Assembly (NCBI RefSeq): GCF_900107375.1 | Contig: NZ_FNPT01000009.1 | Location: 40,262-104,261 of the forward strand | Source: Lysobacter sp. yr284 | GTDB taxonomy: Bacteria > Pseudomonadota > Gammaproteobacteria > Xanthomonadales > Xanthomonadaceae | Reading direction: 5' to 3' | Length of the DNA stretch: 64,000 nucleotides | Part shown: piece after piece, positions 1 to 64,000 of the stretch | Layout of the letters: every line of letters starts with the position of its first letter | Numbering within the stretch: position 1 is the stretch's first letter | The notes under the pieces: model-generated | Seen by the model: only the letters and a program-made list of their open reading frames with translations | What the model was told of the DNA's origin: nothing | The model's database searches: none | Made by a program: the position numbers and the translations under genes

Positions 1-10
1 GGCGCGGGGC

Positions 11-43
11 TGCGCCATAAGGGACATCCTGTCCCATGGCGCA
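11..43. other. Strong hairpin, possible terminator of an upstream gene
   Basis: Arms TGCGCCAT and ATGGCGCA pair perfectly, followed by an inner stem GGGACA/TGTCCC with a two-base AA bulge and a TCC loop. There is no T-tract on the plus side, so it is not a classical Rho-independent terminator. It could be an RNA-stability hairpin or part of a repeat. Confidence 0.5.
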
Positions 44-132
44 CGCGCGCATCCATGCGCGCGCCCTCCGGGGCCGCGGAACGTGGGCCTCGGGCGCGGT
101 TGCGTCCAAGCGTTAAGGACAACAGCAGTATC

Positions 133-156
133 AACAGCAACAGCAACAGCAACAGC
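133..156. repeat. AACAGC hexanucleotide microsatellite, four units
   Basis: Four exact tandem copies of AACAGC, preceded by a related AACAGCAGTATC stretch and followed by AGC. The unit length is a multiple of three, so copy-number change would not shift a frame, but no supported gene reads through it. Confidence 0.8.
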
Positions 157-482
157 AGCGACGAAGTGGATTCGGATTTGGCCGCAATGACGAGGCCAGG
201 GCCAGGGCGCCGGAGCCGGGGCCGGCGCCGGAGCGAGGTGCCGCGGCTGTCGTTTCGGCGAAGCAGGGCCGGATGAGACGCCGCCGTGGCGGCGCATGTG
301 CCCGGTCCGGGTGAACTTCGGTCCGCCGGCCCAGTCCAATCCGCTCCATGCCACGGCCCGTCGCGCAAGCGCCGCCCGCCGCCGGCCCGGTCGGGAAAAC
401 CCGCGTGTGGTCACGGTCCTTGCCGGGCCCGGACCCGCGCCGTTACCCTGACCCCCCGCAAAAAGGACCTGCTGCACGCCTC

Positions 483-2111
483 ATGCCCGCATATTCACGT
501 CTCGCCCGCGCCGTGCGCGCCCCGGCCGGCCTCCGTGCGGCGGTCGCGCCGCTGGCCGCTGCGCTCGCGCTGTGCAGTCTTTCGCCGCAGGCCGCCGCGC
601 TGTCCAAGCGCGACCAGGCCGCGGTCGACGCGCTGACCCAGCGCATGCAGTCGGCCGAAACCCGCTACCAGTCGGCCCTGGTCAAGATCCGCAACGCCGA
701 CCCGACCGGCCGCCAGGACAGCGACGCCGCGCTGGAGGACATGGAGGACGTGATCGCCGCCTGCCTCAAGCAGAAGGGCTGCGCGCCGACCACCATGCTG
801 GCCGGCTACAAGCGCCTGCTCAAGGCCAACGCCGACTCGGTCGCCAACACCGACGAGGACGCCGAGGACGCCGGCCAGCTCGACAGCGACGGCCTCGCCG
901 CCGACGTGCCCGAGGCCGCGCGCGCCGCCGCGCTGCTCAGCGACGACGGCCAGCGCTTCGTCAAGATGGTGCAGTACAACCCGGCGGTGCAGGCCGGCAT
1001 CCGCCGCTGGCTGACCGACCTGCGCGGCCCGCTGATGCAGAGCTACGACAACTACCAGTACATGCGCGGGATGATGTGGCCGGAGTTCCAGCGCGCCGGC
1101 CTGCCCGAGGCGCTGCTGTTCGGCATCATCGCCAAGGAATCCAACGGCCGCGTGCACTCGACCTCGCGCGTCGGCGCGGCCGGCCCGCTGCAGTTCATGT
1201 TCGCCACCGGCAAGCGCTTCGGCCTGGGCGACGACGGTTCCGGCTTCGACACCCGCTACGACCCCAAGCAATCCGCGCAGGCCGCGGCCGAGTACTTGAA
1301 CGAGCGCCTGGGCCAGCTCAACAACTCCATCGAGATGTCGCTGGCCGCCTACAACGGCGGCGAAGGCCGCGCGCTGCGCATCAACAACGCCTCCGGCGGA
1401 CGCAACTTCTGGGACGAGTCGGTCTACAACCAGTTCCCGGCCGAGACCCGCGACTACGTGCCGATGGTGGTCGCCGCCGCGTGGCTGTTCCTGCACCCGC
1501 GCGAGTACGGCCTGAACTTCGCCAAGGTCGACGGCAAGCTGGCCCAGCTGCGCCTGAGCAAGCCCAGCTCGATCTACGAGCTGACCATCTGCATGGGCGG
1601 CGCCGGCAGCCGCGACGGCTACATGCGCGCGCTGCGCAACCTCAATCCGCGCTACCAGGCCGACAGCTACCTCTCCGCCGGGACCACGCTCAACGCCACC
1701 ACCCGCATGGTTAGCCTGTACAACCGCTGGTGCACCCAGGGCAAGCGCGCCGAACTCGCCCGCACCCTGGTCGCCAGCGATGCCTCCAGCGCGATCGTGC
1801 GCACCGGCCCGCTGACCGTGCTGCCGGTGCAGGGCGCCGGCGAGGACGGCACCGCGGCGTACGCCGGCACCAGCGCTGCGGGCGTGCCGACCACGGTCGC
1901 CACCGGCCGCCCGGCGCCGGCGCCCAAGGCCGAGCCGAAGAAGAAGGCGACGCCGAAGGACTACAAGATCCAGCGCGGCGACACCCTGACCGACGTGGCC
2001 AAGAAGTTCTCCTGCGACACCCGCGCGCTGGCCAAGGCCAACGGGCTCAAGGCGCCGCGCTATGCGGTCAAGCCGGGCCAGCGGATCAAGCTGAGCGGTT
2101 GCGGCGACTGA
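483..2111 (+). CDS. Secreted lytic murein transglycosylase with LysM domain
   Basis: The 542-residue product is a probable periplasmic peptidoglycan lytic transglycosylase, cleaving between MurNAc and GlcNAc. The ATG at 483 is preferred over an upstream in-frame ATG at 348 because it places a basic and hydrophobic signal segment (about residues 1-40, ending near AAALS) at the N-terminus. The SLT domain spans roughly residues 195-290, with the catalytic Glu219 in the AKESNG motif, then GPLQFM and AYNGGEGRA motifs. A single LysM peptidoglycan-binding module lies at about residues 495-540 (KIQRGDTLTDVAKKF). The N-terminal 170 residues resemble no domain I recognise. MltD-like architecture, but only one LysM is seen. 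It stands alone, followed by a separate membrane-protein gene. Confidence 0.88.
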   Translation: MPAYSRLARAVRAPAGLRAAVAPLAAALALCSLSPQAAALSKRDQAAVDALTQRMQSAETRYQSALVKIRNADPTGRQDSDAALEDMEDVIAACLKQKGCAPTTMLAGYKRLLKANADSVANTDEDAEDAGQLDSDGLAADVPEAARAAALLSDDGQRFVKMVQYNPAVQAGIRRWLTDLRGPLMQSYDNYQYMRGMMWPEFQRAGLPEALLFGIIAKESNGRVHSTSRVGAAGPLQFMFATGKRFGLGDDGSGFDTRYDPKQSAQAAAEYLNERLGQLNNSIEMSLAAYNGGEGRALRINNASGGRNFWDESVYNQFPAETRDYVPMVVAAAWLFLHPREYGLNFAKVDGKLAQLRLSKPSSIYELTICMGGAGSRDGYMRALRNLNPRYQADSYLSAGTTLNATTRMVSLYNRWCTQGKRAELARTLVASDASSAIVRTGPLTVLPVQGAGEDGTAAYAGTSAAGVPTTVATGRPAPAPKAEPKKKATPKDYKIQRGDTLTDVAKKFSCDTRALAKANGLKAPRYAVKPGQRIKLSGCGD

Positions 2112-2244
2112 GCCTGGCGGTGCGGCGGCGCGCCCGCCGCTCCGCCGGCGTCGCCGCGATCGCGGCGACCTGCGTGCGCGGGCTGCGGTCCGCGCACGGC
2201 CTCGATACCGCCCGCCGCGGGCGCCACAGGACAGGGATGCACGC

Positions 2245-2937
2245 ATGAGCCAGCCCACCGCCCGCGATCCGCGGCCATCGCCTGCCCCGCGCGGCTGGGG
2301 CGCGGCCGTGGCGCTGTCGGCCGCGCTGGCCATCGCCGGCGCCTACGCCGGCGGCGCGGCGATCTGGCTGCACTACCTGTTCAAGCCGGCGACTACTTTG
2401 CTGGTCGCGGCGATGGTGTGGCGCCTGGGCGCCGCCGCCGACCCGCGCTATCGCCGCGCGATCTCCGCCGGCCTGCTGCTGTCCACCGCCGGCGACGCGT
2501 TCCTGATGCTGCCCGGCGACTGGTTCGTGTTCGGCCTGGCCTCGTTCCTGTGCGCGCACGTGGCTTACCTGGCCGGCCTGTGCAGGCGCGTGCGGCCGTT
2601 CGCGGCGGCGTGGCCGTTCCTGGCCTACGCCGTCCTGGCCGGCGCGGTGCTGGCGGTGCTGTGGCCGCACCTGCCGGGCGAGCTGCGCGTTCCCGTGGTC
2701 GTCTATGTCACGGTGCTGGCGGCGATGGCGGCGCAGGCCGCGGCGGTGTGGCGACGGCGCGCGGATGCGGCCGGCGTCGCGGCGGCGATCGGCGGCGCCT
2801 GCTTCGTGTTCTCGGACGCGACCCTGGCTATCGACCGCTTCGCCGCGCCGTTCGCCGCGGCGCAGGCGTTGGTGTTGATCAGCTATTGGGCCGCGCAGTG
2901 GTGGATCGGGCGTTCGGCGACGCTGGCGCGGGCCTGA
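2245..2937 (+). CDS. YhhN/TMEM86-family membrane protein (lysoplasmalogenase-like)
   Basis: A 230-residue integral membrane protein with about seven to eight hydrophobic segments. The segment LLLSTAGDAFLMLPGD followed by a FGLASFLCAHVAYLAG helix is the signature of the YhhN family, whose eukaryotic members hydrolyse the vinyl ether bond of lysoplasmalogens. The bacterial substrate is not established here. The ATG has an AGGGA ribosome binding site about 8 bases upstream. A perfect 20-bp palindrome (2150-2169) lies between this gene and the transglycosylase, without a T-tract. Confidence 0.8.
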   Translation: MSQPTARDPRPSPAPRGWGAAVALSAALAIAGAYAGGAAIWLHYLFKPATTLLVAAMVWRLGAAADPRYRRAISAGLLLSTAGDAFLMLPGDWFVFGLASFLCAHVAYLAGLCRRVRPFAAAWPFLAYAVLAGAVLAVLWPHLPGELRVPVVVYVTVLAAMAAQAAAVWRRRADAAGVAAAIGGACFVFSDATLAIDRFAAPFAAAQALVLISYWAAQWWIGRSATLARA

Positions 2938-3321
2938 GCGCGCGCTCGTCGCGCCGGTGCCGGCAAGCCGCGCGGCTGGCGATTAACGATTAGCGACGAA
3001 ACCGGCCTGTCGTTATTCCCGCGAAGGCGGCAATCCGGGGCCGCATCGCGACATGACGCTGGAGTCTGTGGATTCCCGCGTTCGCGGGAACGACGGCTGG
3101 ACGGAGGCGCCTGCGCTTCGCGCGACCGACCGGCTTGAGGCGCACGAACGGCTGGCATACTTGCCGGCCGTTTCCCGCACGGGATGTGCGCACCGACAAG
3201 GATCGTCGCAGGCCGCCAAGCGCGCGCCCTCGCATTCCTCGTTCCTTTGCCTCGCCCCGCACGCCGGGTTCGCGCCGCGGCCGCGCGCCGCGTGTTTCCC
3301 TCGCCCGCCAGGACCTCACGG
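2938..3321. other. Intergenic region with palindromic repeat
   Basis: No gene is seen. The middle (3008-3096) is an inverted repeat of the TTCCCGCG-type family described separately. The last part is the leader of the gene at 3322, with an AGGA ribosome binding site near 3311. Confidence 0.6.
3008..3096. repeat. Palindromic repeat, TTCCCGCG/CGCGGGAA family
   Basis: Left arm contains TCGTTATTCCCGCGAAGGCG and the right arm GGATTCCCGCGTTCGCGGGA, which are imperfect reverse complements. The stretch GCTGGAGTCTGTGGATTCCC before the right arm recurs in inverted and slightly diverged form at 62146-62185, so this is a dispersed element, not a one-off hairpin. Confidence 0.7.
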
Positions 3322-3984
3322 ATGACCGACCAACCCGCCTACCAAGTGCTCGCCGCCGCCGCCGTCGAAACCGAATTCAAGGTCTCCGGCTGCATCGAAT
3401 ACCCGTACCTCGAATTCGCCGCCGAGCAGGAACAGCGCGTCTACCGCGGCGGCCTCAAGCTCGCCGGCGACTGGCGCAGCGCGCCGGACGTGGACTGGAA
3501 TCCCTACAACGTGATCGTCGACGGCGACCTGGAGATCGACGGACAACTGCTGTGGAACGACTTCGGCGGCGGCTGCTACCTGCTGGTCACCGGCGATCTC
3601 AAGGCGCGCAACGTGGTGCTGCAGGGTTGCCCGAACGTGACCGTGCTGGGCGAGCTGGTCGTGGAAGGCGCGGTCGCCGGCCGCTACGGCGACGACGGCG
3701 GCGTGCTCAACGTCGGCGGCCGCACCCGCGCGGCGCTGGTGCTGGCGACCAGCTACTTCCGCATGTCGTTCGGGCCGGCCGTCGATGCGACCCTGATCGC
3801 CGCGCCGCTGGACGTCGACATGGACGTGGACTTCGAACCCGAGGATCTGCCGCGCCTGGTGCGGCCGGAGTTCATCGACGAAGACGGCGAAGCCGACGAG
3901 GGCGCGATGTTCAAGGCGATGGCGCAGGGGCGGCCGGTGTTGCGCGAGGACCTGCCGGCGGGCGCGCGCGCCGCGGCGGCCTGA
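3322..3984 (+). CDS. Hypothetical protein, possible beta-helix/polymer-forming fold
   Basis: A 220-residue acidic, cytoplasmic-looking protein with no signal peptide or membrane segment. I do not recognise a named family with certainty. The middle (about residues 60-160) shows regularly spaced short hydrophobic strands separated by glycine turns (VDGDLEID, VTGDLKARNVVLQG, VTVLGELVVEGAVAG), the pattern of a right-handed beta-helix or bactofilin-like polymer-forming domain. The C-terminus is strongly acidic (DVDMDVDFEPEDL, DEDGEADEG). The ATG at 3322 is preferred to an upstream GTG because similarity-like composition begins there and an AGGA precedes it. It is convergent with the lipoprotein gene that follows. 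Confidence 0.6.
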   Translation: MTDQPAYQVLAAAAVETEFKVSGCIEYPYLEFAAEQEQRVYRGGLKLAGDWRSAPDVDWNPYNVIVDGDLEIDGQLLWNDFGGGCYLLVTGDLKARNVVLQGCPNVTVLGELVVEGAVAGRYGDDGGVLNVGGRTRAALVLATSYFRMSFGPAVDATLIAAPLDVDMDVDFEPEDLPRLVRPEFIDEDGEADEGAMFKAMAQGRPVLREDLPAGARAAAA

Positions 3985-4095
3985 GCGCGCGCGGCCCGAG
4001 CCAAGCCCAGGCGATGGGCGCGGCCGGCGCCGCCTTGCGCGGCGGGGCCGGCCCGGCTTGGGCCGTTTTCTTCTCTGGGGCTGCGAGGGCCGCCG

Positions 4096-5121
4096 TCAGG
4101 CGGCGGGTTTGGCCGGGGCCGCGTCGGTTTTCTCCGCCGGAGCGGCCGGCGCCGGCGACGACAGCGCCTCGCGCGCCTTGCGCCACCAGCCGCCGGCTGC
4201 CTCGCCGGCCTGGCCGACGCCCTTTTGCAGCGATTCGCCCATCGGCTTGAGCGCCTGTTCGTCGGCGAAGCGGGTGGCCGCGCGCATCGCCTCGGGGCCG
4301 TGCGCCTTGACCGCATCCCAGGCCAGGGTGGTGACCAGCCGCGGCATGAACGCGAAAGAATCCACGTCGCCGCCCTTGGCCTCGACCTGGGCGATCAGCC
4401 CGGCCAGTTCCTTGCGCACCCCGCCGGGCACGCTCGGGTCCTCGCTCAGACGCTTGAGCGCGATCAGCGCGTCGTGGGTGCGGCCTTCCTGCACCGCCAC
4501 GCCGACCCCGGCGATCTGGCCCAGCCACGGCGCGCGCAGCATCTGGCCGAGCGCGTCGGCGTGGATCTGGGCGCGGTCCCAGCGCTTCTCGCTGACCGCC
4601 AGATAGCCCAGGCCCAGGTGCAGGGCCATCATCTGCCCGGCCGGCCCCTTGCTGAAATCGCCGTCGGTGCGGTTCTGCGCGGCCCAGACTTTCTCGCTTT
4701 CGGCCTGGGCCAGCTGCGGCCATTCCAGCCGCTGGAACGCGACCGAGCGCAGCGAGGCCGCGGCGAGGTCGTCGAAGGCGGCGCAGTCCTGCGCCTCGAC
4801 GATGTCGGTTTCGGCCACCGCGATGGTGGTCTTGTCGGCGCCGAGCGCGGCGTACGCCAGCAGCAGGTGGGCGATGCACAGGTCGGCGGGGCCGAACTGC
4901 GGCAGTTCCGACGGCGCCACGCCGGCCTTGTCGCTGAACTGCGCGCCGAAACGGTAGGCCTGCAGCGCGGCCGGCAGGCCGTTCTCGGAGACCCGGCGGT
5001 AATTGGTGTAGGCCAGGCCGTCGCGCAGGCCGGCGAGTTGCTCGGCCTCGGTCTTGGCGCCGCAGGCGGCCAGGGCCAGGACGAGTGCGGCGATAGCGAA
5101 GTTGCGTCCGATGCGGGTCAT
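4096..5121 (-). CDS. Hypothetical lipoprotein
   Basis: A 341-residue protein with a clear lipoprotein signal: basic start, hydrophobic stretch and lipobox LAAC at residues 17-20, so Cys20 would be lipidated. No Asp follows the cysteine (CGAK), which suggests outer-membrane sorting by the Lol rules. The mature part is alpha-helical with repeated short helices, suggestive of a TPR-like scaffold, and the last 25 residues are Ala/Pro-rich low complexity. The ATG is preceded by a very good GGAGGGG ribosome binding site. It is the last gene of the minus-strand sco-psd group but is separated from psd by a REP hairpin pair. No function can be assigned. Confidence 0.72.
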   Translation of the reverse strand: MTRIGRNFAIAALVLALAACGAKTEAEQLAGLRDGLAYTNYRRVSENGLPAALQAYRFGAQFSDKAGVAPSELPQFGPADLCIAHLLLAYAALGADKTTIAVAETDIVEAQDCAAFDDLAAASLRSVAFQRLEWPQLAQAESEKVWAAQNRTDGDFSKGPAGQMMALHLGLGYLAVSEKRWDRAQIHADALGQMLRAPWLGQIAGVGVAVQEGRTHDALIALKRLSEDPSVPGGVRKELAGLIAQVEAKGGDVDSFAFMPRLVTTLAWDAVKAHGPEAMRAATRFADEQALKPMGESLQKGVGQAGEAAGGWWRKAREALSSPAPAAPAEKTDAAPAKPAA

Positions 5122-5154
5122 GCGGTCCCCTCCGTGGGGTCGGGTGGTCTAACT

Positions 5155-5237
5155 GTAAGCGCGGCGCGAGCCGCGACCGCGACACCGCGGATACGAGGCA
5201 AGCGTGGTGTCGCGGTCGCGGCTCGCGCCGCGCCTAC
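5155..5237. repeat. REP-type inverted repeat pair (GTAG family)
   Basis: Two 32-bp arms, 5155-5186 and 5206-5237, are reverse complements with a single mismatch and a 19-base loop. Each arm contains the core GCGGCGCGAGCCGCGACC and ends in GTA(A/G)GC. The same core occurs at 8352, 21046, 21174, 21235 and 26197. It lies between psd and the lipoprotein gene and could act as an mRNA-stability or attenuation hairpin there. Confidence 0.85.
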
Positions 5238-5245
5238 CGGGGGTT

Positions 5246-6094
5246 TCAGCGGGTGCGGCGCGCGAGCGGCTGGCCCAGGCGCACGGCGGTCTCGGCCTGC
5301 AGCGCGGGGTCCAGCGTCGCCACGCCCGGCGGCAGCAGCACGATCACGGTCGAGCCGTAATTGAACCGGGCCATTTCCTCGAAGCGCTTGAGGGCGATGC
5401 CCTTGCCGCGGTAGTCCTTGGTGGTGACGCGGTCGCCGTAGGCGGGAATCTCCACCCCGCTCCATACCGTCTCCACGCCCGACACCAGCAGCGCGCCGAC
5501 CATCACCAGCGCCATCGGCCCGAACTCGGTGTCGAAGTGGCAGACCAGGCGCTCGTTGCGCGCGAACAGGCGCGGCACGTTGCGGACCGCGTCGGGACCG
5601 ACGCTGAACAGCCGGCCGGGCACGTGCACGGTCTCGCGCAGGGTGCCTGTCCAGGGCATGTGCACGCGGTGGTAGTCGCGCGGCGACAGGTACACGGTGG
5701 CGAAGTCGCCGTCGCGGAACGGCGCGGCCGCGGCTTCGTCGCCGCCGAGCAGTTCCAGCGCGGTGAACGAGCGGCCCTTGGCCTGGAAGATCTCGCCGGC
5801 GCGGATCGGCCCGCACTGGCTGATGCGGCCGTCGGCCGGCATCAGCAGGGTGCGCGCGTCGCCTTGCGCGCGGCGCGCGCCGGGCTTGAGCGCGCGGGTG
5901 AAGAAGGCGTTGAAGGTCGGGTAGGCGCGCGGGTCCGGATTGGCCGCCTCGCCCAGGTCGACGCCGAACTTCTCGGTCACCGTGTCGATCAGCCAGCGGC
6001 TCACCCGCGGGTCGGGCGAATAGGCCAGCGTCCGCGCCAGGCCCGACAGGAAACGGTGCGGCAGGACATAGGTCAGGGTGGTGACGAGGCTCAC
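5246..6094 (-). CDS. psd: Phosphatidylserine decarboxylase proenzyme
   Basis: The 282-residue product converts phosphatidylserine to phosphatidylethanolamine at the inner membrane. The family's self-cleaving site is present as GST at 247-249, so Ser248 would become the pyruvoyl group of the alpha chain; the more usual LGST reads YGST here. Asp88 (ADGR) and His145 (YHRVHMP) match the charge-relay residues of the E. coli enzyme. Length is typical of proteobacterial type I enzymes. The start is GTG at 6094, overlapping the stop of the upstream sco gene in a GTGA 4-base overlap, so the two are translationally coupled. Confidence 0.95.
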
Positions 6095-6735
6095 GGCGAG
6101 GCCTCCGTCAGCGCGGCCATGTCGCGCGCGATCGCGTTCGGCTCGAACGGCGGCCGCACCAGCCCGGCCATGCGCCCCTGCGGGTCGAGCACGGCCATGC
6201 TGGCGCTGTGGTCCATCGAATACTGGTTCGCCGGCGCGCCCGGCGGGGCCGGGACCTTGGCGAACACCATGCTCAGCGACTTGGCGAAGTTCTCCAGCGC
6301 CGGCACGTCGGCGGTCGCGGCCAGGGTGTCCTTGTGGAAGCCGTGGGCGTACTCGCCGATCTTGTCGGGCGAATCGCGCTCGGGGTCGACCGAGACGAAC
6401 AGCACCCGCGGGCGGGTCGATTCGGGGATCGCCTCCCAGGCCTTCTGCGCCACCGACATCTGCGCCAGGGTGGTCGGGCACACGTCGGGGCAGTGGGTGA
6501 AGCCGAGGAAGACCAGGGTCCAGTGGCCCTTGAGCTCGCCCGGAATCAGCTGGGTGCCGTCGGACTGGCGCAGCGAGAACGCGGGCAGGGTGCGCGGCGG
6601 GTCGAACAGGCGCACCGCCTGGGTCTGCGGCAGGTGCGAGCGCTTGGCGCTGCCGAAGTACTTCTGCGAGGCCCACAGGCCCAGCGCGGCGGCCAGCGCG
6701 GCCACCAGGACGATGGCGGTAGTGCGGTTGAACAT
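6091..6735 (-). CDS. SCO1/SenC-family copper chaperone
   Basis: A 214-residue membrane-anchored thioredoxin-fold protein. Residues 5-23 form a single N-terminal transmembrane anchor, and the rest is periplasmic. The copper-binding CPDVC motif (Cys82, Cys86) and the distal His176 in YSMDHSAS are all present, matching SCO proteins that deliver copper to the CuA centre of cytochrome c oxidase. No oxidase genes are in the window. It is the first gene of the sco-psd pair (4-base overlap). Confidence 0.93.
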
Positions 6736-6895
6736 GGCGGTTCCAGCGTGAATGCCCGGCCATGATACCGGGCGACGGCGGGCGCGGCGGCCTTTGCCGG
6801 CGCGGGCGCGGCAAAGGCCCGGCGGGCCCGGGCGCGGCGCGAAATCGCGGGGCGGGGCGGCTATACTGCGCGCCTTGTTGCGCCCTGGACCTGCC

Positions 6896-7825
6896 GTGCC
6901 CGCTTCCGTTTCCTTCGAACCGCTGACCCTCGTCGACCTGATCCGCTACGGGGCCAGCCGCTTCAACGCGGCCGGGCTGAGCTTCGGCCACAGCTACGAC
7001 AACGCCCTGGACGAGGCCACCCAGCTGGTCCTGCACGCGCTGCACCTGCCGCACGACCTGAGCCCGGTGTACGGCCAGGGCCGGGTCACCACGGACGAGA
7101 AGGACGCCGTGCTGGCGCTGTTCCAGCGCCGCATCGACGAGCGCATCCCGGCCGCCTACCTGACCGGCGAGGCCTGGTTCGCCGGCCTGAGCTTCAAGAG
7201 CGATTCGCGCGCCCTGGTGCCGCGTTCGCCGATCGCCGAGCTGATCGAAGCCGGCTTCGAGCCCTGGCTCGGCGGCCGCGAGGTGCGCCGCGCGCTGGAC
7301 CTGTGCACCGGTTCGGGCTGCATCGCCATCGCCACCGGTCACTACCACCCCGAGTGGGAAGTGATCGGCGCCGACATCAACGAGCGCGCGCTGTCGCTGG
7401 CGGCCGAGAACAAGCAACGCCTGCTCGCCGACAACGTCGAGCTGCGCCAGTCCGACCTGTTCCAGGGCCTGCAGGGCGAGGTGTTCAACCTGATCGTCAC
7501 CAACCCGCCCTACGTCACCGACGACGAGACCGACGCGCTGCCGCGCGAGTATTCGTTCGAGCCGGAACTGGGCCTGCGCGCGGGGCACGACGGCCTGGAC
7601 CTGGCGCTGAAGATCCTGCGCGACGCGCCGCAGCACCTGAGCGAAGACGGCCTGCTGATCTGCGAAGTCGGCGAAGCCGAGCGCGCGCTGGGCGAGCTGC
7701 TGCCGCAGCTGCCGCTGGCCTGGGTCGAGTTCAAGGTCGGCCAGATGGGCATCTTCGTGGCCGAGCGCCACGACCTGGTCGAGCACCACGACGCGATCAA
7801 ACGGCTCGCCGACGCGCGAGCCTGA
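6896..7825 (+). CDS. prmB: Ribosomal protein uL3 glutamine N5-methyltransferase
   Basis: A 309-residue SAM-dependent methyltransferase that methylates a glutamine of ribosomal protein L3. The SAM-binding motif [12 protein letters not shown] begins near residue 135 and the catalytic NPPY motif is at 203-206. GTG at 6896 is chosen because the family begins right after it ([17 protein letters not shown]) and the total length then matches PrmB. A TATACT at 6862-6867 could be its -10 element. As in E. coli, prmB precedes aroC, here with a 648-bp spacer. PrmC is the alternative paralogue, but length, N-terminal domain and aroC linkage favour PrmB. Confidence 0.93.
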
Positions 7826-8136
7826 TCGATTCGATAAAGATCACGCGCGTCGGCGGCTGGTGGCGCGGGGCACGAGCCTCGCGCAGCGCCGCACGCGACG
7901 CTGATGGCACAGCATCGCCGGCGCAGACCGGCCGGAACTCGTAAGCGCCCCGCGGCGTTTGCGCTGCTTCAATCGCATCCGCCTGCGGACTCCCCGGAGA
8001 TCGCCGCAGGCGCGCGCCTGCCTTCGTTGCAGCGGAAACCGGACGGGTCGGCTAAGGTGGCCGGGTCGGTCTGCGCGCGGGGCCGGTGGGACGCTTCGGG
8101 TCCTGAAACCGTTGCGCAGGCTGGGCTGGACGCCTC

Positions 8137-8200
8137 GGGTCCGAGGACGCTTGCGCGGGCCGGGCCTGGCGGCAAGTCCCGCGCAAGCGTCCTCGGACCC
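8137..8200. repeat. 23-bp perfect inverted repeat
   Basis: Arms 8137-8159 (starting GGGTCCGAGGACGC) and 8178-8200 (ending GCGTCCTCGGACCC) are exact reverse complements with an 18-base spacer. The left arm is itself the second of two imperfect direct repeats of period 39 (CGCTTCGGGTCC at 8092, CGCCTCGGGTCC at 8131). No T-tract follows, so it is not an ordinary terminator. Confidence 0.85.
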
Positions 8201-8351
8201 GATGCTCCGTCGCGGTCGGGACGTCTGCAGCGATTCGATCTTTGCGCTCCGGGCTCTGGCCCCGAGTCTGTCGCTCATGCAGGGCGGAGTCGGCGCTTGC
8301 GAATCGATCATTTCCGCCCCTCATGGCCGCGCTTTACCATCGATCCGCCTT

Positions 8352-8379
8352 TGTAGGAGCGGCGCACGCCGCGACCGCG
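8352..8379 (+). repeat. REP core, GTAG family, single copy
   Basis: TGTAGGAGCGGCGCACGCCG followed by CGACCGCG, matching the other GTAG-family copies with one change in the stem (CACG for CGAG). It lies about 95 bases upstream of the aroC start. Confidence 0.8.
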
Positions 8380-8473
8380 AACCCGCATCGACGACGAACC
8401 CGCTTCATCCAGAACACATCAACCTCCGCGATCATCGCCAACGCACCACCGGCACCCACCAGGATCCCGCGCA

Positions 8474-9586
8474 GTGGCCAGCAACAGCTTCGGAACCCTC
8501 CTCACCGTCACCACCTTCGGCGAAAGCCACGGCCCGGCCATCGGCTGCGTCGTCGACGGCTGCCCGCCGGGCCTGGAACTGGCGCCGGAGGAGTTCCGCC
8601 ACGACCTCGAACGCCGCGCCACCGGCCGCAGCCGCCACACCTCGCAGCGGCGCGAGGCCGACGAGATCGAAATCCTCAGCGGCGTCTACCAGGGCCGCAC
8701 CACCGGCACCCCGATCGCCCTGCTGATCCGCAACACCGACGCGCGCAGCAAGGACTACGGCAACATCGCCGAGCAGTTCCGCCCCGGCCACGCCGATTAC
8801 AGCTACTGGCAGAAGTACGGCCATCGCGATCCGCGCGGCGGCGGCCGCTCTTCGGCGCGCGAGACCACCATGCGCGTGGCCGCCGGCGTCATCGCCAAGA
8901 AGTGGCTGGCGCAGCGCTTCGGGGTCGTCGTGCGCGGCTACGTGTCGCAGATCGGCGAGATCGTGCCGGCCGGCTTCGACCTCGACGCGGTCGAAACCAA
9001 TCCGTTCTTCTGGCCGCACGCGGCCCAGCTCGACGCGCTGGAGCAGTACATGGACGCGCTGCGCAAGTCCGGCGACTCGGTCGGCGCGCGCGTGGAGGTG
9101 ATCGCCGACGGCGTGCCGCCGGGCTGGGGCGAGCCGATCTACGGCAAGCTTGACGGCGAACTGGCCGCGGCGCTGATGAGCATCAACGCGGTCAAGGGCG
9201 TGGAGATCGGCGACGGCTTCGCCAGCGTGGCCTCGAAGGGCACCCAGCATCGCGACGAACTGCTGCCCGACGGCTTCGCCAGCAACCACGCCGGCGGCAT
9301 CCTCGGCGGCATCAGCACCGGCCAGCGCCTGCGCTGTTCGGCCGCGTTCAAGCCGACCTCCAGCCTGCGCCTGCCGGGCCGCAGCCTGGACATCCACGGC
9401 AACGAGATCGAAGTGGTCACCACCGGCCGCCATGATCCGTGCGTGGGCATCCGTGCCGCGCCGATCTGCGAGGCGATGGTCGCGCTGGTGCTGATGGACC
9501 AGGCGCTGCGCCATCGCGCCCAGTGCGGCGACGTCGGCGAGATGACCCCGCGGGTGCCGGCGCAGGCGGGGCAGGACGATGTCTGA
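8474..9586 (+). CDS. aroC: Chorismate synthase
   Basis: A 370-residue enzyme that converts 5-enolpyruvylshikimate-3-phosphate to chorismate using reduced FMN, the last step of the shikimate pathway and the source of substrate for the trp genes downstream. Signature motifs are present: GESHGPAIG near the N-terminus, the basic [17 protein letters not shown] stretch, [22 protein letters not shown] and the C-terminal [11 protein letters not shown] segment. Start is GTG at 8474. Its last 8 bases overlap the next gene, so the two are probably co-translated. Confidence 0.97.
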
Positions 9587-10583
9587 GCGTCCGCGCGTGT
9601 GGGTCTCGCAGCCGCTGTTCGCCGATGTGCTGGCGCGGCTGGGCGAGCATTTCCAGGTCGAGGCCACGGCTGAGGTGACCCGGCACGAGCCGGCCGCGGT
9701 CAACGCGATCCTGCGCCGCATGGACGGCGCGCTGGTGACCCTCAACGATCCGGTCGGCGCGGCCCAGATCGCCGGCGCCGGCCGCCTGCGCGCGATCGCC
9801 AACGTCGGCGTGGGCTACAACAACCTCGACATCGCCGCGCTCAGCGCCGCCGGCATCCTCGCCAGCAACACGCCGGACGTGCTGACCGAAACCACCGCCG
9901 ATTTCGGCTTCGCCCTGATGATGGCGGCCGCGCGGCGCATGAGCGAGGCCGAACGCTGGCTGCGCGACGGCCACTGGCAGCGCTGGAGCTTCGACAGCCT
10001 GCTCGGCGCCGACGTGCACGGCGCGACCCTGGCGATCCTCGGCATGGGCCGGATCGGCCAGGCCATCGCGCGCCGCGCGACCGGCTTCGGCATGCGCACG
10101 CTGTACCACAACCGCAGCCGCCTGCCCGAGGCGGTGGAAGCCGAATGCCGGGCGCAGTACGTCGGTTTCGACGAACTGCTGGCGCGCGCCGACCACCTGG
10201 TGCTGGTGCTGCCGTATTCGCCGCAGTCGCATCATCTGATCGACGCCGCCGCGCTGGCCAAGCTGCCGCCGCACGCGACCCTGACCAACATCGCCCGCGG
10301 CGGCATCGTCGACGAAGACGCGCTGTGCGACGCGCTCGAACAACACCGGCTCGGCGCCGCCGGCCTGGACGTGTACGAGGGCGAGCCGCGGCTCAACCCG
10401 CGTCTGCTGCAGCAGCGACGGGTGGTGCTGACCCCGCACATCGCCAGCGGCAGCCTGGCCACGCGCCGGGCGATGGTGGCGCTGGCGGTCGACAACCTGA
10501 TCGCCGCGCTCGGCTTCGGCCCGCGCGCGGGCGATCCGCCGAGCCCGATCAACGCCGCGCAAGTGGCACAGGCGCGGCGATGA
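9579..10583 (+). CDS. D-2-hydroxyacid dehydrogenase (GhrB/glyoxylate reductase-like)
   Basis: A 334-residue NAD(P)-dependent reductase of 2-oxoacids. The Rossmann glycine motif GMGRIG is at 155-160, and the catalytic triad is represented by Arg240 (NIARGG), a glutamate in DVYEGEP (about 264-270) and His287 (LTPHIASG). Sequence style is closest to hydroxypyruvate/glyoxylate or 2-ketogluconate reductases; the exact substrate cannot be read from sequence. 4-phosphoerythronate dehydrogenase PdxB, found near asd-truA in some gammaproteobacteria, is a less likely alternative because the PdxB-specific C-terminal dimer domain is missing. It overlaps aroC by 8 bases. Confidence 0.85.
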
Positions 10584-10594
10584 GCCGAAGCCCG

Positions 10595-10691
10595 GGCTGT
10601 TGTGGGAGGGACTTCAGTCCCGATGCTCTTGTTTCAGATCGCGGCGAACTGAAAGAAAAGCATCGGGACTGAAGTCCCTCCCACAACAGCC
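10595..10691. repeat. 97-bp long-hairpin repeat element, copy 1 (perfect)
   Basis: Arms 10595-10627 and 10659-10691 are exact 33-bp reverse complements containing GTGGGAGGGACTTCAGTCCC and GATGCT. The 31-base loop includes TTGTTTCAGATCGCGGCGA, which recurs in copy 2 at 11925-12021. A diverged third copy lies at 43761-43849. The conserved loop shows this is a mobile-type unit and not just a terminator. It occupies the spacer between the dehydrogenase and asd. Confidence 0.92.
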
Positions 10692-10774
10692 GGCAAGCCG
10701 CTCGATTCGGAAGCTTTCGCAATACCCGCCGGAAATGGGTCCGGCGGTCCCCACACTCAGGTAACTCAGATCAG

Positions 10775-11797
10775 ATGAACGCCAAGACGTCCTGCAATGT
10801 CGCCGTCGTCGGTGCCACCGGCGCGGTCGGTGAAACCATGTTGAAGGTGCTGGCCGAGCGCAAGTTCCCGATCGGCAAACTGCATCTGTTGGCGAGCGAG
10901 CGTTCGGCGGGCGAGAAAATCGAGTTCGAGGGCCAGACCCTGGTCGTGGAAGACCTGGCCGCGTTCGACCCCAAGGGCGTGGACATCGCCCTGTTCTCGG
11001 CCGGCGGCTCGGTGTCGAAGGAGTACGCGCCCAAGTTCGCCGCCGCCGGTGCGGTGGTGATCGACAATTCCTCGGCCTTCCGCTACCAGGACGACGTGCC
11101 GCTGGTGGTCAGCGAGGTCAATCCCGAGGCGATCAAGAACCGTCCGCTCGGCATCGTCGCCAATCCCAACTGCTCGACCATGCAGCTGATGGTCGCGTTG
11201 GCGCCGATCCATCGCAAGGCCAAGCTCGAGCGCATCAACATCGCCACCTACCAGTCGGTGTCGGGCACCGGCAAGCGGGCGATGGAAGAGCTGGGCCGGC
11301 AGACCGCGGCGCTGCTGAGCTTCCAGCAGGCCGAGCCGGAGATCTACCCGGTGCAGATCGCCTTCAACGTGATCCCGCACGGCGGCGACTTCACCGACAA
11401 CGGCTACACCACCGAGGAAATGAAGCTGGTCTGGGAGACCCGCAAGATCCTCGCCGACGACAGCATCGGGGTGAACGCGACGGTGGTGCGGGTGCCGGTG
11501 TTCTACGGGCATTCCGAGGCGGTGCACATCGAGACCCGCGACAAGCTTTCGGCGGCCGATGCGCGCGCGCTGCTGGAAAAGGCGCCGGGGCTGGTGGTGG
11601 TCGACGAGGCCAAGGGCGGCGGCTACCCGACCCCGGTGACCCACGCCTCCGGCGAAGACCCGGTGTTCGTCGGCCGCATCCGCGACGACATCTCGCACCC
11701 GCGCGGGCTGTCGCTGTGGGTGGTCGCCGACAACATCCGCAAGGGCGCGGCCACCAATGCGGTGCAGCTGGCCGAGCTGGTGTGGGCCGAGCGCTGA
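10775..11797 (+). CDS. asd: Aspartate-semialdehyde dehydrogenase
   Basis: A 340-residue NADPH enzyme that reduces aspartyl-4-phosphate to the semialdehyde, the branch point to lysine, diaminopimelate, threonine and methionine. The N-terminal VVGATGAVGE nucleotide motif, the catalytic Cys133 (NPNCST), and the GHSEAVH histidine motif are all present. Length matches the family. It starts after a long-hairpin repeat and ends just before a strong terminator, so it is probably a single-gene transcript or the end of one. Confidence 0.96.
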   Translation: MNAKTSCNVAVVGATGAVGETMLKVLAERKFPIGKLHLLASERSAGEKIEFEGQTLVVEDLAAFDPKGVDIALFSAGGSVSKEYAPKFAAAGAVVIDNSSAFRYQDDVPLVVSEVNPEAIKNRPLGIVANPNCSTMQLMVALAPIHRKAKLERINIATYQSVSGTGKRAMEELGRQTAALLSFQQAEPEIYPVQIAFNVIPHGGDFTDNGYTTEEMKLVWETRKILADDSIGVNATVVRVPVFYGHSEAVHIETRDKLSAADARALLEKAPGLVVVDEAKGGGYPTPVTHASGEDPVFVGRIRDDISHPRGLSLWVVADNIRKGAATNAVQLAELVWAER

Positions 11798-11823
11798 GGT
11801 CCGGCGCGGCGCCATGAGCGATG

Positions 11824-11854
11824 AAATCGGGCCCCGCGGGGCCCGATTTTTTTT
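11824..11854 (+). terminator. Rho-independent terminator of asd
   Basis: A 12-bp perfect stem, AAATCGGGCCCC against GGGGCCCGATTT, with a GC tip and an eight-base T-tract continuing from the stem. It starts 27 bases after the asd stop codon. Confidence 0.95.
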
Positions 11855-11924
11855 GCGCCGGTGGAAAGCCTCCAGGCCATGACCTCGTTGCTTGTGAGCA
11901 ATGGTCTTCAGGCCGAGGCTTTGT

Positions 11925-12021
11925 GGCTTTTGTGGGAGGGCCTTCAGGCCCGATGCCTTTGTTTCAGATCGCGGCGACCGGATCGAAAAGCATCGGGCCT
12001 GAAGGCGCTCCCACAGAAGCC
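11925..12021. repeat. 97-bp long-hairpin repeat element, copy 2
   Basis: Arms 11925-11956 and 11990-12021 pair over 32 bp with two mismatches (core GGGCCTTCAGGCCCGATGC). The loop shares TTTGTTTCAGATCGCGGCGA with copy 1. It lies between the asd terminator and fimV, and is preceded by a degenerate partial arm near 11867-11880. Confidence 0.92.
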
Positions 12022-12130
12022 GGCTTCCCCACAGCCAGTCAAGGGCTTAGGATGAAAACTTAACGAATGCGTTGCGCATTCAGGCCGTACCCCTTTAGAG
12101 TCGCCGCCTGACTTCGGATTGGGACCGCTC

Positions 12131-14350
12131 GTGAGATCAGGTTTCGCACGCACCGCCCTGGGCCTGGCGCTGGCATTGGCCAGCACGGCGGCCTGCGCGT
12201 TGGGTCTGGGCCAGATCGAGGTCAAATCGCGCGCCGGCCAGCCGTTGCTGGCGGAAATCCCGGTCATCGCCAGCGGCCCGGAGGAACTGGCGCAGCTGCG
12301 CGCCGGCCTGGCCTCGCCGGAAACCTTCCAGCGCATCGGCCTGGAGCCGCCGCAAGGCATCGTCACCGACCTGCGCTTCACCCTGGCGGTGGACCGCAAC
12401 GGCAAGCCGATCATCCGCGTCACCAGCACCCAGCCGGTGCAGCAGCCGCTGCTGACCTTCCTGATCGAAGTCGATTGGGGCCAGGGCCGGCTGACCCGCG
12501 AATACTCGGCACTGCTCGACGCGCCGCGCACCGCGTCCGCGCCGATGCAGCCGCCGATCCAGGCCGCCGCCGGCGCCGCCCCGAACACCATCGAACGCCC
12601 GCTGGAGGCGCCGCTGCCGTTCGGCGCGCAGCCGCAGCAGGCCGATCCGCTGGCGGCGGAGCACCCGGCACCCGGCTACGAGCCGGGCCAGCCGATGCAG
12701 CCGCTGCCGCCGGACGCGCTCGCCGCCCAGCCCGAAGCGCTGCCGCCGCAGGCCTTCCCCGAGGCCGCGCCGCCGGCCGCGGCGCCGGCGCCCGCCGAGC
12801 GGCCCAAGGCCGGGCGCATCGCCCGCGAACCGCGTCCGCAGCCGGCCGCGCCGGCGACGATCCCCGCCGACGGCGAGATCACCGTCGCCCACGGCCAGAC
12901 CCTGTCCGGCATCGCCGCGCAGGTGGCCGGCGCGCAAAGCCTCAACCAGACCATGATCGCGCTGCTGCGGGCCAATCCCGAGGCCTTCGTCGGCGGCAAC
13001 ATCAACCGCCTGCGCGCCGGCGCGGTGCTGCGCCGGCCGCCCGGCGGCGAGATGGCGGCGATCGACCCGCGCGAAGCCAACGAACTGGTCCGCGCGCAGA
13101 TCCAGCAATGGCGCCAGGCGCCGCAGCAGGCGGTGCCGCAGCCGCTGACCGTCGGCGCCGACCGCGTCGCCAAGGCGCCGGTGGCGCCGGCCGCGCGCGA
13201 GCCCGGCCGCGCCAGCGATGCGCGCCTGGAAATCGTCCCGCCCGGCGCCGAGCGTGCGAAGGCCGGGGCTCAGTCCGGCATCAGCGCCGCAGGCGAGGGC
13301 CACATGGTGCGAGAACAAGTGCAACAGGCCAACGAGACCATCGCGGTGCGCGAGCAGGAACTGGCGGACCTCAAGAGCAAGGTCGCCGAGCTGGAGAAGC
13401 TCAGCACCGACCAGCAGAAGCTGATCGCGATGAAGGACAGCGAGCTGGCCGCGACTCAGCAACGCCTGGCCGAGAACCAGGCCCGCGCCGACAGCGGCTC
13501 GCCGCTGCCGTGGATCTTCGGCGGCCTCGGCCTGCTGGCGCTGCTGGCCGGCGGCTGGGTGCTGAGCCGGCGCGAACCGCGGCGGCCGAACTTCCGCGCC
13601 GCCGCGCCGACGCCCGCGCCGTTCGTGCCGGCGACGGCGCCCGCGGCCGCCGAGCCGGGCCCGGACCCGGTCGAAACCTTGCGGCGCAAGCCCGAGCCGG
13701 CGCCGCTGGTCGATCCGGTCGACCAGTTGCTCGGCCGCGACCGCGCCGCGCCCGACGCCCGCGCCGAGGCCATCGCCGATAGCGGCCGCGAGGCCGCGGA
13801 CGCGGCCGAAGACGCCGCCGCGTCGCAGGCCCACGCCCTGCAGGACGTACCTGGCGACGACGCGCCGACGGCGGTCGAGCCGGCTGCCGAACCCGCCGCG
13901 CCGTCTTCGCCGCCGCACTGGACCGCCCCGGTCAGCGAACCCAAGAGCCAGTCGCGCGTGCCGACCTGGCATTCGGCCAGCGCCGGCAGCCAGCCGCGCC
14001 GCGAGGCCGAGCCGGCGCCGGTGCCGGTCGCGCCGGCCGCGGCCCCGCACGTCGCCGCGACCCAAGCGCCGAGCATTGATCCGCTCACGGCCGCCGCAAC
14101 CGGCGCCGTGCGCCCGGCGGCCGAACCGGCCCGGTTCGCGCCCGAACCCAAGCCCGCCGCCGCGGTCGCGGCCTCGCCGGGCCTGGAGCGGATCGAACTG
14201 GCCCGCGCCTACCTCGACCTCGGCGACGAAGGCAGCGCCCGCCAGTTGCTCGGCGAGGTGCTGATCAACGGCGACCACGCCGCCCGCCAGCAGGCCGCGC
14301 GCCTGCTGCGCGAGCTGGAAGGCGCCGGCGGAGGCCGGACCGGCTCGTAA
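12131..14350 (+). CDS. fimV: FimV/TspA-family type IV pilus hub protein
   Basis: A large (739-residue) inner-membrane protein. It has a signal peptide (residues 1-26), the FimV N-terminal domain ([20 protein letters not shown] start, about 28-135), a Pro/Ala-rich linker, a LysM-like module (about 250-300), a coiled coil (about 390-450), one transmembrane helix (about 458-478), a long acidic Ala/Pro cytoplasmic linker and the FimV C-terminal TPR-like motif ([15 protein letters not shown], about 683-735). In Pseudomonas FimV is needed for type IV pilus assembly and polar signalling and is also next to truA. The start is GTG at 12131; an in-frame TTG lies 12 bases upstream. Confidence 0.92.
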
Positions 14351-14370
14351 GGCACAGGCAAGGGCAGGGC

Positions 14371-15213
14371 ATGAACGACGCCGACACCGCATCCGCCGCG
14401 CCGCTGCGGCGCTACGCCCTGGGCGTGGAGTACGACGGCAGCGAATTTTCCGGCTGGCAGCGGCTGGTGCGCCCGGGCGAGCCGAGCCGCCCCGAGCACG
14501 CCCCGCGCGGCGAAGCCACCGTGCAGACCACGTTGGAGCAGGCGCTGAGCTTCGTCGCCGGCACCGGCATCGAAGTGGTCTGCGCCGGCCGCACCGACGC
14601 CGGTGTGCACGCCTCGTGCCAGGTCGTGCATTTCGACAGCCCGGTCGAGCGCGAACCGCGCGGCTGGGTGCTGGGCACGACCTCGCGCCTGCCACCATCC
14701 GTATGCGTGCGCTGGTGCATCCCGGTGGCACCGGACTTCCACGCGCGGTTCTCGGCGCGGGCGCGCCGCTACCGCTACCGCATCCTCAACCGGCCGGTGC
14801 GGCCGGCATTGCAGCGCCAGTACCTGAGTTGGGAACGGCGCCCGCTCGACGCCGACGCCATGCACCGCGCAGCCCAGGCGCTGCTGGGCGAGAACGATTT
14901 CTCGGCGTTCCGCACCGTGCACTGCCAGGCCCCGCACGCGCGTCGCGACCTGCAGTACATCGCGGTCCGTCGCGACGGCGATATCGTGGAAATGGAAGTA
15001 CAGGCCAACGCCTTTCTTCACCATATGGTGCGCAATATTGTCGGAAGCTTGCTGCCGGTCGGCCGCGGCGACCGGCCCGAGGGCTGGATCGCCGAACTGC
15101 TGGCCGGGCGCGACCGCACGGTCGCCGGTCCGACCGCTCCGTCGGCAGGACTGGTGTTCGTCGGGCCGCGCTATCCCGCCGAATGCCAGTTGCCCGCCGA
15201 GGTCTGCCTTTGA
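14371..15213 (+). CDS. truA: tRNA pseudouridine(38-40) synthase
   Basis: A 280-residue enzyme that isomerises uridines 38-40 in the tRNA anticodon stem. The catalytic Asp76 lies in GRTDAGVHA, and the family motifs [12 protein letters not shown] and [13 protein letters not shown] are present. It is slightly longer than usual because of a Pro/Glu-rich insertion of about 12 residues after GWQRLV (residues 30-47). It starts 20 bases after fimV and overlaps trpF by 4 bases, giving a fimV-truA-trpF operon. Confidence 0.95.
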
Positions 15214-15872
15214 ATCCGTCCCGCACGCTGTACCGCACCCGCATCAAGTTCTGTGGTTTCACCCGTCCCGGCGATGTGCGCCTGGCCTGCGAACTCGGCG
15301 CCGACGCGATCGGTTTCGTGTTCGCCGCCGGCAGCAAGCGCCGGGTCGCGCCCGAGGAGGCGCGGGCCATGCGCCAGGCGCTGGCGCCGCTGGTCGACGC
15401 GGTCGCGCTGTTCGCCGACAACCCGGTCGACGAAGTGCGCGAAGTCGTGCGCCAGGTCCGGCCGAGCCTGCTGCAGTTCCACGGCAACGAAGACGACGCC
15501 TACTGCCGCGGCTTCGGCGTGCCTTACCTCAAGGCCATCGCGATGGGCGGCGAACTGGCCGGCCAGCATCCCTCCGCGCTGCTGATGCGCTACCCCGGCG
15601 CGGCCGGCTTCCTGTTCGACAGCCATGCCGAGGGCGGCAGCGGCGGCAGCGGCAAGACCTTCGACTGGAAGCGCATCCCGGTCGGCGTGCAGAAGCCCTT
15701 CCTGCTGGCCGGCGGCATCACCCCCGACAACGTGTTCGAGGCGATCCTGGCGACCCTGCCGTGGGGCGTGGACGTCTCCAGCGGCATCGAGAGTGCGCCC
15801 GGGCTCAAGGACGGCGACAAGATGCGCCAGTTCGTCGAGGAAGTGCGGCGCGCGGACTGCCACGTCGAGTGA
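15210..15872 (+). CDS. trpF: Phosphoribosylanthranilate isomerase
   Basis: A 220-residue TIM-barrel enzyme of tryptophan synthesis converting phosphoribosylanthranilate to CdRP. The N-terminal catalytic-cysteine motif KFCGFT (usually KICG), [14 protein letters not shown] and [10 protein letters not shown] motifs are present. The start is TTG at 15210, overlapping the truA stop as TTGA; it is chosen because no ATG or GTG lies before the first conserved strand. It is coupled to truA as in Pseudomonas and other xanthomonads, with trpBA following after a 260-bp gap. Confidence 0.94.
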
Positions 15873-16132
15873 TCTGCGGGGACTGAGGCGCAGGAAGGGC
15901 GCGGGCAGGGGCGCGGGATGCGCGGCCGAGGCTTGCCGGCGCGCCCGCCGTCGCCGGTGCCGCCGGTTCCCGTCGCCGCTGGTTGCCGTCCCACTTCGGC
16001 TTTGCCCATCGCGTCACCCCGGAACCGGACCGCCATTCCGGGGCGCGCGAAACGGTACGGTCGGCGCGCCGATGCCCTAAACTCTTGGGTTCCGCCGCGC
16101 GAGGCGCGGCGCTCCACGTTTGATGGCCGCCG

Positions 16133-17359
<1,227 letters not shown>

Positions 17360-17367
17360 GCGACTTT

Positions 17368-17485
17368 CTTCTCCCGCGCGCGGGAGAAGGCGCCCGCAGG
17401 GCGGATGGGGGCGAGCGCGAACGTCCGCCGCTTCGTCCTCCCGCCCGCGACCCTCACCCCAACCCCTCTCCCGCATGCGGGAGAC
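17368..17485. repeat. TCTCCCGC palindrome element between trpB and trpA
   Basis: Begins with a perfect 22-bp palindrome (17368-17389, CTTCTCCCGC-GC-GCGGGAGAAG) and ends with a perfect 18-bp palindrome (17467-17484, TCTCCCGC-AT-GCGGGAGA), linked by GCCCGCAGGGCGGATGGGGG and CCCTCACCCCAACCCC. This arrangement is a recognisable dispersed intergenic element of many proteobacteria. It could uncouple trpB and trpA expression. Confidence 0.8.
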
Positions 17486-17512
17486 GGGCTTAAAAGCAAA
17501 AGCCTTTCGCCC

Positions 17513-18316
17513 ATGAACCGCATCGACGCCAAGTTCCAACAGCTGCAAGCCGCCGGCCGCAAGGCGCTGATCCCGTTCCTGACCGCCGGCGACCCGTCGC
17601 TGGAAGCGACCGTGCCGGCGATGCACGCGCTGGTCGCGGCCGGCGCCGACGTGGTCGAACTCGGCGTGCCGTTCTCCGATCCGATGGCCGACGGCCCGAC
17701 CATCCAGCGCAGCTCCGAGCGCGCGATCGCGCGCGGCGCCGGATTGGGCTGGGTGCTGCAGGCGGTGGCCCAGTTCCGCCAGGGCGACGCCGACACGCCG
17801 GTGGTGCTGATGGGCTACCTCAACCCGATCGAGATCCGCGGCGCGCAGCGTTTCGCCGCCGATGCGGTCGCCGCCGGCGTCGACGGCGTGCTGCTGGTCG
17901 ACCTGCCGCCGGAAGAGGCCGCCGAACTGCGCGCCGCCTTCGCCCAGGCCGGGTTGGCGCTGATCCTGCTGGCCTCGCCGACCACCACCGACGAACGCCT
18001 GGCGCTGCTGTGCGACGGCGCGCAGGGCTATCTCTACTACGTCAGCTTCGCCGGCGTGACCGGCGCCGACCGGCTCGACGCCGGCGCCGCCAACGATCGC
18101 CTGCACCGCATCCGCCAACGCGCCTCGGTGCCGGTGGTGGCCGGCTTCGGCATCAAGGACGCGGCCAGCGCCGCGGCCATGGCGCGCGAAGCCGAAGGCG
18201 TCGTGGTCGGCAGCGCGCTGGTCGCGGTGCTGGCGCAGGCGGACTCGGCGCAGGCCGCGGCCCAGGCCGCGCGCGATTTCCTCGCGCCGCTGCGCGCGGC
18301 GCTCGACGCCGGCTGA
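17513..18316 (+). CDS. trpA: Tryptophan synthase alpha chain
   Basis: A 267-residue TIM-barrel subunit that cleaves indole-3-glycerol phosphate to indole. The catalytic Glu49 (VVELGVPFSDP) and Asp60 (MADGPTIQ) are present, as are YYVSFAGVTGA and the phosphate-binding GFGIKD segment. The ATG at 17513 is chosen because it gives the normal TrpA N-terminus; upstream in-frame codons read through the repeat element. It is followed by accD after 136 bases, the usual trpA-accD order. Confidence 0.96.
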   Translation: MNRIDAKFQQLQAAGRKALIPFLTAGDPSLEATVPAMHALVAAGADVVELGVPFSDPMADGPTIQRSSERAIARGAGLGWVLQAVAQFRQGDADTPVVLMGYLNPIEIRGAQRFAADAVAAGVDGVLLVDLPPEEAAELRAAFAQAGLALILLASPTTTDERLALLCDGAQGYLYYVSFAGVTGADRLDAGAANDRLHRIRQRASVPVVAGFGIKDAASAAAMAREAEGVVVGSALVAVLAQADSAQAAAQAARDFLAPLRAALDAG

Positions 18317-18452
18317 TCCGCGCGGCTGAACAGCGGCGGCCGGGGCGTCCGGCCCGCTGCGCTAGACTGCCCCGTCGGGACGGCACCGGCGCGGCGCATC
18401 CGATCCACTGCCGATCCGTCCTCCGCCCGTTACAACAGGAAGATCCCAACGC

Positions 18453-19340
18453 ATGTCGTGGCTCAAGAAACTCATGCCGTCCGGCATCCGCACCGAGACC
18501 GGCGCGGCCAAGCGCCGCAGCGTCCCGGAGGGCCTGTGGGAGAAGTGCGAACGCTGCGGCGCCGTGCTCTATCGTCCCGAACTCGAGGAAAACCTCGAGG
18601 TCTGCCCCAAGTGCAGCTTCCACATGCCGATCCGCGCGCGTGCGCGCCTGAGCGCGTTCCTCGACGCCGGCAGCGGCCAGGAAATCGCCGCCGAACTGAG
18701 CCCGGTCGACGTGCTCAAGTTCAAGGACCAGAAGAAGTATTCCGAGCGCTTCAAGGCCGCGCAGAAGGCGACCGGCGAGCGCGACTCGCTGGTCGCGATG
18801 GCCGGCACGCTCAAGCAGCGCCCGCTGGTGGTCAGCGCGATGGACTTCGCCTTCATGGGCGGCTCGATGGGTTCGGTCAGCGGCGAGCGCTTCGCCCGCG
18901 GCGCCGAGCGCGCCGTCGCCGACGGCGTGCCGATGGTCTGCTTCGCCGCCAGCGGCGGCATGCGCATGCAGGAAAGCCTGTTCTCGCTGATGCAGATGGC
19001 CAAGGCCTCGGCCGCGCTGGGGCGCATGCGCGCCGCCGGCCTGCCGTTCGTTTCGGTCATGACCCATCCGACCTTCGGCGGCACCACCGCCTCGTTCGCG
19101 ATGCTCGGCGACCTCAACCTGGCCGAGCCGGGCGCGTTGATCGGCTTCGCCGGCCCGCGCGTGATCGAACAGACCGTGCGCGAAAAGCTGCCGGACGGTT
19201 TCCAGCGCAGCGAGTTCCTGCTCGAGCACGGCACCGTCGACCAGATCTGCGACCGCCGCGAAATGCGCGACCGCATCTCGCACCTGCTGGCGATGATGAT
19301 GAAGCAGCCGCAGCCCGAGGACGATGTCGAAGCGGCCTGA
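18453..19340 (+). CDS. accD: Acetyl-CoA carboxylase carboxyltransferase subunit beta
   Basis: A 295-residue subunit that, with AccA, transfers carboxyl from biotin to acetyl-CoA, the first committed step of fatty-acid synthesis. The N-terminal four-cysteine zinc ribbon is complete (Cys32, Cys35, Cys51, Cys54), followed by the crotonase-like carboxyltransferase domain with ASGGMRMQE and [13 protein letters not shown] motifs. A TAGACT at about 18363 may be a -10 for it. In many gammaproteobacteria folC follows accD; here glmM does. Confidence 0.96.
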
Positions 19341-19637
19341 GCCGCTTCGGCACGGGATCGCGGATTTGGGATCGGGCATGCGCGAAAGCGATGCGGTCGG
19401 CGCGGGCGCGCCGGTCGCGTCGCTTTTGCCGTTTTTGCCGCTCCCGCAGTCCGAATCCGCGAGCGCGGCCGCGGGAACTGTGAGCGCGGCAGCGCAACGC
19501 GGCGGCGTTCAGCCGCGCGCCGCCGAAGCGCGCGCGGCTTGCGGCACACTCGCCGCGCGGCGATCCCCCGCAGGCGCCGAGACGGCGCCGGGCCGCAACG
19601 CGCCAATTCCCACTCCCCAATTCCGAATCCAACACCC
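19341..19637. repeat. AATCGGG/ATTCCC-bracketed spacer before glmM
   Basis: The left side carries GGGATCGCGGATTTGGGATC (from 19353) and the right side, just before the glmM start, AATTCCCACTCCCCAATTCC (19607-19626). Similar inverted brackets occur in the infB-rbfA spacer and around the terminator at 24445. No gene is seen between them. Confidence 0.45.
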
Positions 19638-20978
19638 ATGACCCGCAAATACTTCGGCACCGACGGCATCCGCGGCCGCGTCGGCGAGGGCGCCATCTCG
19701 GCCGACTTCGTCCTGCGCCTGGGCAACGCCTACGGCCACGCGCTGCAGCGCCGCGACTGGCGCAACCCGATGGTCATCATCGGCAAGGACACCCGCATCT
19801 CGAACTACATGTTCGAGGCCGCGCTCGAGGCCGGCCTGGTCGCCGCCGGCGTGGACGTGCAGCTGATGGGCCCGATGCCGACCCCGGCGGTCGCGCACCT
19901 GACCCGCTCGCTGCGCGCCGACGGCGGCATCGTCATCTCCGCCTCGCACAACCCGCACTACGACAACGGCATCAAGTTCTTCTCCGCCGACGGCGAAAAG
20001 CTCGACGACGACACCGAGCTGGCGATCGAGGCGGCGCTGGAGCAGCCGTTCCGCACGGTCGAGTCCGAACGCCTGGGCCGCGCCGTGCGCACCCGCGACG
20101 CCATCGGCCGCTACCTGGAAGCCTGCAAGGGCTCGGTGTCGCGCGGTTTCGACCTCAGCGGCCTGCGCATCGCGCTGGACTGCGCCAACGGCGCCACCTA
20201 CCAGGTCGGCCCGCTGGTGCTGCGCGAACTGGGCGCGCGGGTCGACGCCATCGGCGTGGATCCCAGCGGCCTCAACATCAACGACGGGGTCGGCTCGACC
20301 CATCCGCAGACCCTGGTCGAGAAGGTCAGGAGCAGCGGCGCGGACCTGGGCATCGCCTTCGACGGCGACGGCGACCGGGTCATGTTCGTCGACAGCGAAG
20401 GCCGCATCTGCGACGGCGACGACCTGCTCTACATCCTCGCCACCGACTGGCAGGACAGCGGCCGCCTGCGCGGCCCGGTGGTCGGCACGCTGATGACCAA
20501 CTACGGCCTGGAGCGCGCGCTGGAGCAGCGCGGCATCGGCTTCATCCGCGCCAAGGTCGGCGACCGCTACGTGCACCAGCAGCTGATGGCGCACGGCGGC
20601 ATGCTCGGCGGCGAAGCCTCCGGCCACCTGCTGTGCCTGGACCGCACCAGCACCGGCGACGGCATCGTCAGCGCGCTGCAGGTGCTGGAAGTGCTGGCGC
20701 GGCGCAAGCTGTCGCTGCGCGAGGCCCTGGCCGGGCTGCAGCGGGTGCCGCAGAAGACCGTCAACGTGCGCTTCGAGGGCACGAGCAAGCCGACCGAAGC
20801 CGCGTCGGTGAAAGAGGCGCTGAAGCTGGCCGAAGCCGCGGTCGCCGGCCGCGGCCGCGCGTTCCTGCGTCCCTCGGGCACCGAGCCGGTGGTGCGGGTG
20901 ACGGTGGAAGCCGACGACGCGAAACTGATGCAGGACACGCTCGATGCGCTGTCGGCGGCGGTGAAGGCGGCCGTCTGA
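19638..20978 (+). CDS. glmM: Phosphoglucosamine mutase
   Basis: A 446-residue alpha-D-phosphohexomutase converting glucosamine-6-phosphate to glucosamine-1-phosphate for UDP-GlcNAc, peptidoglycan and LPS. The phosphoserine loop is ISASHNP with the active serine at Ser103, the Mg-binding loop is DGDGDR (Asp242, 244, 246), the sugar loop GEASGH and the C-terminal phosphate loop RPSGTEP. The start at 19638 gives the canonical [14 protein letters not shown]-terminus. In related genomes tpiA-secG follow directly; here a 5.9-kb block intervenes. Confidence 0.97.
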
Positions 20979-21000
20979 GCGGTCCCGCCCTGCGGTAAAG

Positions 21001-21030
21001 ACGAAGGCCGCGCGGGCGGCCTTCGTCGTT
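21001..21030. terminator. Probable terminator after glmM
   Basis: A 10-bp perfect stem ACGAAGGCCG/CGGCCTTCGT (21001-21010 with 21017-21026) and a short T-rich tail TCGTTTCT. It starts 22 bases after the glmM stop. The sulfatase-like gene on the other strand ends about 300 bases further on. Confidence 0.75.
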
Positions 21031-21045
21031 TCTGCCGGAAGCTGC

Positions 21046-21261
21046 CTGCAGGAGCGACGCGAGTCGCGACCGCGCCAACGAAACGACGACGCACGCCTCG
21101 ACGCCGTTGCGTCATCCGGCCGGCGGCGGCCCTGAACGCAGGATCTCCATCGTCCGCCGGCGTTTCATTGCTTCGGTCGCGGCTCGCGCCGCTCCTACAG
21201 GGAGCAAAGCCACCACGAATCCGCCCGATGCTTCCTGTAGGAGCGGCGCAAGCCGCGACCG
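21046..21261. repeat. Cluster of three GTAG-family REP units
   Basis: Three units in alternating orientation: 21046-21074 plus (GCAGGAGCGACGCGAGTCGC), 21174-21200 minus (GGTCGCGGCTCGCGCCGCTC) and 21235-21261 plus (TGTAGGAGCGGCGCAAGCCG). This is the BIME-like head-to-tail and tail-to-tail arrangement typical of REPs. They fill the 353-bp convergent spacer after glmM. Confidence 0.88.
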
Positions 21262-21331
21262 CCGCAACCGAACGACGACGTAGGCCGCAACGCCGTCGCG
21301 CAATTCGGACGGCGGCGGACCGACGCGCCGA

Positions 21332-23191
21332 TCAACGCTGCTGGAACCGCGTCAGCATCTCCCACGACTGGCTCACCGCCGCCGGGTCCACCTTCGCCCC
21401 GGGCATCGGCCGGTAACGCCGGTCGACCACGGTCGCCGCGCCGTAGTTGTCGAACAGGTAGATCCGGTCGCCCTGGCGGATGCCGCGCTGCGACCAGCTC
21501 TCCACCAGCAGCGGCCGGTTCGGCGCGGCCGGCCCGAACAGGTCGCGCCCGGTGCTGTAATCGGCGCTGTCGTTGCGGCAGCCCAGCGCGTGCTTCATCA
21601 GCGTCGGCACCAGGTCCTCGTGCGAGGTGACGTGGCCGATCTTCTGCGCGGCCTTGCCGGGCCAATACAGCACGAACGGCGTGCGCAGCTGGTAGTCGGA
21701 GAAGTTGCCGTTGTGGCCCCAGTAGTTCTGCTTGAGGTCGTTGAACTCCTCGCCGTGGTCGCCGGTGACCACCACCACGGTGTCGTCGGCGAACGGCCCG
21801 GCCTGCAGCGCGTCCAGGAACGGCCCGATCAGCGAGTCGGCGTAGTGCGCGGCGGTGCGGTAGCGGTTGAAGTCCGGCAGCGGATCGTGGTCGGGGCCGA
21901 AGTCGATCGGGTTGATCGACTGCGCCATCGGCTGGAACAGCGGCGGGTAGCCCTTGGGCATGTAGTAGGGCTGGTGGGTCGAGTCCAGGAACACGAAGCC
22001 GAAGAAGCGCTGCGGCGCCGGGGTCGCGGCGATGTCGCGCTGCAGGCCGCGCAGGATCGCCAGGTCGCGCTCGGCGCTGTGGCGTTCGCTCGGGCCGTTG
22101 ACCAGGCGGTCGCGCACCTCGGAGAACACGGTGCGGTCGAACTCGGGGTTGTACAGCGGCGCGCTGCCGTAGATGTGCATCGCATAGCCGTCTTTCTTCA
22201 TCTGGCCGATGAAGGCCGAGCCGCGCTGCTCGGCCAGCATCGGGTGCCAGTAGCCGCCGGGCAGGCCGTAGAGCAGGCCGAACAGGCCGAAGCGGGTGGC
22301 GTTGCCGGAGCTGTAGTGGTCGTCGTACCACTGCGAGCGCTGGGCCAGGCGCCAGGTGTTGGGCATCACCTGCGGGTTCAATGCGTCGTGGCGCAGCGAT
22401 TCGAGCAGGATCACCACCACGTTGAGCTTGGGCGTCTTGTCGCAGTCCAGCGGCTTGCGCGGATACTGCAGCAGGCCTTCGCCGGCGCTGGGCATGCGCG
22501 CGTCGGGGTCGCTCTTGACGCCGAAGCGCTGCAGCGAATCCTTCAGCGTGATCGGTTGCGCCCACGGGATGTAGGGCAGCTGCGACAGCACCGTGCGGTC
22601 GCCGCGCGCGTCGTAGTAGGCGACCATCGCCTGGCCGAACAGCATCACCGCCGCGGCCAGCCACCACGCGCGCACGATCGCGGTCAGGCCCGGGCGCCGG
22701 CGCAGCGCGCGCCACCACAGCCACGCCGCGGCGATTTCCAGCGCCAGCACCAGCGCCACCGCCAGCGCGATGAGCGCCCAGGTGCCGGCGGAGAACACCA
22801 CCTGGTCCTGCATGGCGCCGCCGAACACCATGTTGGCGACCATCGCGTTGAGGTGGAACCGGTACAGCGCGAACACCTTGGCGTCGGTGACCAACAGGCA
22901 GATCCACGCCGCCTGCAGGATCACCGCCGCCGCGGTCATGACGCCGTTGCGCCGGGTCAGCCAGCCCAGCAGCAGCGGCAGCAGGCCGAGCAGGGCGCCG
23001 AAGAAGACGAAGTGGCCGGGCAGGGCCAGGGTCAGGAACAGCGCCGCCTTCCAGTGCTCGGCGAGGTGGCCGAAGGGGATGTTGAGCGCGGCGATGGCGA
23101 CCGCGGCGACGGCGTTGGTCAGGATGAACCCGGTCAGCCAGGCCAGGGCGCGGCGCGCCTGGAAGGCGGGACGGGCGGCGGGTACGTCCAT
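21332..23191 (-). CDS. PbgA/YejM-like membrane protein (DUF3413 plus sulfatase fold)
   Basis: A 619-residue inner-membrane protein. About residues 15-205 carry five transmembrane helices of the DUF3413 type, and residues about 250-600 form a periplasmic alkaline-phosphatase/sulfatase fold (NVVVILLESLRHDAL start, TGDHGEEFND metal-type motif, PFVLYWPG). The segment YSSGNATRFGLFGLLYGLPG aligns in style with the PbgA/YejM family, known in enterics for cardiolipin binding and for controlling LpxC and LPS amount and not for sulfatase activity. It converges on glmM. Envelope lipid homeostasis is an inference. Confidence 0.85.
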   Translation of the reverse strand: MDVPAARPAFQARRALAWLTGFILTNAVAAVAIAALNIPFGHLAEHWKAALFLTLALPGHFVFFGALLGLLPLLLGWLTRRNGVMTAAAVILQAAWICLLVTDAKVFALYRFHLNAMVANMVFGGAMQDQVVFSAGTWALIALAVALVLALEIAAAWLWWRALRRRPGLTAIVRAWWLAAAVMLFGQAMVAYYDARGDRTVLSQLPYIPWAQPITLKDSLQRFGVKSDPDARMPSAGEGLLQYPRKPLDCDKTPKLNVVVILLESLRHDALNPQVMPNTWRLAQRSQWYDDHYSSGNATRFGLFGLLYGLPGGYWHPMLAEQRGSAFIGQMKKDGYAMHIYGSAPLYNPEFDRTVFSEVRDRLVNGPSERHSAERDLAILRGLQRDIAATPAPQRFFGFVFLDSTHQPYYMPKGYPPLFQPMAQSINPIDFGPDHDPLPDFNRYRTAAHYADSLIGPFLDALQAGPFADDTVVVVTGDHGEEFNDLKQNYWGHNGNFSDYQLRTPFVLYWPGKAAQKIGHVTSHEDLVPTLMKHALGCRNDSADYSTGRDLFGPAAPNRPLLVESWSQRGIRQGDRIYLFDNYGAATVVDRRYRPMPGAKVDPAAVSQSWEMLTRFQQR

Positions 23192-23478
23192 TCGGAGGGC
23201 GGTTCTCGAGGTGGGGCGGACCGGGGGCGGGTCGCAAGCGGGCCGGACGGGCGGCGACTTTAGCGTGTAATAAAGCCCTGGAACACCGCCGGACGGCGGG
23301 CGTGCGGCGGCGAGCTGAAGCGCGCTGCCGGCCGTTCAGCCTGGGCGCGCGCGGGTGTGCCGGCAGAGGCCGCCGCAGGTGCCTGGATGGTCGCCCCAGG
23401 GTCGCGAACGCGCGTGCGGGCCGGCTTTGAGCGAAGATAGCGCCCAACTCGAAAAGACAGACCAGACAGGAACGCCCA

Positions 23479-24414
23479 GTGAGTCAGATTCCCACCCTCG
23501 ACATCCGCCGTTTCGACACCGACCGCGAGGCCTTCGTCGCCGAACTCGGCGCGGCCTACCGCGAATGGGGCTTCGCCGGCATCCGCGGCCACGGCATCAG
23601 CGACGAGCAGATCGACCGCGCCTACGACGTGTTCAGGCGCTTCTTCGCGCTGCCCGACGAGGTCAAGCGCCAGTACCACGTGCCCGGCGGCGGCGGCGCC
23701 CGCGGCTACACCCCGTTCGGCGTGGAGACCGCCAAGGACTCCAAGCACTTCGATCTCAAGGAGTTCTGGCACGTCGGTCGCGAGATCCCGCGCGACTCCA
23801 AGTACGCCGCGGACATGCCGGCGAACCTGTGGCCGAGCGAGATCGCCGAGTTCAAGGACGTCGCCTACGGCCTGTTCACCACCCTCGACGGCCTCGGTTC
23901 GCGCGTGCTCAGCGCGCTGGCCCTGCACATCGGCCTGCCGGAGCACTACTTCGCCGACAAGACCGACTCGGGCAACTCGATCCTGCGCCCGATCCACTAC
24001 CCGCCGATCACCGCCGACGACATCCCCAACGTGCGCGCCGGCGCGCACGAGGACATCAACCTGATCACCCTGCTGGTCGGCGCCAGCGCCGCCGGCCTGG
24101 AAGTGAAGTCGCGCCAGGGCGAGTGGGTGCCGTTCACCGCCGACGCCGACACCATCGTGGTCAACATCGGCGACATGCTGCAGCGCCTGACCAACCACGT
24201 GTACCCGTCGACCACCCACCGCGTGGTCAACCCGCCGGGCGAACAGGCGCGCCAGCCGCGCTACTCGACCCCGTTCTTCCTGCACCCGAACCCGGACTTC
24301 GTGATCGACGTGCTGCCCTCGACGATCACCGCCGACAACCCCAAGCGCTATCCCGAGCCGATCACCGCCCAGGGTTACCTGGAAGAGCGCTTGCGCGAGA
24401 TCAAGCTCAAGTAA
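23479..24414 (+). CDS. Isopenicillin N synthase-family Fe(II)/2-oxoglutarate oxygenase
   Basis: A 311-residue double-stranded beta-helix dioxygenase. The iron ligands are His190 and Asp192 (AHEDIN) and His247 (TTHRVVN), and the 2-oxoglutarate carboxylate binder is the RYS motif at 261-263. The N-terminal DIOX_N-like domain is present (WGFAGIRGHGI). This family includes ethylene-forming enzyme, IPNS and uncharacterised housekeeping-like bacterial paralogues; substrate is unknown. It starts with GTG and an AGGAA upstream, stands alone with its own terminator, and is divergent from the sulfatase-like gene across a 287-bp spacer. Confidence 0.9.
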   Translation: MSQIPTLDIRRFDTDREAFVAELGAAYREWGFAGIRGHGISDEQIDRAYDVFRRFFALPDEVKRQYHVPGGGGARGYTPFGVETAKDSKHFDLKEFWHVGREIPRDSKYAADMPANLWPSEIAEFKDVAYGLFTTLDGLGSRVLSALALHIGLPEHYFADKTDSGNSILRPIHYPPITADDIPNVRAGAHEDINLITLLVGASAAGLEVKSRQGEWVPFTADADTIVVNIGDMLQRLTNHVYPSTTHRVVNPPGEQARQPRYSTPFFLHPNPDFVIDVLPSTITADNPKRYPEPITAQGYLEERLREIKLK

Positions 24415-24444
24415 GCCGCGAATCGGGAAGAGTCGAGAGCAAAA

Positions 24445-24476
24445 AAAAGCCCGCCTTTCGGCGGGCTTTTTCTTTT
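24445..24476 (+). terminator. Rho-independent terminator of the oxygenase gene
   Basis: An 11-bp perfect stem AAAAGCCCGCC/GGCGGGCTTTT with a TTTC loop and trailing TCTTTT. The A-tract in front makes it potentially bidirectional, also serving the convergent protease gene. GAATCGGGAAG (24420) and ATTCCCCATTCCCGG (24513) flank it in inverted orientation. Confidence 0.95.
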
Positions 24477-24532
24477 CCGGGGGCATCGCGGTCGCCAGCT
24501 CAGGCGCGAGCGCTATTCCCCATTCCCGGCTC

Positions 24533-25693
24533 TCAGCAGCCGATCGCCGTGCACAACGCCACGATGTTGTCGTCGTTGAAGCGCGCGCCCACCCACGCCG
24601 TGCCGAACGCGCCGATGTGCGGGCCGCTGACGACGCTGTTGACCTGGTTGCCGGCGTTGGAATTGGGCGTGTAGTTGATCAGCCACGCGCCGCCGCTGGC
24701 GCCGTAGGTCATGTCGCAGCCCTGCACGACGACGTTGGTGCCTTCCGACGGCGAGTCGTAGGTCTGGCCGGCGCAGATGTTGGTGTACTGCGTGCTCAGG
24801 TTGCTGGCATAGCCGTGCGAGTAGGTGTACAGCGAATACGGCTGGTTCCAGGCGCGGCCGAGCCAGCCGACGTAGTTGATCACCGGGATGCCGGTGGTCT
24901 GCTCGCCGGTGAGCTTGATCACCGCCACGTCCCAGCGCCGGGTGCCCTGGCTGATCCAGTTGGTCGGCACGCGCGCGGTGCTCCAGCCGAACTTGCCGTA
25001 CGGCGCTTCGCCGTAGCGCTCGGCCGGCACGAACACGAAGTTGGAGTTCCAGCCCGAGCCGAAGGTGTAGACGCAATGCGCGGCGGTGGTCAGCACGTTG
25101 GTGCCGCTGGAGACCTGCGCGGTGCAGTACGAGCTGCCGCCGCCGGGCGTGTTGAAGTACAGCTTGCCGATCTTGTTCCACGGCGAAGCCTTCCACTGGC
25201 TGGTGTAGTAGTTGCCGGGGAAGCGGGTGTAGGCGTAGTGCGCGCCGTCCTTCTCGCCGCCCAGCGCCGCCGCCGGCGCGGCGCCCTTTTGCGCGTCCAG
25301 CGCTTCGAGCTTGTTCCACACCTGCGGGAAGTGCTGGCGGGCGAGGTAGTTGTTGAACGCCGGGGCGCTGCCGCCGGGCGCGCTGGCGGCCGGGCCGGTC
25401 GGCGCGTCCAGCGCCTTGAGCGCGGCCGGGGACGCGGCTTCGCCGCGGGTTTCCCAGACCAGCGGCTTGACCGCGGCGCGCTGGCGCGCAGTGGCGAACG
25501 GCGCGGCCTGGGCGGCCTTGGCCGCGGCGGCGCTGCCGGGCTTGGGCGCGTCCAGCGCGGCGACGTCGCCGTGGGCGGTGCGGATCACGGTTTCGCCGGC
25601 GCTGGCGGCGCCGGCCAGGGTCAGCAGGGCCAGGCCGGCGACAGCGGCGAGGCGGCGGGGGAGGCGGTGCGAGGCGGTGCGGTGCGGCTTCAT
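24533..25693 (-). CDS. Secreted trypsin-like serine protease precursor
   Basis: A 386-residue preproprotein. A signal peptide (residues 1-32, cleavage after ASA) precedes an Ala/Pro-rich propeptide of about 110-150 residues and a chymotrypsin-fold domain. The triad is His206 (TTAAHC), Asp255 (RRWDVAVIK) and Ser333 (GASGGAW). Cysteines at 190/207, 307/326 and 381/386 suggest three disulfides. It resembles V8/glutamyl-endopeptidase-like trypsin-family enzymes, but specificity is not readable. No C-terminal PPC domain is present. The ATG has an AAGGAG site 9 bases upstream. Expected to be exported by Sec and type II secretion, consistent with a lytic predatory lifestyle (inference). Confidence 0.9.
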   Translation of the reverse strand: MKPHRTASHRLPRRLAAVAGLALLTLAGAASAGETVIRTAHGDVAALDAPKPGSAAAAKAAQAAPFATARQRAAVKPLVWETRGEAASPAALKALDAPTGPAASAPGGSAPAFNNYLARQHFPQVWNKLEALDAQKGAAPAAALGGEKDGAHYAYTRFPGNYYTSQWKASPWNKIGKLYFNTPGGGSSYCTAQVSSGTNVLTTAAHCVYTFGSGWNSNFVFVPAERYGEAPYGKFGWSTARVPTNWISQGTRRWDVAVIKLTGEQTTGIPVINYVGWLGRAWNQPYSLYTYSHGYASNLSTQYTNICAGQTYDSPSEGTNVVVQGCDMTYGASGGAWLINYTPNSNAGNQVNSVVSGPHIGAFGTAWVGARFNDDNIVALCTAIGC

Positions 25694-26249
25694 GTCGAAA
25701 ACTCCTTGAGGTATCGCTCCATGGGCGACGGATGGATCGTCGGCGCAGCGCCGTCGCGCGCCTCGATCCGTGGCGGCGCGGACGGCTTCCGGACGAACGC
25801 CGGGCCGACTCGTACAGGCGAGTGCGGACCGGTTGCATCCCGCGCAAGGCGGGCGGTTCGGCGGGGTAGGCGGCCCTTGGCGGGCGGCCACCCCAGGAAA
25901 CGCCGGGGTCGCGCAGGGCAGGACAGGCCGCGGCGATGGAGCGGTTCGGCGCCGAGGTCGTCGCAGCGCGCTCTGGGACGGCTGCGGTGCAGGTGCGGCA
26001 AGGGTTTCGGGCGAAAAGCCGGGGGCGCAGCGGGGTCGAAGTGTTGCGCAGGCGCAACAGCGGTGGCCGGCGAATCAGCGCGGCGGACTCGGTTTGGCTG
26101 CGGGGATCGCCGTCGAGGCGACGCTGGCGCAGTGGATTTCGTCGTGGCGGGTCGCGACTTGCGCCGCGCCCGGGGCTTCGGCGGTTGGCGATCTGGCTGT
26201 AGGAGCGGCGCGAGCCGCGACCGCGGGGCGTCGGCCTCGCGCCGGAGCC
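25694..26249. other. 556-bp spacer upstream of the protease gene
   Basis: No gene is supported; the open frames there are low-complexity Arg/Pro products. It presumably holds the protease promoter, but no convincing -35/-10 pair stands out. Contents seen: a 16-bp palindrome GTTGCGCAGGCGCAAC near 26043 (outer arms pair, centre mismatched) and a GTAG REP at 26197-26225. Confidence 0.5.
26197..26225 (+). repeat. REP core, GTAG family, single copy
   Basis: CTGTAGGAGCGGCGCGAGCC followed by GCGACCGCG, the closest to the consensus of the copies in this window. It lies 24 bases beyond the stop codon of the minus-strand glycosylase gene. Confidence 0.88.
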
Positions 26250-26771
26250 TCACCCCTCGCGCAAACGCACCCCGGCCGCGCCCAGCGCCTGACGCCAGGC
26301 GTCCAGCTTCATCGCCGCGCCCTGCGAGGCGTTGGCCGGGCTGGTCGAAGGCAACCGGACCAGGCTCAGCTCCGGCCGCGCCAGGGTCGGGGCGACGAAG
26401 CGGCGGAAGGCCTGCTCGGCCTTGGCGCCGTTGAACAGGATCGTGCCGACCTGCGGATGGCGGGCCAGGAAGCCGGCGATATCGTTGGCCACCGCGGTGT
26501 CGTCGCGGATCGCCGAATCCAGGCTGCCCTCGCGCTCGCATTGGGCCAGCACGTCCCACAGCGCGATCCCGGCCGCGGCCAGCGCCGCGACCCGCTGCGG
26601 AAACTCCAGCGCCGGGCCGGCGCCGACCAGTTCGCCCATGATCGGCCAGAACCGGTTGTGCGGGTGCGCGTAGTAGCGCCCGGCCGCGAGCGAGGCGGCG
26701 CCGGGCATGCTGCCGAGGATCAGCGCGCGGGCGCCGGGGACTTCCATCGGCGGAAAACTGCGGACGAGCAT
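26250..26771 (-). CDS. Hypoxanthine-DNA glycosylase (UDG family 6, DNA-deoxyinosine glycosylase)
   Basis: A 173-residue uracil-DNA-glycosylase-fold enzyme. The motifs LILGSMPGA, HPHNRFWPIMG, ILFNGAKAEQAFRRF and LPSTSPANA match the family 6 glycosylases that remove hypoxanthine (deaminated adenine) from DNA as the first step of base-excision repair. The ATG at 26771 is taken; an in-frame TTG at 26786 would add five residues. Neither has a strong ribosome binding site. It is divergent from tpiA with 135 bases between. Mug-type UDG is the alternative but lacks this SPANA end motif. Confidence 0.88.
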   Translation of the reverse strand: MLVRSFPPMEVPGARALILGSMPGAASLAAGRYYAHPHNRFWPIMGELVGAGPALEFPQRVAALAAAGIALWDVLAQCEREGSLDSAIRDDTAVANDIAGFLARHPQVGTILFNGAKAEQAFRRFVAPTLARPELSLVRLPSTSPANASQGAAMKLDAWRQALGAAGVRLREG

Positions 26772-26906
26772 GGGCGTGCTGCGCAAGCGGGGGGAGTTGC
26801 AGAGGTATGGGCGCGCCGGCGGCGCGCAAGCGTCGCGGCGCGGCTGCGTTCCGCTGATCGCGCCCAGCCGTTAGACTGCGCCCGTCCACGCATCAACGGA
26901 GAAACC

Positions 26907-27659
26907 ATGCGCCGCAGGATCGTCGCCGGAAACTGGAAGCTGCACGGCAGCCGCGAATTCGCCTTCGACCTGCTCGACGAGGTCGCCGCCCAGACCCCGC
27001 CGCCCGGGGTGGAGCGGGTGATCCTGCCGCCGCTGCCGTACTTGGGCGAACTGGTCGAGCACTACGGCGAACGCGGCCTGGGCTTCGGCGCGCAGGACGT
27101 CAGCAGCAACGTCAAGGGCGCCTACACCGGCGAAGTCTCCGCGGCGATGCTCAAGGAGGTCGGCGCGGTCTACGGCCTGGTCGGCCACTCCGAGCGCCGC
27201 CAGTACCACCGCGAGAGCAGCGAGCTGGTCGCGCGCAAGTTCGCCGCCGCCCGCGACGCCGGCCTGGTGCCGATCCTGTGCGTCGGCGAGACCCTGGAAG
27301 AGCGCGAGGACGGCAAGACCCAGTGGCGCCTGCAGGAACAGCTGGCGCCGGTGCTGTCGCTGCTGGGCGTGGCCGCCCTCGACGGCGCCGTGGTCGCCTA
27401 CGAGCCGGTCTGGGCGATCGGTACCGGCCGCACCGCCACGCCGGAGCAGGCGCAGGAGGTCCACGCATTCATCCGTAGCGAAATCGCCGCGCAGGATGCT
27501 AGAATCGCTGGCTCGCTTCCGATCCTTTACGGCGGAAGCGTCAAAGCCGACAACGCCGCCGCGCTGTTTTCCCAGCCCGACGTCGATGGCGGCCTGGTCG
27601 GCGGGGCCTCCCTGGTCGCGTCCGACTTCAACGCCATCGCTGCCGCGGCGGCGCCCTGA
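26907..27659 (+). CDS. tpiA: Triosephosphate isomerase
   Basis: A 250-residue TIM barrel interconverting DHAP and glyceraldehyde-3-phosphate in glycolysis and gluconeogenesis. Catalytic residues are Asn9 and Lys11 (GNWKL), His94 (GHSERR) and Glu166 (YEPVWAIGTG); the phosphate loop GGSVKADN is present. The start ATG is followed directly by the conserved MRRRIVAGNWK end. A GGAG lies 8 bases upstream. It leads into secG after 72 bases. Confidence 0.97.
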   Translation: MRRRIVAGNWKLHGSREFAFDLLDEVAAQTPPPGVERVILPPLPYLGELVEHYGERGLGFGAQDVSSNVKGAYTGEVSAAMLKEVGAVYGLVGHSERRQYHRESSELVARKFAAARDAGLVPILCVGETLEEREDGKTQWRLQEQLAPVLSLLGVAALDGAVVAYEPVWAIGTGRTATPEQAQEVHAFIRSEIAAQDARIAGSLPILYGGSVKADNAAALFSQPDVDGGLVGGASLVASDFNAIAAAAAP

Positions 27660-27731
27660 TCGCGACGAGCGGCGAACTCCGCCGCCCGCCGACGGTCGTA
27701 ACGAGCTGTCACTGAGCGAAGAATCCGAACG

Positions 27732-28256
27732 ATGCTGTTGTTCCTCAACGTCATCTATGTGTTGATCGCGATCGCGATGATCGCGCTGATCCTGATGCAG
27801 CGCGGCGCGGGTGCGCAGGCCGGCTCGGGCTTCGGCGGCGGCGCCTCGGCGACCGTGTTCGGTGCCCGCGGTTCGTCGAACTTCCTGTCCAAGTCGACCA
27901 AGTGGCTGGCGGTCGCGTTCTTCGCGATCAGCCTGTTCATGGCCTGGCAGGCGAGCCGCATCGCGCCGGCCCAGCTGGGCAAGCCCGACCTGGGCGTGAT
28001 GGGCCGCGTCAGCGAGCAGCCGGCTCCGGCCGCGCCCGCCGCGGCTCCGGCCGCCGCGCCCAGCGCGATTCCGCAGGCTCCGGCCAGCGGCGTGCCGCAG
28101 GCGCCCGCGGCCGCCCCGGCGACGGCTCCGGCCAACAATGCCGCGCCCGCCGGCGCGGTGCCTTCGGCGCCGGCTCCGGCCGCCGCCCCGGCATCGCAGC
28201 AGCAGGCGCCGGCGCAGCCGGCAGTCCCGGCAAAACAGCCGGCTAACGGCGGCTGA
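27732..28256 (+). CDS. secG: Preprotein translocase subunit SecG
   Basis: The 174-residue product is the small SecYEG channel subunit. Two membrane helices (about residues 3-20 and 57-74) flank the conserved QRGAGAQAGSGFGGGASATVFGARG loop, split here as GAGAQAGSGFGGGASATVFG. After residue 90 there is an Ala/Pro/Gln-rich tail of about 80 residues (APAAAP repeats) ending in KQPANGG, which makes it longer than the 110-residue E. coli protein. The tail should face the cytoplasm or periplasm depending on SecG topology. It follows tpiA, as in many gammaproteobacteria. Confidence 0.94.
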   Translation: MLLFLNVIYVLIAIAMIALILMQRGAGAQAGSGFGGGASATVFGARGSSNFLSKSTKWLAVAFFAISLFMAWQASRIAPAQLGKPDLGVMGRVSEQPAPAAPAAAPAAAPSAIPQAPASGVPQAPAAAPATAPANNAAPAGAVPSAPAPAAAPASQQQAPAQPAVPAKQPANGG

Positions 28257-28376
28257 GATAAACAGGTTAAAATAGAGTTTCAGCCCCGCCCGGACGGCAG
28301 GGCAGGTCAGCGATGACCTAGGGCGGCGCGGGTTCCCCGCAATGCCGGGCCAGGATGGCGGAAGTAGGTTGGCAAT

Positions 28377-28461
28377 GCCCAGATGGCGGAATTGGTAGAC
28401 GCACTACCTTGAGGTGGTAGCGACTTAGGTCGTGGGGGTTCGAGTCCCCCTTTGGGCACCA
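28377..28461 (+). tRNA. tRNA-Leu (anticodon GAG)
   Basis: An 85-nt class II tRNA. The acceptor stem GCCCAGA pairs with TTTGGGC (one G-T wobble), discriminator A and encoded CCA. The anticodon loop is TTGAGGT between stems CTACC and GGTAG, anticodon GAG. The long variable arm CGACTTAGGTCG and the GGGGG-TTCGAGT-CCCCC T-arm are complete. Its place between secG and nuo is conserved in gammaproteobacteria. Confidence 0.98.
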
Positions 28462-28679
28462 CATCCAACCCAGCAACATCCAAGTCCGATGTCTGCGATG
28501 TCGATGCTTTAGACAAGCAGTAGACGAGCAAGACAAGCAATTCGCACCACGGTACGCAGGTGCGGCACGCACGGCGGGCCGCTCCGCGCGTCCGGACGAC
28601 TGGGCGCCGCGGCGCCAAGCCAAGGGTTCGCGTGACACGCGCCCCCATGTAGCCGAACAAGTAGCCGAGAGAACACCGC

Positions 28680-29036
28680 GTGCTGGCCGAATACCTGCCG
28701 ACTCTGTTGTTCCTGATCGTCGCCAGCGGTATCGGCGTCGCCCTGTTGGTAGTAGGCAATGTGCTCGGGCCCAAGCGCCCGACCGCGGAGAAACTGTCTC
28801 CGTACGAATGCGGCTTCGAAGCCTTCGAAGACGCGCGCATGCAGTTCGACGTGCGCTACTACCTGATCGCCATCCAGTTCATCATCTTCGATCTGGAAAT
28901 CATCTTCATCGTGCCCTGGGCCACCGTGTTCCGAGATCTCGGCGTGGTCGGCCTGATCGAGATGGGCATTTTCGCCAGCATGCTCCTGCTCGGCTTCGTT
29001 TACGTCTGGAAGAAGGGAGCGCTCGAATGGGAGTGA
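28680..29036 (+). CDS. nuoA: NADH-quinone oxidoreductase subunit A
   Basis: A 118-residue membrane subunit of complex I with three transmembrane helices (about 8-28, 62-82, 90-110). The conserved loop [24 protein letters not shown], containing the family cysteine (YECGFE), sits between helices 1 and 2 near the quinone site. It starts with GTG at 28680. First gene of a 14-gene nuo operon that begins about 220 bases after tRNA-Leu. It overlaps nuoB by 10 bases. Confidence 0.97.
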
Positions 29037-29602
29037 TCCAAACCGTGTCCGGGTTGATGCACAACCCGTTGCCGGAAGGCCGCCTGGACGACATCCTGCG
29101 CCCCGAGGGCGAGAACCCGCTGTTGCAGCAGGGTTTCGTCACCACCAATCTCGACACCCTGTGGAACTGGGCGCGCACCGGCTCGATGTGGCCGATGACC
29201 TTCGGCCTGGCCTGCTGCGCGGTCGAGATGATGCACGCCGGCGCCGCGCGTCTGGACCTGGACCGCTACGGCGTGGTGTTCCGCCCGTCGCCGCGCCAGT
29301 CCGACGTGATGATCGTGGCCGGCACCCTGGTCAACAAGATGGCCCCGGCGCTGCGCAAGGTCTACGACCAGATGCCGGACCCGAAGTGGGTCATCTCGAT
29401 GGGCAGCTGCGCCAACGGCGGCGGCTACTATCACTATTCCTATGCGGTGGTGCGCGGCTGCGACCGCGTGGTGCCGGTCGACGTCTACGTGCCGGGCTGC
29501 CCGCCGACCGCCGAGGCGCTGGTCTACGGCATCCTGCAGTTGCAGCGCAAGATCCGCCGCGGCACCAACTTCGGCGACGCCAAGCAGGGTGTGCGCGAAT
29601 GA
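29027..29602 (+). CDS. nuoB: NADH-quinone oxidoreductase subunit B
   Basis: A 191-residue peripheral-arm subunit that carries the terminal 4Fe-4S cluster N2 next to the quinone pocket. The ligands are Cys63 and Cys64 (LACCAVE), Cys128 (MGSCAN) and Cys158 (VPGCPP). The ATG at 29027 lies within the end of nuoA; the stop overlaps the nuoC start (ATGA). Confidence 0.97.
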
Positions 29603-30318
29603 GCCCGGCCGATCTCGCCCAGCGCCTGGACGCGCGTTTCCCGCAGGCCGCCATCGTCGTCGCGCAACCGCGCGGCGAAATTACTTTGGAAGTCGCCCAC
29701 GACCAGTTCCTGGAAGCCGCGCGCATCCTGCGCGACGAACTCGGCTTCGAGCAGTGCGTGGACGTCAGCGGCGTGGACTACCTGACCTACGGCAGCGACG
29801 AGTGGGACACCGACGTGTCCTCGGAAGGTTTCTCGCGCGGCGTGGAGGGCAAGAGCGCCGGCCGCTTCCGTTGGGGCGAAGAGCCCAACGGCGCCGAAGA
29901 CGCCCGGCCCGCGCGCCGCTTCGCCGCGGTCGCCCACCTGCTGTCGTACCAGCACAACGCGCGCGTGCGCCTGAAGGCGTTCGCGCCGAACGACGACCTG
30001 CCGGTGGTGCCGTCGCTGACCTCGGTGCACCCGGGCGTCAACTGGTTCGAGCGCGAAGCCTTCGACCTGTACGGCATCGTCTTCGAAGGCCACCCGGACC
30101 TGCGCCGGATCCTCACCGACTACGGTTTCGTCGGCCATCCGTTCCGCAAGGACTTCCCGCTGATCGGCAACGTCGAAGTGCGCTACGACGCCGAAAAGCG
30201 CCGCGTGGTGTACGAACCGGTGTCGATCGAGCCGCGCGTCGGCGTGCCGCGCGTGATCCGCGAGGACGCGCGCTACCAGACCGCGCAGGGCGAGCAGTCG
30301 CAGCGCGAGGTGAAGTGA
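29599..30318 (+). CDS. nuoC: NADH-quinone oxidoreductase subunit C
   Basis: A 239-residue peripheral-arm subunit without cofactors. The 30-kDa family signature is in the second half: [33 protein letters not shown] and HPFRKDFPL. Relative to short NuoC proteins it has an insertion of about 35 residues (around 68-105, starting [14 protein letters not shown]), a feature I associate with xanthomonad NuoC. It overlaps nuoB by 4 bases and is 1 base from nuoD. NuoC and NuoD are separate genes here, not fused as in E. coli. Confidence 0.96.
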
Positions 30319-30319
30319 G

Positions 30320-31630
30320 ATGAGCAACCCCGCCAGCGACATGCCCTTGGTGAACCTCAACACCTCCGGCCTCAACAACGCCGAGATCCGCAACTACACC
30401 TTCAATTTCGGTCCCCAGCATCCGGCCGCGCACGGCGTGCTGCGCCTGATCCTGGAGATGGACGGCGAAGTGGTGCAGCGCGCCGATCCGCACATCGGCC
30501 TGCTCCACCGCGGCACCGAGAAGCTCGCCGAGTCCAAGCCGTTCAACCAGTCGATCGGCTACATGGACCGGCTCGACTACGTGTCGATGATGTGCAACGA
30601 GCACGCCTACGTGCGCGCGATCGAGACCCTGCTGGGAATCGAGGCGCCGGTGCGCGCGCAGTACATCCGCACGCTGTTCGACGAAGTCACCCGCATCCTG
30701 AACCACCTGATGTGGGTCGGTTCCAACGCGCTCGACCTGGGCGCGATGGCGGTGTTCCTGTACGCCTTCCGCGAGCGCGAAGAGCTGATGGACTGCTACG
30801 AGGCGGTCTCCGGCGCGCGCATGCACGCGGCCTACTACCGTCCTGGCGGCGTCTACCGCGACCTGCCGGACCGGATGCCGAAGTACAAGGAATCGCCCTG
30901 GAAGAAGGGCGCCGGCCTCAAGCGCTTCAACGAGTGGCGCGAAGGCTCGATGCTCGATTACCTGGACGCGTTCGCCGACGACTTCCCCAAGCGCGTCGAC
31001 GAATACGAGACGCTGCTGACCGAAAACCGCATCTGGAAGCAGCGCACCGTCGGCATCGGCGTGGTCTCGCCCGAACAGGCCCTGGCCTGGGGCATGACCG
31101 GCCCGATGATCCGCGGCTCCGGCATCGCCTGGGACTTGCGCAAGAAGCAGCCCTACGCCAAGTACGCGGAGGTCGACTTCGACATCCCGGTCGGCGTCAA
31201 CGGCGACTGCTACGACCGCTACCTGGTGCGCGTGGCCGAGATGCGCGAATCCACCCGCATCATCAAGCAGTGCGTGAAGTGGCTGCGCGCCAACCCCGGC
31301 CCCGTGATCGTCGACAACTTCAAGGTCGCCCCGCCCAAGCGCGAGGAGATGAAGGACGACATGGAAGCGCTGATCCACCACTTCAAGCTGTTCTCGGAAG
31401 GCTATTGCGTGCCGGCCGGCGAGACCTACTGCGCCGTGGAAGCCCCGAAGGGCGAATTCGGCTGCTACCTGGTCTCCGACGGCGCCAACAAGCCGTTCCG
31501 GGTGAAGCTGCGCGCGCCGGGCTTCGCCCACCTCTCGTCGATGGACGAGGTCGTCAAGGGCCACATGCTGGCCGACGTGGTGGCGATGATCGGCACCTAC
31601 GACATCGTGTTCGGCGAGATCGATCGCTGA
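30320..31630 (+). CDS. nuoD: NADH-quinone oxidoreductase subunit D
   Basis: A 436-residue subunit, related to NiFe hydrogenase large subunits, that lines the quinone-binding site. Motifs: [48 protein letters not shown] and the C-terminal [18 protein letters not shown]. About 20 N-terminal residues precede the conserved start. The ATG follows the nuoC stop by one base, with GAGGTGAAG upstream. Confidence 0.97.
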
Positions 31631-31697
31631 TCTTGCCGCACTGAAGGTTTGTCCCAGACCGGGCGCCGGGGGCGCGCGGTCGCAGAGGAAAGAAGAA

Positions 31698-32225
31698 ATG
31701 AAGGCGACAGGCAATTTCGAGGCCGCACAGCACGTCGATCCGATGGTGGCGTTGTCCGAAGCGACGCGCGCGCACATCGATCACTGGCTGACCAAGTTCC
31801 CGCCGGACCGCAAGCGGTCGGCGGTGCTGCAGGGCCTGCACGCGGCGCAGGAGCAGAACGGCGGTTGGCTGACCGACGAGCTGATCGCCGCGGTGGCCAA
31901 GTACCTGAGCCTGCCGCCGGTGTGGGCGTACGAGGTGGCGAGCTTCTATTCGATGTTCGAGACGCAGAAGGTCGGCCGCAACAACGTCGCCTTCTGCACC
32001 AACATCAGCTGCTGGCTCAACGGCGCGCAGGACCTGGTCGCGCACGCCGAGAAGAAGCTGGGCTGCAAGCTCGGCGAATCCACCGCCGACGGCCGGGTCT
32101 TCCTCAAGCGCGAGGAAGAGTGCCTGGCCGCGTGCTGCGGCGCGCCGGTGGTCGTCGTCAACGGTCATTACCACGAGAAGCTCGACGCGGCGAAAGTCGA
32201 CGAGCTGCTCGACGGTCTGAAGTGA
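31698..32225 (+). CDS. nuoE: NADH-quinone oxidoreductase subunit E
   Basis: A 175-residue thioredoxin-like ferredoxin subunit with the N1a 2Fe-2S cluster. The four ligands are Cys100, Cys105 (CTNISC), Cys142 and Cys146 (CLAAC); the spacing matches E. coli NuoE. It starts 67 bases after nuoD with an AAAGAAG site, and nuoF begins 11 bases after its stop. Confidence 0.97.
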   Translation: MKATGNFEAAQHVDPMVALSEATRAHIDHWLTKFPPDRKRSAVLQGLHAAQEQNGGWLTDELIAAVAKYLSLPPVWAYEVASFYSMFETQKVGRNNVAFCTNISCWLNGAQDLVAHAEKKLGCKLGESTADGRVFLKREEECLAACCGAPVVVVNGHYHEKLDAAKVDELLDGLK

Positions 32226-32236
32226 GGTCGGGCGAG

Positions 32237-33603
<1,367 letters not shown>

Positions 33604-33607
<4 letters not shown>

Positions 33608-35850
33608 GCGCGCAGCCCGTAAATCCGAACCTGCCGCCCGACCACGTCACCGTCTTCATCGACGGCGTCGAGATGGCCGCGCCGAAGAATTCGATGATCA
33701 TCCATGCCGCCGACAAGGCCGGCATCCCGATCCCGCGTTTCTGCTACCACGACAAGCTGGCGATCGCCGCCAACTGCCGCATGTGCCTGGTCGACACCGA
33801 GGTCGGCGGCCGCGCCGCGCCGAAGCCGTCGCCGGCCTGCGCCACGCCGGTGATGGACGGCCTGAAGGTGTTCACCCGCAACGAGCGCGCGCTGAAGTCG
33901 CAGCGCAACGTGATGGAATTCCTGCTCGCCAACCACCCGCTGGATTGCCCGATCTGCGACCAGGGCGGCGAGTGCGAGCTGCAGGACGTGTCGATGGGCT
34001 ACGGCCGTTCGGTCAGCCGCTACGCCGAGCGCAAGCGCGTGGTGCCCGACGAGGACATCGGTCCGCTGGTCGCCACCGAGATGACCCGCTGCATCCAGTG
34101 CACCCGCTGCGTGCGCTTCACCGCCGAGATCGCCGGCACGTACGAGCTCGGCGGCATGTACCGCGGCGAGAACCTGCAGATCGGCACCTTCGACGGCAAG
34201 CCGCTGACCACCGAACTGTCGGGCAACGTCATCGACGTGTGCCCGGTCGGCGCGCTGACCAACAAGGTGTTCCAGTTCAAGGCGCGGCCGTGGGAACTGA
34301 CCGCGCGCGAGTCGCTGGGCTACCACGATGCGCTCGGCAGCAACCTGTTCCTGCACGTGCGCCGCGGCGACGTGCTGCGCACCGTGCCGCGCGACAACGA
34401 AGCGGTCAACGAGTGCTGGCTGTCGGACCGCGACCGTTATTCGCACCAGGGCCTGTACGCGGAAGACCGCGCCCAGCGTCCGCTGGTCAAGGACGGCGGC
34501 GAGTGGCGCGAAGCCTCTTGGGAAGAAGCGCTCAGCCGCGCCGCCAAGATCCTGCGCGACAACGGCGGCGACAACCTCGGCGTGCTCGCGCATCCGGCGA
34601 CCTCGAACGAAGAGGGCGCGCTGCTGGCGCGCCTGGCGCAGGCCCTGGGCACCGGCAACCTCGACCACCGCATTTCCCAGCACGACCTGTCCGACGCCGC
34701 CGTGGCCGAGACCTTCGCCATGCCGGTCGCCGAGATCGACCAGGCCGACGTGGTCGTCATCGTCGGCAGCAACCTGCGCCACGAGTTGCCGCTGGTGCAC
34801 CAGCGCGTGCGCAAGGCCTTCGCCCGCGGCGCCAAGGTGCACGTGGTCAACCCGGTCGACTTCGACTTCACCTTCGACATCGCCAGCAAGCGCATCGTCG
34901 CGCCGTCGCAGCTCGCCGCCGCGCTGGGCGAGGACGCGCTGGGCGAGATCGCCAAGGCCGGCAACCATGTCGCGCTGATTCTGGGCGGCGTGGCCGAGAA
35001 CGGCCCGTACGCGGCCGCGATCCGCGCTGCCGCCAAGGCCTTCGCCGACGCCACCGGCGCCAGGCTGTGCCGCATCCCGCAGGGCGCCAACGCGGTCGGC
35101 CTGGCGCGCCACGGCGTGCTGCCGAGCGCGCGCGACGCGGGTTCGATGCTCAGCGACGCGCGCAGCGCCTACGTGATCTACGGCATCGAGCCGGGCCTGG
35201 ATTTCGCCGATACCGAAAGCGCCCTGCGCGCGCTCGGCGCGGCCCAGGTGGTGGCCTTCAGCCATTACGCCTGCCGCTCGACCAAGGCCGTGGCCGACGT
35301 GATCCTGCCGATCGCGCCGCTGCCGGAAATCGACGCGACCCTGACCAACCTCGACGGCCGCGACCAGCAGGCCATCGCCGGCGGCAAGCTGCCGGGCCTG
35401 GCCCGCGCCGGCTGGCGCGTGCTGCGCGCACTCGGCGGCGAGCTCGGCGTCCCGGGCTTCGAGTTCACCGACTTCGCCGGCCTGCGCGCGAGCATCGCGC
35501 CGCGCCAGGTGACGCCGGCCGCCGGCCGCGCGCCGAACGTGGCGGGCGAGGGCGGTCTCGAGCTCGCGGTGTCCACCGCGATCTACCGCAGCGACGCCAC
35601 CGTGCGCCGCGCGCCCGCGCTGCAGACCCACCCGCTCAACCTCGAGCCGCGCGCCGTGCTCAATCCGGCCGACGCCGCCGCGCTGGACTTCAGCGACGGC
35701 ATGGTCGGCAAGTTCGGCGCCGGCGCCGGCACCGCGACCCTGCCGGTCGCGATCAGCGCCAAGGTCGCGCCGGGCACGGTGTGGATCGAAAGCGGCCACG
35801 GCGCCACCGCGCCGCTGGGCGCGGGCCGCGTGCAGGCGGGGAGGGCCTAA
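33604..35850 (+). CDS. nuoG: NADH-quinone oxidoreductase subunit G
   Basis: A 748-residue subunit, the largest of the peripheral arm. An N-terminal 2Fe-2S ferredoxin domain (RFCYHDKL, ANCRMC, PACATPV), a His/Cys-ligated 4Fe-4S cluster (Cys115, Cys118, Cys124 in DCPICDQGGEC) and a second 4Fe-4S site (CIQCTRCVRF with a later CPVGAL) come before a molybdopterin-oxidoreductase-like domain of about 500 residues that has lost its cofactor in this family. It ends 3 bases before nuoH. Confidence 0.96.
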
Positions 35851-35853
35851 GCC

Positions 35854-36930
35854 ATGACGGACGGAATGTTCATGACCCAGCTGGTCGACCCGCTGCACAA
35901 CTGGTTCCTGTCGCTGGGCATGGTCGGCGCGGTGCTGTGGATCGTGCTGAAGATCCTGCTGATCGCCATGCCGGTGATCATCACCGTGGCCTTCTACGTG
36001 GTATGGGAACGCAAGCTGATCGGCTGGATGCACGTGCGCCACGGGCCGATGTACGTCGGCATGGGCATCCTGCAGGCCTTCGCCGACGTGTTCAAACTGC
36101 TGTTCAAGGAAGTGATCCAGCCGGCCAAGGCCGAGTCCTTCCTGTACAAGCTGGCGCCGCTGCTGACCCTGGCCCCGGCCTTCGCGGCGTGGGCGGTGGT
36201 GCCGTTCGACGCCAAGCTGGTGCTGTCCAACGCCAACGCCGGCCTGCTGTACCTGCTGGCGATGACCTCGCTGGGCGTGTACGGCATCATCCTCGCCGGT
36301 TGGGCGTCGAACTCGAAATACGCCTTCCTCGGCGCGATGCGCGCCGCCGCGCAGGTGGTGTCGTACGAGATCGCGATGGGCTTCGCCATGGTCGGCGTGA
36401 TGGTCGGCGCCGGCAGCCTCAACCTCACCGACATCGTCATGGCCCAGTCGGGCAACGCCGGCGCGCTGGAGTGGTTCGCGCTGCCGATGCTGCCGCTGTT
36501 CGTCGTCTACTTCATCTCCGGCGTGGCCGAGACCAACCGCGCGCCGTTCGACGTGGTCGAGGGCGAGTCGGAAATCGTCGCCGGCCACATGGTCGAGTAT
36601 TCGGGTTCGGCGTTCGCGCTGTTCTTCCTGGCCGAATACGCGAACATGATCCTGATCAGCTTCCTGACCTCGATCTTCTTCGTCGGCGGCTGGCTGAGCC
36701 CGTTCCAGGGCCTGGGCATTCCGTTCCTGTCGGTCGACGGCTGGTGGTGGTTGCTCGCGAAGGTGTTCTTCTTCGCCAGCTGCTTCATCTGGTTCCGCGC
36801 CTCCTTCCCGCGCTATCGCTACGACCAGATCATGCGTCTGGGCTGGAAGGTATTCATCCCCTTGACCATCGCCTGGATCGTCGTGGTCGCGTTGATGTCG
36901 TACTACGGCATCTTCCTGCCGGGACAGTGA
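35854..36930 (+). CDS. nuoH: NADH-quinone oxidoreductase subunit H
   Basis: A 358-residue membrane subunit with about eight to nine helices that forms the roof of the quinone cavity. Conserved loops: [64 protein letters not shown] and the C-terminal [21 protein letters not shown]. The start ATG follows nuoG by three bases. Confidence 0.97.
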
Positions 36931-36943
36931 GGCGGAGCAACTC

Positions 36944-37432
36944 ATGAATCGCATCGTTTCCTATTTCAAGAGCCTGCTCCTGATCGAGCTCGCGCAGGGC
37001 CTCGGGCTGACGCTCAAGTACCTGTTCAAGCCCAAGTACACGCTGATGTACCCGATGGAGAAGACCCCGCAATCGCCGCGCTTCCGCGGCGTGCACGCGC
37101 TGCGCCGCTATCCCAACGGCGAAGAGCGCTGCATCGCCTGCAAGCTGTGCGAGGCGGTGTGCCCGGCGCTTGCGATCACCATCGATTCGGAGAAGCGCGC
37201 GGACGGCACCCGCCGCACGACCCGCTACGACATCGACCTGTTCAAGTGCATCTTCTGCGGATTCTGCGAGGAATCCTGCCCGGTCGACTCGATCGTGGAG
37301 ACCCACATCCACGAGTACCACTTCGACCAGCGCGGACAGAACATCGTCACCAAGCCGCAGCTGTTGGCGATCGGCGACCGTCTCGAGACCGAGATCGCCG
37401 AGCGCCGCGCCGCCGACGCCGCCTTCCGCTGA
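36944..37432 (+). CDS. nuoI: NADH-quinone oxidoreductase subunit I
   Basis: A 162-residue ferredoxin-like subunit with two 4Fe-4S clusters (N6a and N6b). Ligand sets are Cys63/66/69/73 ([11 protein letters not shown]) and Cys102/105/108/112 ([11 protein letters not shown]). Both clusters are complete. The N-terminal amphipathic helix docks it on the membrane arm. Confidence 0.97.
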
Positions 37433-37441
37433 GTACACGAC

Positions 37442-38083
37442 ATGGATCTCGCCCAGATCGCCTTCTTCGTCTTCGCCGCCATGGCCACGCTTTCGGCCGT
37501 GGCCGTGATCAGCGTCAAGAACCCGGTCCATGCCGCGCTCAGCCTGGTGCTGACCTTCTTCTCGGTCGCCTGCGTGTGGATCATCGCCGGCGCCGAATTC
37601 CTCGGCGTGGCCCTGATCCTGGTCTACGTCGGCGCGGTGATGGTGCTGTTCCTGTTCGTGGTGATGATGCTCGACATCGACGTCGCCCCGCTGCGCGAGG
37701 GCTACGTGCGCTACCTGCCGGTCGGCCTGTTGGTCGCGGTGGTGATGCTGGTGGAGATGCTGACCCTGATCGGGGTCAAGGCCAGCCTCGCCGCGCCGTT
37801 GACCGCGGACGCCGCGGGCGGCTCCAACACCAAGTGGCTGGCCACCGCGCTGTTCACCGACTTCCTGCTGCCGTTCGAGATCGCCGCGGTGATCCTGACG
37901 GTGGCGGTGATCGCCGCGGTCATGCTGACCCTGCGCCGCCGCCCGGGCGCCAAGCACCAGAACCCGAGCGAGCAGGCGCGCGTGCGCGCCGCCGATCGCA
38001 TCCGCATGATCAAGATGGACGCCGTCAAGCCCGCCGCCGACCCGGCGCCGGCCGCGGACGCGGCGCAGGAGCCCAAGCCGTGA
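37442..38083 (+). CDS. nuoJ: NADH-quinone oxidoreductase subunit J
   Basis: A 213-residue membrane subunit with five helices, including the [28 protein letters not shown] helix that carries the conserved glutamate and pi-bulge region, split here as [20 protein letters not shown]. The C-terminal 40 residues are a soluble charged and Ala/Pro tail ([15 protein letters not shown]), longer than in E. coli. Overlaps nuoK by 4 bases. Confidence 0.96.
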
Positions 38084-38406
38084 GCGAATTCTTCGGGGCG
38101 GGCCTCGCCCTCGGCCACTTCCTCGCCCTGGGCGCGGTGCTGTTCTGCATCAGCGTGGCCGGCATCTTCCTCAACCGCAAGAACGTGATCGTGCTGCTGA
38201 TGTCGATCGAGCTGATGCTGCTCGCGGTCAACATCAACTTCGTCGCGTTCTCGCGCCAGCTGGCCGATCCGGCCGGTCAGGTGTTCGTGTTCTTCATCCT
38301 GACCGTGGCCGCGGCCGAGGCCGCCATCGGCCTGGCCATCCTGGTCACGCTGTTCCGCAACCGGCGCACGATCAACGTCGCCGAAATCGACTCGATGAAG
38401 GGCTGA
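38080..38406 (+). CDS. nuoK: NADH-quinone oxidoreductase subunit K
   Basis: A 108-residue membrane subunit with three helices, an antiporter-like (MrpC) subunit with conserved acidic residues in helices 2 and 3 ([11 protein letters not shown] and [11 protein letters not shown]). The start is GTG at 38080, overlapping nuoJ as GTGA; it adds a short [10 protein letters not shown] extension before the usual [11 protein letters not shown] beginning. Confidence 0.95.
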
Positions 38407-38412
38407 TCCGGC

Positions 38413-40548
38413 ATGGAACCCGCAATCTCCAAGTCCATCCTGCTCGCCATCGTGCTCGCGCCGCTGCTCGGCGCGATCCTGGCCGGCCTGTTCGGGCGCA
38501 AGATCGGCCGCGCCGGCTCGCACACCGTCACCATCCTCGGCGTCGCGGCGAGCTGCGCGATGTCGGTGTACGTGCTGTGGCAGCTGGTCGGCCACGGCGC
38601 CGCACCGTTCAACGAGAACGTCTACACCTGGTTCCAGATCGGCGGTTATGAGGCCCACGTCGGCTTCATGATCGACAAGCTGACCGCGATGATGATGGTG
38701 GTCGTCACCTTCGTCTCGCTGCTGGTGCACATCTACACCATCGGCTACATGGCCGAGGACGACGGCTACCAGCGCTTCTTCAGCTACATCTCGCTGTTCA
38801 CCTTCTCGATGCTCATGCTGGTCATGAGCAACAACTTCCTGCAGCTGTTCTTCGGCTGGGAAGCGGTGGGCCTGGTGTCGTACCTGCTGATCGGCTTCTG
38901 GTTCAAGAAGCCGACCGCGGTGTTCGCCAACCTCAAGGCCTTCCTGGTCAACCGCGTCGGCGACTTCGGCTTCCTGCTCGGCATCGGCGCGGTGCTGGGC
39001 GCGACCGGTTCGCTCGACTACGGCACCGTGTTCGCCCACGCCCCGACCCTGGCCGAGCGCACCATCACCGTCTGGGGCGGCGCCGATCCGATCGTGTGGT
39101 CGCTGCCGACGGTGATCTGCATCTGCCTGTTCATCGGCGCGATGGGCAAGTCGGCGCAGGTGCCGCTGCACGTGTGGCTGCCCGACTCGATGGAAGGCCC
39201 GACCCCGATCTCGGCGCTGATCCACGCCGCGACGATGGTGACCGCCGGCATCTTCATGGTCGCGCGCATGTCGCCGCTGTTCGAGCTGTCGCAGACCGCG
39301 CTGAACTTCGTGCTGTTCATCGGCGCCACCACCGCGTTCTGGACCGGCCTGATCGGCATCGTGCAGAACGACATCAAGCGCGTGGTCGCGTACTCGACCC
39401 TGTCGCAGCTGGGCTACATGACCGTCGCGCTGGGCGTGTCGGCGTACTCGGCGGCGGTGTACCACCTGATGACCCACGCCTTCTTCAAGGCGCTGCTGTT
39501 CCTGGCGGCCGGCTCGGTCATCATCGGCATGCACCACGAGCAGGACATGCGCAAGATGGGCGGCCTGCGCAAGTACATGCCGATCACCTACTGGACCAGC
39601 CTGCTCGGCACCCTGGCCCTGGTCGGCACCCCGTTCTTCGCCGGCTTCTACTCGAAGGACACCATCATCGAGGCGGCCGCGCACGTGGCCCACGGCGAGC
39701 ACGCGACCTGGGTCGCGCAGTACGCCTACTGGGCGGTGCTGCTGGGCGCGTTCGTGACCTCGTTCTACAGCTTCCGCCTGCTGTACATGACCTTCCACGG
39801 CAAGGAGCGCTTCCGCGACGCGCACGCCGAGCACGGCCATGGCCACGACGATCATGCGGCGCACGCCCACGACGATCACGGCGGCAAGCACGACGACCAC
39901 GATCACGCCCACGACGACCATGGCCACCATGGCGCGCACGAGCCGCACGAATCGCCGTGGGTGGTGACCCTGCCGCTGATCCTGCTGGCGATCCCGTCGG
40001 TGCTGATCGGCTTCTTCACCGCCGGCCCGATGCTGTTCGGCACCGACTGGTCCGGCCACGTCAAGCAGCTGCCGTACTTCCTCGGCGCGATCGACCTGCT
40101 GCCCGAGCGCGACACCGTCGCCGAGATGGCCAAGGAGGCCTGGCACGGCCCGGTCGCCTTCGCCCTGCACGGCTTCATGGCCCCCGCGTTCTGGCTGGCC
40201 TTCGGCGGCTTCGCCCTGGCCACGGTCATGTACCTGTGGAAGCCGGAACTGCCGGCCAAGGCGGCCAAGCTGTTCGCGCTGCCGATCCGGATCCTGGAAA
40301 ACAAGTACGGCATGGACAACCTGTGGATCGACGGCTTCGCCGGCGGCGGCATCAAGCTCGGCAAGGCCTCGCGCGTCGTGGACACCAAGCTGATCGACGG
40401 CGCGGTGGTCAACGGCAGCGCCGGCGTGGTCGGCTTCATCGCCAACCTGGCCCGTCACGTCCAATCCGGCTACCTCTACCACTACGCCTTCGCGATGATT
40501 GTCGGCCTGATCGTTCTGCTCGCCGTCGTCATCAAGTTCTGGCACTAA
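38413..40548 (+). CDS. nuoL: NADH-quinone oxidoreductase subunit L with His/Asp-rich loop
   Basis: A 711-residue distal proton-pumping subunit with about 16 helices, Mrp-antiporter-like core (FFGWEAVGLVSYLLIGFW, MGKSAQVPLHVWLPD, STLSQLGYM, HAFFKALLFLAAGS) and the C-terminal lateral helix region. Residues 471-512, between two transmembrane helices, form a 42-residue soluble loop with 17 His and 9 Asp (for example HGHGHDD, HDDHDHAHDD). The conserved core residues for proton transfer appear intact. Its length exceeds the 613 residues of E. coli NuoL, partly due to this loop and an extended C-terminal region. Confidence 0.96.
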   Translation: MEPAISKSILLAIVLAPLLGAILAGLFGRKIGRAGSHTVTILGVAASCAMSVYVLWQLVGHGAAPFNENVYTWFQIGGYEAHVGFMIDKLTAMMMVVVTFVSLLVHIYTIGYMAEDDGYQRFFSYISLFTFSMLMLVMSNNFLQLFFGWEAVGLVSYLLIGFWFKKPTAVFANLKAFLVNRVGDFGFLLGIGAVLGATGSLDYGTVFAHAPTLAERTITVWGGADPIVWSLPTVICICLFIGAMGKSAQVPLHVWLPDSMEGPTPISALIHAATMVTAGIFMVARMSPLFELSQTALNFVLFIGATTAFWTGLIGIVQNDIKRVVAYSTLSQLGYMTVALGVSAYSAAVYHLMTHAFFKALLFLAAGSVIIGMHHEQDMRKMGGLRKYMPITYWTSLLGTLALVGTPFFAGFYSKDTIIEAAAHVAHGEHATWVAQYAYWAVLLGAFVTSFYSFRLLYMTFHGKERFRDAHAEHGHGHDDHAAHAHDDHGGKHDDHDHAHDDHGHHGAHEPHESPWVVTLPLILLAIPSVLIGFFTAGPMLFGTDWSGHVKQLPYFLGAIDLLPERDTVAEMAKEAWHGPVAFALHGFMAPAFWLAFGGFALATVMYLWKPELPAKAAKLFALPIRILENKYGMDNLWIDGFAGGGIKLGKASRVVDTKLIDGAVVNGSAGVVGFIANLARHVQSGYLYHYAFAMIVGLIVLLAVVIKFWH

Positions 40549-40566
40549 TCGACAAGGACACCGAAC

Positions 40567-42084
40567 GTGATCCCCGTGCCCTTGCTTAGCCTCCTGATCT
40601 GGCTGCCCATCTTCGGCGGCTTCGCCACCCTGGCTTTCGGCAACCAACGCGCCAACGCGGCGCGCTGGTTCGCCCTGGTCGTGGCCATCGTCACGCTCGG
40701 CCTGAGCCTGCTGATGTTCACCCACGGCGACTTCACCAGCGCGAGCATGCAGCTGGTCGAACACAAAGCCTGGATCCCGACCTTCGACATCCGCTACCAC
40801 CTCGGCGTGGACGGCATCTCGGCGGCGCTGATCGCGCTGACGACGCTGACCTCGATGCTGGTGCTGATCAGCGCCTGGACCTCGATCGACAAGCGCGTCA
40901 ACCAGTACTACGCCGCGTTCCTGATCCTCGAAGGCCTGATGGTCGGCGTGTTCTCCGCCCTCGACGCGATGCTGTTCTACGTGTTCTTCGAGGGCATGCT
41001 GATCCCGATGTTCATCATCATCGGCGTGTGGGGCGGCCCGCGCCGCGTCTACGCCTCGGTGAAGTTCTTCCTGTACACCTTCCTCGGCTCGGTGTTCATG
41101 CTGGTCGGGCTGATCTACCTGTACCTGAAGGGCGGCAGCTGGCAGATCGCCGACATGTACGGCCTGCAGCTCAGCGCGACCGAGCAGATGTGGATCTTCT
41201 TCGGCTTTCTGATCGCCTTCGCGGTCAAGGTGCCGATGTTCCCGGTCCACACCTGGTTGCCGGACGCGCACGTCGAGGCGCCGACCGCCGGTTCGGTGAT
41301 CCTGGCCGCGATCATGCTGAAGATCGGCGGTTACGGCTTCCTGCGCTTCGTCCTGCCGATCGTGCCCGACGCCGGCCACGAGTGGGCCTGGCTGGTGATC
41401 GCCCTGAGCCTGATCGCGGTGGTCTACGTCGGCCTGGTCGCGCTGGTCCAGGAGGACATGAAGAAACTGATCGCGTACTCGTCGGTCTCGCACATGGGCT
41501 TCGTCACCCTGGGCACCTTCATCGCCTTCGGCCTGGTCCACAGCGGCGACGCCCACGGCGCCGACGCCGCGCGCCTGGGCCTGCAGGGCGCGATGGTGCA
41601 GATGATCAGCCACGGTTTCGTGTCCGGCGCGATGTTCACCTGCGTCGGCGTGCTCTACGACCGCATGCACAGCCGCATGATCAAGGACTACGGCGGCGTC
41701 GCCAACGTGATGCCTTGGTTCGCCGCGTTCGTGGTGCTGTTCGCGATGGCCAACTCGGGCCTGCCGGGCACCTCGGGCTTCGTCGGCGAGTTCATGGTGA
41801 TCCTGGCCTCGTTCCAGAAGCATCCGCTGATCGGTTTCGCCGCGGCCAGCACCCTGATCATCGGCGCGGGCTACACCCTGTGGCTGGTCAAGCGGGTGAT
41901 CTGGGGCGAGGTCGGCAACGCCCACGTCGCCGAGATGGAAGACATCAACCCGCGCGAAGCGCTGGTGCTGGGCGTGTTCGCGGTCGGCGTGCTGGTCCTG
42001 GGCGTGTGGCCCAAGCCGCTGACCGACCTGATGGAGCCGGCGATCGCCAATCTGGCCACCCAGATCGTCGCCAGCAAGCTGTAA
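40567..42084 (+). CDS. nuoM: NADH-quinone oxidoreductase subunit M
   Basis: A 505-residue antiporter-like membrane subunit with about 14 helices. Motifs: YHLGVDGISA, FFEGMLIPMFIIIGVWGG, AFAVKVPMFPVHTWLPDAHVEAPT (shown here as VKVPMFPVHTWLPDAHVEAP), YSSVSHMGFV and GLPGTSGFVGEF. It starts with GTG at 40567, 18 bases after nuoL. Confidence 0.97.
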   Translation: MIPVPLLSLLIWLPIFGGFATLAFGNQRANAARWFALVVAIVTLGLSLLMFTHGDFTSASMQLVEHKAWIPTFDIRYHLGVDGISAALIALTTLTSMLVLISAWTSIDKRVNQYYAAFLILEGLMVGVFSALDAMLFYVFFEGMLIPMFIIIGVWGGPRRVYASVKFFLYTFLGSVFMLVGLIYLYLKGGSWQIADMYGLQLSATEQMWIFFGFLIAFAVKVPMFPVHTWLPDAHVEAPTAGSVILAAIMLKIGGYGFLRFVLPIVPDAGHEWAWLVIALSLIAVVYVGLVALVQEDMKKLIAYSSVSHMGFVTLGTFIAFGLVHSGDAHGADAARLGLQGAMVQMISHGFVSGAMFTCVGVLYDRMHSRMIKDYGGVANVMPWFAAFVVLFAMANSGLPGTSGFVGEFMVILASFQKHPLIGFAAASTLIIGAGYTLWLVKRVIWGEVGNAHVAEMEDINPREALVLGVFAVGVLVLGVWPKPLTDLMEPAIANLATQIVASKL

Positions 42085-42234
42085 GCGCGCGGGCTTGCCC
42101 GCGCAGAAGTGAGTAGAAGCGAGAAGTGAGGGGCCAGGGAACAGCGCGGAAGCCCGCCACTCACGTCTCGCTCCTCTGCGCTCGTTTCTAAGACAAGGCT
42201 CGCAACCGGGCCGGATCCGCCAAGAGATTCACTA

Positions 42235-43680
42235 ATGAACATGCCCGTACGGACCTTCGCCGATGTGATGCCCCTGCTGCCCGAACTGGTGGTCGTCGTC
42301 GGCGCGTTCGCGCTGCTGATGCTCGACCTGTTCGTGGAGGAGCGAAACCGCATCGTCTCCCACGTCTTCTCGATCCTGGTGGTCGCGGCGGCGACGGCGC
42401 TGATCGCCTTCGACGTGGGCGGGCACGGCAGCGTGCTCAGCGGCATGTTCGTACGCGACACCGCCGCCGACGTGCTCAAGCTCGGCATCGGCGTGGTCGG
42501 CATCCTGTCGCTGATCTACGCCTGGCCCTACCTGCGCGCGCGCGGCCTGTACAAGGGCGAGGTCGGCGTGCTGATGCTGTTCGCCATCGCCGGCATGATG
42601 TTCCTGGTCTCCGCCGGCAGCCTGACCATGGTCTATGTCGGCCTGGAGATGCTGGCGCTGTGTTCGTACGCGCTGGTCGCGGTCGACCGCGACAGCCCGC
42701 TGGCTTCGGAAGCGGCGATCAAGTACTTCGTGCTCGGCGCGCTGGCCTCGGGCCTGCTGCTGTACGGCCTGTCGCTGATCTACGGCGCCACCGGCAGCCT
42801 GATGCTCGACCAGATCGCGGTGGCCGCCTCGGTCGGTCCCAAGTCGATGATGCTGATCACCGGCGTGGTGTTCGTGGTCGCCGGCATCGCCTTCAAGTTC
42901 GGCGCCGCGCCGTTCCACATGTGGCTGCCGGACGTCTACCAGGGCGCGCCGACCCCGATCACGCTGTTCATCGGCGCCGCGCCGAAGCTGGCCGCGTTCG
43001 GCATGACCTACCGCCTGCTCGAAGTCGGCGCGCACGGGCTGGACCACCACTGGCGCCTGCTGCTGGCCGGCCTGGCGGTGCTGTCGCTGGCGATCGGCAA
43101 CCTCAGCGCGCTGCTGCAGACCAACCTCAAGCGCCTGCTCGCGTACTCGACGGTGTCGCACGTCGGCTTCCTGTTCATCGGCATGGCCGGCGGCGGCGCG
43201 CAGGGCTTCGCCGCGGCGATGTTCTATGCGATCAGCTACGCGATCATGACCTCGGCCGCGTTCGCCGCGATCATCGTCATGTCCAGCCGCGGCTTCGAGG
43301 CCGACCGGATCGACGACTACAAGGGCCTCAACGCGCGCAACCCGTGGCTGGCCGGCATGATCCTGTGCGTGATGGCCTCGCTGGCCGGCCTGCCGCCGTT
43401 CCTGGGCTTCTGGGCCAAGCTGGCGGTGCTCAAGGCCGCGCTGCAGGGCGACATGCTGTGGCTGGCCATCGTCGGCATCGTGTTCGCGGTGATCGGCGCG
43501 TTCTACTACCTGCGCGTGATCAAGGCGATGTACTTCGACGAACCCGAAGGCAAGCTGCCGCCGCCGAGCGAAGATCGTCCGCTGCGGGTGGTGTTCGGGG
43601 TCAACGCGCTGGCGCTGCTGGCGCTGGGCATCGCCTGGAACCCGATCATGGAGTGGTGCCAGCGCGCGTTCGCGGCCTGA
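42235..43680 (+). CDS. nuoN: NADH-quinone oxidoreductase subunit N
   Basis: A 481-residue antiporter-like subunit with about 14 helices. Motifs: FVSAGSLTMVYVGLEM-type helix, YFVLGALASGLLLYG, FKFGAAPFHMWLPDVYQGAP, YSTVSHVGFL and LAGLPPFLGFWAKL. Last gene of the operon. It is separated from nuoM by 150 bases that hold a GCGCGGGC-TT-GCCCGCGC hairpin (42087-42104) and AGAAGTGAG repeats, unlike the tight spacing of the rest of the operon. A terminator follows. Confidence 0.97.
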   Translation: MNMPVRTFADVMPLLPELVVVVGAFALLMLDLFVEERNRIVSHVFSILVVAAATALIAFDVGGHGSVLSGMFVRDTAADVLKLGIGVVGILSLIYAWPYLRARGLYKGEVGVLMLFAIAGMMFLVSAGSLTMVYVGLEMLALCSYALVAVDRDSPLASEAAIKYFVLGALASGLLLYGLSLIYGATGSLMLDQIAVAASVGPKSMMLITGVVFVVAGIAFKFGAAPFHMWLPDVYQGAPTPITLFIGAAPKLAAFGMTYRLLEVGAHGLDHHWRLLLAGLAVLSLAIGNLSALLQTNLKRLLAYSTVSHVGFLFIGMAGGGAQGFAAAMFYAISYAIMTSAAFAAIIVMSSRGFEADRIDDYKGLNARNPWLAGMILCVMASLAGLPPFLGFWAKLAVLKAALQGDMLWLAIVGIVFAVIGAFYYLRVIKAMYFDEPEGKLPPPSEDRPLRVVFGVNALALLALGIAWNPIMEWCQRAFAA

Positions 43681-43704
43681 GCCGGCGCGACACCCGCTGC
43701 GAGG

Positions 43705-43734
43705 AAGGGCCGCCACGTGTGGCCCTTTTCTTTT
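43705..43734 (+). terminator. Rho-independent terminator of the nuo operon
   Basis: Stem AAGGGCC/GGCCCTT with an inner CCACGTG-type partial pairing and a TTTTCTTTT tail, 24 bases after the nuoN stop. Confidence 0.9.
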
Positions 43735-43760
43735 GCGGGGCCTTGCCTGCGATGGAGGCG

Positions 43761-43849
43761 CCCGTGGGAGGGCCTCCAGGCCCGACGCCTTGCGCTCGGA
43801 GCGCCGCGCTCGGGGGCAAGCGCATCGGGCCCGTAGGCCTTCCCGCGGC
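43761..43849. repeat. Long-hairpin repeat element, diverged copy 3
   Basis: Left arm CCGTGGGAGGGCCTCCAGGC then CCGACGC, right arm GCATCGGGCCCGTAGGCCTT then CCCGCGG. The arms still pair but with several mismatches. The loop no longer matches copies 1 and 2. Confidence 0.75.
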
Positions 43850-44095
43850 CGCCGGGCGTTCGGCTGAACCGGCATTCATCGAAAGCGACGGCGGGGCAGG
43901 GGGCGAGCCCGCTCCGGACCATGCTCAATCGGTCCTGAGAAAAATAATCGCCACAAAACTGTCTTGGGGGCTTGAATTATTTCGAACGCAGACTAAGATT
44001 GCCGGCCTGTGAGCGCGATACGGATTTCGCCGAACACCGGGAAACACCGGCGCGTTCGCAGGGCAAGCGGCAATCAAGAAAATCTGATTGCAGGC

Positions 44096-44124
44096 TTGCA
44101 GAAAGTTGAGCCGATCGTTACACT
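44096..44124 (+). promoter_or_regulatory. Sigma70-type promoter of tRNA-fMet-rimP operon
   Basis: -35 TTGCAG (44096-44101) and -10 TACACT (44119-44124) with a 17-base spacer. The predicted start lies a few bases before the tRNA 5' end. This fits a stable-RNA promoter driving the metY-rimP-nusA-infB unit. Confidence 0.7.
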
Positions 44125-44135
44125 AGTCGGCCTGA

Positions 44136-44212
44136 TGCGGGGTGGAGCAGTCTGGCAGCTCGTCGGGCTCATAACCCGAAGGTCGCAGGTTCAAATCCTG
44201 CCCCCGCTACCA
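44136..44212 (+). tRNA. Initiator tRNA-fMet (anticodon CAT)
   Basis: A 77-nt tRNA with encoded CCA. The acceptor stem pairs GCGGGG with CCCCGC, and the 1:72 position is an unpaired T:T, the position where initiator tRNAs are mismatched (C:A in E. coli). The anticodon stem has the three consecutive G:C pairs (CGGG/CCCG) diagnostic of initiators, loop CTCATAA. It heads the rimP-nusA-infB operon, exactly the metY position in E. coli. Confidence 0.96.
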
Positions 44213-44317
44213 CTTTTGGCTGTCACGGCCGCGCTTTGAGCGGCGGCCGTTTCGATCGAAAGTCGGGCTTTGTATCAGCGCTCTGCTCGCGCCGATACGC
44301 CGAAATCCAGTTGTACG

Positions 44318-44348
44318 GACAAGGGGCCCGATGGGCCCTTTGTCGTTT
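44318..44348 (+). terminator. Attenuator-like hairpin in the rimP leader
   Basis: A 12-bp stem GACAAGGGGCCC/GGGCCCTTTGTC with one G-T wobble and a GAT loop, followed by a moderate T-rich GTTTTCGGCTTT. It lies between tRNA-fMet and rimP, where the E. coli operon has leader terminators that separate tRNA from mRNA synthesis. Confidence 0.75.
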
Positions 44349-44488
44349 TCGGCTTTCCGCAATTCGGCTTCCCGGCGAGTGCGGCGATGGCGTCGGAATA
44401 CCGACCGCGGTCGCCGCGACGGATCGCGGAAGCAGTGCATCCCGATGATTGGTTCTCGCCGGTCGCCACCCTTCAGGAGTTCAGGCGC

Positions 44489-45076
44489 GTGACGGACAAG
44501 GCAACGCAAATCGCGCAACTGCTGGCGCCCACGGTGGCGTCGCTGGGCGTGGAGCTGCTCGGCATCGAATACCTGCCCGCGCCGGGCAGCGCGACGCTGC
44601 GCGTGTACATCGACGTGCCGGCCGCCGAGCTCGACGCGACCGCCGAAGGCGAGCAGCCGCGCTCGGTCAGCATCGAAGACTGCGAAGCTGTCAGCCGCGA
44701 GATCTCGGCCCAGCTCGACGTCGAGGACCCGATCAGCGGCAACTACACGCTGGAAGTGTCTTCGCCGGGCATCGACCGCCCGCTGTTCGCGCTCGACCAC
44801 TACCGCCGCTTCGCCGGCGAGACCGCCAAGGTCGGGTTGAAGCTGCCGCACGAAGGCCGCCGCCGCCTGCAGGGCCGGATCGTCGGCGTCGAGGGCGAGC
44901 AGGTGGTGTTCGCGATCGACGGCGCGCGCTTCGCGGTGCCGTTCTCCAACATCGACAAGGCGCGGATCGTGCCGGACTGGGCGGCGCTGGGCTTCGCCCC
45001 GGAAAAGCCCGGCAAGGCCGCCAAGGACAAGCCCGCCAAAGACAAGTCTTCGAAGCCGGAGGCTTCGAAGAAGTAA
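44489..45076 (+). CDS. rimP: Ribosome maturation factor RimP
   Basis: A 195-residue 30S assembly factor. The N-terminal domain ([43 protein letters not shown]) and the C-terminal SH3-like domain are present, with a Lys/Ala/Asp-rich tail ([14 protein letters not shown]). The start GTG at 44489 is chosen over upstream in-frame codons because an AGGAG site lies 9 bases before it and the family N-terminus begins there. First protein gene of the rimP-nusA-infB operon. Confidence 0.95.
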
Positions 45077-45139
45077 GCATCGAACCCAATTACCAACCCG
45101 AGAGCCGGCGGCCCACGCCGATCCGTGCGGAGTGAACAG

Positions 45140-46627
45140 ATGAGCAAGGAACTGTTGCTGGTGGTGGACGCGGTCGCCAACGAAAAGGGCGTACCGCGCG
45201 AGGTGATCTTCGAGGCCATCGAGGCCGCGCTGGCCTCGGCCGCGAAGAAGCGCTACCACGACGAGGACGTGCTGGTGCGCGTGTCCATCGACCAGAAGGA
45301 CGGCAGCTACGAGACCTTCCGCCGCATGGAGGTCGTGGCCGACGACGTGGTCATGGAATCGCCGGACCGCCAGATCCGCCTGATGGACGCGGTCGACGAA
45401 GTCGAGGGCGTGGAAGTCGGCGACTACATCGAAGAGCAGATCGAGAACCCCGAGTTCGGCCGCATCGCCGCGCAGGCCGCCAAGCAGGTGATCGTGCAGC
45501 GCGTGCGCGAGGCCGAGCGCGCCCAGGTCGTGGACGCCTGGAAGGACCGCGTCGGCGAGCTGGTCACCGGCATCGTCAAGCGGGTCGAGCGCGGCAACAT
45601 CTACGTCGACCTGGGCGGCAACTCCGAGGCGATCATCCCCAAGGACAAGGGCATCCCGCGCGACGTGCTGCGCGCCGGCGACCGCGTCCGCGGCTACCTG
45701 TTCGACGTGCGCACCGAGCCGCGCGGCCCGCAGCTGTTCATCAGCCGCGCCGCGCCGGAATTCATGATGGAGCTGTTCAAGCTGGAAGTGCCGGAAGTCG
45801 GCCAGGGCCTGGTCTCGATCAAGGCCTGCGCGCGCGATCCGGGCGACCGCGCCAAGATCGCGGTGCTGGCGCACGACAACCGCACCGACCCGATCGGCGC
45901 CTGCATCGGCATGCGCGGCTCGCGCGTGCAGGCGGTGTCGAACGAACTCAACGGCGAGCGCGTGGACATCGTGCTGTGGTCGGACAATCCGGCCCAGTTC
46001 GTCATCAACGCGATGGCGCCGGCGGAAGTGCAGTCGATCATCGTCGACGAAGAAAAGCACTCGATGGACCTGGCCGTGGCCGAAGAGCGCCTGGCCCAGG
46101 CGATCGGCAAGGGCGGCCAGAACGTGCGCCTGGCCAGCCGCCTGTCGGGCTGGCAGCTCAACGTCATGACCCAGGACCAGGTCACCGCCAAGTCCGAGGC
46201 CGAGCAGAACGCGGCGCGCCAGCTGTTCCAGGACAAGCTGGAAGTGGACGAGGAGATCGCCGGCATCCTGGTGTCGGAAGGCTTCAGCACGGTCGAGGAA
46301 ATCGCCTACGTGCCGGTCGGCGAGCTGCTGGCGGTGGAGGGCTTCGACGAGGACATCGTCGAGGAACTGCGCGCCCGCGCCCGCGACGCCCTGCTCAACG
46401 AGGCGCTGGCCGCCGAGGAAGAGCTCGACGAGCACCAGCCCGCGGCCGACCTGCTGGAGCTGGACGGGATGGACGAGGCGCTGGCGTTCACGCTGGCTTC
46501 GCGCGGCGTGGTCAGCCGCGACGACCTGGCCGATCTGGCCACCGACGAGTTGACCGATATCGAAGGCGTGGACGAGGAACGTGCCGCCGCCCTGATCATG
46601 GAAGCGCGCAAGCACTGGTTCGAATGA
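45140..46627 (+). CDS. nusA: Transcription termination/antitermination protein NusA
   Basis: A 495-residue RNA polymerase partner that promotes pausing and couples with NusG and Rho. N-terminal domain (1-130), S1 (VTGIVKRVERGNIYVDLGG, about 135-200), two KH domains (ACARDPGDRAKIAV; MRGSRVQAVSNELNGERVDI; IGKGGQNVRLASRL) and two C-terminal acidic helix-hairpin-helix repeats (about 365-425 and 440-495). The ATG at 45140 is used, with the in-frame GTG upstream rejected. Confidence 0.97.
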   Translation: MSKELLLVVDAVANEKGVPREVIFEAIEAALASAAKKRYHDEDVLVRVSIDQKDGSYETFRRMEVVADDVVMESPDRQIRLMDAVDEVEGVEVGDYIEEQIENPEFGRIAAQAAKQVIVQRVREAERAQVVDAWKDRVGELVTGIVKRVERGNIYVDLGGNSEAIIPKDKGIPRDVLRAGDRVRGYLFDVRTEPRGPQLFISRAAPEFMMELFKLEVPEVGQGLVSIKACARDPGDRAKIAVLAHDNRTDPIGACIGMRGSRVQAVSNELNGERVDIVLWSDNPAQFVINAMAPAEVQSIIVDEEKHSMDLAVAEERLAQAIGKGGQNVRLASRLSGWQLNVMTQDQVTAKSEAEQNAARQLFQDKLEVDEEIAGILVSEGFSTVEEIAYVPVGELLAVEGFDEDIVEELRARARDALLNEALAAEEELDEHQPAADLLELDGMDEALAFTLASRGVVSRDDLADLATDELTDIEGVDEERAAALIMEARKHWFE

Positions 46628-46839
46628 GGTGAGGAAAGCCGCAAGAGGTCCACGGGACGTCTTGCGGCAAGCCGGCCACGGGCCCGACGGGCCCGGTCGG
46701 ATTCGCAGGACCGGGCGCGGGCCCGGTCCGCGAGCAGGCCGCGAAGGCCTGCGCGGGCCGGACCTTGGGCGCGCGCGGAGCTAGAATGGCGCCATCACGC
46801 GTGGGATGCGTCCCGCGCCAAGAGGACACGGAAAACCGA

Positions 46840-49521
46840 ATGTCGCAGCAAACCACCATCCGCAAGCTGGCCGAACTGGTGAACACGCCGGTCGAGAAGT
46901 TGCTGGAACAGCTGGCCGAGGCCGGCATGAAGTTCAGCGGCCCCGATCAGGTCGTGACCAGCATCGAGAAAGTCAAGCTGCTCGGCTTCCTCAAGCGTTC
47001 CCACGGCAAGGCCGACAAGCCCGCCGAGGGCGACGAGGCGGCGAAGAAGATCACCCTCAACCGCAGCCGCAAGCAGGAAATCACCGTCGGCGGCGGCAAG
47101 AACCGCACCACGGTCGACGTGGTGGTGCGCAAGAAGGTGACCTTGGTCAAGCCGAACGAAGGCGCCGGCGGCATCGGCGAGGACGAGGAGCGCGCCGAGA
47201 TCCTGCGCAAGCTGGAGGAATCCAAGCAGCGCAACCTCGCCGAGCAGCAGCGCCTGGCCGCCGACGACAAACGCCGTGCCGACGCCGTCGACGCCGCGCG
47301 CCGCGCGGTCGAGGACGCCGCGCGCGCCAAGGCCGAGGAGGCCGCCGCCGCGCTGCGCGCCAACGAGGCCGCGCCGGCCCCGGCCGCTTCGGAACCGGCC
47401 AAGGCCGCCGTCCCGGGCGCCGCCCCGGCCGCCGCCGACCCGGCGCGCAAGCCGCCGGCGACGCATGGCCACGGCCATCCCAAGCCGGCCCGGCCCGAAC
47501 CCGCTCGTCCCGCCGACGACCGCAACGCCGCGGCCGCCCGCCACAAGACCCGCGGCTCGCACGCGATGGTCGCCGGCGTGGAGGACGACGATTCGGCCAA
47601 CCGGTTCGCCGGCCAGCTGCACCTGTCGCCGTCCGACCGCGCCCGCCGCAGCAACAGCAACACCCGCGGCAAGGGCGGCCGGATGCAGCAGAACCGGCGC
47701 CAGAACGAGCAGTCGCGCTCCGGCGGCGGCCAGCACGGCTTCTCGCGGCCGACCGCGCCGATCGTGCGCGAAGTCGCCATCGGCGAGACCATCACCGTCG
47801 CCGATCTCGCCCAGAAGCTCGCGCTCAAAGGCGGCGACGTGGTCAAGGCGATGTTCAAGATGGGCGTCATGGCGACCATCAACCAGAGCATCGACCACGA
47901 CACCGCCGCGCTGGTGACCGAAGAGCTCGGCCACGTCGTGGTCAAGGCGCTCGGCAACGACGCCGAAGACGCGCTGCTGGCGCACGCTGAGGAAGCGCAG
48001 GGCGACAAGACCTCGCGTCCGCCGGTGGTCACCATCATGGGCCACGTCGACCACGGCAAGACCTCGCTGCTGGACTACATCCGCCGCACCAAGGTCGCCT
48101 CCGGCGAAGCCGGCGGCATCACCCAGCACATCGGCGCGTACCACGTGGAAACGCCGAAGGGCGTGATCAGCTTCCTCGACACCCCGGGCCACGCCGCCTT
48201 CACCTCGATGCGCGCGCGCGGCGCCAAGCTGACCGACATCGTGGTGCTGGTCGTCGCCGCCGACGACGGCGTCATGCCGCAGACCAAGGAAGCCGTGCAG
48301 CACGCCAAGGCCGCCGGCGTCCCGCTGATCGTGGCGATCAACAAGATCGACAAGTCCGACGCCGATCCGCTGCGGGTCAAGAACGAACTGCTCGGCGAGG
48401 ATGTGGTCGCCGAGGATTTCGGCGGCGACACCCAGATGGTCGAACTCTCGGCCAAGACCGGCGCGGGCGTGGACAATCTGCTCGACGCGATCTCGCTGCA
48501 GGCCGAAGTGCTCGAACTCAAGGCCGCTCCGGTCGGCCGCGCCACCGGTACGGTGATCGAATCCGCGCTCGACAAGGGCCGCGGCCCGGTCGCTACCGTG
48601 CTGGTCCAGCAGGGCCAGCTCAAGAAGGGCGACTACCTCGTGTGCGGCGTGCATTACGGCCGCGTGCGCGCGCTGTTCGACGAAACCGGCAAGCAGGTCG
48701 AACAGGCCGGCCCGTCGATTCCGGTGCAGGTGCTGGGCCTGTCGGGCGTGCCCGACGCCGGCGACGATTTCGTCGTGGTCGAGGACGAGCGCCTGGCCAA
48801 GGACGTGGCGCAGCAGCGCGACGCCAAGCGCCGCGAGTCGCGCCTGGTCGCCGCCGCCGGCAACCGCATGGAAGACATCATGGCCCAGATGGGCAAGGGC
48901 GAGGGCCAGCTGAGCCTCAACCTCGTCGTCAAGGCCGACGTGCAGGGTTCGGTGGAAGCGTTGCGCCAGGCCCTGGTCGCGCTGTCCAACGAGCAGATCC
49001 GCATCAACGTGATCAGCTCCGGCGTGGGCGGCATCACCGAATCCGACGCCAACGCCGCGGCCACCGCCAAGGCGACCGTGATCGGCTTCAACGTCCGCGC
49101 CGACGCCTCCGCGCGCCGCATCATCGAGGCCAACGGCGTCGATCTGCGCTACTTCTCGATCATCTATGACGTGATCGACCAGGTGAAGCAGGTCGCCTCG
49201 GGCATCCTCGGCATGGAGATCCGCGAGGAGATCATCGGCACCGCCCAGGTCCGCGACGTGTTCCGCAGCTCCAAGTTCGGCGCGGTCGCCGGCTGCATGG
49301 TGATCGAGGGCGTGGTCAAGCGCTCCAAGCCGATCCGCGTGCTGCGCGACAACGCGGTGGTCTTCGAAGGCGAACTCGAGTCGCTGCGCCGCTTCAAGGA
49401 GAACGTCGACGAAGTGCGCAACGGCACCGAATGCGGCATCGGCGTGAAGGCGTACAACGACGTCAAGCCGGGCGACCAGATCGAGTGCTTCGAGCGCATC
49501 GAGGTCCAGCGCACGCTGTAA
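46840..49521 (+). CDS. infB: Translation initiation factor IF-2
   Basis: An 893-residue GTPase that brings fMet-tRNA to the 30S subunit. N-terminal IF2N domain (1-50), a long charged Ala/Lys/Arg-rich linker (about 60-300), then the G domain with G1 GHVDHGKT (401-408), G3 DTPGH (447-451) and G4 NKID (501-504), followed by domains II, III (about 700-780) and IV. Encoded after nusA with 212 bases between that contain GGGCCCG/CGGGCCC hairpins and a TAGAAT, so an internal promoter is possible. Confidence 0.97.
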
Positions 49522-49527
49522 GGCCGG

Positions 49528-49695
49528 GAGCGCGGAATCGGGCGCCGGGAACCGTTGAAGCGGTGTCCCGGCACCGGTTCGCGTTCCGGTCCGCCGATTC
49601 TCCGCAAGACCGGGAGTCGGGAGTCTTCGCGAGGCGTTCCGGCCTGCGGCCCCGCTTTCGCCGATTCTCGATTCCCCATTCTCGATTCCCGTCCC
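49528..49695. repeat. GAATCGGG/ATTCCC-bracketed spacer between infB and rbfA
   Basis: Begins with GCGGAATCGGGCGCCGGGAA (49532-49551 region) and ends immediately before rbfA with CGATTCTCGATTCCCCATTC then TCGATTCCCG, so the ends are inverted copies. The interior (CGGTGTCCCGGCACCGG) is also palindromic. It is of the same type as the spacers before glmM and around 24420-24537. Confidence 0.55.
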
Positions 49696-49696
49696 A

Positions 49697-50107
49697 ATGC
49701 CCAGCAAATCGTTCCACCGCACCGACCGCGTTTCCGCCCAGCTCCGCCGCGAACTGGGCACGCTGGTGCGCGAAGCCGTACGCGAGCACGGCCTGCCGTC
49801 GGTCAGCGTGTCCGACGTCGAGATCTCCCGCGACCTGGCCCACGCCAAGGTCTTCGTCACCGCGCTGCAGTCCGAGCGTTCGGTCGAGGCGGTCAAGGCG
49901 CTCAAGGAGCTGTCGCGCGAACTGCGCTTCCAGCTTGGCCGGGCGATGAAGCTGCGGCACGTGCCGGAGCTGCATTTCCATTACGACGATTCGGTCGACC
50001 GCGGCGAGCGCATCGAGCACCTGCTGCGCGAGGCGCCGGTCGCCGATGCCGATGCCGAAAAAGCGGCGGAAGACGGCGAAGACCCGTCCAAGGATCCGGC
50101 AGCCTGA
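49697..50107 (+). CDS. rbfA: Ribosome-binding factor A
   Basis: A 136-residue KH-type cold-shock 30S maturation factor. Motifs: FHRTDRVSAQLRRELGTLV, VSVSDVEISRDLAHAKVFV, LSRELRFQLGRAMKLRHVPEL (split as LRFQLGRAMKLRHVPEL) and FHYDDSVDRGERIEHLL. The last 20 residues are acidic. It starts directly after a repeat spacer, with no strong ribosome binding site visible. Confidence 0.96.
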   Translation: MPSKSFHRTDRVSAQLRRELGTLVREAVREHGLPSVSVSDVEISRDLAHAKVFVTALQSERSVEAVKALKELSRELRFQLGRAMKLRHVPELHFHYDDSVDRGERIEHLLREAPVADADAEKAAEDGEDPSKDPAA

Positions 50108-50346
50108 GGCCGGGCTCGCCGCGCGAGCCTGCGCCTGCGCGACCCGCGCACCGCCGCAACCGCCGCGGTGGTCGAATCCACCGTTCGCAATCCCCTCCCG
50201 GTTTCTTGCCTGCCGCCGGTCGGCTCCGTCCGCCGGCGCGCGCCCGCACGACGCTTCACGCGTCCGTTCCGGCGCACTATGCGAGCATCCCGCGACGTTG
50301 ACCCGCGCGCCGGCATCCGGCCGCCACTCTGGGGCGAAGGTCCTGC

Positions 50347-51294
50347 TTGAACACGATGCGCACTAACCCGACGCGCAAACGCAGCTGGCGCAACGTCGAC
50401 GGCCTGCTGCTGCTCGACAAGCCGCAGGGCCTGAGCTCGAACCAGGCCCTGCAACAGGCCCGCCACCTGTTCCGCGCCGAGAAGGGCGGCCACACCGGCA
50501 GCCTCGATCCGCTCGCCACCGGCCTGCTGCCGCTGTGCTTCGGCGAGGCGACCAAGATCGCCGGCCTGCTGCTCGGCGCGCGCAAGGCCTACATCGCCAC
50601 CGCCGTGCTCGGCCTGACCACCGACAGCGACGACGCCGACGGCGCGCCGCTGCGCGAGCGGCCGGTGCCCGAATTCGACGCGGCGCAGATCGAAGCGGCG
50701 CTGGCGCCGCTGCGCGGAACCATCCTGCAGCGCGCGCCGATCTATTCCGCGCTCAAGCAGGGCGGCGAGCCGCTGTACGCCAAGGCCCGCCGCGGCGAGG
50801 CCATCGAAGCGCCCGAGCGCGAAGTCAGCGTGCACTCGCTGACCCTGACCGGCCGCGACGGCCCGCGCCTGCAACTGCACATCGAATGCGGCTCGGGCAC
50901 CTACGTGCGCAGCCTGGTCCGCGACCTCGGCGAGACGCTGGGCTGCGGCGCCCACGTGGCGACGCTGCGGCGGCTGTGGGTCGAACCGTTCCTGGCCCCG
51001 GCGATGGTGACCCTGGAGCAGCTGCGCGAGCTGTCCGAACGCGGCGACGAACGCGTCCTCGACGCATTGCTGCTGCCGATCGAGGCCGGGCTGAGCGGAT
51101 TCGAGCAGGTCGCCCTGGACGCCGCCTCCGCCCAGCGGCTCGGCCACGGCCAGGCGGTGGCCTGCGCCGAGGGCGAACCCGGGCTGGTCGCGATCTATGG
51201 CGAGACCGGCCGTTGCCTGGGCCTGGGCCTGCGCCAGGGCGGCGGGCGCCTGCAGCCGCAGCGGCTGTTCCGCTGGGCGGCGCAGGGCGGTTGA
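50347..51294 (+). CDS. truB: tRNA pseudouridine(55) synthase
   Basis: A 315-residue enzyme that makes pseudouridine 55 in the T-loop of tRNAs. Catalytic Asp54 lies in [38 protein letters not shown] and [15 protein letters not shown] motifs are present. The C-terminal PUA-like domain is included. The start is taken as TTG at 50347, six bases after AAGG; the ATG at 50356 three codons later is a fair alternative. Confidence 0.95.
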
Positions 51295-51404
51295 GCGCGG
51301 CGCGGGCCGCAGCCGCATGAACGGGCGGCGCGGCGTCGCCGCGGACGTACGCCCGGCCGCGGCCGCCGATCGTCGCGAGCGCCTCGATTCATACCGGCCA
51401 AAGG

Positions 51405-51433
51405 TCGCAATCGTCGCAACGGGCTGTTACAAT
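51405..51433 (+). promoter_or_regulatory. Possible promoter upstream of rpsO
   Basis: TACAAT at 51428-51433 is a good -10; a weak -35 TCGCAA (51405-51410) is 17 bases upstream. The resulting leader of about 140 bases could hold the S15 autoregulatory structure. Confidence 0.45.
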
Positions 51434-51580
51434 CTCGCCGCTTTTCAAGCACTTCCAACCGGAAATCGCCTGGATTGCGATCCCCAACCATAGCAAGCGG
51501 CGGGCCAGGCGGTGCGTCGGAGCGGTGTTGACCGCGCCGATTCGCTTCTGCGGGCCGCGCATCTAGATAGAGAAGACACC

Positions 51581-51841
51581 ATGTCGATCGACACCCAGAA
51601 AGTCATTGAAGACAACAAGCGCGGCGCCAACGACACCGGTTCGCCGGAAGTCCAGGTCGCCCTGCTGACCGCCCGCATCGAACAGCTGACCGGCCACTTC
51701 AAGACCCACAAGCAGGACCACCACAGCCGTCGCGGCCTGCTGATGATGGTCAACCGCCGTCGCAGCCTGCTCGACTACCTCAAGCGCAAAGACAACGAGC
51801 GCTACAAGGCCCTGATCGAGAAGCTCGGCCTGCGCCGCTAA
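51581..51841 (+). CDS. rpsO: 30S ribosomal protein S15 (uS15)
   Basis: An 86-residue helical ribosomal protein that binds the 16S rRNA central domain. Motifs [20 protein letters not shown] and [20 protein letters not shown] are canonical. The ATG follows AGAGAAGACACC. It is followed by its own terminator, then pnp, the E. coli order. Confidence 0.98.
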
Positions 51842-51852
51842 TCGGACACCCC

Positions 51853-51885
51853 ACCGCGGCGCAGCGATGCGCCGCGGTTTGTTTT
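51853..51885 (+). terminator. Rho-independent terminator of rpsO
   Basis: An 11-bp perfect stem ACCGCGGCGCA/TGCGCCGCGGT with a GCGA loop and a TTTGTTTT tail, 12 bases after the stop. Confidence 0.93.
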
Positions 51886-52100
51886 GGCGGAGACGAAACC
51901 TCCGCCGGGCGATGCAGGACGCAGCGCCGCCAGCGACGAAACGCGAGCGCGATCGTCGAACTGGACCGGCCCTCGGGCCACGTGCGACGCGGCGCGGAGC
52001 GCGCGCGGAACACAACCATCCTCAGGTCGCTTGCGCCGGCGGCCGACCGGAGCGGGGCAAGGGCCTCGACCGGCACGCATAGATACCGAAGGAACCCACC

Positions 52101-54209
52101 GTGGCAAAAATTACCAAGACCTTCCAGTACGGCAACCATCAGGTGACCCTGGAGACCGGCGAAATCGCCCGTCAGGCCGGCGGCGCCGTCATCGTCAAGA
52201 TGGACGACACCGTGCTGCTGGTGACCGCCGTCGCCGCCAAGAGCGCGCGCGAGGGGCAGGATTTCTTCCCGCTCACCGTCGATTACCAGGAGAAGTTCTA
52301 CGCCGGCGGCCGCATCCCGGGCGGCTTCTTCAAGCGCGAGGGCCGCGCGACGGAGAAGGAAACCCTGATCTCGCGCCTGATCGACCGTCCGATCCGCCCG
52401 CTGTTCCCGGAAGACTACCGTAACGAAGTGCAGATCATCGCCACGGTGATGTCGCTCAATCCGGAAGTCGACGGCGACATCCCGGCGCTGATCGGCGCCT
52501 CGGCCGCGATGGCGCTGGCCGGCACCCCGTTCCAGGGCCCGATCGGCGCGGCCAAGGTCGGCTACAAGAACGGCCAGTACCTGCTCAACCCGACCGCCAC
52601 CGAGCTGGCCGACTCCGACCTGGAACTGGTCGTGGCCGGCACCTCCAACGCGGTGCTGATGGTCGAATCCGAAGCCGACATGCTGTCCGAAGAGGTCATG
52701 CTCGGCGCGGTGATGTTCGGCCATCGCGAGATGCAGAAGGTCATCAACATCATCAACGAGCTGGTCGTCGAAGCCGGCACCAAGCCGTCGAGCTGGGAAG
52801 CTCCGGCCAAGAACGAAGCGCTGATCGGCGCGCTCAAGGAAGCGGTGGGCGACCAGCTCGCCGGCGCCTTCCAGGTGCGCGACAAGCTGCAGCGCCGCGA
52901 CGCCATCGGCGCGATCAAGAAGGACGTGCTGCTGTCGCTGGCCGGCCGCGCCGAAGCCGACGGCTGGTCCACGGGCGAACTGTCGAAGGAATTCGGCGAG
53001 CTCGAGTACCAGACCATGCGCAGCTCGGTGCTCGACACCAAGATCCGCATCGACGGCCGCGCGCTCGACACCGTGCGCCCGATCTCCTCGAAGGTCGGCG
53101 TGCTGCCGCGCACCCACGGCTCCTCGCTGTTCACCCGCGGCGAAACCCAGGCCATCGTGGTCGCCACCCTCGGCACCGCGCGCGACGGCCAGATCATCGA
53201 CGCCGTCTCGGGCGAGTACAAGGAACACTTCCTGTTCCACTACAACTTCCCGCCCTTCTCGGTCGGCGAGTGCGGCCGCATGATGGGCCCGAAGCGTCGC
53301 GAAATCGGCCACGGCCGCCTGGCCAAGCGCGGCGTGCTCGCCGTGATGCCGACCATGGAAGCGTTCCCGTACACCATCCGCGTGGTCTCGGAAATCACCG
53401 AGTCCAACGGCTCGTCGTCGATGGCTTCGGTCTGCGGCAGCTCGCTGGCGCTGATGGACGCGGGCGTGCCGATCAAGGCGCCGGTCGCCGGCATCGCCAT
53501 GGGCCTGGTCAAGGAAGGCGACAACTTCGTCGTCCTGTCCGACATCCTGGGCGATGAAGATCACCTCGGCGACATGGACTTCAAGGTCGCCGGCACGTCG
53601 GAAGGCATCTCGGCGCTGCAGATGGACATCAAGATCCAGGGCATCACCGAAGAGATCATGAAGGTCGCGCTGGAGCAGGCCAAGGCCGGCCGCCTGCACA
53701 TCCTCGGCGAGATGGCCCACGCCATCACCGAGTCGCGCTCGGAGCTGTCCGAGTACGCGCCGCGCCTGCTGACGATGAAGATCCACCCGGACAAGATCCG
53801 CGAAGTGATCGGCAAGGGCGGCTCGACCATCCAGGCGATCACCAAGGAAACCGGCACCCAGATCGACATCCAGGACGACGGCACCATCGTCATCGCCTCG
53901 GTCAACGCCGCCGCCGCGCAGGCCGCCAAGTCGCGCATCGACCAGATCGTCTCCGACGTCGAGCCGGGCCGCATCTACGAAGGCAAGGTCGCCAAGATCA
54001 TGGACTTCGGCGCGTTCGTGACCATCCTGCCGGGCAAGGACGGCCTGGTGCACGTCTCGCAGATCTCCAACGAGCGCGTCGAGAAGGTCTCCGACAAGCT
54101 CAAGGAAGGCGACGTGGTCAAGGTCAAGGTGCTGGAAGTCGACAAGCAGGGCCGCATCCGCCTGTCGATGAAGGCCGTGGAAGAAGGCGAGGGCGTCTCG
54201 GCCGAGTAA
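52101..54209 (+). CDS. pnp: Polyribonucleotide nucleotidyltransferase (PNPase)
   Basis: A 702-residue trimeric 3'-5' phosphorolytic exoribonuclease of the degradosome. Two RNase PH domains (about 1-210 and 300-545) flank a helical domain, followed by KH ([19 protein letters not shown], about 553-612) and S1 ([20 protein letters not shown], about 620-690). Catalytic-core motifs such as [32 protein letters not shown]-type and GRLAKRG are present. Start GTG at 52101 with AAGGAA upstream. The 258-base leader could carry the RNase III-processed hairpin known in E. coli, not verified here. Confidence 0.97.
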
Positions 54210-54235
54210 TCGCCGGGCGACATCGCAGTAAACGA

Positions 54236-54265
54236 AAAAGCGGGCTTCGGCCCGCTTTTTCTTTG
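54236..54265 (+). terminator. Rho-independent terminator of pnp
   Basis: An 11-bp perfect stem AAAAAGCGGGC/GCCCGCTTTTT with a TTCG tetraloop and trailing TCTTT, 26 bases after the pnp stop. Confidence 0.96.
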
Positions 54266-54689
54266 TCCGCAAAACGGCCGCGACGCCTCGCGGCTCACGC
54301 CTGGGCACGCGTGGTGTGACCGATTCGGCCTGAAATTGCCTGCATCGCGACGGCATGTCCTGGTTCGGCGCGCAGCGGAGATAAACCCTGTCGATACGGA
54401 TTCAGACGGCCGCGAAGCGGCTTGGGGCCGCCGGATTCGACGGTAGGCGCGGATGCGCGAACGCGTTCGCTGGGTACGGCTCGCCGATTCCCGCGTGCAA
54501 AGCCCCGGCGGCGCGCCGATCGGACTGGGAGGCGGGGGCCTTGAGGATGTGCCTGGAGCGGTTTCGCGTTAGTGCGCCAACCGCGCCGCGGCGTGCCGCG
54601 CCTCGCCGCGGCGAACGCATCCGGTTGTCGCAGGAGTACGAAGCGCCGACGCCGGGCGCGACCCTGCAGCCGATGGTCAGCGCCGCGAG
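54266..54689. other. Non-coding stretch after pnp
   Basis: No gene is supported. A long minus-strand open frame crosses it but has a composition typical of GC-rich antisense frames (Arg/Ala/Gly/Pro). No repeat family member or promoter was recognised. Confidence 0.4.
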
Positions 54690-55152
54690 CCTTGCGGTGA
54701 GCGCACCGGCACGCCCGACGGCGTGACCTGCGGCGCCAACCGGATCTACAGCCATGCCGCGAACCCGGACGGCGGCGACTGCGCAGGCACTCTGTGCGCG
54801 TGCGGTCCGGTGCGGGTGCGTGGCGACGATTTCACCGCGCCGGCCTTGCGCACCCAGGTGCGGACGAATGCGGGCCATGCCCGCTGGACGGCAGGCGACC
54901 CCACCGCGTCCTCGGTGGATATGGCGACGATCGGGCTCTCGCTGGGCCTGCCCACGCTCGCCGCGACCCGGGCGTCCAACGACGCTGCCGGCAACGTTCG
55001 CGTTCAGCGGCGGCAACGGCATCGCCGGCCACGCCACCGCCGCCAGCGGCCAGTGCTTGCCCGGCGCCGCCGGCGCGTTGCCGGCGCGGGCGTCGGCGAG
55101 CACGGCGCCCCCGAGGCCGCGACCGCAGCCAGGCGGCCTCAGCGTGTCCTGA
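54690..55152 (+). pseudogene. Probable decayed gene, frameshifted
   Basis: About 100 codons in one frame (GERTGTPDGVTCGANRIYS onward to ASNDAAGN) have the GC-ending codon bias of real genes. Near 54994 this bias jumps to the next frame (FAFSGGNGIAGHATAASG) and runs to a TGA at about 55150. One extra base would explain it. There is no start codon or ribosome binding site in the right place. Further bias in a third reading (CYTKDTDPGWAGDKGDALV) continues at 55222-55310, and GLSLGLP there resembles MGLSLKLD. Its family is unknown; Cys-rich secreted style suggests an extracellular protein. Confidence 0.35.
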
Positions 55153-55190
55153 TCGACCCCCGGCGCACGATTCAGGTCAGGAAGTATTCG

Positions 55191-55227
55191 GTAGCAGGGG
55201 TTCGCGGGTCCGCGAACGGACTGCTAC
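55191..55227. other. Two-step hairpin upstream of the repeat-protein gene
   Basis: Outer stem GTAGCAG/CTGCTAC and inner stem GTTCGCGG/CCGCGAAC (8 bp, GT tip) separated by GG and GGA internal loops. It ends 145 bases before the start of the large gene. It may be a regulatory leader structure or a degenerate GTAG-type repeat. Confidence 0.55.
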
Positions 55228-55371
55228 ACCAAAGACACAGACCCCGGCTGGGCAGGGGACAAAGGGGATGCGCTGGTGATGGGGCTGAGCTTGAAGCTGG
55301 ATTCGGTGGCGCCAATCGGCCGCGACGCGGGGGTCGCTACCGGCGTCGGGTTGTTTCAGGGGGATAACACA

Positions 55372-58300
55372 ATGGAATCGATCCGAACGGCTGTCGCGCG
55401 ACGCGCAGCCCATACCGGCATGACGGACGCAGCAGGCCCGCAGCGGGCTACGGCGGCGCCGAGGCCCGCCGGTTCGCGATACGCGCTCCTGGCGCTGCTG
55501 GTACTGGCCGGCATGGTGCCGTTCCACGCGGCGCAGGCGCAGGTCACGGTCTTCGACGAGACCTTCACCGGTGGCAATGCGTCGGCCACCGCCACCAATC
55601 CCACACTGATTACCAACTACGTTGGCGCCCCGCCGGAGAACATGACCTTCACCACGACTCCGGCGTGGTCGAATACAGGCACTTGCAATGGCATTGTGGC
55701 GTCTTGGTCGCAAGCTGCTAACAGTCCGGTCGGCACAGCACATTGCGGCGGCTTCCAGTCGTGGTGGAACAACGTGCAGGGTTTGGCGCTCGCAATGGGC
55801 GCTTACGATGCCAACCTCCCGAACGGTCAGAATGCGACGAACGCCGGCACGGCGGCTACCGAGAATCTGTCGGTCGCGGCTTACACGGGCGCCAACCCTG
55901 GTGCCCCGAACACGATCATCCAGAACGCAACGCCGATTGCGTTGCCTGTCAGCCCGGCAGGCGGCAGCGGCCGCTTCGTGACGCTCCGCTTCACTGCTGC
56001 CGCAATGAACTGCGGTGCACCGGGCGCATCCGATCCCGTGATTACGTTTGCATTGAATGGCACCGAGCTGGACCTCGCGGCGGGTGGCACGAATCTCTGC
56101 CGCGGGGGACTGAACCCCAGGACCTACTCCATTCCCGCCAAGGGGAGCGCGTCCGCCACAACAGCTCGCGTTGCCGCTTTCTACCCCAATGGCAGCCTCT
56201 CGAGGCTACTCACGGCCCCCATCACCGTCCGCTTGACCAACCGTGTAGCCACCGGCAGCGGCAACGACTGGGCCTGGGACAATTTCACCGTGGTCGACGT
56301 GACGCCCTCGGTCACCAAGGCGGTGGACGGGCTGGATTATGTCGGCCAGACCAAGCGTCTGACCTTCACCGTCACCAATACCACCGGCGACAACGGGCTC
56401 AAGAACGGCTGGGCCTTCACCGACACCTTGCCTGCCAACGTCACCGTGGCCAATCCGGCCGGCGTGACCGTTGGCGGTGCGGCGGGCTGCTCGGCGACCA
56501 CCTCCGGCACCGTTGCGGGCGGCAACGCCATCGTCGTCACCGGCGGCAACCTGCCGGCCGGCACCGCGGGCGGCACGGCGACCACCTGCACCATCGCGGT
56601 CGATGTGGTCAGCACCGTGCCCGGCATCTACATCAACAACGGCAGCAATTTCACCTCGTCGACGGGTTTGAACGTCCCCACCGTCGATACGCAGATGGAA
56701 TGGGTGCGCAACACCGTGACCGTCACCAAGATCACCCAAAACGGCACGGGGGCTTTCAGCTTCACCAACGGCAACGACACCGCAACAGGCAGCCTGCCTT
56801 ACACCATCACCACGACTGCCGCGGGCGCGCCCGGCACGGCCGGTCCGCAGCGCATCCTGACCGCTGCCAGCGCAACGGCTACCACCACCTTGAGCGAAGC
56901 GGCGGTCGCCGGCTGGGCGGTGACCGGCACGCCGGCCTGCACCGTGGGCGGCGCTGCGCTGGCCGGCGTGGCCTATGCCGCCGGCACGCGAACGCTGACC
57001 TTGCCCGCGTTGCCGGTCGTGACCGGCGGCAGGGATGTGCAGTGCAGCTTCATCAACTCGCGCCAGACCGTGACCGTGGTCAAGAGCGTCACCAACGACA
57101 ACGGCGGCAACGCGACCGCGGCCAACTTCAACATCGTGTTCAACGGCAGCGCGGTGAGCTTCGGCGCCCCGACCGGATCGGCGCCGACCCTGACGTATTC
57201 GACGAATGCGATTGAAGTTCCTGTCGGCACCTATGCCTTGAGCGAAGCCGACGTGGCCGGCTACACCGAAGGCACGTGGACCTGCACCGGCACCGGCGTG
57301 ACCATGAACTCCACCGCGTTCGACAACGGCAGCGTGACCCTGGCCGACGGCGCGAGCGCCACCTGCACCATCACCAACGACGACACCGCGGCCGCGCTGA
57401 CCTTGCGCAAGACCGTGGTCAACGACAACGGCGGCACCGCGGTGGCGACGGCCTGGACCTTGAACGCCGCCGGCCCGACCCCGATCAGCGGCGCGCACGG
57501 CGCGGCGGCGGTGACCAATGCCGCGGTCGGCGCGGGCACGTACACCTTGTCCGAGAACGGCGGGCCCGCGGGTTACACGGCGTCCGCCTACAGTTGCTCG
57601 ATCGACGGCGGCGCGGCCGTCGCCGGCAATACGCTGGCGCTGGGCAGCGGCCAGAGCGCGGTGTGCACCGTCACCAACGACGACACCCCGGCCACGCTGA
57701 CGCTGCGCAAGAGCGTGGTCAACGACAACGGCGGCACCGCGGTGGCGACGGCCTGGACCTTGAACGCGGCCGGCCCGACCCCGATCAGCGGCGCGCACGG
57801 CGCGGCGGCGGTGACCGATGCCGCGGTCGGCGCGGGCACGTACACCTTGTCCGAGAACGGCGGGCCGGCCGGCTATACGGCCTCGGCCTACAGCTGTTCG
57901 ATCGACGGCGGCGCGGCCGTCGTCGGCGACACGCTGGCGTTGGTCAACGGCCAGAACGCGGTCTGCACCGTCACCAACGACGACACCCCGGCCACGCTGA
58001 CCTTGCAAAAGATCGTGGTTAACGACAGCGGCGGCACCGCGGTGGCGACGGCGTGGACCTTGAACGCGGCCGGCCCGACCCCGATCAGCGGCGCTCACGG
58101 CGCGGCGGCGGTGACCGGTGCGGCGGTCAGCGCGGGCACCTATACGCTGTCGGAAACGGGCGGCCCTGGCGGCTACGCCGCCTCGGCCTATAGCTGCTCG
58201 ATCGATGGCGGCGCGGCCGTCGCCGGCAATTCGTTGACCCTGGCCAACGGCCAGAGCGCGGTCTGCGCCATCACCAACGATGACCAGCCGGCGCGGTTGA

Positions 58301-60093
58301 CCTTGCAGAAGAACGTGATCAACGACAGTGGCGGTACGGTGCAACGCACGGCCTGGACCTTGAACGCTGCCGGCCCGACACCGATCAGCGGCACGCATGG
58401 CGCGGCGCCGGTGACCAATGCGGCGGTCACCGCCGGCGCCTACACGCTGTCGGAGACCGGCCCGGCCGGCTACAACGCCGGCGCCTGGCAATGCACCAAC
58501 GGCGTGACCGTGAACGGGAACAGCCAGATCACCCTGGCCAACGGCGCAACCACCAGCTGCACGATCACCAACAACGACCGGCCGACGGTGCTGTCGCTGC
58601 TCAAGACCGTGGTCAACGACAACGGCGGCACCCGGGTAGCCGCCAACTGGACGCTGAGGGCCGCCGGCCCGTCGACGATCAGCGGCGCGGCGCCGGTCCT
58701 GCTCCGAACAGTGAATCCTGGTACCTACACCCTGTCCGAAACTGGGCCGGGGGGCTACACGGCCAGCGCCTGGACGTGCACTGGCGGGTTGACCGTGACG
58801 GGAGGAAACCAGGTCATTGTGCCAACTGGTTTCAACGGTGCTTGCAGCATCACCAACAACGACCAGCCGGCGCAGCTGACCCTGCAGAAAACCGTGGTCA
58901 ACGACAATGGCGGTGCGGCCGTCGCGACCGACTGGACGCTGGCGGCGGCCGGCCCGACCGCGATCAGCGGCACGCACGGCGCGACCACGGTGACCAATGC
59001 GACGGTCAACGCGGGCACCTACGTCCTGTCCGAAAATGGTGGCCCGGCCGGCTATACGGCTTCGGCCTATAGCTGTTCGATCAATGGCGGTGCGGCGGTC
59101 GCCGGCAATTCGCTGGCCTTGGCCAACGGCCAGAACGCGGTGTGCACCATCACCAACGACGACACGCCGGCCACGCTGACCTTGCAAAAGACCGTGGTCA
59201 ACGACGACGGCGGCACCGCGGTGGCGACGGCCTGGACCTTGAACGCGGCCGGCCCGACGCAGATCAGCGGTACGCACGGCGCGGCGGCGGTGACCAACGT
59301 GGCGGTCGGCGCGGGCACCTACACGTTGTCGGAAAACGGCGGCCCGGCCGGCTACGCGGCTTCGGACTACAGCTGTTCGATCGACGGCGGCGCGGCGGTC
59401 GCCGGCAACTCGGTGACGCTGGCCGGCGGCCAGAACGCGGTGTGCACCGTGACCAACGACGACACGCCGGCCACGCTGACGCTGCGCAAGAGCGTGGTCA
59501 ACGACAACGGCGGCACCGCGGTGGCGACGGCCTGGACCTTGAACGCGGCCGGCCCGACCCCGATCAGCGGCGCCCATGGCGCAGCGGCGGTGACCGATGC
59601 GGCAGTCGGCGCGGGCACCTACACGTTGTCGGAAAGCGGCGGCCCTGCCGGGTACACGGCTTCGGCCTACAGCTGCTCGATCGACGGCGGCGCGGCGGTC
59701 GCCGGCGATTCGGTGACGCTGGCCAACGGCCAGAGCGCGGTGTGCACCGTCACCAACGACGATAGCAACGAAGCCGACCTGTCGATCACCAAGAGCAATA
59801 CCTATACGCCGGCCGATCCCAGCGACCAGGCCGGCGACACGGTGGTCGCCGGAGCGGCCACGACGTATACGGTGGTGGTGACCAACAACGGCCCGGCCAC
59901 GGTCGTCGGCGCGGTGGTGCGCGATACGCCGCAGGCGGGATTGGACTGTCCGGCGGCGAATCCGGTGACCTGCAGCGGCGCGGCCTGTCCGGGCGGAGCG
60001 ATCACCGTCGGCGACCTGGGCGGCGGAGTGACGCTGGGCGCATTGGCGGCGGGCGCGACGGCGACGTTCGCCTTCAGCTGCGCGGTGCAGTAG
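55372..60093 (+). CDS. Large secreted repeat protein with eight SpaA/prealbumin-like domains
   Basis: A 1573-residue protein. A long N-region and signal peptide (hydrophobic 33-57, cleavage near AQA) precede an unrecognised lectin-like domain (about 58-310), a DUF11-like beta-sandwich (about 313-440), two diverged prealbumin-like units (about 445-675), eight near-identical 95-100-residue units (about 674-1466) and a C-terminal DUF11-like domain (1470-1573). Each unit has LTL(R/Q)K, LSE(N/T)GGPAGY and a terminal C(T/S)(V/I)TND motif, plus two cysteines. No LPXTG, IPTL-CTERM or autotransporter domain is seen, so anchoring is unclear. The ATG at 55372 has AGGGGG 8 bases upstream. Probable role: extracellular fibre or adhesin, by inference. 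The N-terminal third has visibly lower GC at third positions than neighbours. Confidence 0.85.
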   Translation: MESIRTAVARRAAHTGMTDAAGPQRATAAPRPAGSRYALLALLVLAGMVPFHAAQAQVTVFDETFTGGNASATATNPTLITNYVGAPPENMTFTTTPAWSNTGTCNGIVASWSQAANSPVGTAHCGGFQSWWNNVQGLALAMGAYDANLPNGQNATNAGTAATENLSVAAYTGANPGAPNTIIQNATPIALPVSPAGGSGRFVTLRFTAAAMNCGAPGASDPVITFALNGTELDLAAGGTNLCRGGLNPRTYSIPAKGSASATTARVAAFYPNGSLSRLLTAPITVRLTNRVATGSGNDWAWDNFTVVDVTPSVTKAVDGLDYVGQTKRLTFTVTNTTGDNGLKNGWAFTDTLPANVTVANPAGVTVGGAAGCSATTSGTVAGGNAIVVTGGNLPAGTAGGTATTCTIAVDVVSTVPGIYINNGSNFTSSTGLNVPTVDTQMEWVRNTVTVTKITQNGTGAFSFTNGNDTATGSLPYTITTTAAGAPGTAGPQRILTAASATATTTLSEAAVAGWAVTGTPACTVGGAALAGVAYAAGTRTLTLPALPVVTGGRDVQCSFINSRQTVTVVKSVTNDNGGNATAANFNIVFNGSAVSFGAPTGSAPTLTYSTNAIEVPVGTYALSEADVAGYTEGTWTCTGTGVTMNSTAFDNGSVTLADGASATCTITNDDTAAALTLRKTVVNDNGGTAVATAWTLNAAGPTPISGAHGAAAVTNAAVGAGTYTLSENGGPAGYTASAYSCSIDGGAAVAGNTLALGSGQSAVCTVTNDDTPATLTLRKSVVNDNGGTAVATAWTLNAAGPTPISGAHGAAAVTDAAVGAGTYTLSENGGPAGYTASAYSCSIDGGAAVVGDTLALVNGQNAVCTVTNDDTPATLTLQKIVVNDSGGTAVATAWTLNAAGPTPISGAHGAAAVTGAAVSAGTYTLSETGGPGGYAASAYSCSIDGGAAVAGNSLTLANGQSAVCAITNDDQPARLTLQKNVINDSGGTVQRTAWTLNAAGPTPISGTHGAAPVTNAAVTAGAYTLSETGPAGYNAGAWQCTNGVTVNGNSQITLANGATTSCTITNNDRPTVLSLLKTVVNDNGGTRVAANWTLRAAGPSTISGAAPVLLRTVNPGTYTLSETGPGGYTASAWTCTGGLTVTGGNQVIVPTGFNGACSITNNDQPAQLTLQKTVVNDNGGAAVATDWTLAAAGPTAISGTHGATTVTNATVNAGTYVLSENGGPAGYTASAYSCSINGGAAVAGNSLALANGQNAVCTITNDDTPATLTLQKTVVNDDGGTAVATAWTLNAAGPTQISGTHGAAAVTNVAVGAGTYTLSENGGPAGYAASDYSCSIDGGAAVAGNSVTLAGGQNAVCTVTNDDTPATLTLRKSVVNDNGGTAVATAWTLNAAGPTPISGAHGAAAVTDAAVGAGTYTLSESGGPAGYTASAYSCSIDGGAAVAGDSVTLANGQSAVCTVTNDDSNEADLSITKSNTYTPADPSDQAGDTVVAGAATTYTVVVTNNGPATVVGAVVRDTPQAGLDCPAANPVTCSGAACPGGAITVGDLGGGVTLGALAAGATATFAFSCAVQ
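57391..59769 (+). repeat. Eight tandem ~300-bp coding repeats
   Basis: Units start at 57391, 57691, 57991, 58291, 58585, 58870, 59170 and 59470, lengths 300, 300, 300, 294, 285, 300, 300 and 300 bases. Units 4 and 5 are the most diverged. Units 2 and 8 are identical over their first 104 bases although 1.8 kb apart, which suggests recent recombination or gene conversion. Confidence 0.95.
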
Positions 60094-60213
60094 TCCGGCT
60101 TCGTCGCAGGCGGTGGCGATGCGGATCGGGCCGCATCGCCGTTGCTCGCCAGCGTTCCGGCGCATAGCTCGATGAGCCGAATTACCGGCAGCACGCCACC
60201 GCCGACGCGACGC

Positions 60214-60249
60214 ACGAAGAGCGAGCCTGGGCTCGCTCTTCGTGTTTTT
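60214..60249. terminator. Terminator after the repeat-protein gene
   Basis: A 13-bp perfect stem ACGAAGAGCGAGC/GCTCGCTCTTCGT with a CTGG loop and GTTTTTG tail on the plus side. It is 120 bases after the stop codon and 78 bases from the end of the convergent MATE gene. Confidence 0.9.
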
Positions 60250-60327
60250 GCGGATACACGCCGGATCGGATCGGGTCGGCGTTCGGCGTTGCGACAGCCT
60301 GCGGCGACGCATCGCAGATGCGTCGGC

Positions 60328-61683
60328 TCAACCCGCCGCGGCGCCCATCTGCGGCAACCTCGCGCGCAACTCGCGCCGCAGCAGCCACAGCACCGTCGCC
60401 GCCTGCAGCACGGTCGTGCCGACCGACAGCGACCACAACTGGCGCAGTTCGAAGCCCGGATGCTGCGACAGCCAGACCGCCGGCAGCGCGAACGTCGCCA
60501 GCCGCGAGGTGCTGGCGTACAGCGCCGGCCGGGTGTTGCCGAGCGCCTGGAACATGCCCGAGCAGGTGAAGATCAGCCCCGAGGCGACGAAGTTCCACGA
60601 CACGATGCGCAGGAAACCGGCGGCGACTTCGGCGGCCTGGGTGTTGTCGGCGAACGGGCGCATGAACCACTCCGGCCGCCACTGGCACAGCAGGGTCAGC
60701 GCGAACATCGCTACGCTGCCGATCAACGCGGCGCTGCGGAAGGTCGCCAGCACCCGCTCGCCGCGGCCGGCGCCGACGTTCTGCCCGGCCACCGGCGCGA
60801 CCGCGAAGGCGATGGCCATGATCGGTAGCAAGATCGCCTGCATCACCCGCATGCCGATGCCGTAGCCGGCCTGGGCGTCGGTGCCGAGGCCGCGCAGGCA
60901 CCAGTAGGTGACCGCCATGAACACGAACATCAGCGCGAATTCGCCGCCCGGCGGCAGGCCGATGGCGAGGATCCGCCGCCACACCGGCGGCTGCGGCCGC
61001 AGCTGGCGCGCGTCGACGCCGACGTAGCGCTCCAGGCGCGCGAAATACAACAGCATCAGCGCCACGCCGACCGTGATCGAGATCGAGCTGGCCCAGCCGG
61101 CGCCGGCGACGCCGAACGCGCGGCCGGTCAGCCAGCCGGCGATCAGCACCGGCGCCAGGATCGCGTTGAGCACGACGGTGACGATCTGCACCAGCATGGT
61201 CGGCTTGGAGATGCCGGTGCCGCGCAGCGCCGCGCCGAGCGCGACCAGCGCGAACTGCAGCGCCAGCCCGGGCAGGAACGCGTGCAGGTAGGCGACGCCG
61301 GCCGCGGCGCTGGCCGGGTCGGCGGCGATCGCGCGCATGTAGGCGCCGCTGAAGGCGTAGCCGGCGATCAGCGTGACCACCGCGGCGAGTGCGGCCAACA
61401 GCAGGCTTTGGTTGAACACGCGGTTGGCGTCGCCGGCGTCCTTGCGGCCGCAGGCCTGGGCGATCAAGGCCATGGCGCCGACGCCGAGCACCTGGCTCGC
61501 GGCCATGACCAGGAACTGCAGGTTGCCGGCCGCGCCGACGCCGGCGATGGCGGCGTCGCCCAGGCGCGAGACGAAGTAGAGATCGATCAGCACGTAGAGC
61601 ATCTGGAACGCCATGCCGACGCCGATGGGCACGGCGAGCGAGATCAGGTGTTTGGGGATCGAGCCTTGGGTGAGGTCGCGCAT
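60328..61683 (-). CDS. MATE-family multidrug/sodium antiporter
   Basis: A 451-residue inner-membrane exporter with 12 predicted helices in two MatE halves (about 12-175 and 235-400). The start MRDLTQGSIPKHLISLAVPI and LRGTGISKPTM, MFQALGNTRPALY segments are typical of the NorM/DinF-like MATE group, which uses Na+ or H+ gradients to expel cationic drugs. Substrate is not readable. The ATG at 61683 starts at the conserved N-terminus; the open frame continues upstream through a tandem repeat without family similarity. It has its own transcription unit. Confidence 0.93.
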   Translation of the reverse strand: MRDLTQGSIPKHLISLAVPIGVGMAFQMLYVLIDLYFVSRLGDAAIAGVGAAGNLQFLVMAASQVLGVGAMALIAQACGRKDAGDANRVFNQSLLLAALAAVVTLIAGYAFSGAYMRAIAADPASAAAGVAYLHAFLPGLALQFALVALGAALRGTGISKPTMLVQIVTVVLNAILAPVLIAGWLTGRAFGVAGAGWASSISITVGVALMLLYFARLERYVGVDARQLRPQPPVWRRILAIGLPPGGEFALMFVFMAVTYWCLRGLGTDAQAGYGIGMRVMQAILLPIMAIAFAVAPVAGQNVGAGRGERVLATFRSAALIGSVAMFALTLLCQWRPEWFMRPFADNTQAAEVAAGFLRIVSWNFVASGLIFTCSGMFQALGNTRPALYASTSRLATFALPAVWLSQHPGFELRQLWSLSVGTTVLQAATVLWLLRRELRARLPQMGAAAG

Positions 61684-61918
61684 GCGGGGGGGCCTGTGGG
61701 TGGGGCGCGCAGAAGCAGAGGGCGGGTCGGGAAAAACGCGACTGCCGATGCGGCCGACGCGGCGAAGCAGCGAAGCGGATTTGGAGCCGTCTCTGGGCGC
61801 CGGCGCGGATTGCGGGGTCGGTGTTGCCTTGTGCGTGGCGTGGCGCGACGCGGCTCGGCTCGGCGATGCGGTGTTCGTATTGCGGTACGCGTGGAAGCGA
61901 TTCGGTGTTGGTGTTGCG

Positions 61919-62040
61919 GCCTTCGTACAAGCGCTGCGGCGCTGGTGTTGCGGCCTTCGTACAAGCGCTGAAGTGCTGGTGTTGCGGTCTTCGTACAAGC
62001 GCTGCAGTGCTGGCGTTGCGGTCTTCGTGCAAGCGCTGCG
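61919..62040. repeat. 34-bp tandem repeat array
   Basis: Units at 61919, 61953 and 61987 are full length and a fourth at 62021 is truncated after 20 bases. The unit is G(C/T)CTTCGTACAAGCGCTG then NNGNGCTGG(T/C)GTTGCG; units differ at 4-6 positions. Because 34 is not a multiple of three, the array cycles reading frames and is not a protein repeat. Confidence 0.92.
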
Positions 62041-62145
62041 GATCGGATTCGCGCTGTCCCCCACGAGCTGTCTTCGAGCGGTCGCCTGGATGCGACGCGC
62101 ATCGGTGGGAGCGACGGTCGGCGGCTTCCTGGCCGCCTGTTCAAA

Positions 62146-62185
62146 CCGTCATCCCCGCGAAGGCGGGGATTCAGAGACTTCAGCG
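62146..62185. repeat. Palindromic repeat, TCCCCGCG/CGCGGGGA family, half element
   Basis: CCGTCATCCCCGCGAAGGCG then GGGATTCAGAGACTTCAGCG. The tail is the reverse complement, slightly diverged, of the GCTGGAGTCTGTGGATTCCC segment at 3057-3076, tying both to one family. Confidence 0.75.
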
Positions 62186-62398
62186 CCATCCCTGGATCGA
62201 AGCGACGCGGAACCGGGCTCGGCGCAAACGACGGCCGACGGATTGCGCGATGTCTTCTTCCACCTGTCGCCCCTCGAAACCGAAACCGGCGACATCCGCG
62301 CCGCGCTGCGACGCCGCCCCCGAGTATTCCGCCGCAGCGAAGCGACTCGCGACGGGTACTCGCGGAACCGCGCTGGATGCGAAACCGCGCCGCTGCTC

Positions 62399-63031
62399 TT
62401 ACGTCGCCGGCGTCGCCGACACGGCGAACGCGTCGCCCGCGAGCGCGAGCAGGTACTCGCGCACATCCGCCGGCCAGGCGTCGAGGCGCTGCACGAAGCC
62501 GGCGCGGTCGCCGGCGAACAGCGCGCGGGTGGCGTCCTCCGCGCCGGGCGCGTTGCCGGCCAGGGCGTTGAGGCAGCGGTAGGCGGCTTCGCGCGCGAGC
62601 CGCTGGCGCATGCCGGCCTCGCCTTGCTTGCGCGCCTGGTCGATGAGCTTGCGCAGGGTGACCGAGGCGCCGCCGGGTTGCGCTGCGAGCCAATCCCAGT
62701 GGCGCGGCAGCAAGGTGATCTCGCGCGCGGTCACGCCCAGGCGCGGACGGCCGCGGCCGCGCGGGGCCGGCTCGGCGTGCGGCGGGTCGCCGGCCGGCTC
62801 GGCCTCGGCCTCGGCCGGCAAGTCGCGGTAGCGCTCGGCCACGGCCTGCGCGTCGCCGCCGAGGTGCAGGTCGATCTGCTGGCCGGTGCGGTCGTCGAAC
62901 ACCAGCAGTTCGGCGTCGCCGGCGCGCGCGGCGGCGGCGTGCACCGCGACGGCGACGTCGGCGAGGCGGCCGCGGGCCAGCAGGCGTTGGCCGGCGAAGG
63001 CGGTGTAGCCGGGGGCGAGGGGCGTGGTCAT
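62399..63031 (-). CDS. DUF2239-family protein
   Basis: A 210-residue soluble protein without signal peptide. The N-terminal half (YTAFAGQRLLARGRLADVAVAV, ELLVFDDRTGQQIDLHLGG) and C-terminal half (GRGRPRLGVTAREITLLPRHWDWLAAQPGGAS, split as GRPRLGVTAREITLLPRHWD) match DUF2239, which contains a ribbon-helix-helix-like PRLGV...RHW(D/E)WL segment. Function is not known. The ATG at 63031 fits a predicted promoter about 23 bases upstream, at 63061-63089. Single-gene unit. Confidence 0.88.
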   Translation of the reverse strand: MTTPLAPGYTAFAGQRLLARGRLADVAVAVHAAAARAGDAELLVFDDRTGQQIDLHLGGDAQAVAERYRDLPAEAEAEPAGDPPHAEPAPRGRGRPRLGVTAREITLLPRHWDWLAAQPGGASVTLRKLIDQARKQGEAGMRQRLAREAAYRCLNALAGNAPGAEDATRALFAGDRAGFVQRLDAWPADVREYLLALAGDAFAVSATPAT

Positions 63032-63060
63032 TGGGGAGGATCGGTGGGGCGAGGTCGCGA

Positions 63061-63089
63061 ATATTATCCGGGTATAATTTACGTGGCAA
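63061..63089 (-). promoter_or_regulatory. Strong sigma70-like promoter for the DUF2239 gene
   Basis: On the minus strand, -35 TTGCCA (63084-63089) and -10 TAATAT (63061-63066) with a 17-base spacer, in an AT-rich island. A perfect TATAAT on the plus strand (63073-63078) overlaps it but lacks a matching -35. Confidence 0.75.
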
Positions 63090-63457
63090 GTGGTTGGAGC
63101 CCGTTTCGTACGGTTCCGGCACCGGGCCTGCCGCCCGGCCGTGTGTCCCCAAGCGTCGATCCGTGCGACGGCTCGATCCGACCAGCTCCCGATGCCCGCG
63201 TCCCGAGCCATCGATCCGCCAGCCCCGCAGCGGCTCCGGCCCGCACGAATCCGTCGCCGCACCAGCGCAGCCGGATCGCGCGACCCCGAGGCCGAAACTG
63301 CCGCGCCGCAGCATTGCGCGGCCGGCCTGACGGCCGGCGTCGCCGCCAACGCGCCATGCGGTAGCGCGACGCTAGACCTCGCCCGCCGCGCGCAGGCCGC
63401 GCCCGCGACCGCGCGGCGGCGGGGCTAGAGTCGGCCGACCTCATCAGGAGCAAGACC
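63090..63457. other. Spacer between DUF2239 and DUF5671 genes
   Basis: No gene is supported and no known repeat family is seen. The last 15 bases hold the CAGGAG ribosome binding site of the following gene. Confidence 0.5.
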
Positions 63458-64000
63458 ATGGCCGCCGGCATCACCGCCTTGGAGCGGTTCGTCCATCAAG
63501 CCCTGGCCAGCGGACAGTCGCGGCAGAGCACGGCGCAGGCGCTGGTCGCGGCGGGCTGGAGCGAAGCGCAGGTGCGCGGCGCGCTCGGCGCGTACGCCGA
63601 CAGCGACTTTCCGGTGCCGGTGCCGCGGCCGCGCGTGTCGGTGTCGGCGCGCGAGACCTTCGTGTACCTGCTGACCTTCAGCGCGCTGTACGTGGTCGCC
63701 TTCCATCTGGGCGACCTGTGGTTCGACCTGATCGAGTTCTATCTGCCCGACCCGATCGAGCCGTACGCGTACTGGGGCAGCGGCGTCGACGATTCGCTGC
63801 GCAGCTCGGTCGCCGCGCTGGCGGTGGCGTTCCCGTTGTTCGCCTGGCTGTGCCACCGGATCGACGCCGACGTGCGCCGCAATCCGGGCCAGCGGCTGTC
63901 GCCGGTGCGGCGCTGGCTGACCTACCTGACCTTGTTCCTGGCCGCGGCGGCGTTGATCTGCGATGCGGCCGCGCTGCTGTACCACTGGCTCGGCGGCGAG
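63458..64000 (+). CDS. DUF5671-domain membrane protein (3' end beyond window)
   Basis: The first 181 residues of a gene that runs off the window. The N-terminus is a small helical domain (ERFVHQALASGQSRQSTAQAL) that resembles a SHOCT-like oligomerisation segment, followed by ETFVYLLTFSALYVVAFHLGDLWFDLI, a charged loop and two further membrane helices (SSVAALAVAFPLFAWLCHRI, LTLFLAAAALICDAAALLYH), the DUF5671 pattern (sequences shown in part). CAGGAG lies 8 bases before the ATG. Function unknown. Confidence 0.8.
   Translation, partial: MAAGITALERFVHQALASGQSRQSTAQALVAAGWSEAQVRGALGAYADSDFPVPVPRPRVSVSARETFVYLLTFSALYVVAFHLGDLWFDLIEFYLPDPIEPYAYWGSGVDDSLRSSVAALAVAFPLFAWLCHRIDADVRRNPGQRLSPVRRWLTYLTLFLAAAALICDAAALLYHWLGGE

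What the first reader, a model, noticed from the sequence alone, without database searches (positions are those of the whole stretch)
57391..59769. Eight SpaA/Cna-B-like repeats, each with a Lys-Glu-Asn set expected of spontaneous isopeptide bonds, in a Gram-negative secreted protein
Every unit starts with a strand ending in Lys (LTLRK or LTLQK), has a Glu in LSENGGPAGY or LSETGPAGY, and ends with CTVTND where an Asn follows VT or IT. In Gram-positive pilins of the SpaA/Cna-B class these three positions make an intramolecular Lys-Asn bond catalysed by Glu. Each unit also has two cysteines that could form a disulfide. A chain of eight such domains would be a very stable extracellular fibre. The bonds are an inference; the residue pattern is visible in all eight units, including the diverged units 4 and 5.
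Basis: partly seen in the sequence, partly recalled or inferred. Interest (0 to 1): 0.75.

Follow-up and report, generated by a model that had tools for sequence, protein, structure and literature searches.

The report
Self-crosslinking stalk of a Lysobacter adhesin
A bacterium of the genus Lysobacter encodes a secreted-type protein whose stalk is a row of small domains, each very probably locked by its own internal chemical bond as in Gram-positive pili; such self-locking domains have already been predicted in Gram-negative bacteria, so this is a well-supported new example rather than a new phenomenon.

Summary
In detail: eight tandem units of 95-100 aa at 57391-59769, each with Lys7, Glu55, Asn96 and two Cys. 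A ninth, diverged unit precedes them (57067-57390). They are Pfam SpaA_2. Of 377 distinct units from 78 loci, 365 have Lys, Glu and Asn, one has Asp for Glu, one lacks only Glu, and 10 lack all three; no other triple of conserved columns is lost together like this. AlphaFold2 folds a unit at pLDDT 97 with Lys on the first strand and Asn on the last; aligned ranges put them on the bonded residues of four solved pilin domains. No bond was measured. It is not new in kind: a 2025 survey lists SpaA_2, SpaA_4, DUF7933 and DUF11 as isopeptide families and reports isopeptide domains in Pseudomonadota. The likely role is the stalk of a fibrillar adhesin: a related gene beside MatE in another species has a CshA_NR2 head on SpaA_2 units and a like C-terminus. 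Less expected is that C-terminus: a DUF11 domain keeping the bond's Lys and Asp but lacking the Asn strand.

The parts
55372..60093 (+). whole gene: signal peptide, head, DUF7933, SpaA_4, nine SpaA_2 units, C-terminal DUF11-like cap (frame open from 55276; ATG at 55372 is the likely start)
55372..55539 (+). probable signal peptide, long n-region, hydrophobic core, ends ..HAAQA before QVTVFDE (read by eye, no predictor run)
55540..56310 (+). N-terminal head, no Pfam family and no solved relative by sequence profile; same type in 9 of 11 related genes examined
56293..56700 (+). DUF7933 domain (CnaA-like isopeptide family in PMC12617251); Lys and Asn kept in 9 of 9 orthologues aligned, acid Asp in 6 and Glu in 3
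56698..57066 (+). SpaA_4 domain; Lys, Glu, Asn kept in 9 of 9 orthologues aligned
57391..57690 (+). SpaA_2 unit 1; Lys codon 57409, Glu 57553, Asn 57676
57691..57990 (+). SpaA_2 unit 2 (folded by AlphaFold2 with short flanks, 57682-57996); Lys 57709, Glu 57853, Asn 57976
57991..58290 (+). SpaA_2 unit 3; Lys 58009, Glu 58153, Asn 58276
58291..58584 (+). SpaA_2 unit 4 (diverged); Lys 58309, Glu 58453, Asn 58570
58585..58869 (+). SpaA_2 unit 5 (most diverged of the eight); Lys 58603, Glu 58738, Asn 58855
58870..59169 (+). SpaA_2 unit 6; Lys 58888, Glu 59032, Asn 59155 (the script picked another Asn here; position taken from alignment A1)
59170..59469 (+). SpaA_2 unit 7; Lys 59188, Glu 59332, Asn 59455
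59470..59769 (+). SpaA_2 unit 8; Lys 59488, Glu 59632, Asn 59755
59770..60090 (+). C-terminal cap: DUF11 (CLIPPER)-like domain that keeps Lys and Asp but ends before the strand that carries the Asn in complete DUF11 domains

Best explanation
The repeats are nine SpaA_2 (CnaB-type) domains that form the stalk of a secreted, surface-type fibrillar adhesin of Lysobacter. After export each unit folds into a beta sandwich in which the Lys of the first strand reacts with the Asn of the last strand, helped by the Glu, to give a Lys-Asn amide with loss of ammonia; one disulfide (Cys69-Cys92) probably adds a second lock. The SpaA_4 and DUF7933 domains near the N-terminus carry complete sets too, so up to eleven such bonds are expected in the chain. 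The stalk carries an N-terminal head that differs between some relatives and ends in a constant C-terminal cap. Shown here: units, residues, predicted fold, joint loss of the three residues, modular variation between species. Inferred: the bonds, the disulfide, surface display and adhesion. The confidence given is for the bonded stalk; for the adhesive role I would give about 0.7.
Confidence: 0.83

Rival explanations
1. The units are CnaB-like domains held only by the Cys69-Cys92 disulfide; Lys, Glu and Asn are kept as a buried polar cluster and do not react.
For: The Cys pair is at least as conserved as the triad (Cys92 in 377 of 377; Cys69 in 339 of 377, the other 38 having a second Cys at another place), and the survey's template method scored many SpaA_2 domains low.
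Against: None of the 10 triad-less units has Lys at the first site, an acid at the second or Asn/Asp at the third, while all 10 keep both Cys, so the triad and the disulfide are separable; the residues coincide with bonded pairs in four solved domains by range.
Confidence: 0.1
2. The protein is a released matrix protein, not an adhesin: the bonded stalk is real but nothing anchors it. (This concerns the role and does not exclude the bonds.)
For: No OmpA, LPXTG, sorting-signal or autotransporter domain appears in the Pfam and NCBIfam results for this protein; the head has no family.
Against: The relative in L121 has a CshA_NR2-GEVED head, domains named for the adhesive part of the fibrillar adhesin studied in PMC12617251; heads differ while stalk type and cap stay, as expected of display of a binding head.
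Confidence: 0.25
3. The array is a recent duplication with no selected role; residues look conserved only because the copies are young.
For: Units 1, 2, 3, 6, 7 and 8 are 77-92% identical.
Against: Unit 5 (55-59% to the other seven) and unit 0 (44% to unit 1) keep all five residues; dN/dS 0.16-0.51; conservation extends over the 78 loci, which come from several phyla by record title.
Confidence: 0.02

Closest known systems
Pfam SpaA_2 (PF19403), listed as an isopeptide family in Costa et al. 2025 (PMC12617251; abstract, sections 6, 7, 9 and passages read)
   Same: Same family over the curated cut-off; the Asn lies two residues past the Pfam domain end both in the survey's example (Asn 627, domain end 625) and in unit 4 here (Asn 1099, domain end 1097); disulfides are reported as prevalent in the family and in isopeptide domains of Pseudomonadota.
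   Different: The survey's SpaA_2 example is an AlphaFold model, not a solved structure. Wide Gram-negative spread is stressed there for DUF11, DUF7507 and DUF7619; the supplement that would show SpaA_2 by phylum was not readable here.
Pilin CnaB domains (3b2m Spy0128 C-domain; 2xid/4bug Cpa, two domains; 5f44 GG-SpaA C-domain)
   Same: Predicted fold and, by range ends, position of Lys and Asn.
   Different: Those proteins belong to sortase-built pili; here there is no LPXTG signal and the units follow each other in one chain.
Fibrillar adhesin B9T28_05395 of Acinetobacter silvestris (PMC12617251)
   Same: Gram-negative, adhesive head plus isopeptide stalk; its CshA_NR2-like and GEVED-like head pair occurs in the relative L121.
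   Different: Its stalk is DUF11 and cadherin-like and it ends in an OmpA-like domain; here the stalk is SpaA_2 and the end is a strand-deficient DUF11 domain.
Periscope proteins (PMC9704523, abstract and outline only)
   Same: Near-identical tandem units whose number differs between related genes (0 to 9 SpaA_2 units in 11 genes).
   Different: Variation seen here is between species, not within a population.

Membership tests
CnaB-type isopeptide domain, SpaA_2 | matches the family profile over its curated cut-off | tested here: met
   nine stretches, 715 bits in all, cut-off 25; nine of nine places in the genome search over the cut-off
CnaB-type isopeptide domain, SpaA_2 | sandwich with Lys on first strand, Asn on last strand, Glu on a middle strand | tested here: met
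CnaB-type isopeptide domain, SpaA_2 | the three residues are kept or lost as a set | tested here: met
   of 377: 366 all three (one with Asp for Glu), 10 none, 1 without Glu only; top of 969 triples
CnaB-type isopeptide domain, SpaA_2 | covalent Lys-Asn bond | not testable with these tools
   needs mass spectrometry or a crystal structure
Sortase-assembled pilin | C-terminal LPXTG-type sorting signal | tested here: not met
   the chain ends ..FAFSCAVQ in the cap, with no LPXTG and no hydrophobic tail (read)
Fibrillar adhesin | repetitive stalk | tested here: met
   nine tandem SpaA_2 units
Fibrillar adhesin | export signal | tested here: inconclusive
   signal-like N-terminus seen by eye in this protein and relatives; no predictor was run
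Fibrillar adhesin | recognised adhesive domain | tested here: inconclusive
   own head matches no Pfam family or solved chain; the relative in L121 has CshA_NR2
Fibrillar adhesin | surface anchor | tested here: inconclusive
   no known anchor domain; role of the cap unknown
Periscope protein | unit number varies within a population | not tested
   only one genome per species is held
CLIPPER (DUF11) domain, for the C-terminal cap | profile match and Lys plus Asp of the bond | tested here: met
   38.1 bits, cut-off 24.6; Lys 44 of 44, Asp 44 of 45 terminal copies
CLIPPER (DUF11) domain, for the C-terminal cap | strand with the bonding Asn | tested here: not met
   profile covered only 11-84 of 114; a copy stops 0-6 aa after the preceding strand in 45 of 47 loci fetched; the Asn is present in 30 of 30 well-covered internal DUF11 domains

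The most novel reading that the evidence does not exclude
The C-terminal cap is a natural split isopeptide acceptor: a DUF11 (CLIPPER) domain that has kept its reactive Lys and catalytic Asp but has given up the strand with the Asn, so that an Asn strand of another protein, or of another copy, slots in and becomes covalently joined. That would be an autocatalytic, sortase-free way for a Gram-negative bacterium to fasten or link its surface proteins, shared by many Lysobacter and other Xanthomonadaceae proteins with different heads and stalks.
Probability: 0.12. Interest if true: 0.85.

Novelty: new member of a known kind. Interest (0 to 1): 0.4.

Why it matters
For SpaA_2 the published prediction rested on AlphaFold models, many with low scores; the joint loss of Lys, Glu and Asn found here is independent evolutionary evidence that the family's bond is real, and the triad-less units inside otherwise intact proteins are natural controls for measuring what the bond does. 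If the cap is a split acceptor, it would explain how these Gram-negative stalk proteins are fastened without sortase or OmpA anchors.

Tried and rejected
Polymer fibre in the sense of a sortase pilus: no LPXTG signal. Truncation of the gene by a frameshift at 60091: rejected, because relatives end at the same place. Self-polymerisation through an N-terminal donor strand: the motif of the last DUF11 strand was found in the first 60 mature residues of 0 of 11 cap-bearing proteins; for two of them, L135 and L136, the script cut the signal peptide at a wrong place, so 9 tests are valid; a looser T-N motif was seen in 6 of the 11 and is not conserved. Match of the cap or of complete DUF11 domains to solved chains by sequence: none convincing, and 9IFR was not among the rows. 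Phage origin: one unit, no match in 50,697 phage records at E 1e-5. The 1368-aa antisense frame 56206-60312 is taken as an artefact; not pursued. Literature: DUF11 with Lysobacter, isopeptide with Lysobacter (ten listings, none on this protein by title), DUF11 with C-terminal and Xanthomonadaceae, intermolecular isopeptide with donor strand and Gram-negative (PMC9715654 only, seen as a listing). So I found nothing in print on this protein or the cap in these searches of one open-access library. Structure prediction of the cap (A6) and the Foldseek PDB search never started because the machine was busy. The structure tool gives no coordinates, so no distance could be measured.

Full report
What is there. 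The frame 55276-60093 (+), most likely starting at the ATG 55372, encodes about 1570 aa. It lies in a genome of 6.25 Mb. Two genomes that the tool calls same genus hold contigs of 81,179 and 82,849 bases, the lengths of named records of Lysobacter enzymogenes ATCC 29487 and Lysobacter antibioticus 13-6, so the genus is taken as Lysobacter, a Gram-negative (recalled). Order along the chain: signal peptide (by eye), a head of about 257 aa with no Pfam family and no solved relative by profile, DUF7933, SpaA_4, nine SpaA_2 units, and a DUF11-like C-terminal domain.

The residues. Lys7, Glu55, Asn96, Cys69 and Cys92 are invariant over the nine units. Because six units are 77-92% identical, this alone says little; units 5 and 0 (55-59% to the other seven, and 44% to unit 1) say more, and dN/dS of 0.16-0.51 in the 28 pairs of units 1-8 shows purifying selection. 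To look further I searched the genome collection (84,980 species) by two peptide patterns (476 stretches matched, 378 encode a relative, the best 80 were kept, 78 loci). Their open frames hold 429 unit matches; 379 cover at least 85 of 100 columns and 377 of these are distinct, from all 78 loci; the 50 shorter ones were left out. Conservation in the 377: Lys, Glu and Asn 97% each, Cys92 100%, Cys69 92% of those with a letter there. The three are lost together: 365 have exactly Lys, Glu and Asn, one (L111) has Asp for Glu, one (L081) lacks only the acid, and 10 have none of the three; none lacks only Lys or only Asn. Among 969 triples of conserved columns the joint-loss index is 0.83 for this triple and 0.22 for the next. 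The ten lie in 4 loci (Agrococcus sediminis L087, five; Chelativorans L058, L072 and L052, two, two and one) and form six clades in a tree made without the three columns. All ten keep both Cys. A profile trained on intact units scores a unit with one residue missing higher than one with three missing, so the rarity of single losses is not a detection effect (inference). One of the two search patterns contains the Lys, which favours it in the seed units. In 18 fetched Lysobacter regions, 107 of 107 units (88 distinct; the window's nine included) have all five residues.

What is known. Costa et al. 2025 (PMC12617251; abstract, sections 6, 7, 9 and passages read) scanned AlphaFold models and list 26 isopeptide families, among them SpaA_2 (Lys, Glu, Asn), SpaA_4, DUF7933 and DUF11, all four of which occur in this protein. 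They report a significant number of isopeptide domains in Pseudomonadota, disulfides prevalent in SpaA_2, SpaA_4 and DUF7933, and low prediction confidence for a substantial fraction of SpaA_2 bonds. I could not see their counts of SpaA_2 by phylum. So the reading is right in substance and the kind is published; this protein is a new member. I found no paper on it.

Function. Related genes were compared in 10 loci with 11 genes: the window-type head is in 9 of 11; SpaA_2 units number 9, 6, 5, 1 and 1 in five genes and 0 in six; 11 of 11 end in a cap of the same kind. In 7 of the 10 loci a polynucleotide phosphorylase gene lies close by on the upstream side (94-98% identical to the window's). 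In L121 the order is pnp, a second cap-bearing frame (892 aa), the gene with six SpaA_2 units, and MatE in the convergent orientation, as in the window. That gene has a CshA_NR2 plus GEVED head, the head pair described for the fibrillar adhesin of Costa et al., and an 86% identical cap. This is the best evidence for an adhesin with exchangeable head, variable stalk and constant end; which of the two L121 genes is the true orthologue is not settled. SpaA_2 was found in 18 of 20 genomes of the genus, the window's included, but in only 1 of 94 genomes drawn across the class, the window's own (E <= 1e-8); other gammaproteobacteria with it exist.

The cap. The last domain matches DUF11 (38.1 bits, cut-off 24.6) but only profile positions 11-84 of 114. 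In 45 of the 47 loci fetched, the best-scoring of a longer list, a copy stops 0-6 aa after the x-C-x-V strand; the other two (L158, L185) show internal copies only. In 45 distinct terminal copies Lys is kept in 44 of 44, Asp in 44 of 45, and the two Cys in 44 of 44 and 45 of 45. Of 67 DUF11 rows found in the other loci, 30 were well covered; there Lys, Asp and the Asn of the next strand are present in 29 of 29, 30 of 30 and 30 of 30 (37 rows left out). So the terminal copies lack the part that begins with the Asn strand. No conserved replacement Asn was seen other than Asn38 (44 of 45), which complete domains share, and Asn10 (40 of 44), two residues after the Lys. The cap profile matched 20 of 20 genus genomes and 33 of 79 family genomes at E <= 1e-3 (these tallies include internal DUF11 matches, and genome G013 has only weak ones) and 1 of 94 across the class at E <= 1e-8. 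What it does is open: a plain terminator held by a disulfide, a recognition domain for export or anchoring, or a split isopeptide acceptor. The last is the most novel reading not excluded; the one simple test made, an N-terminal donor strand in the same proteins, was negative (9 of 11 tests valid), and its fold could not be predicted.

Verdict. Observation confirmed and extended by one unit; interpretation supported by joint residue loss and by the predicted fold; bond unmeasured; novelty low for the bond, moderate for the cap.

Noticed in passing
window 59770-60090; L139-L157, L159-L184: C-terminal DUF11-like cap that keeps Lys and Asp but lacks the Asn strand, at the extreme C-terminus of many Xanthomonadaceae proteins.
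   Followed up: partly
window 52101-60093; L121, L122, L124, L130, L133, L135: The stretch beside pnp is a modular adhesin-like locus: heads differ in two of the relatives, SpaA_2 units number 0 to 9, cap constant; L121 and L133 hold two such genes.
   Followed up: partly
L087 (Agrococcus sediminis), L052, L058, L072 (Chelativorans): SpaA_2 units with Lys, Glu and Asn all replaced, in proteins that also hold intact units: natural bond-less controls.
   Followed up: partly
L050, L053, L055, L059, L067, L076, L077, L081: Close SpaA_2 relatives occur in assemblies titled as Candidatus Kaiserbacteria, Falkowbacteria, Uhrbacteria, Staskawiczbacteria, Nomurabacteria and Parcubacteria, besides Alphaproteobacteria and Actinomycetota (record titles).
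   Followed up: no
window 61863-62041: Tandem array of 5.3 copies of a 34-base unit around the 5' end of the MatE gene.
   Followed up: no
L123 (22 units), L125 (11), L126 (18), L127 (22): Longer SpaA_2 arrays in open frames of 3072 to 4724 aa within the fetched stretches of other Lysobacter genomes; three of the four frames are cut by the stretch, and in the fourth (L126) no cap was matched.
   Followed up: no
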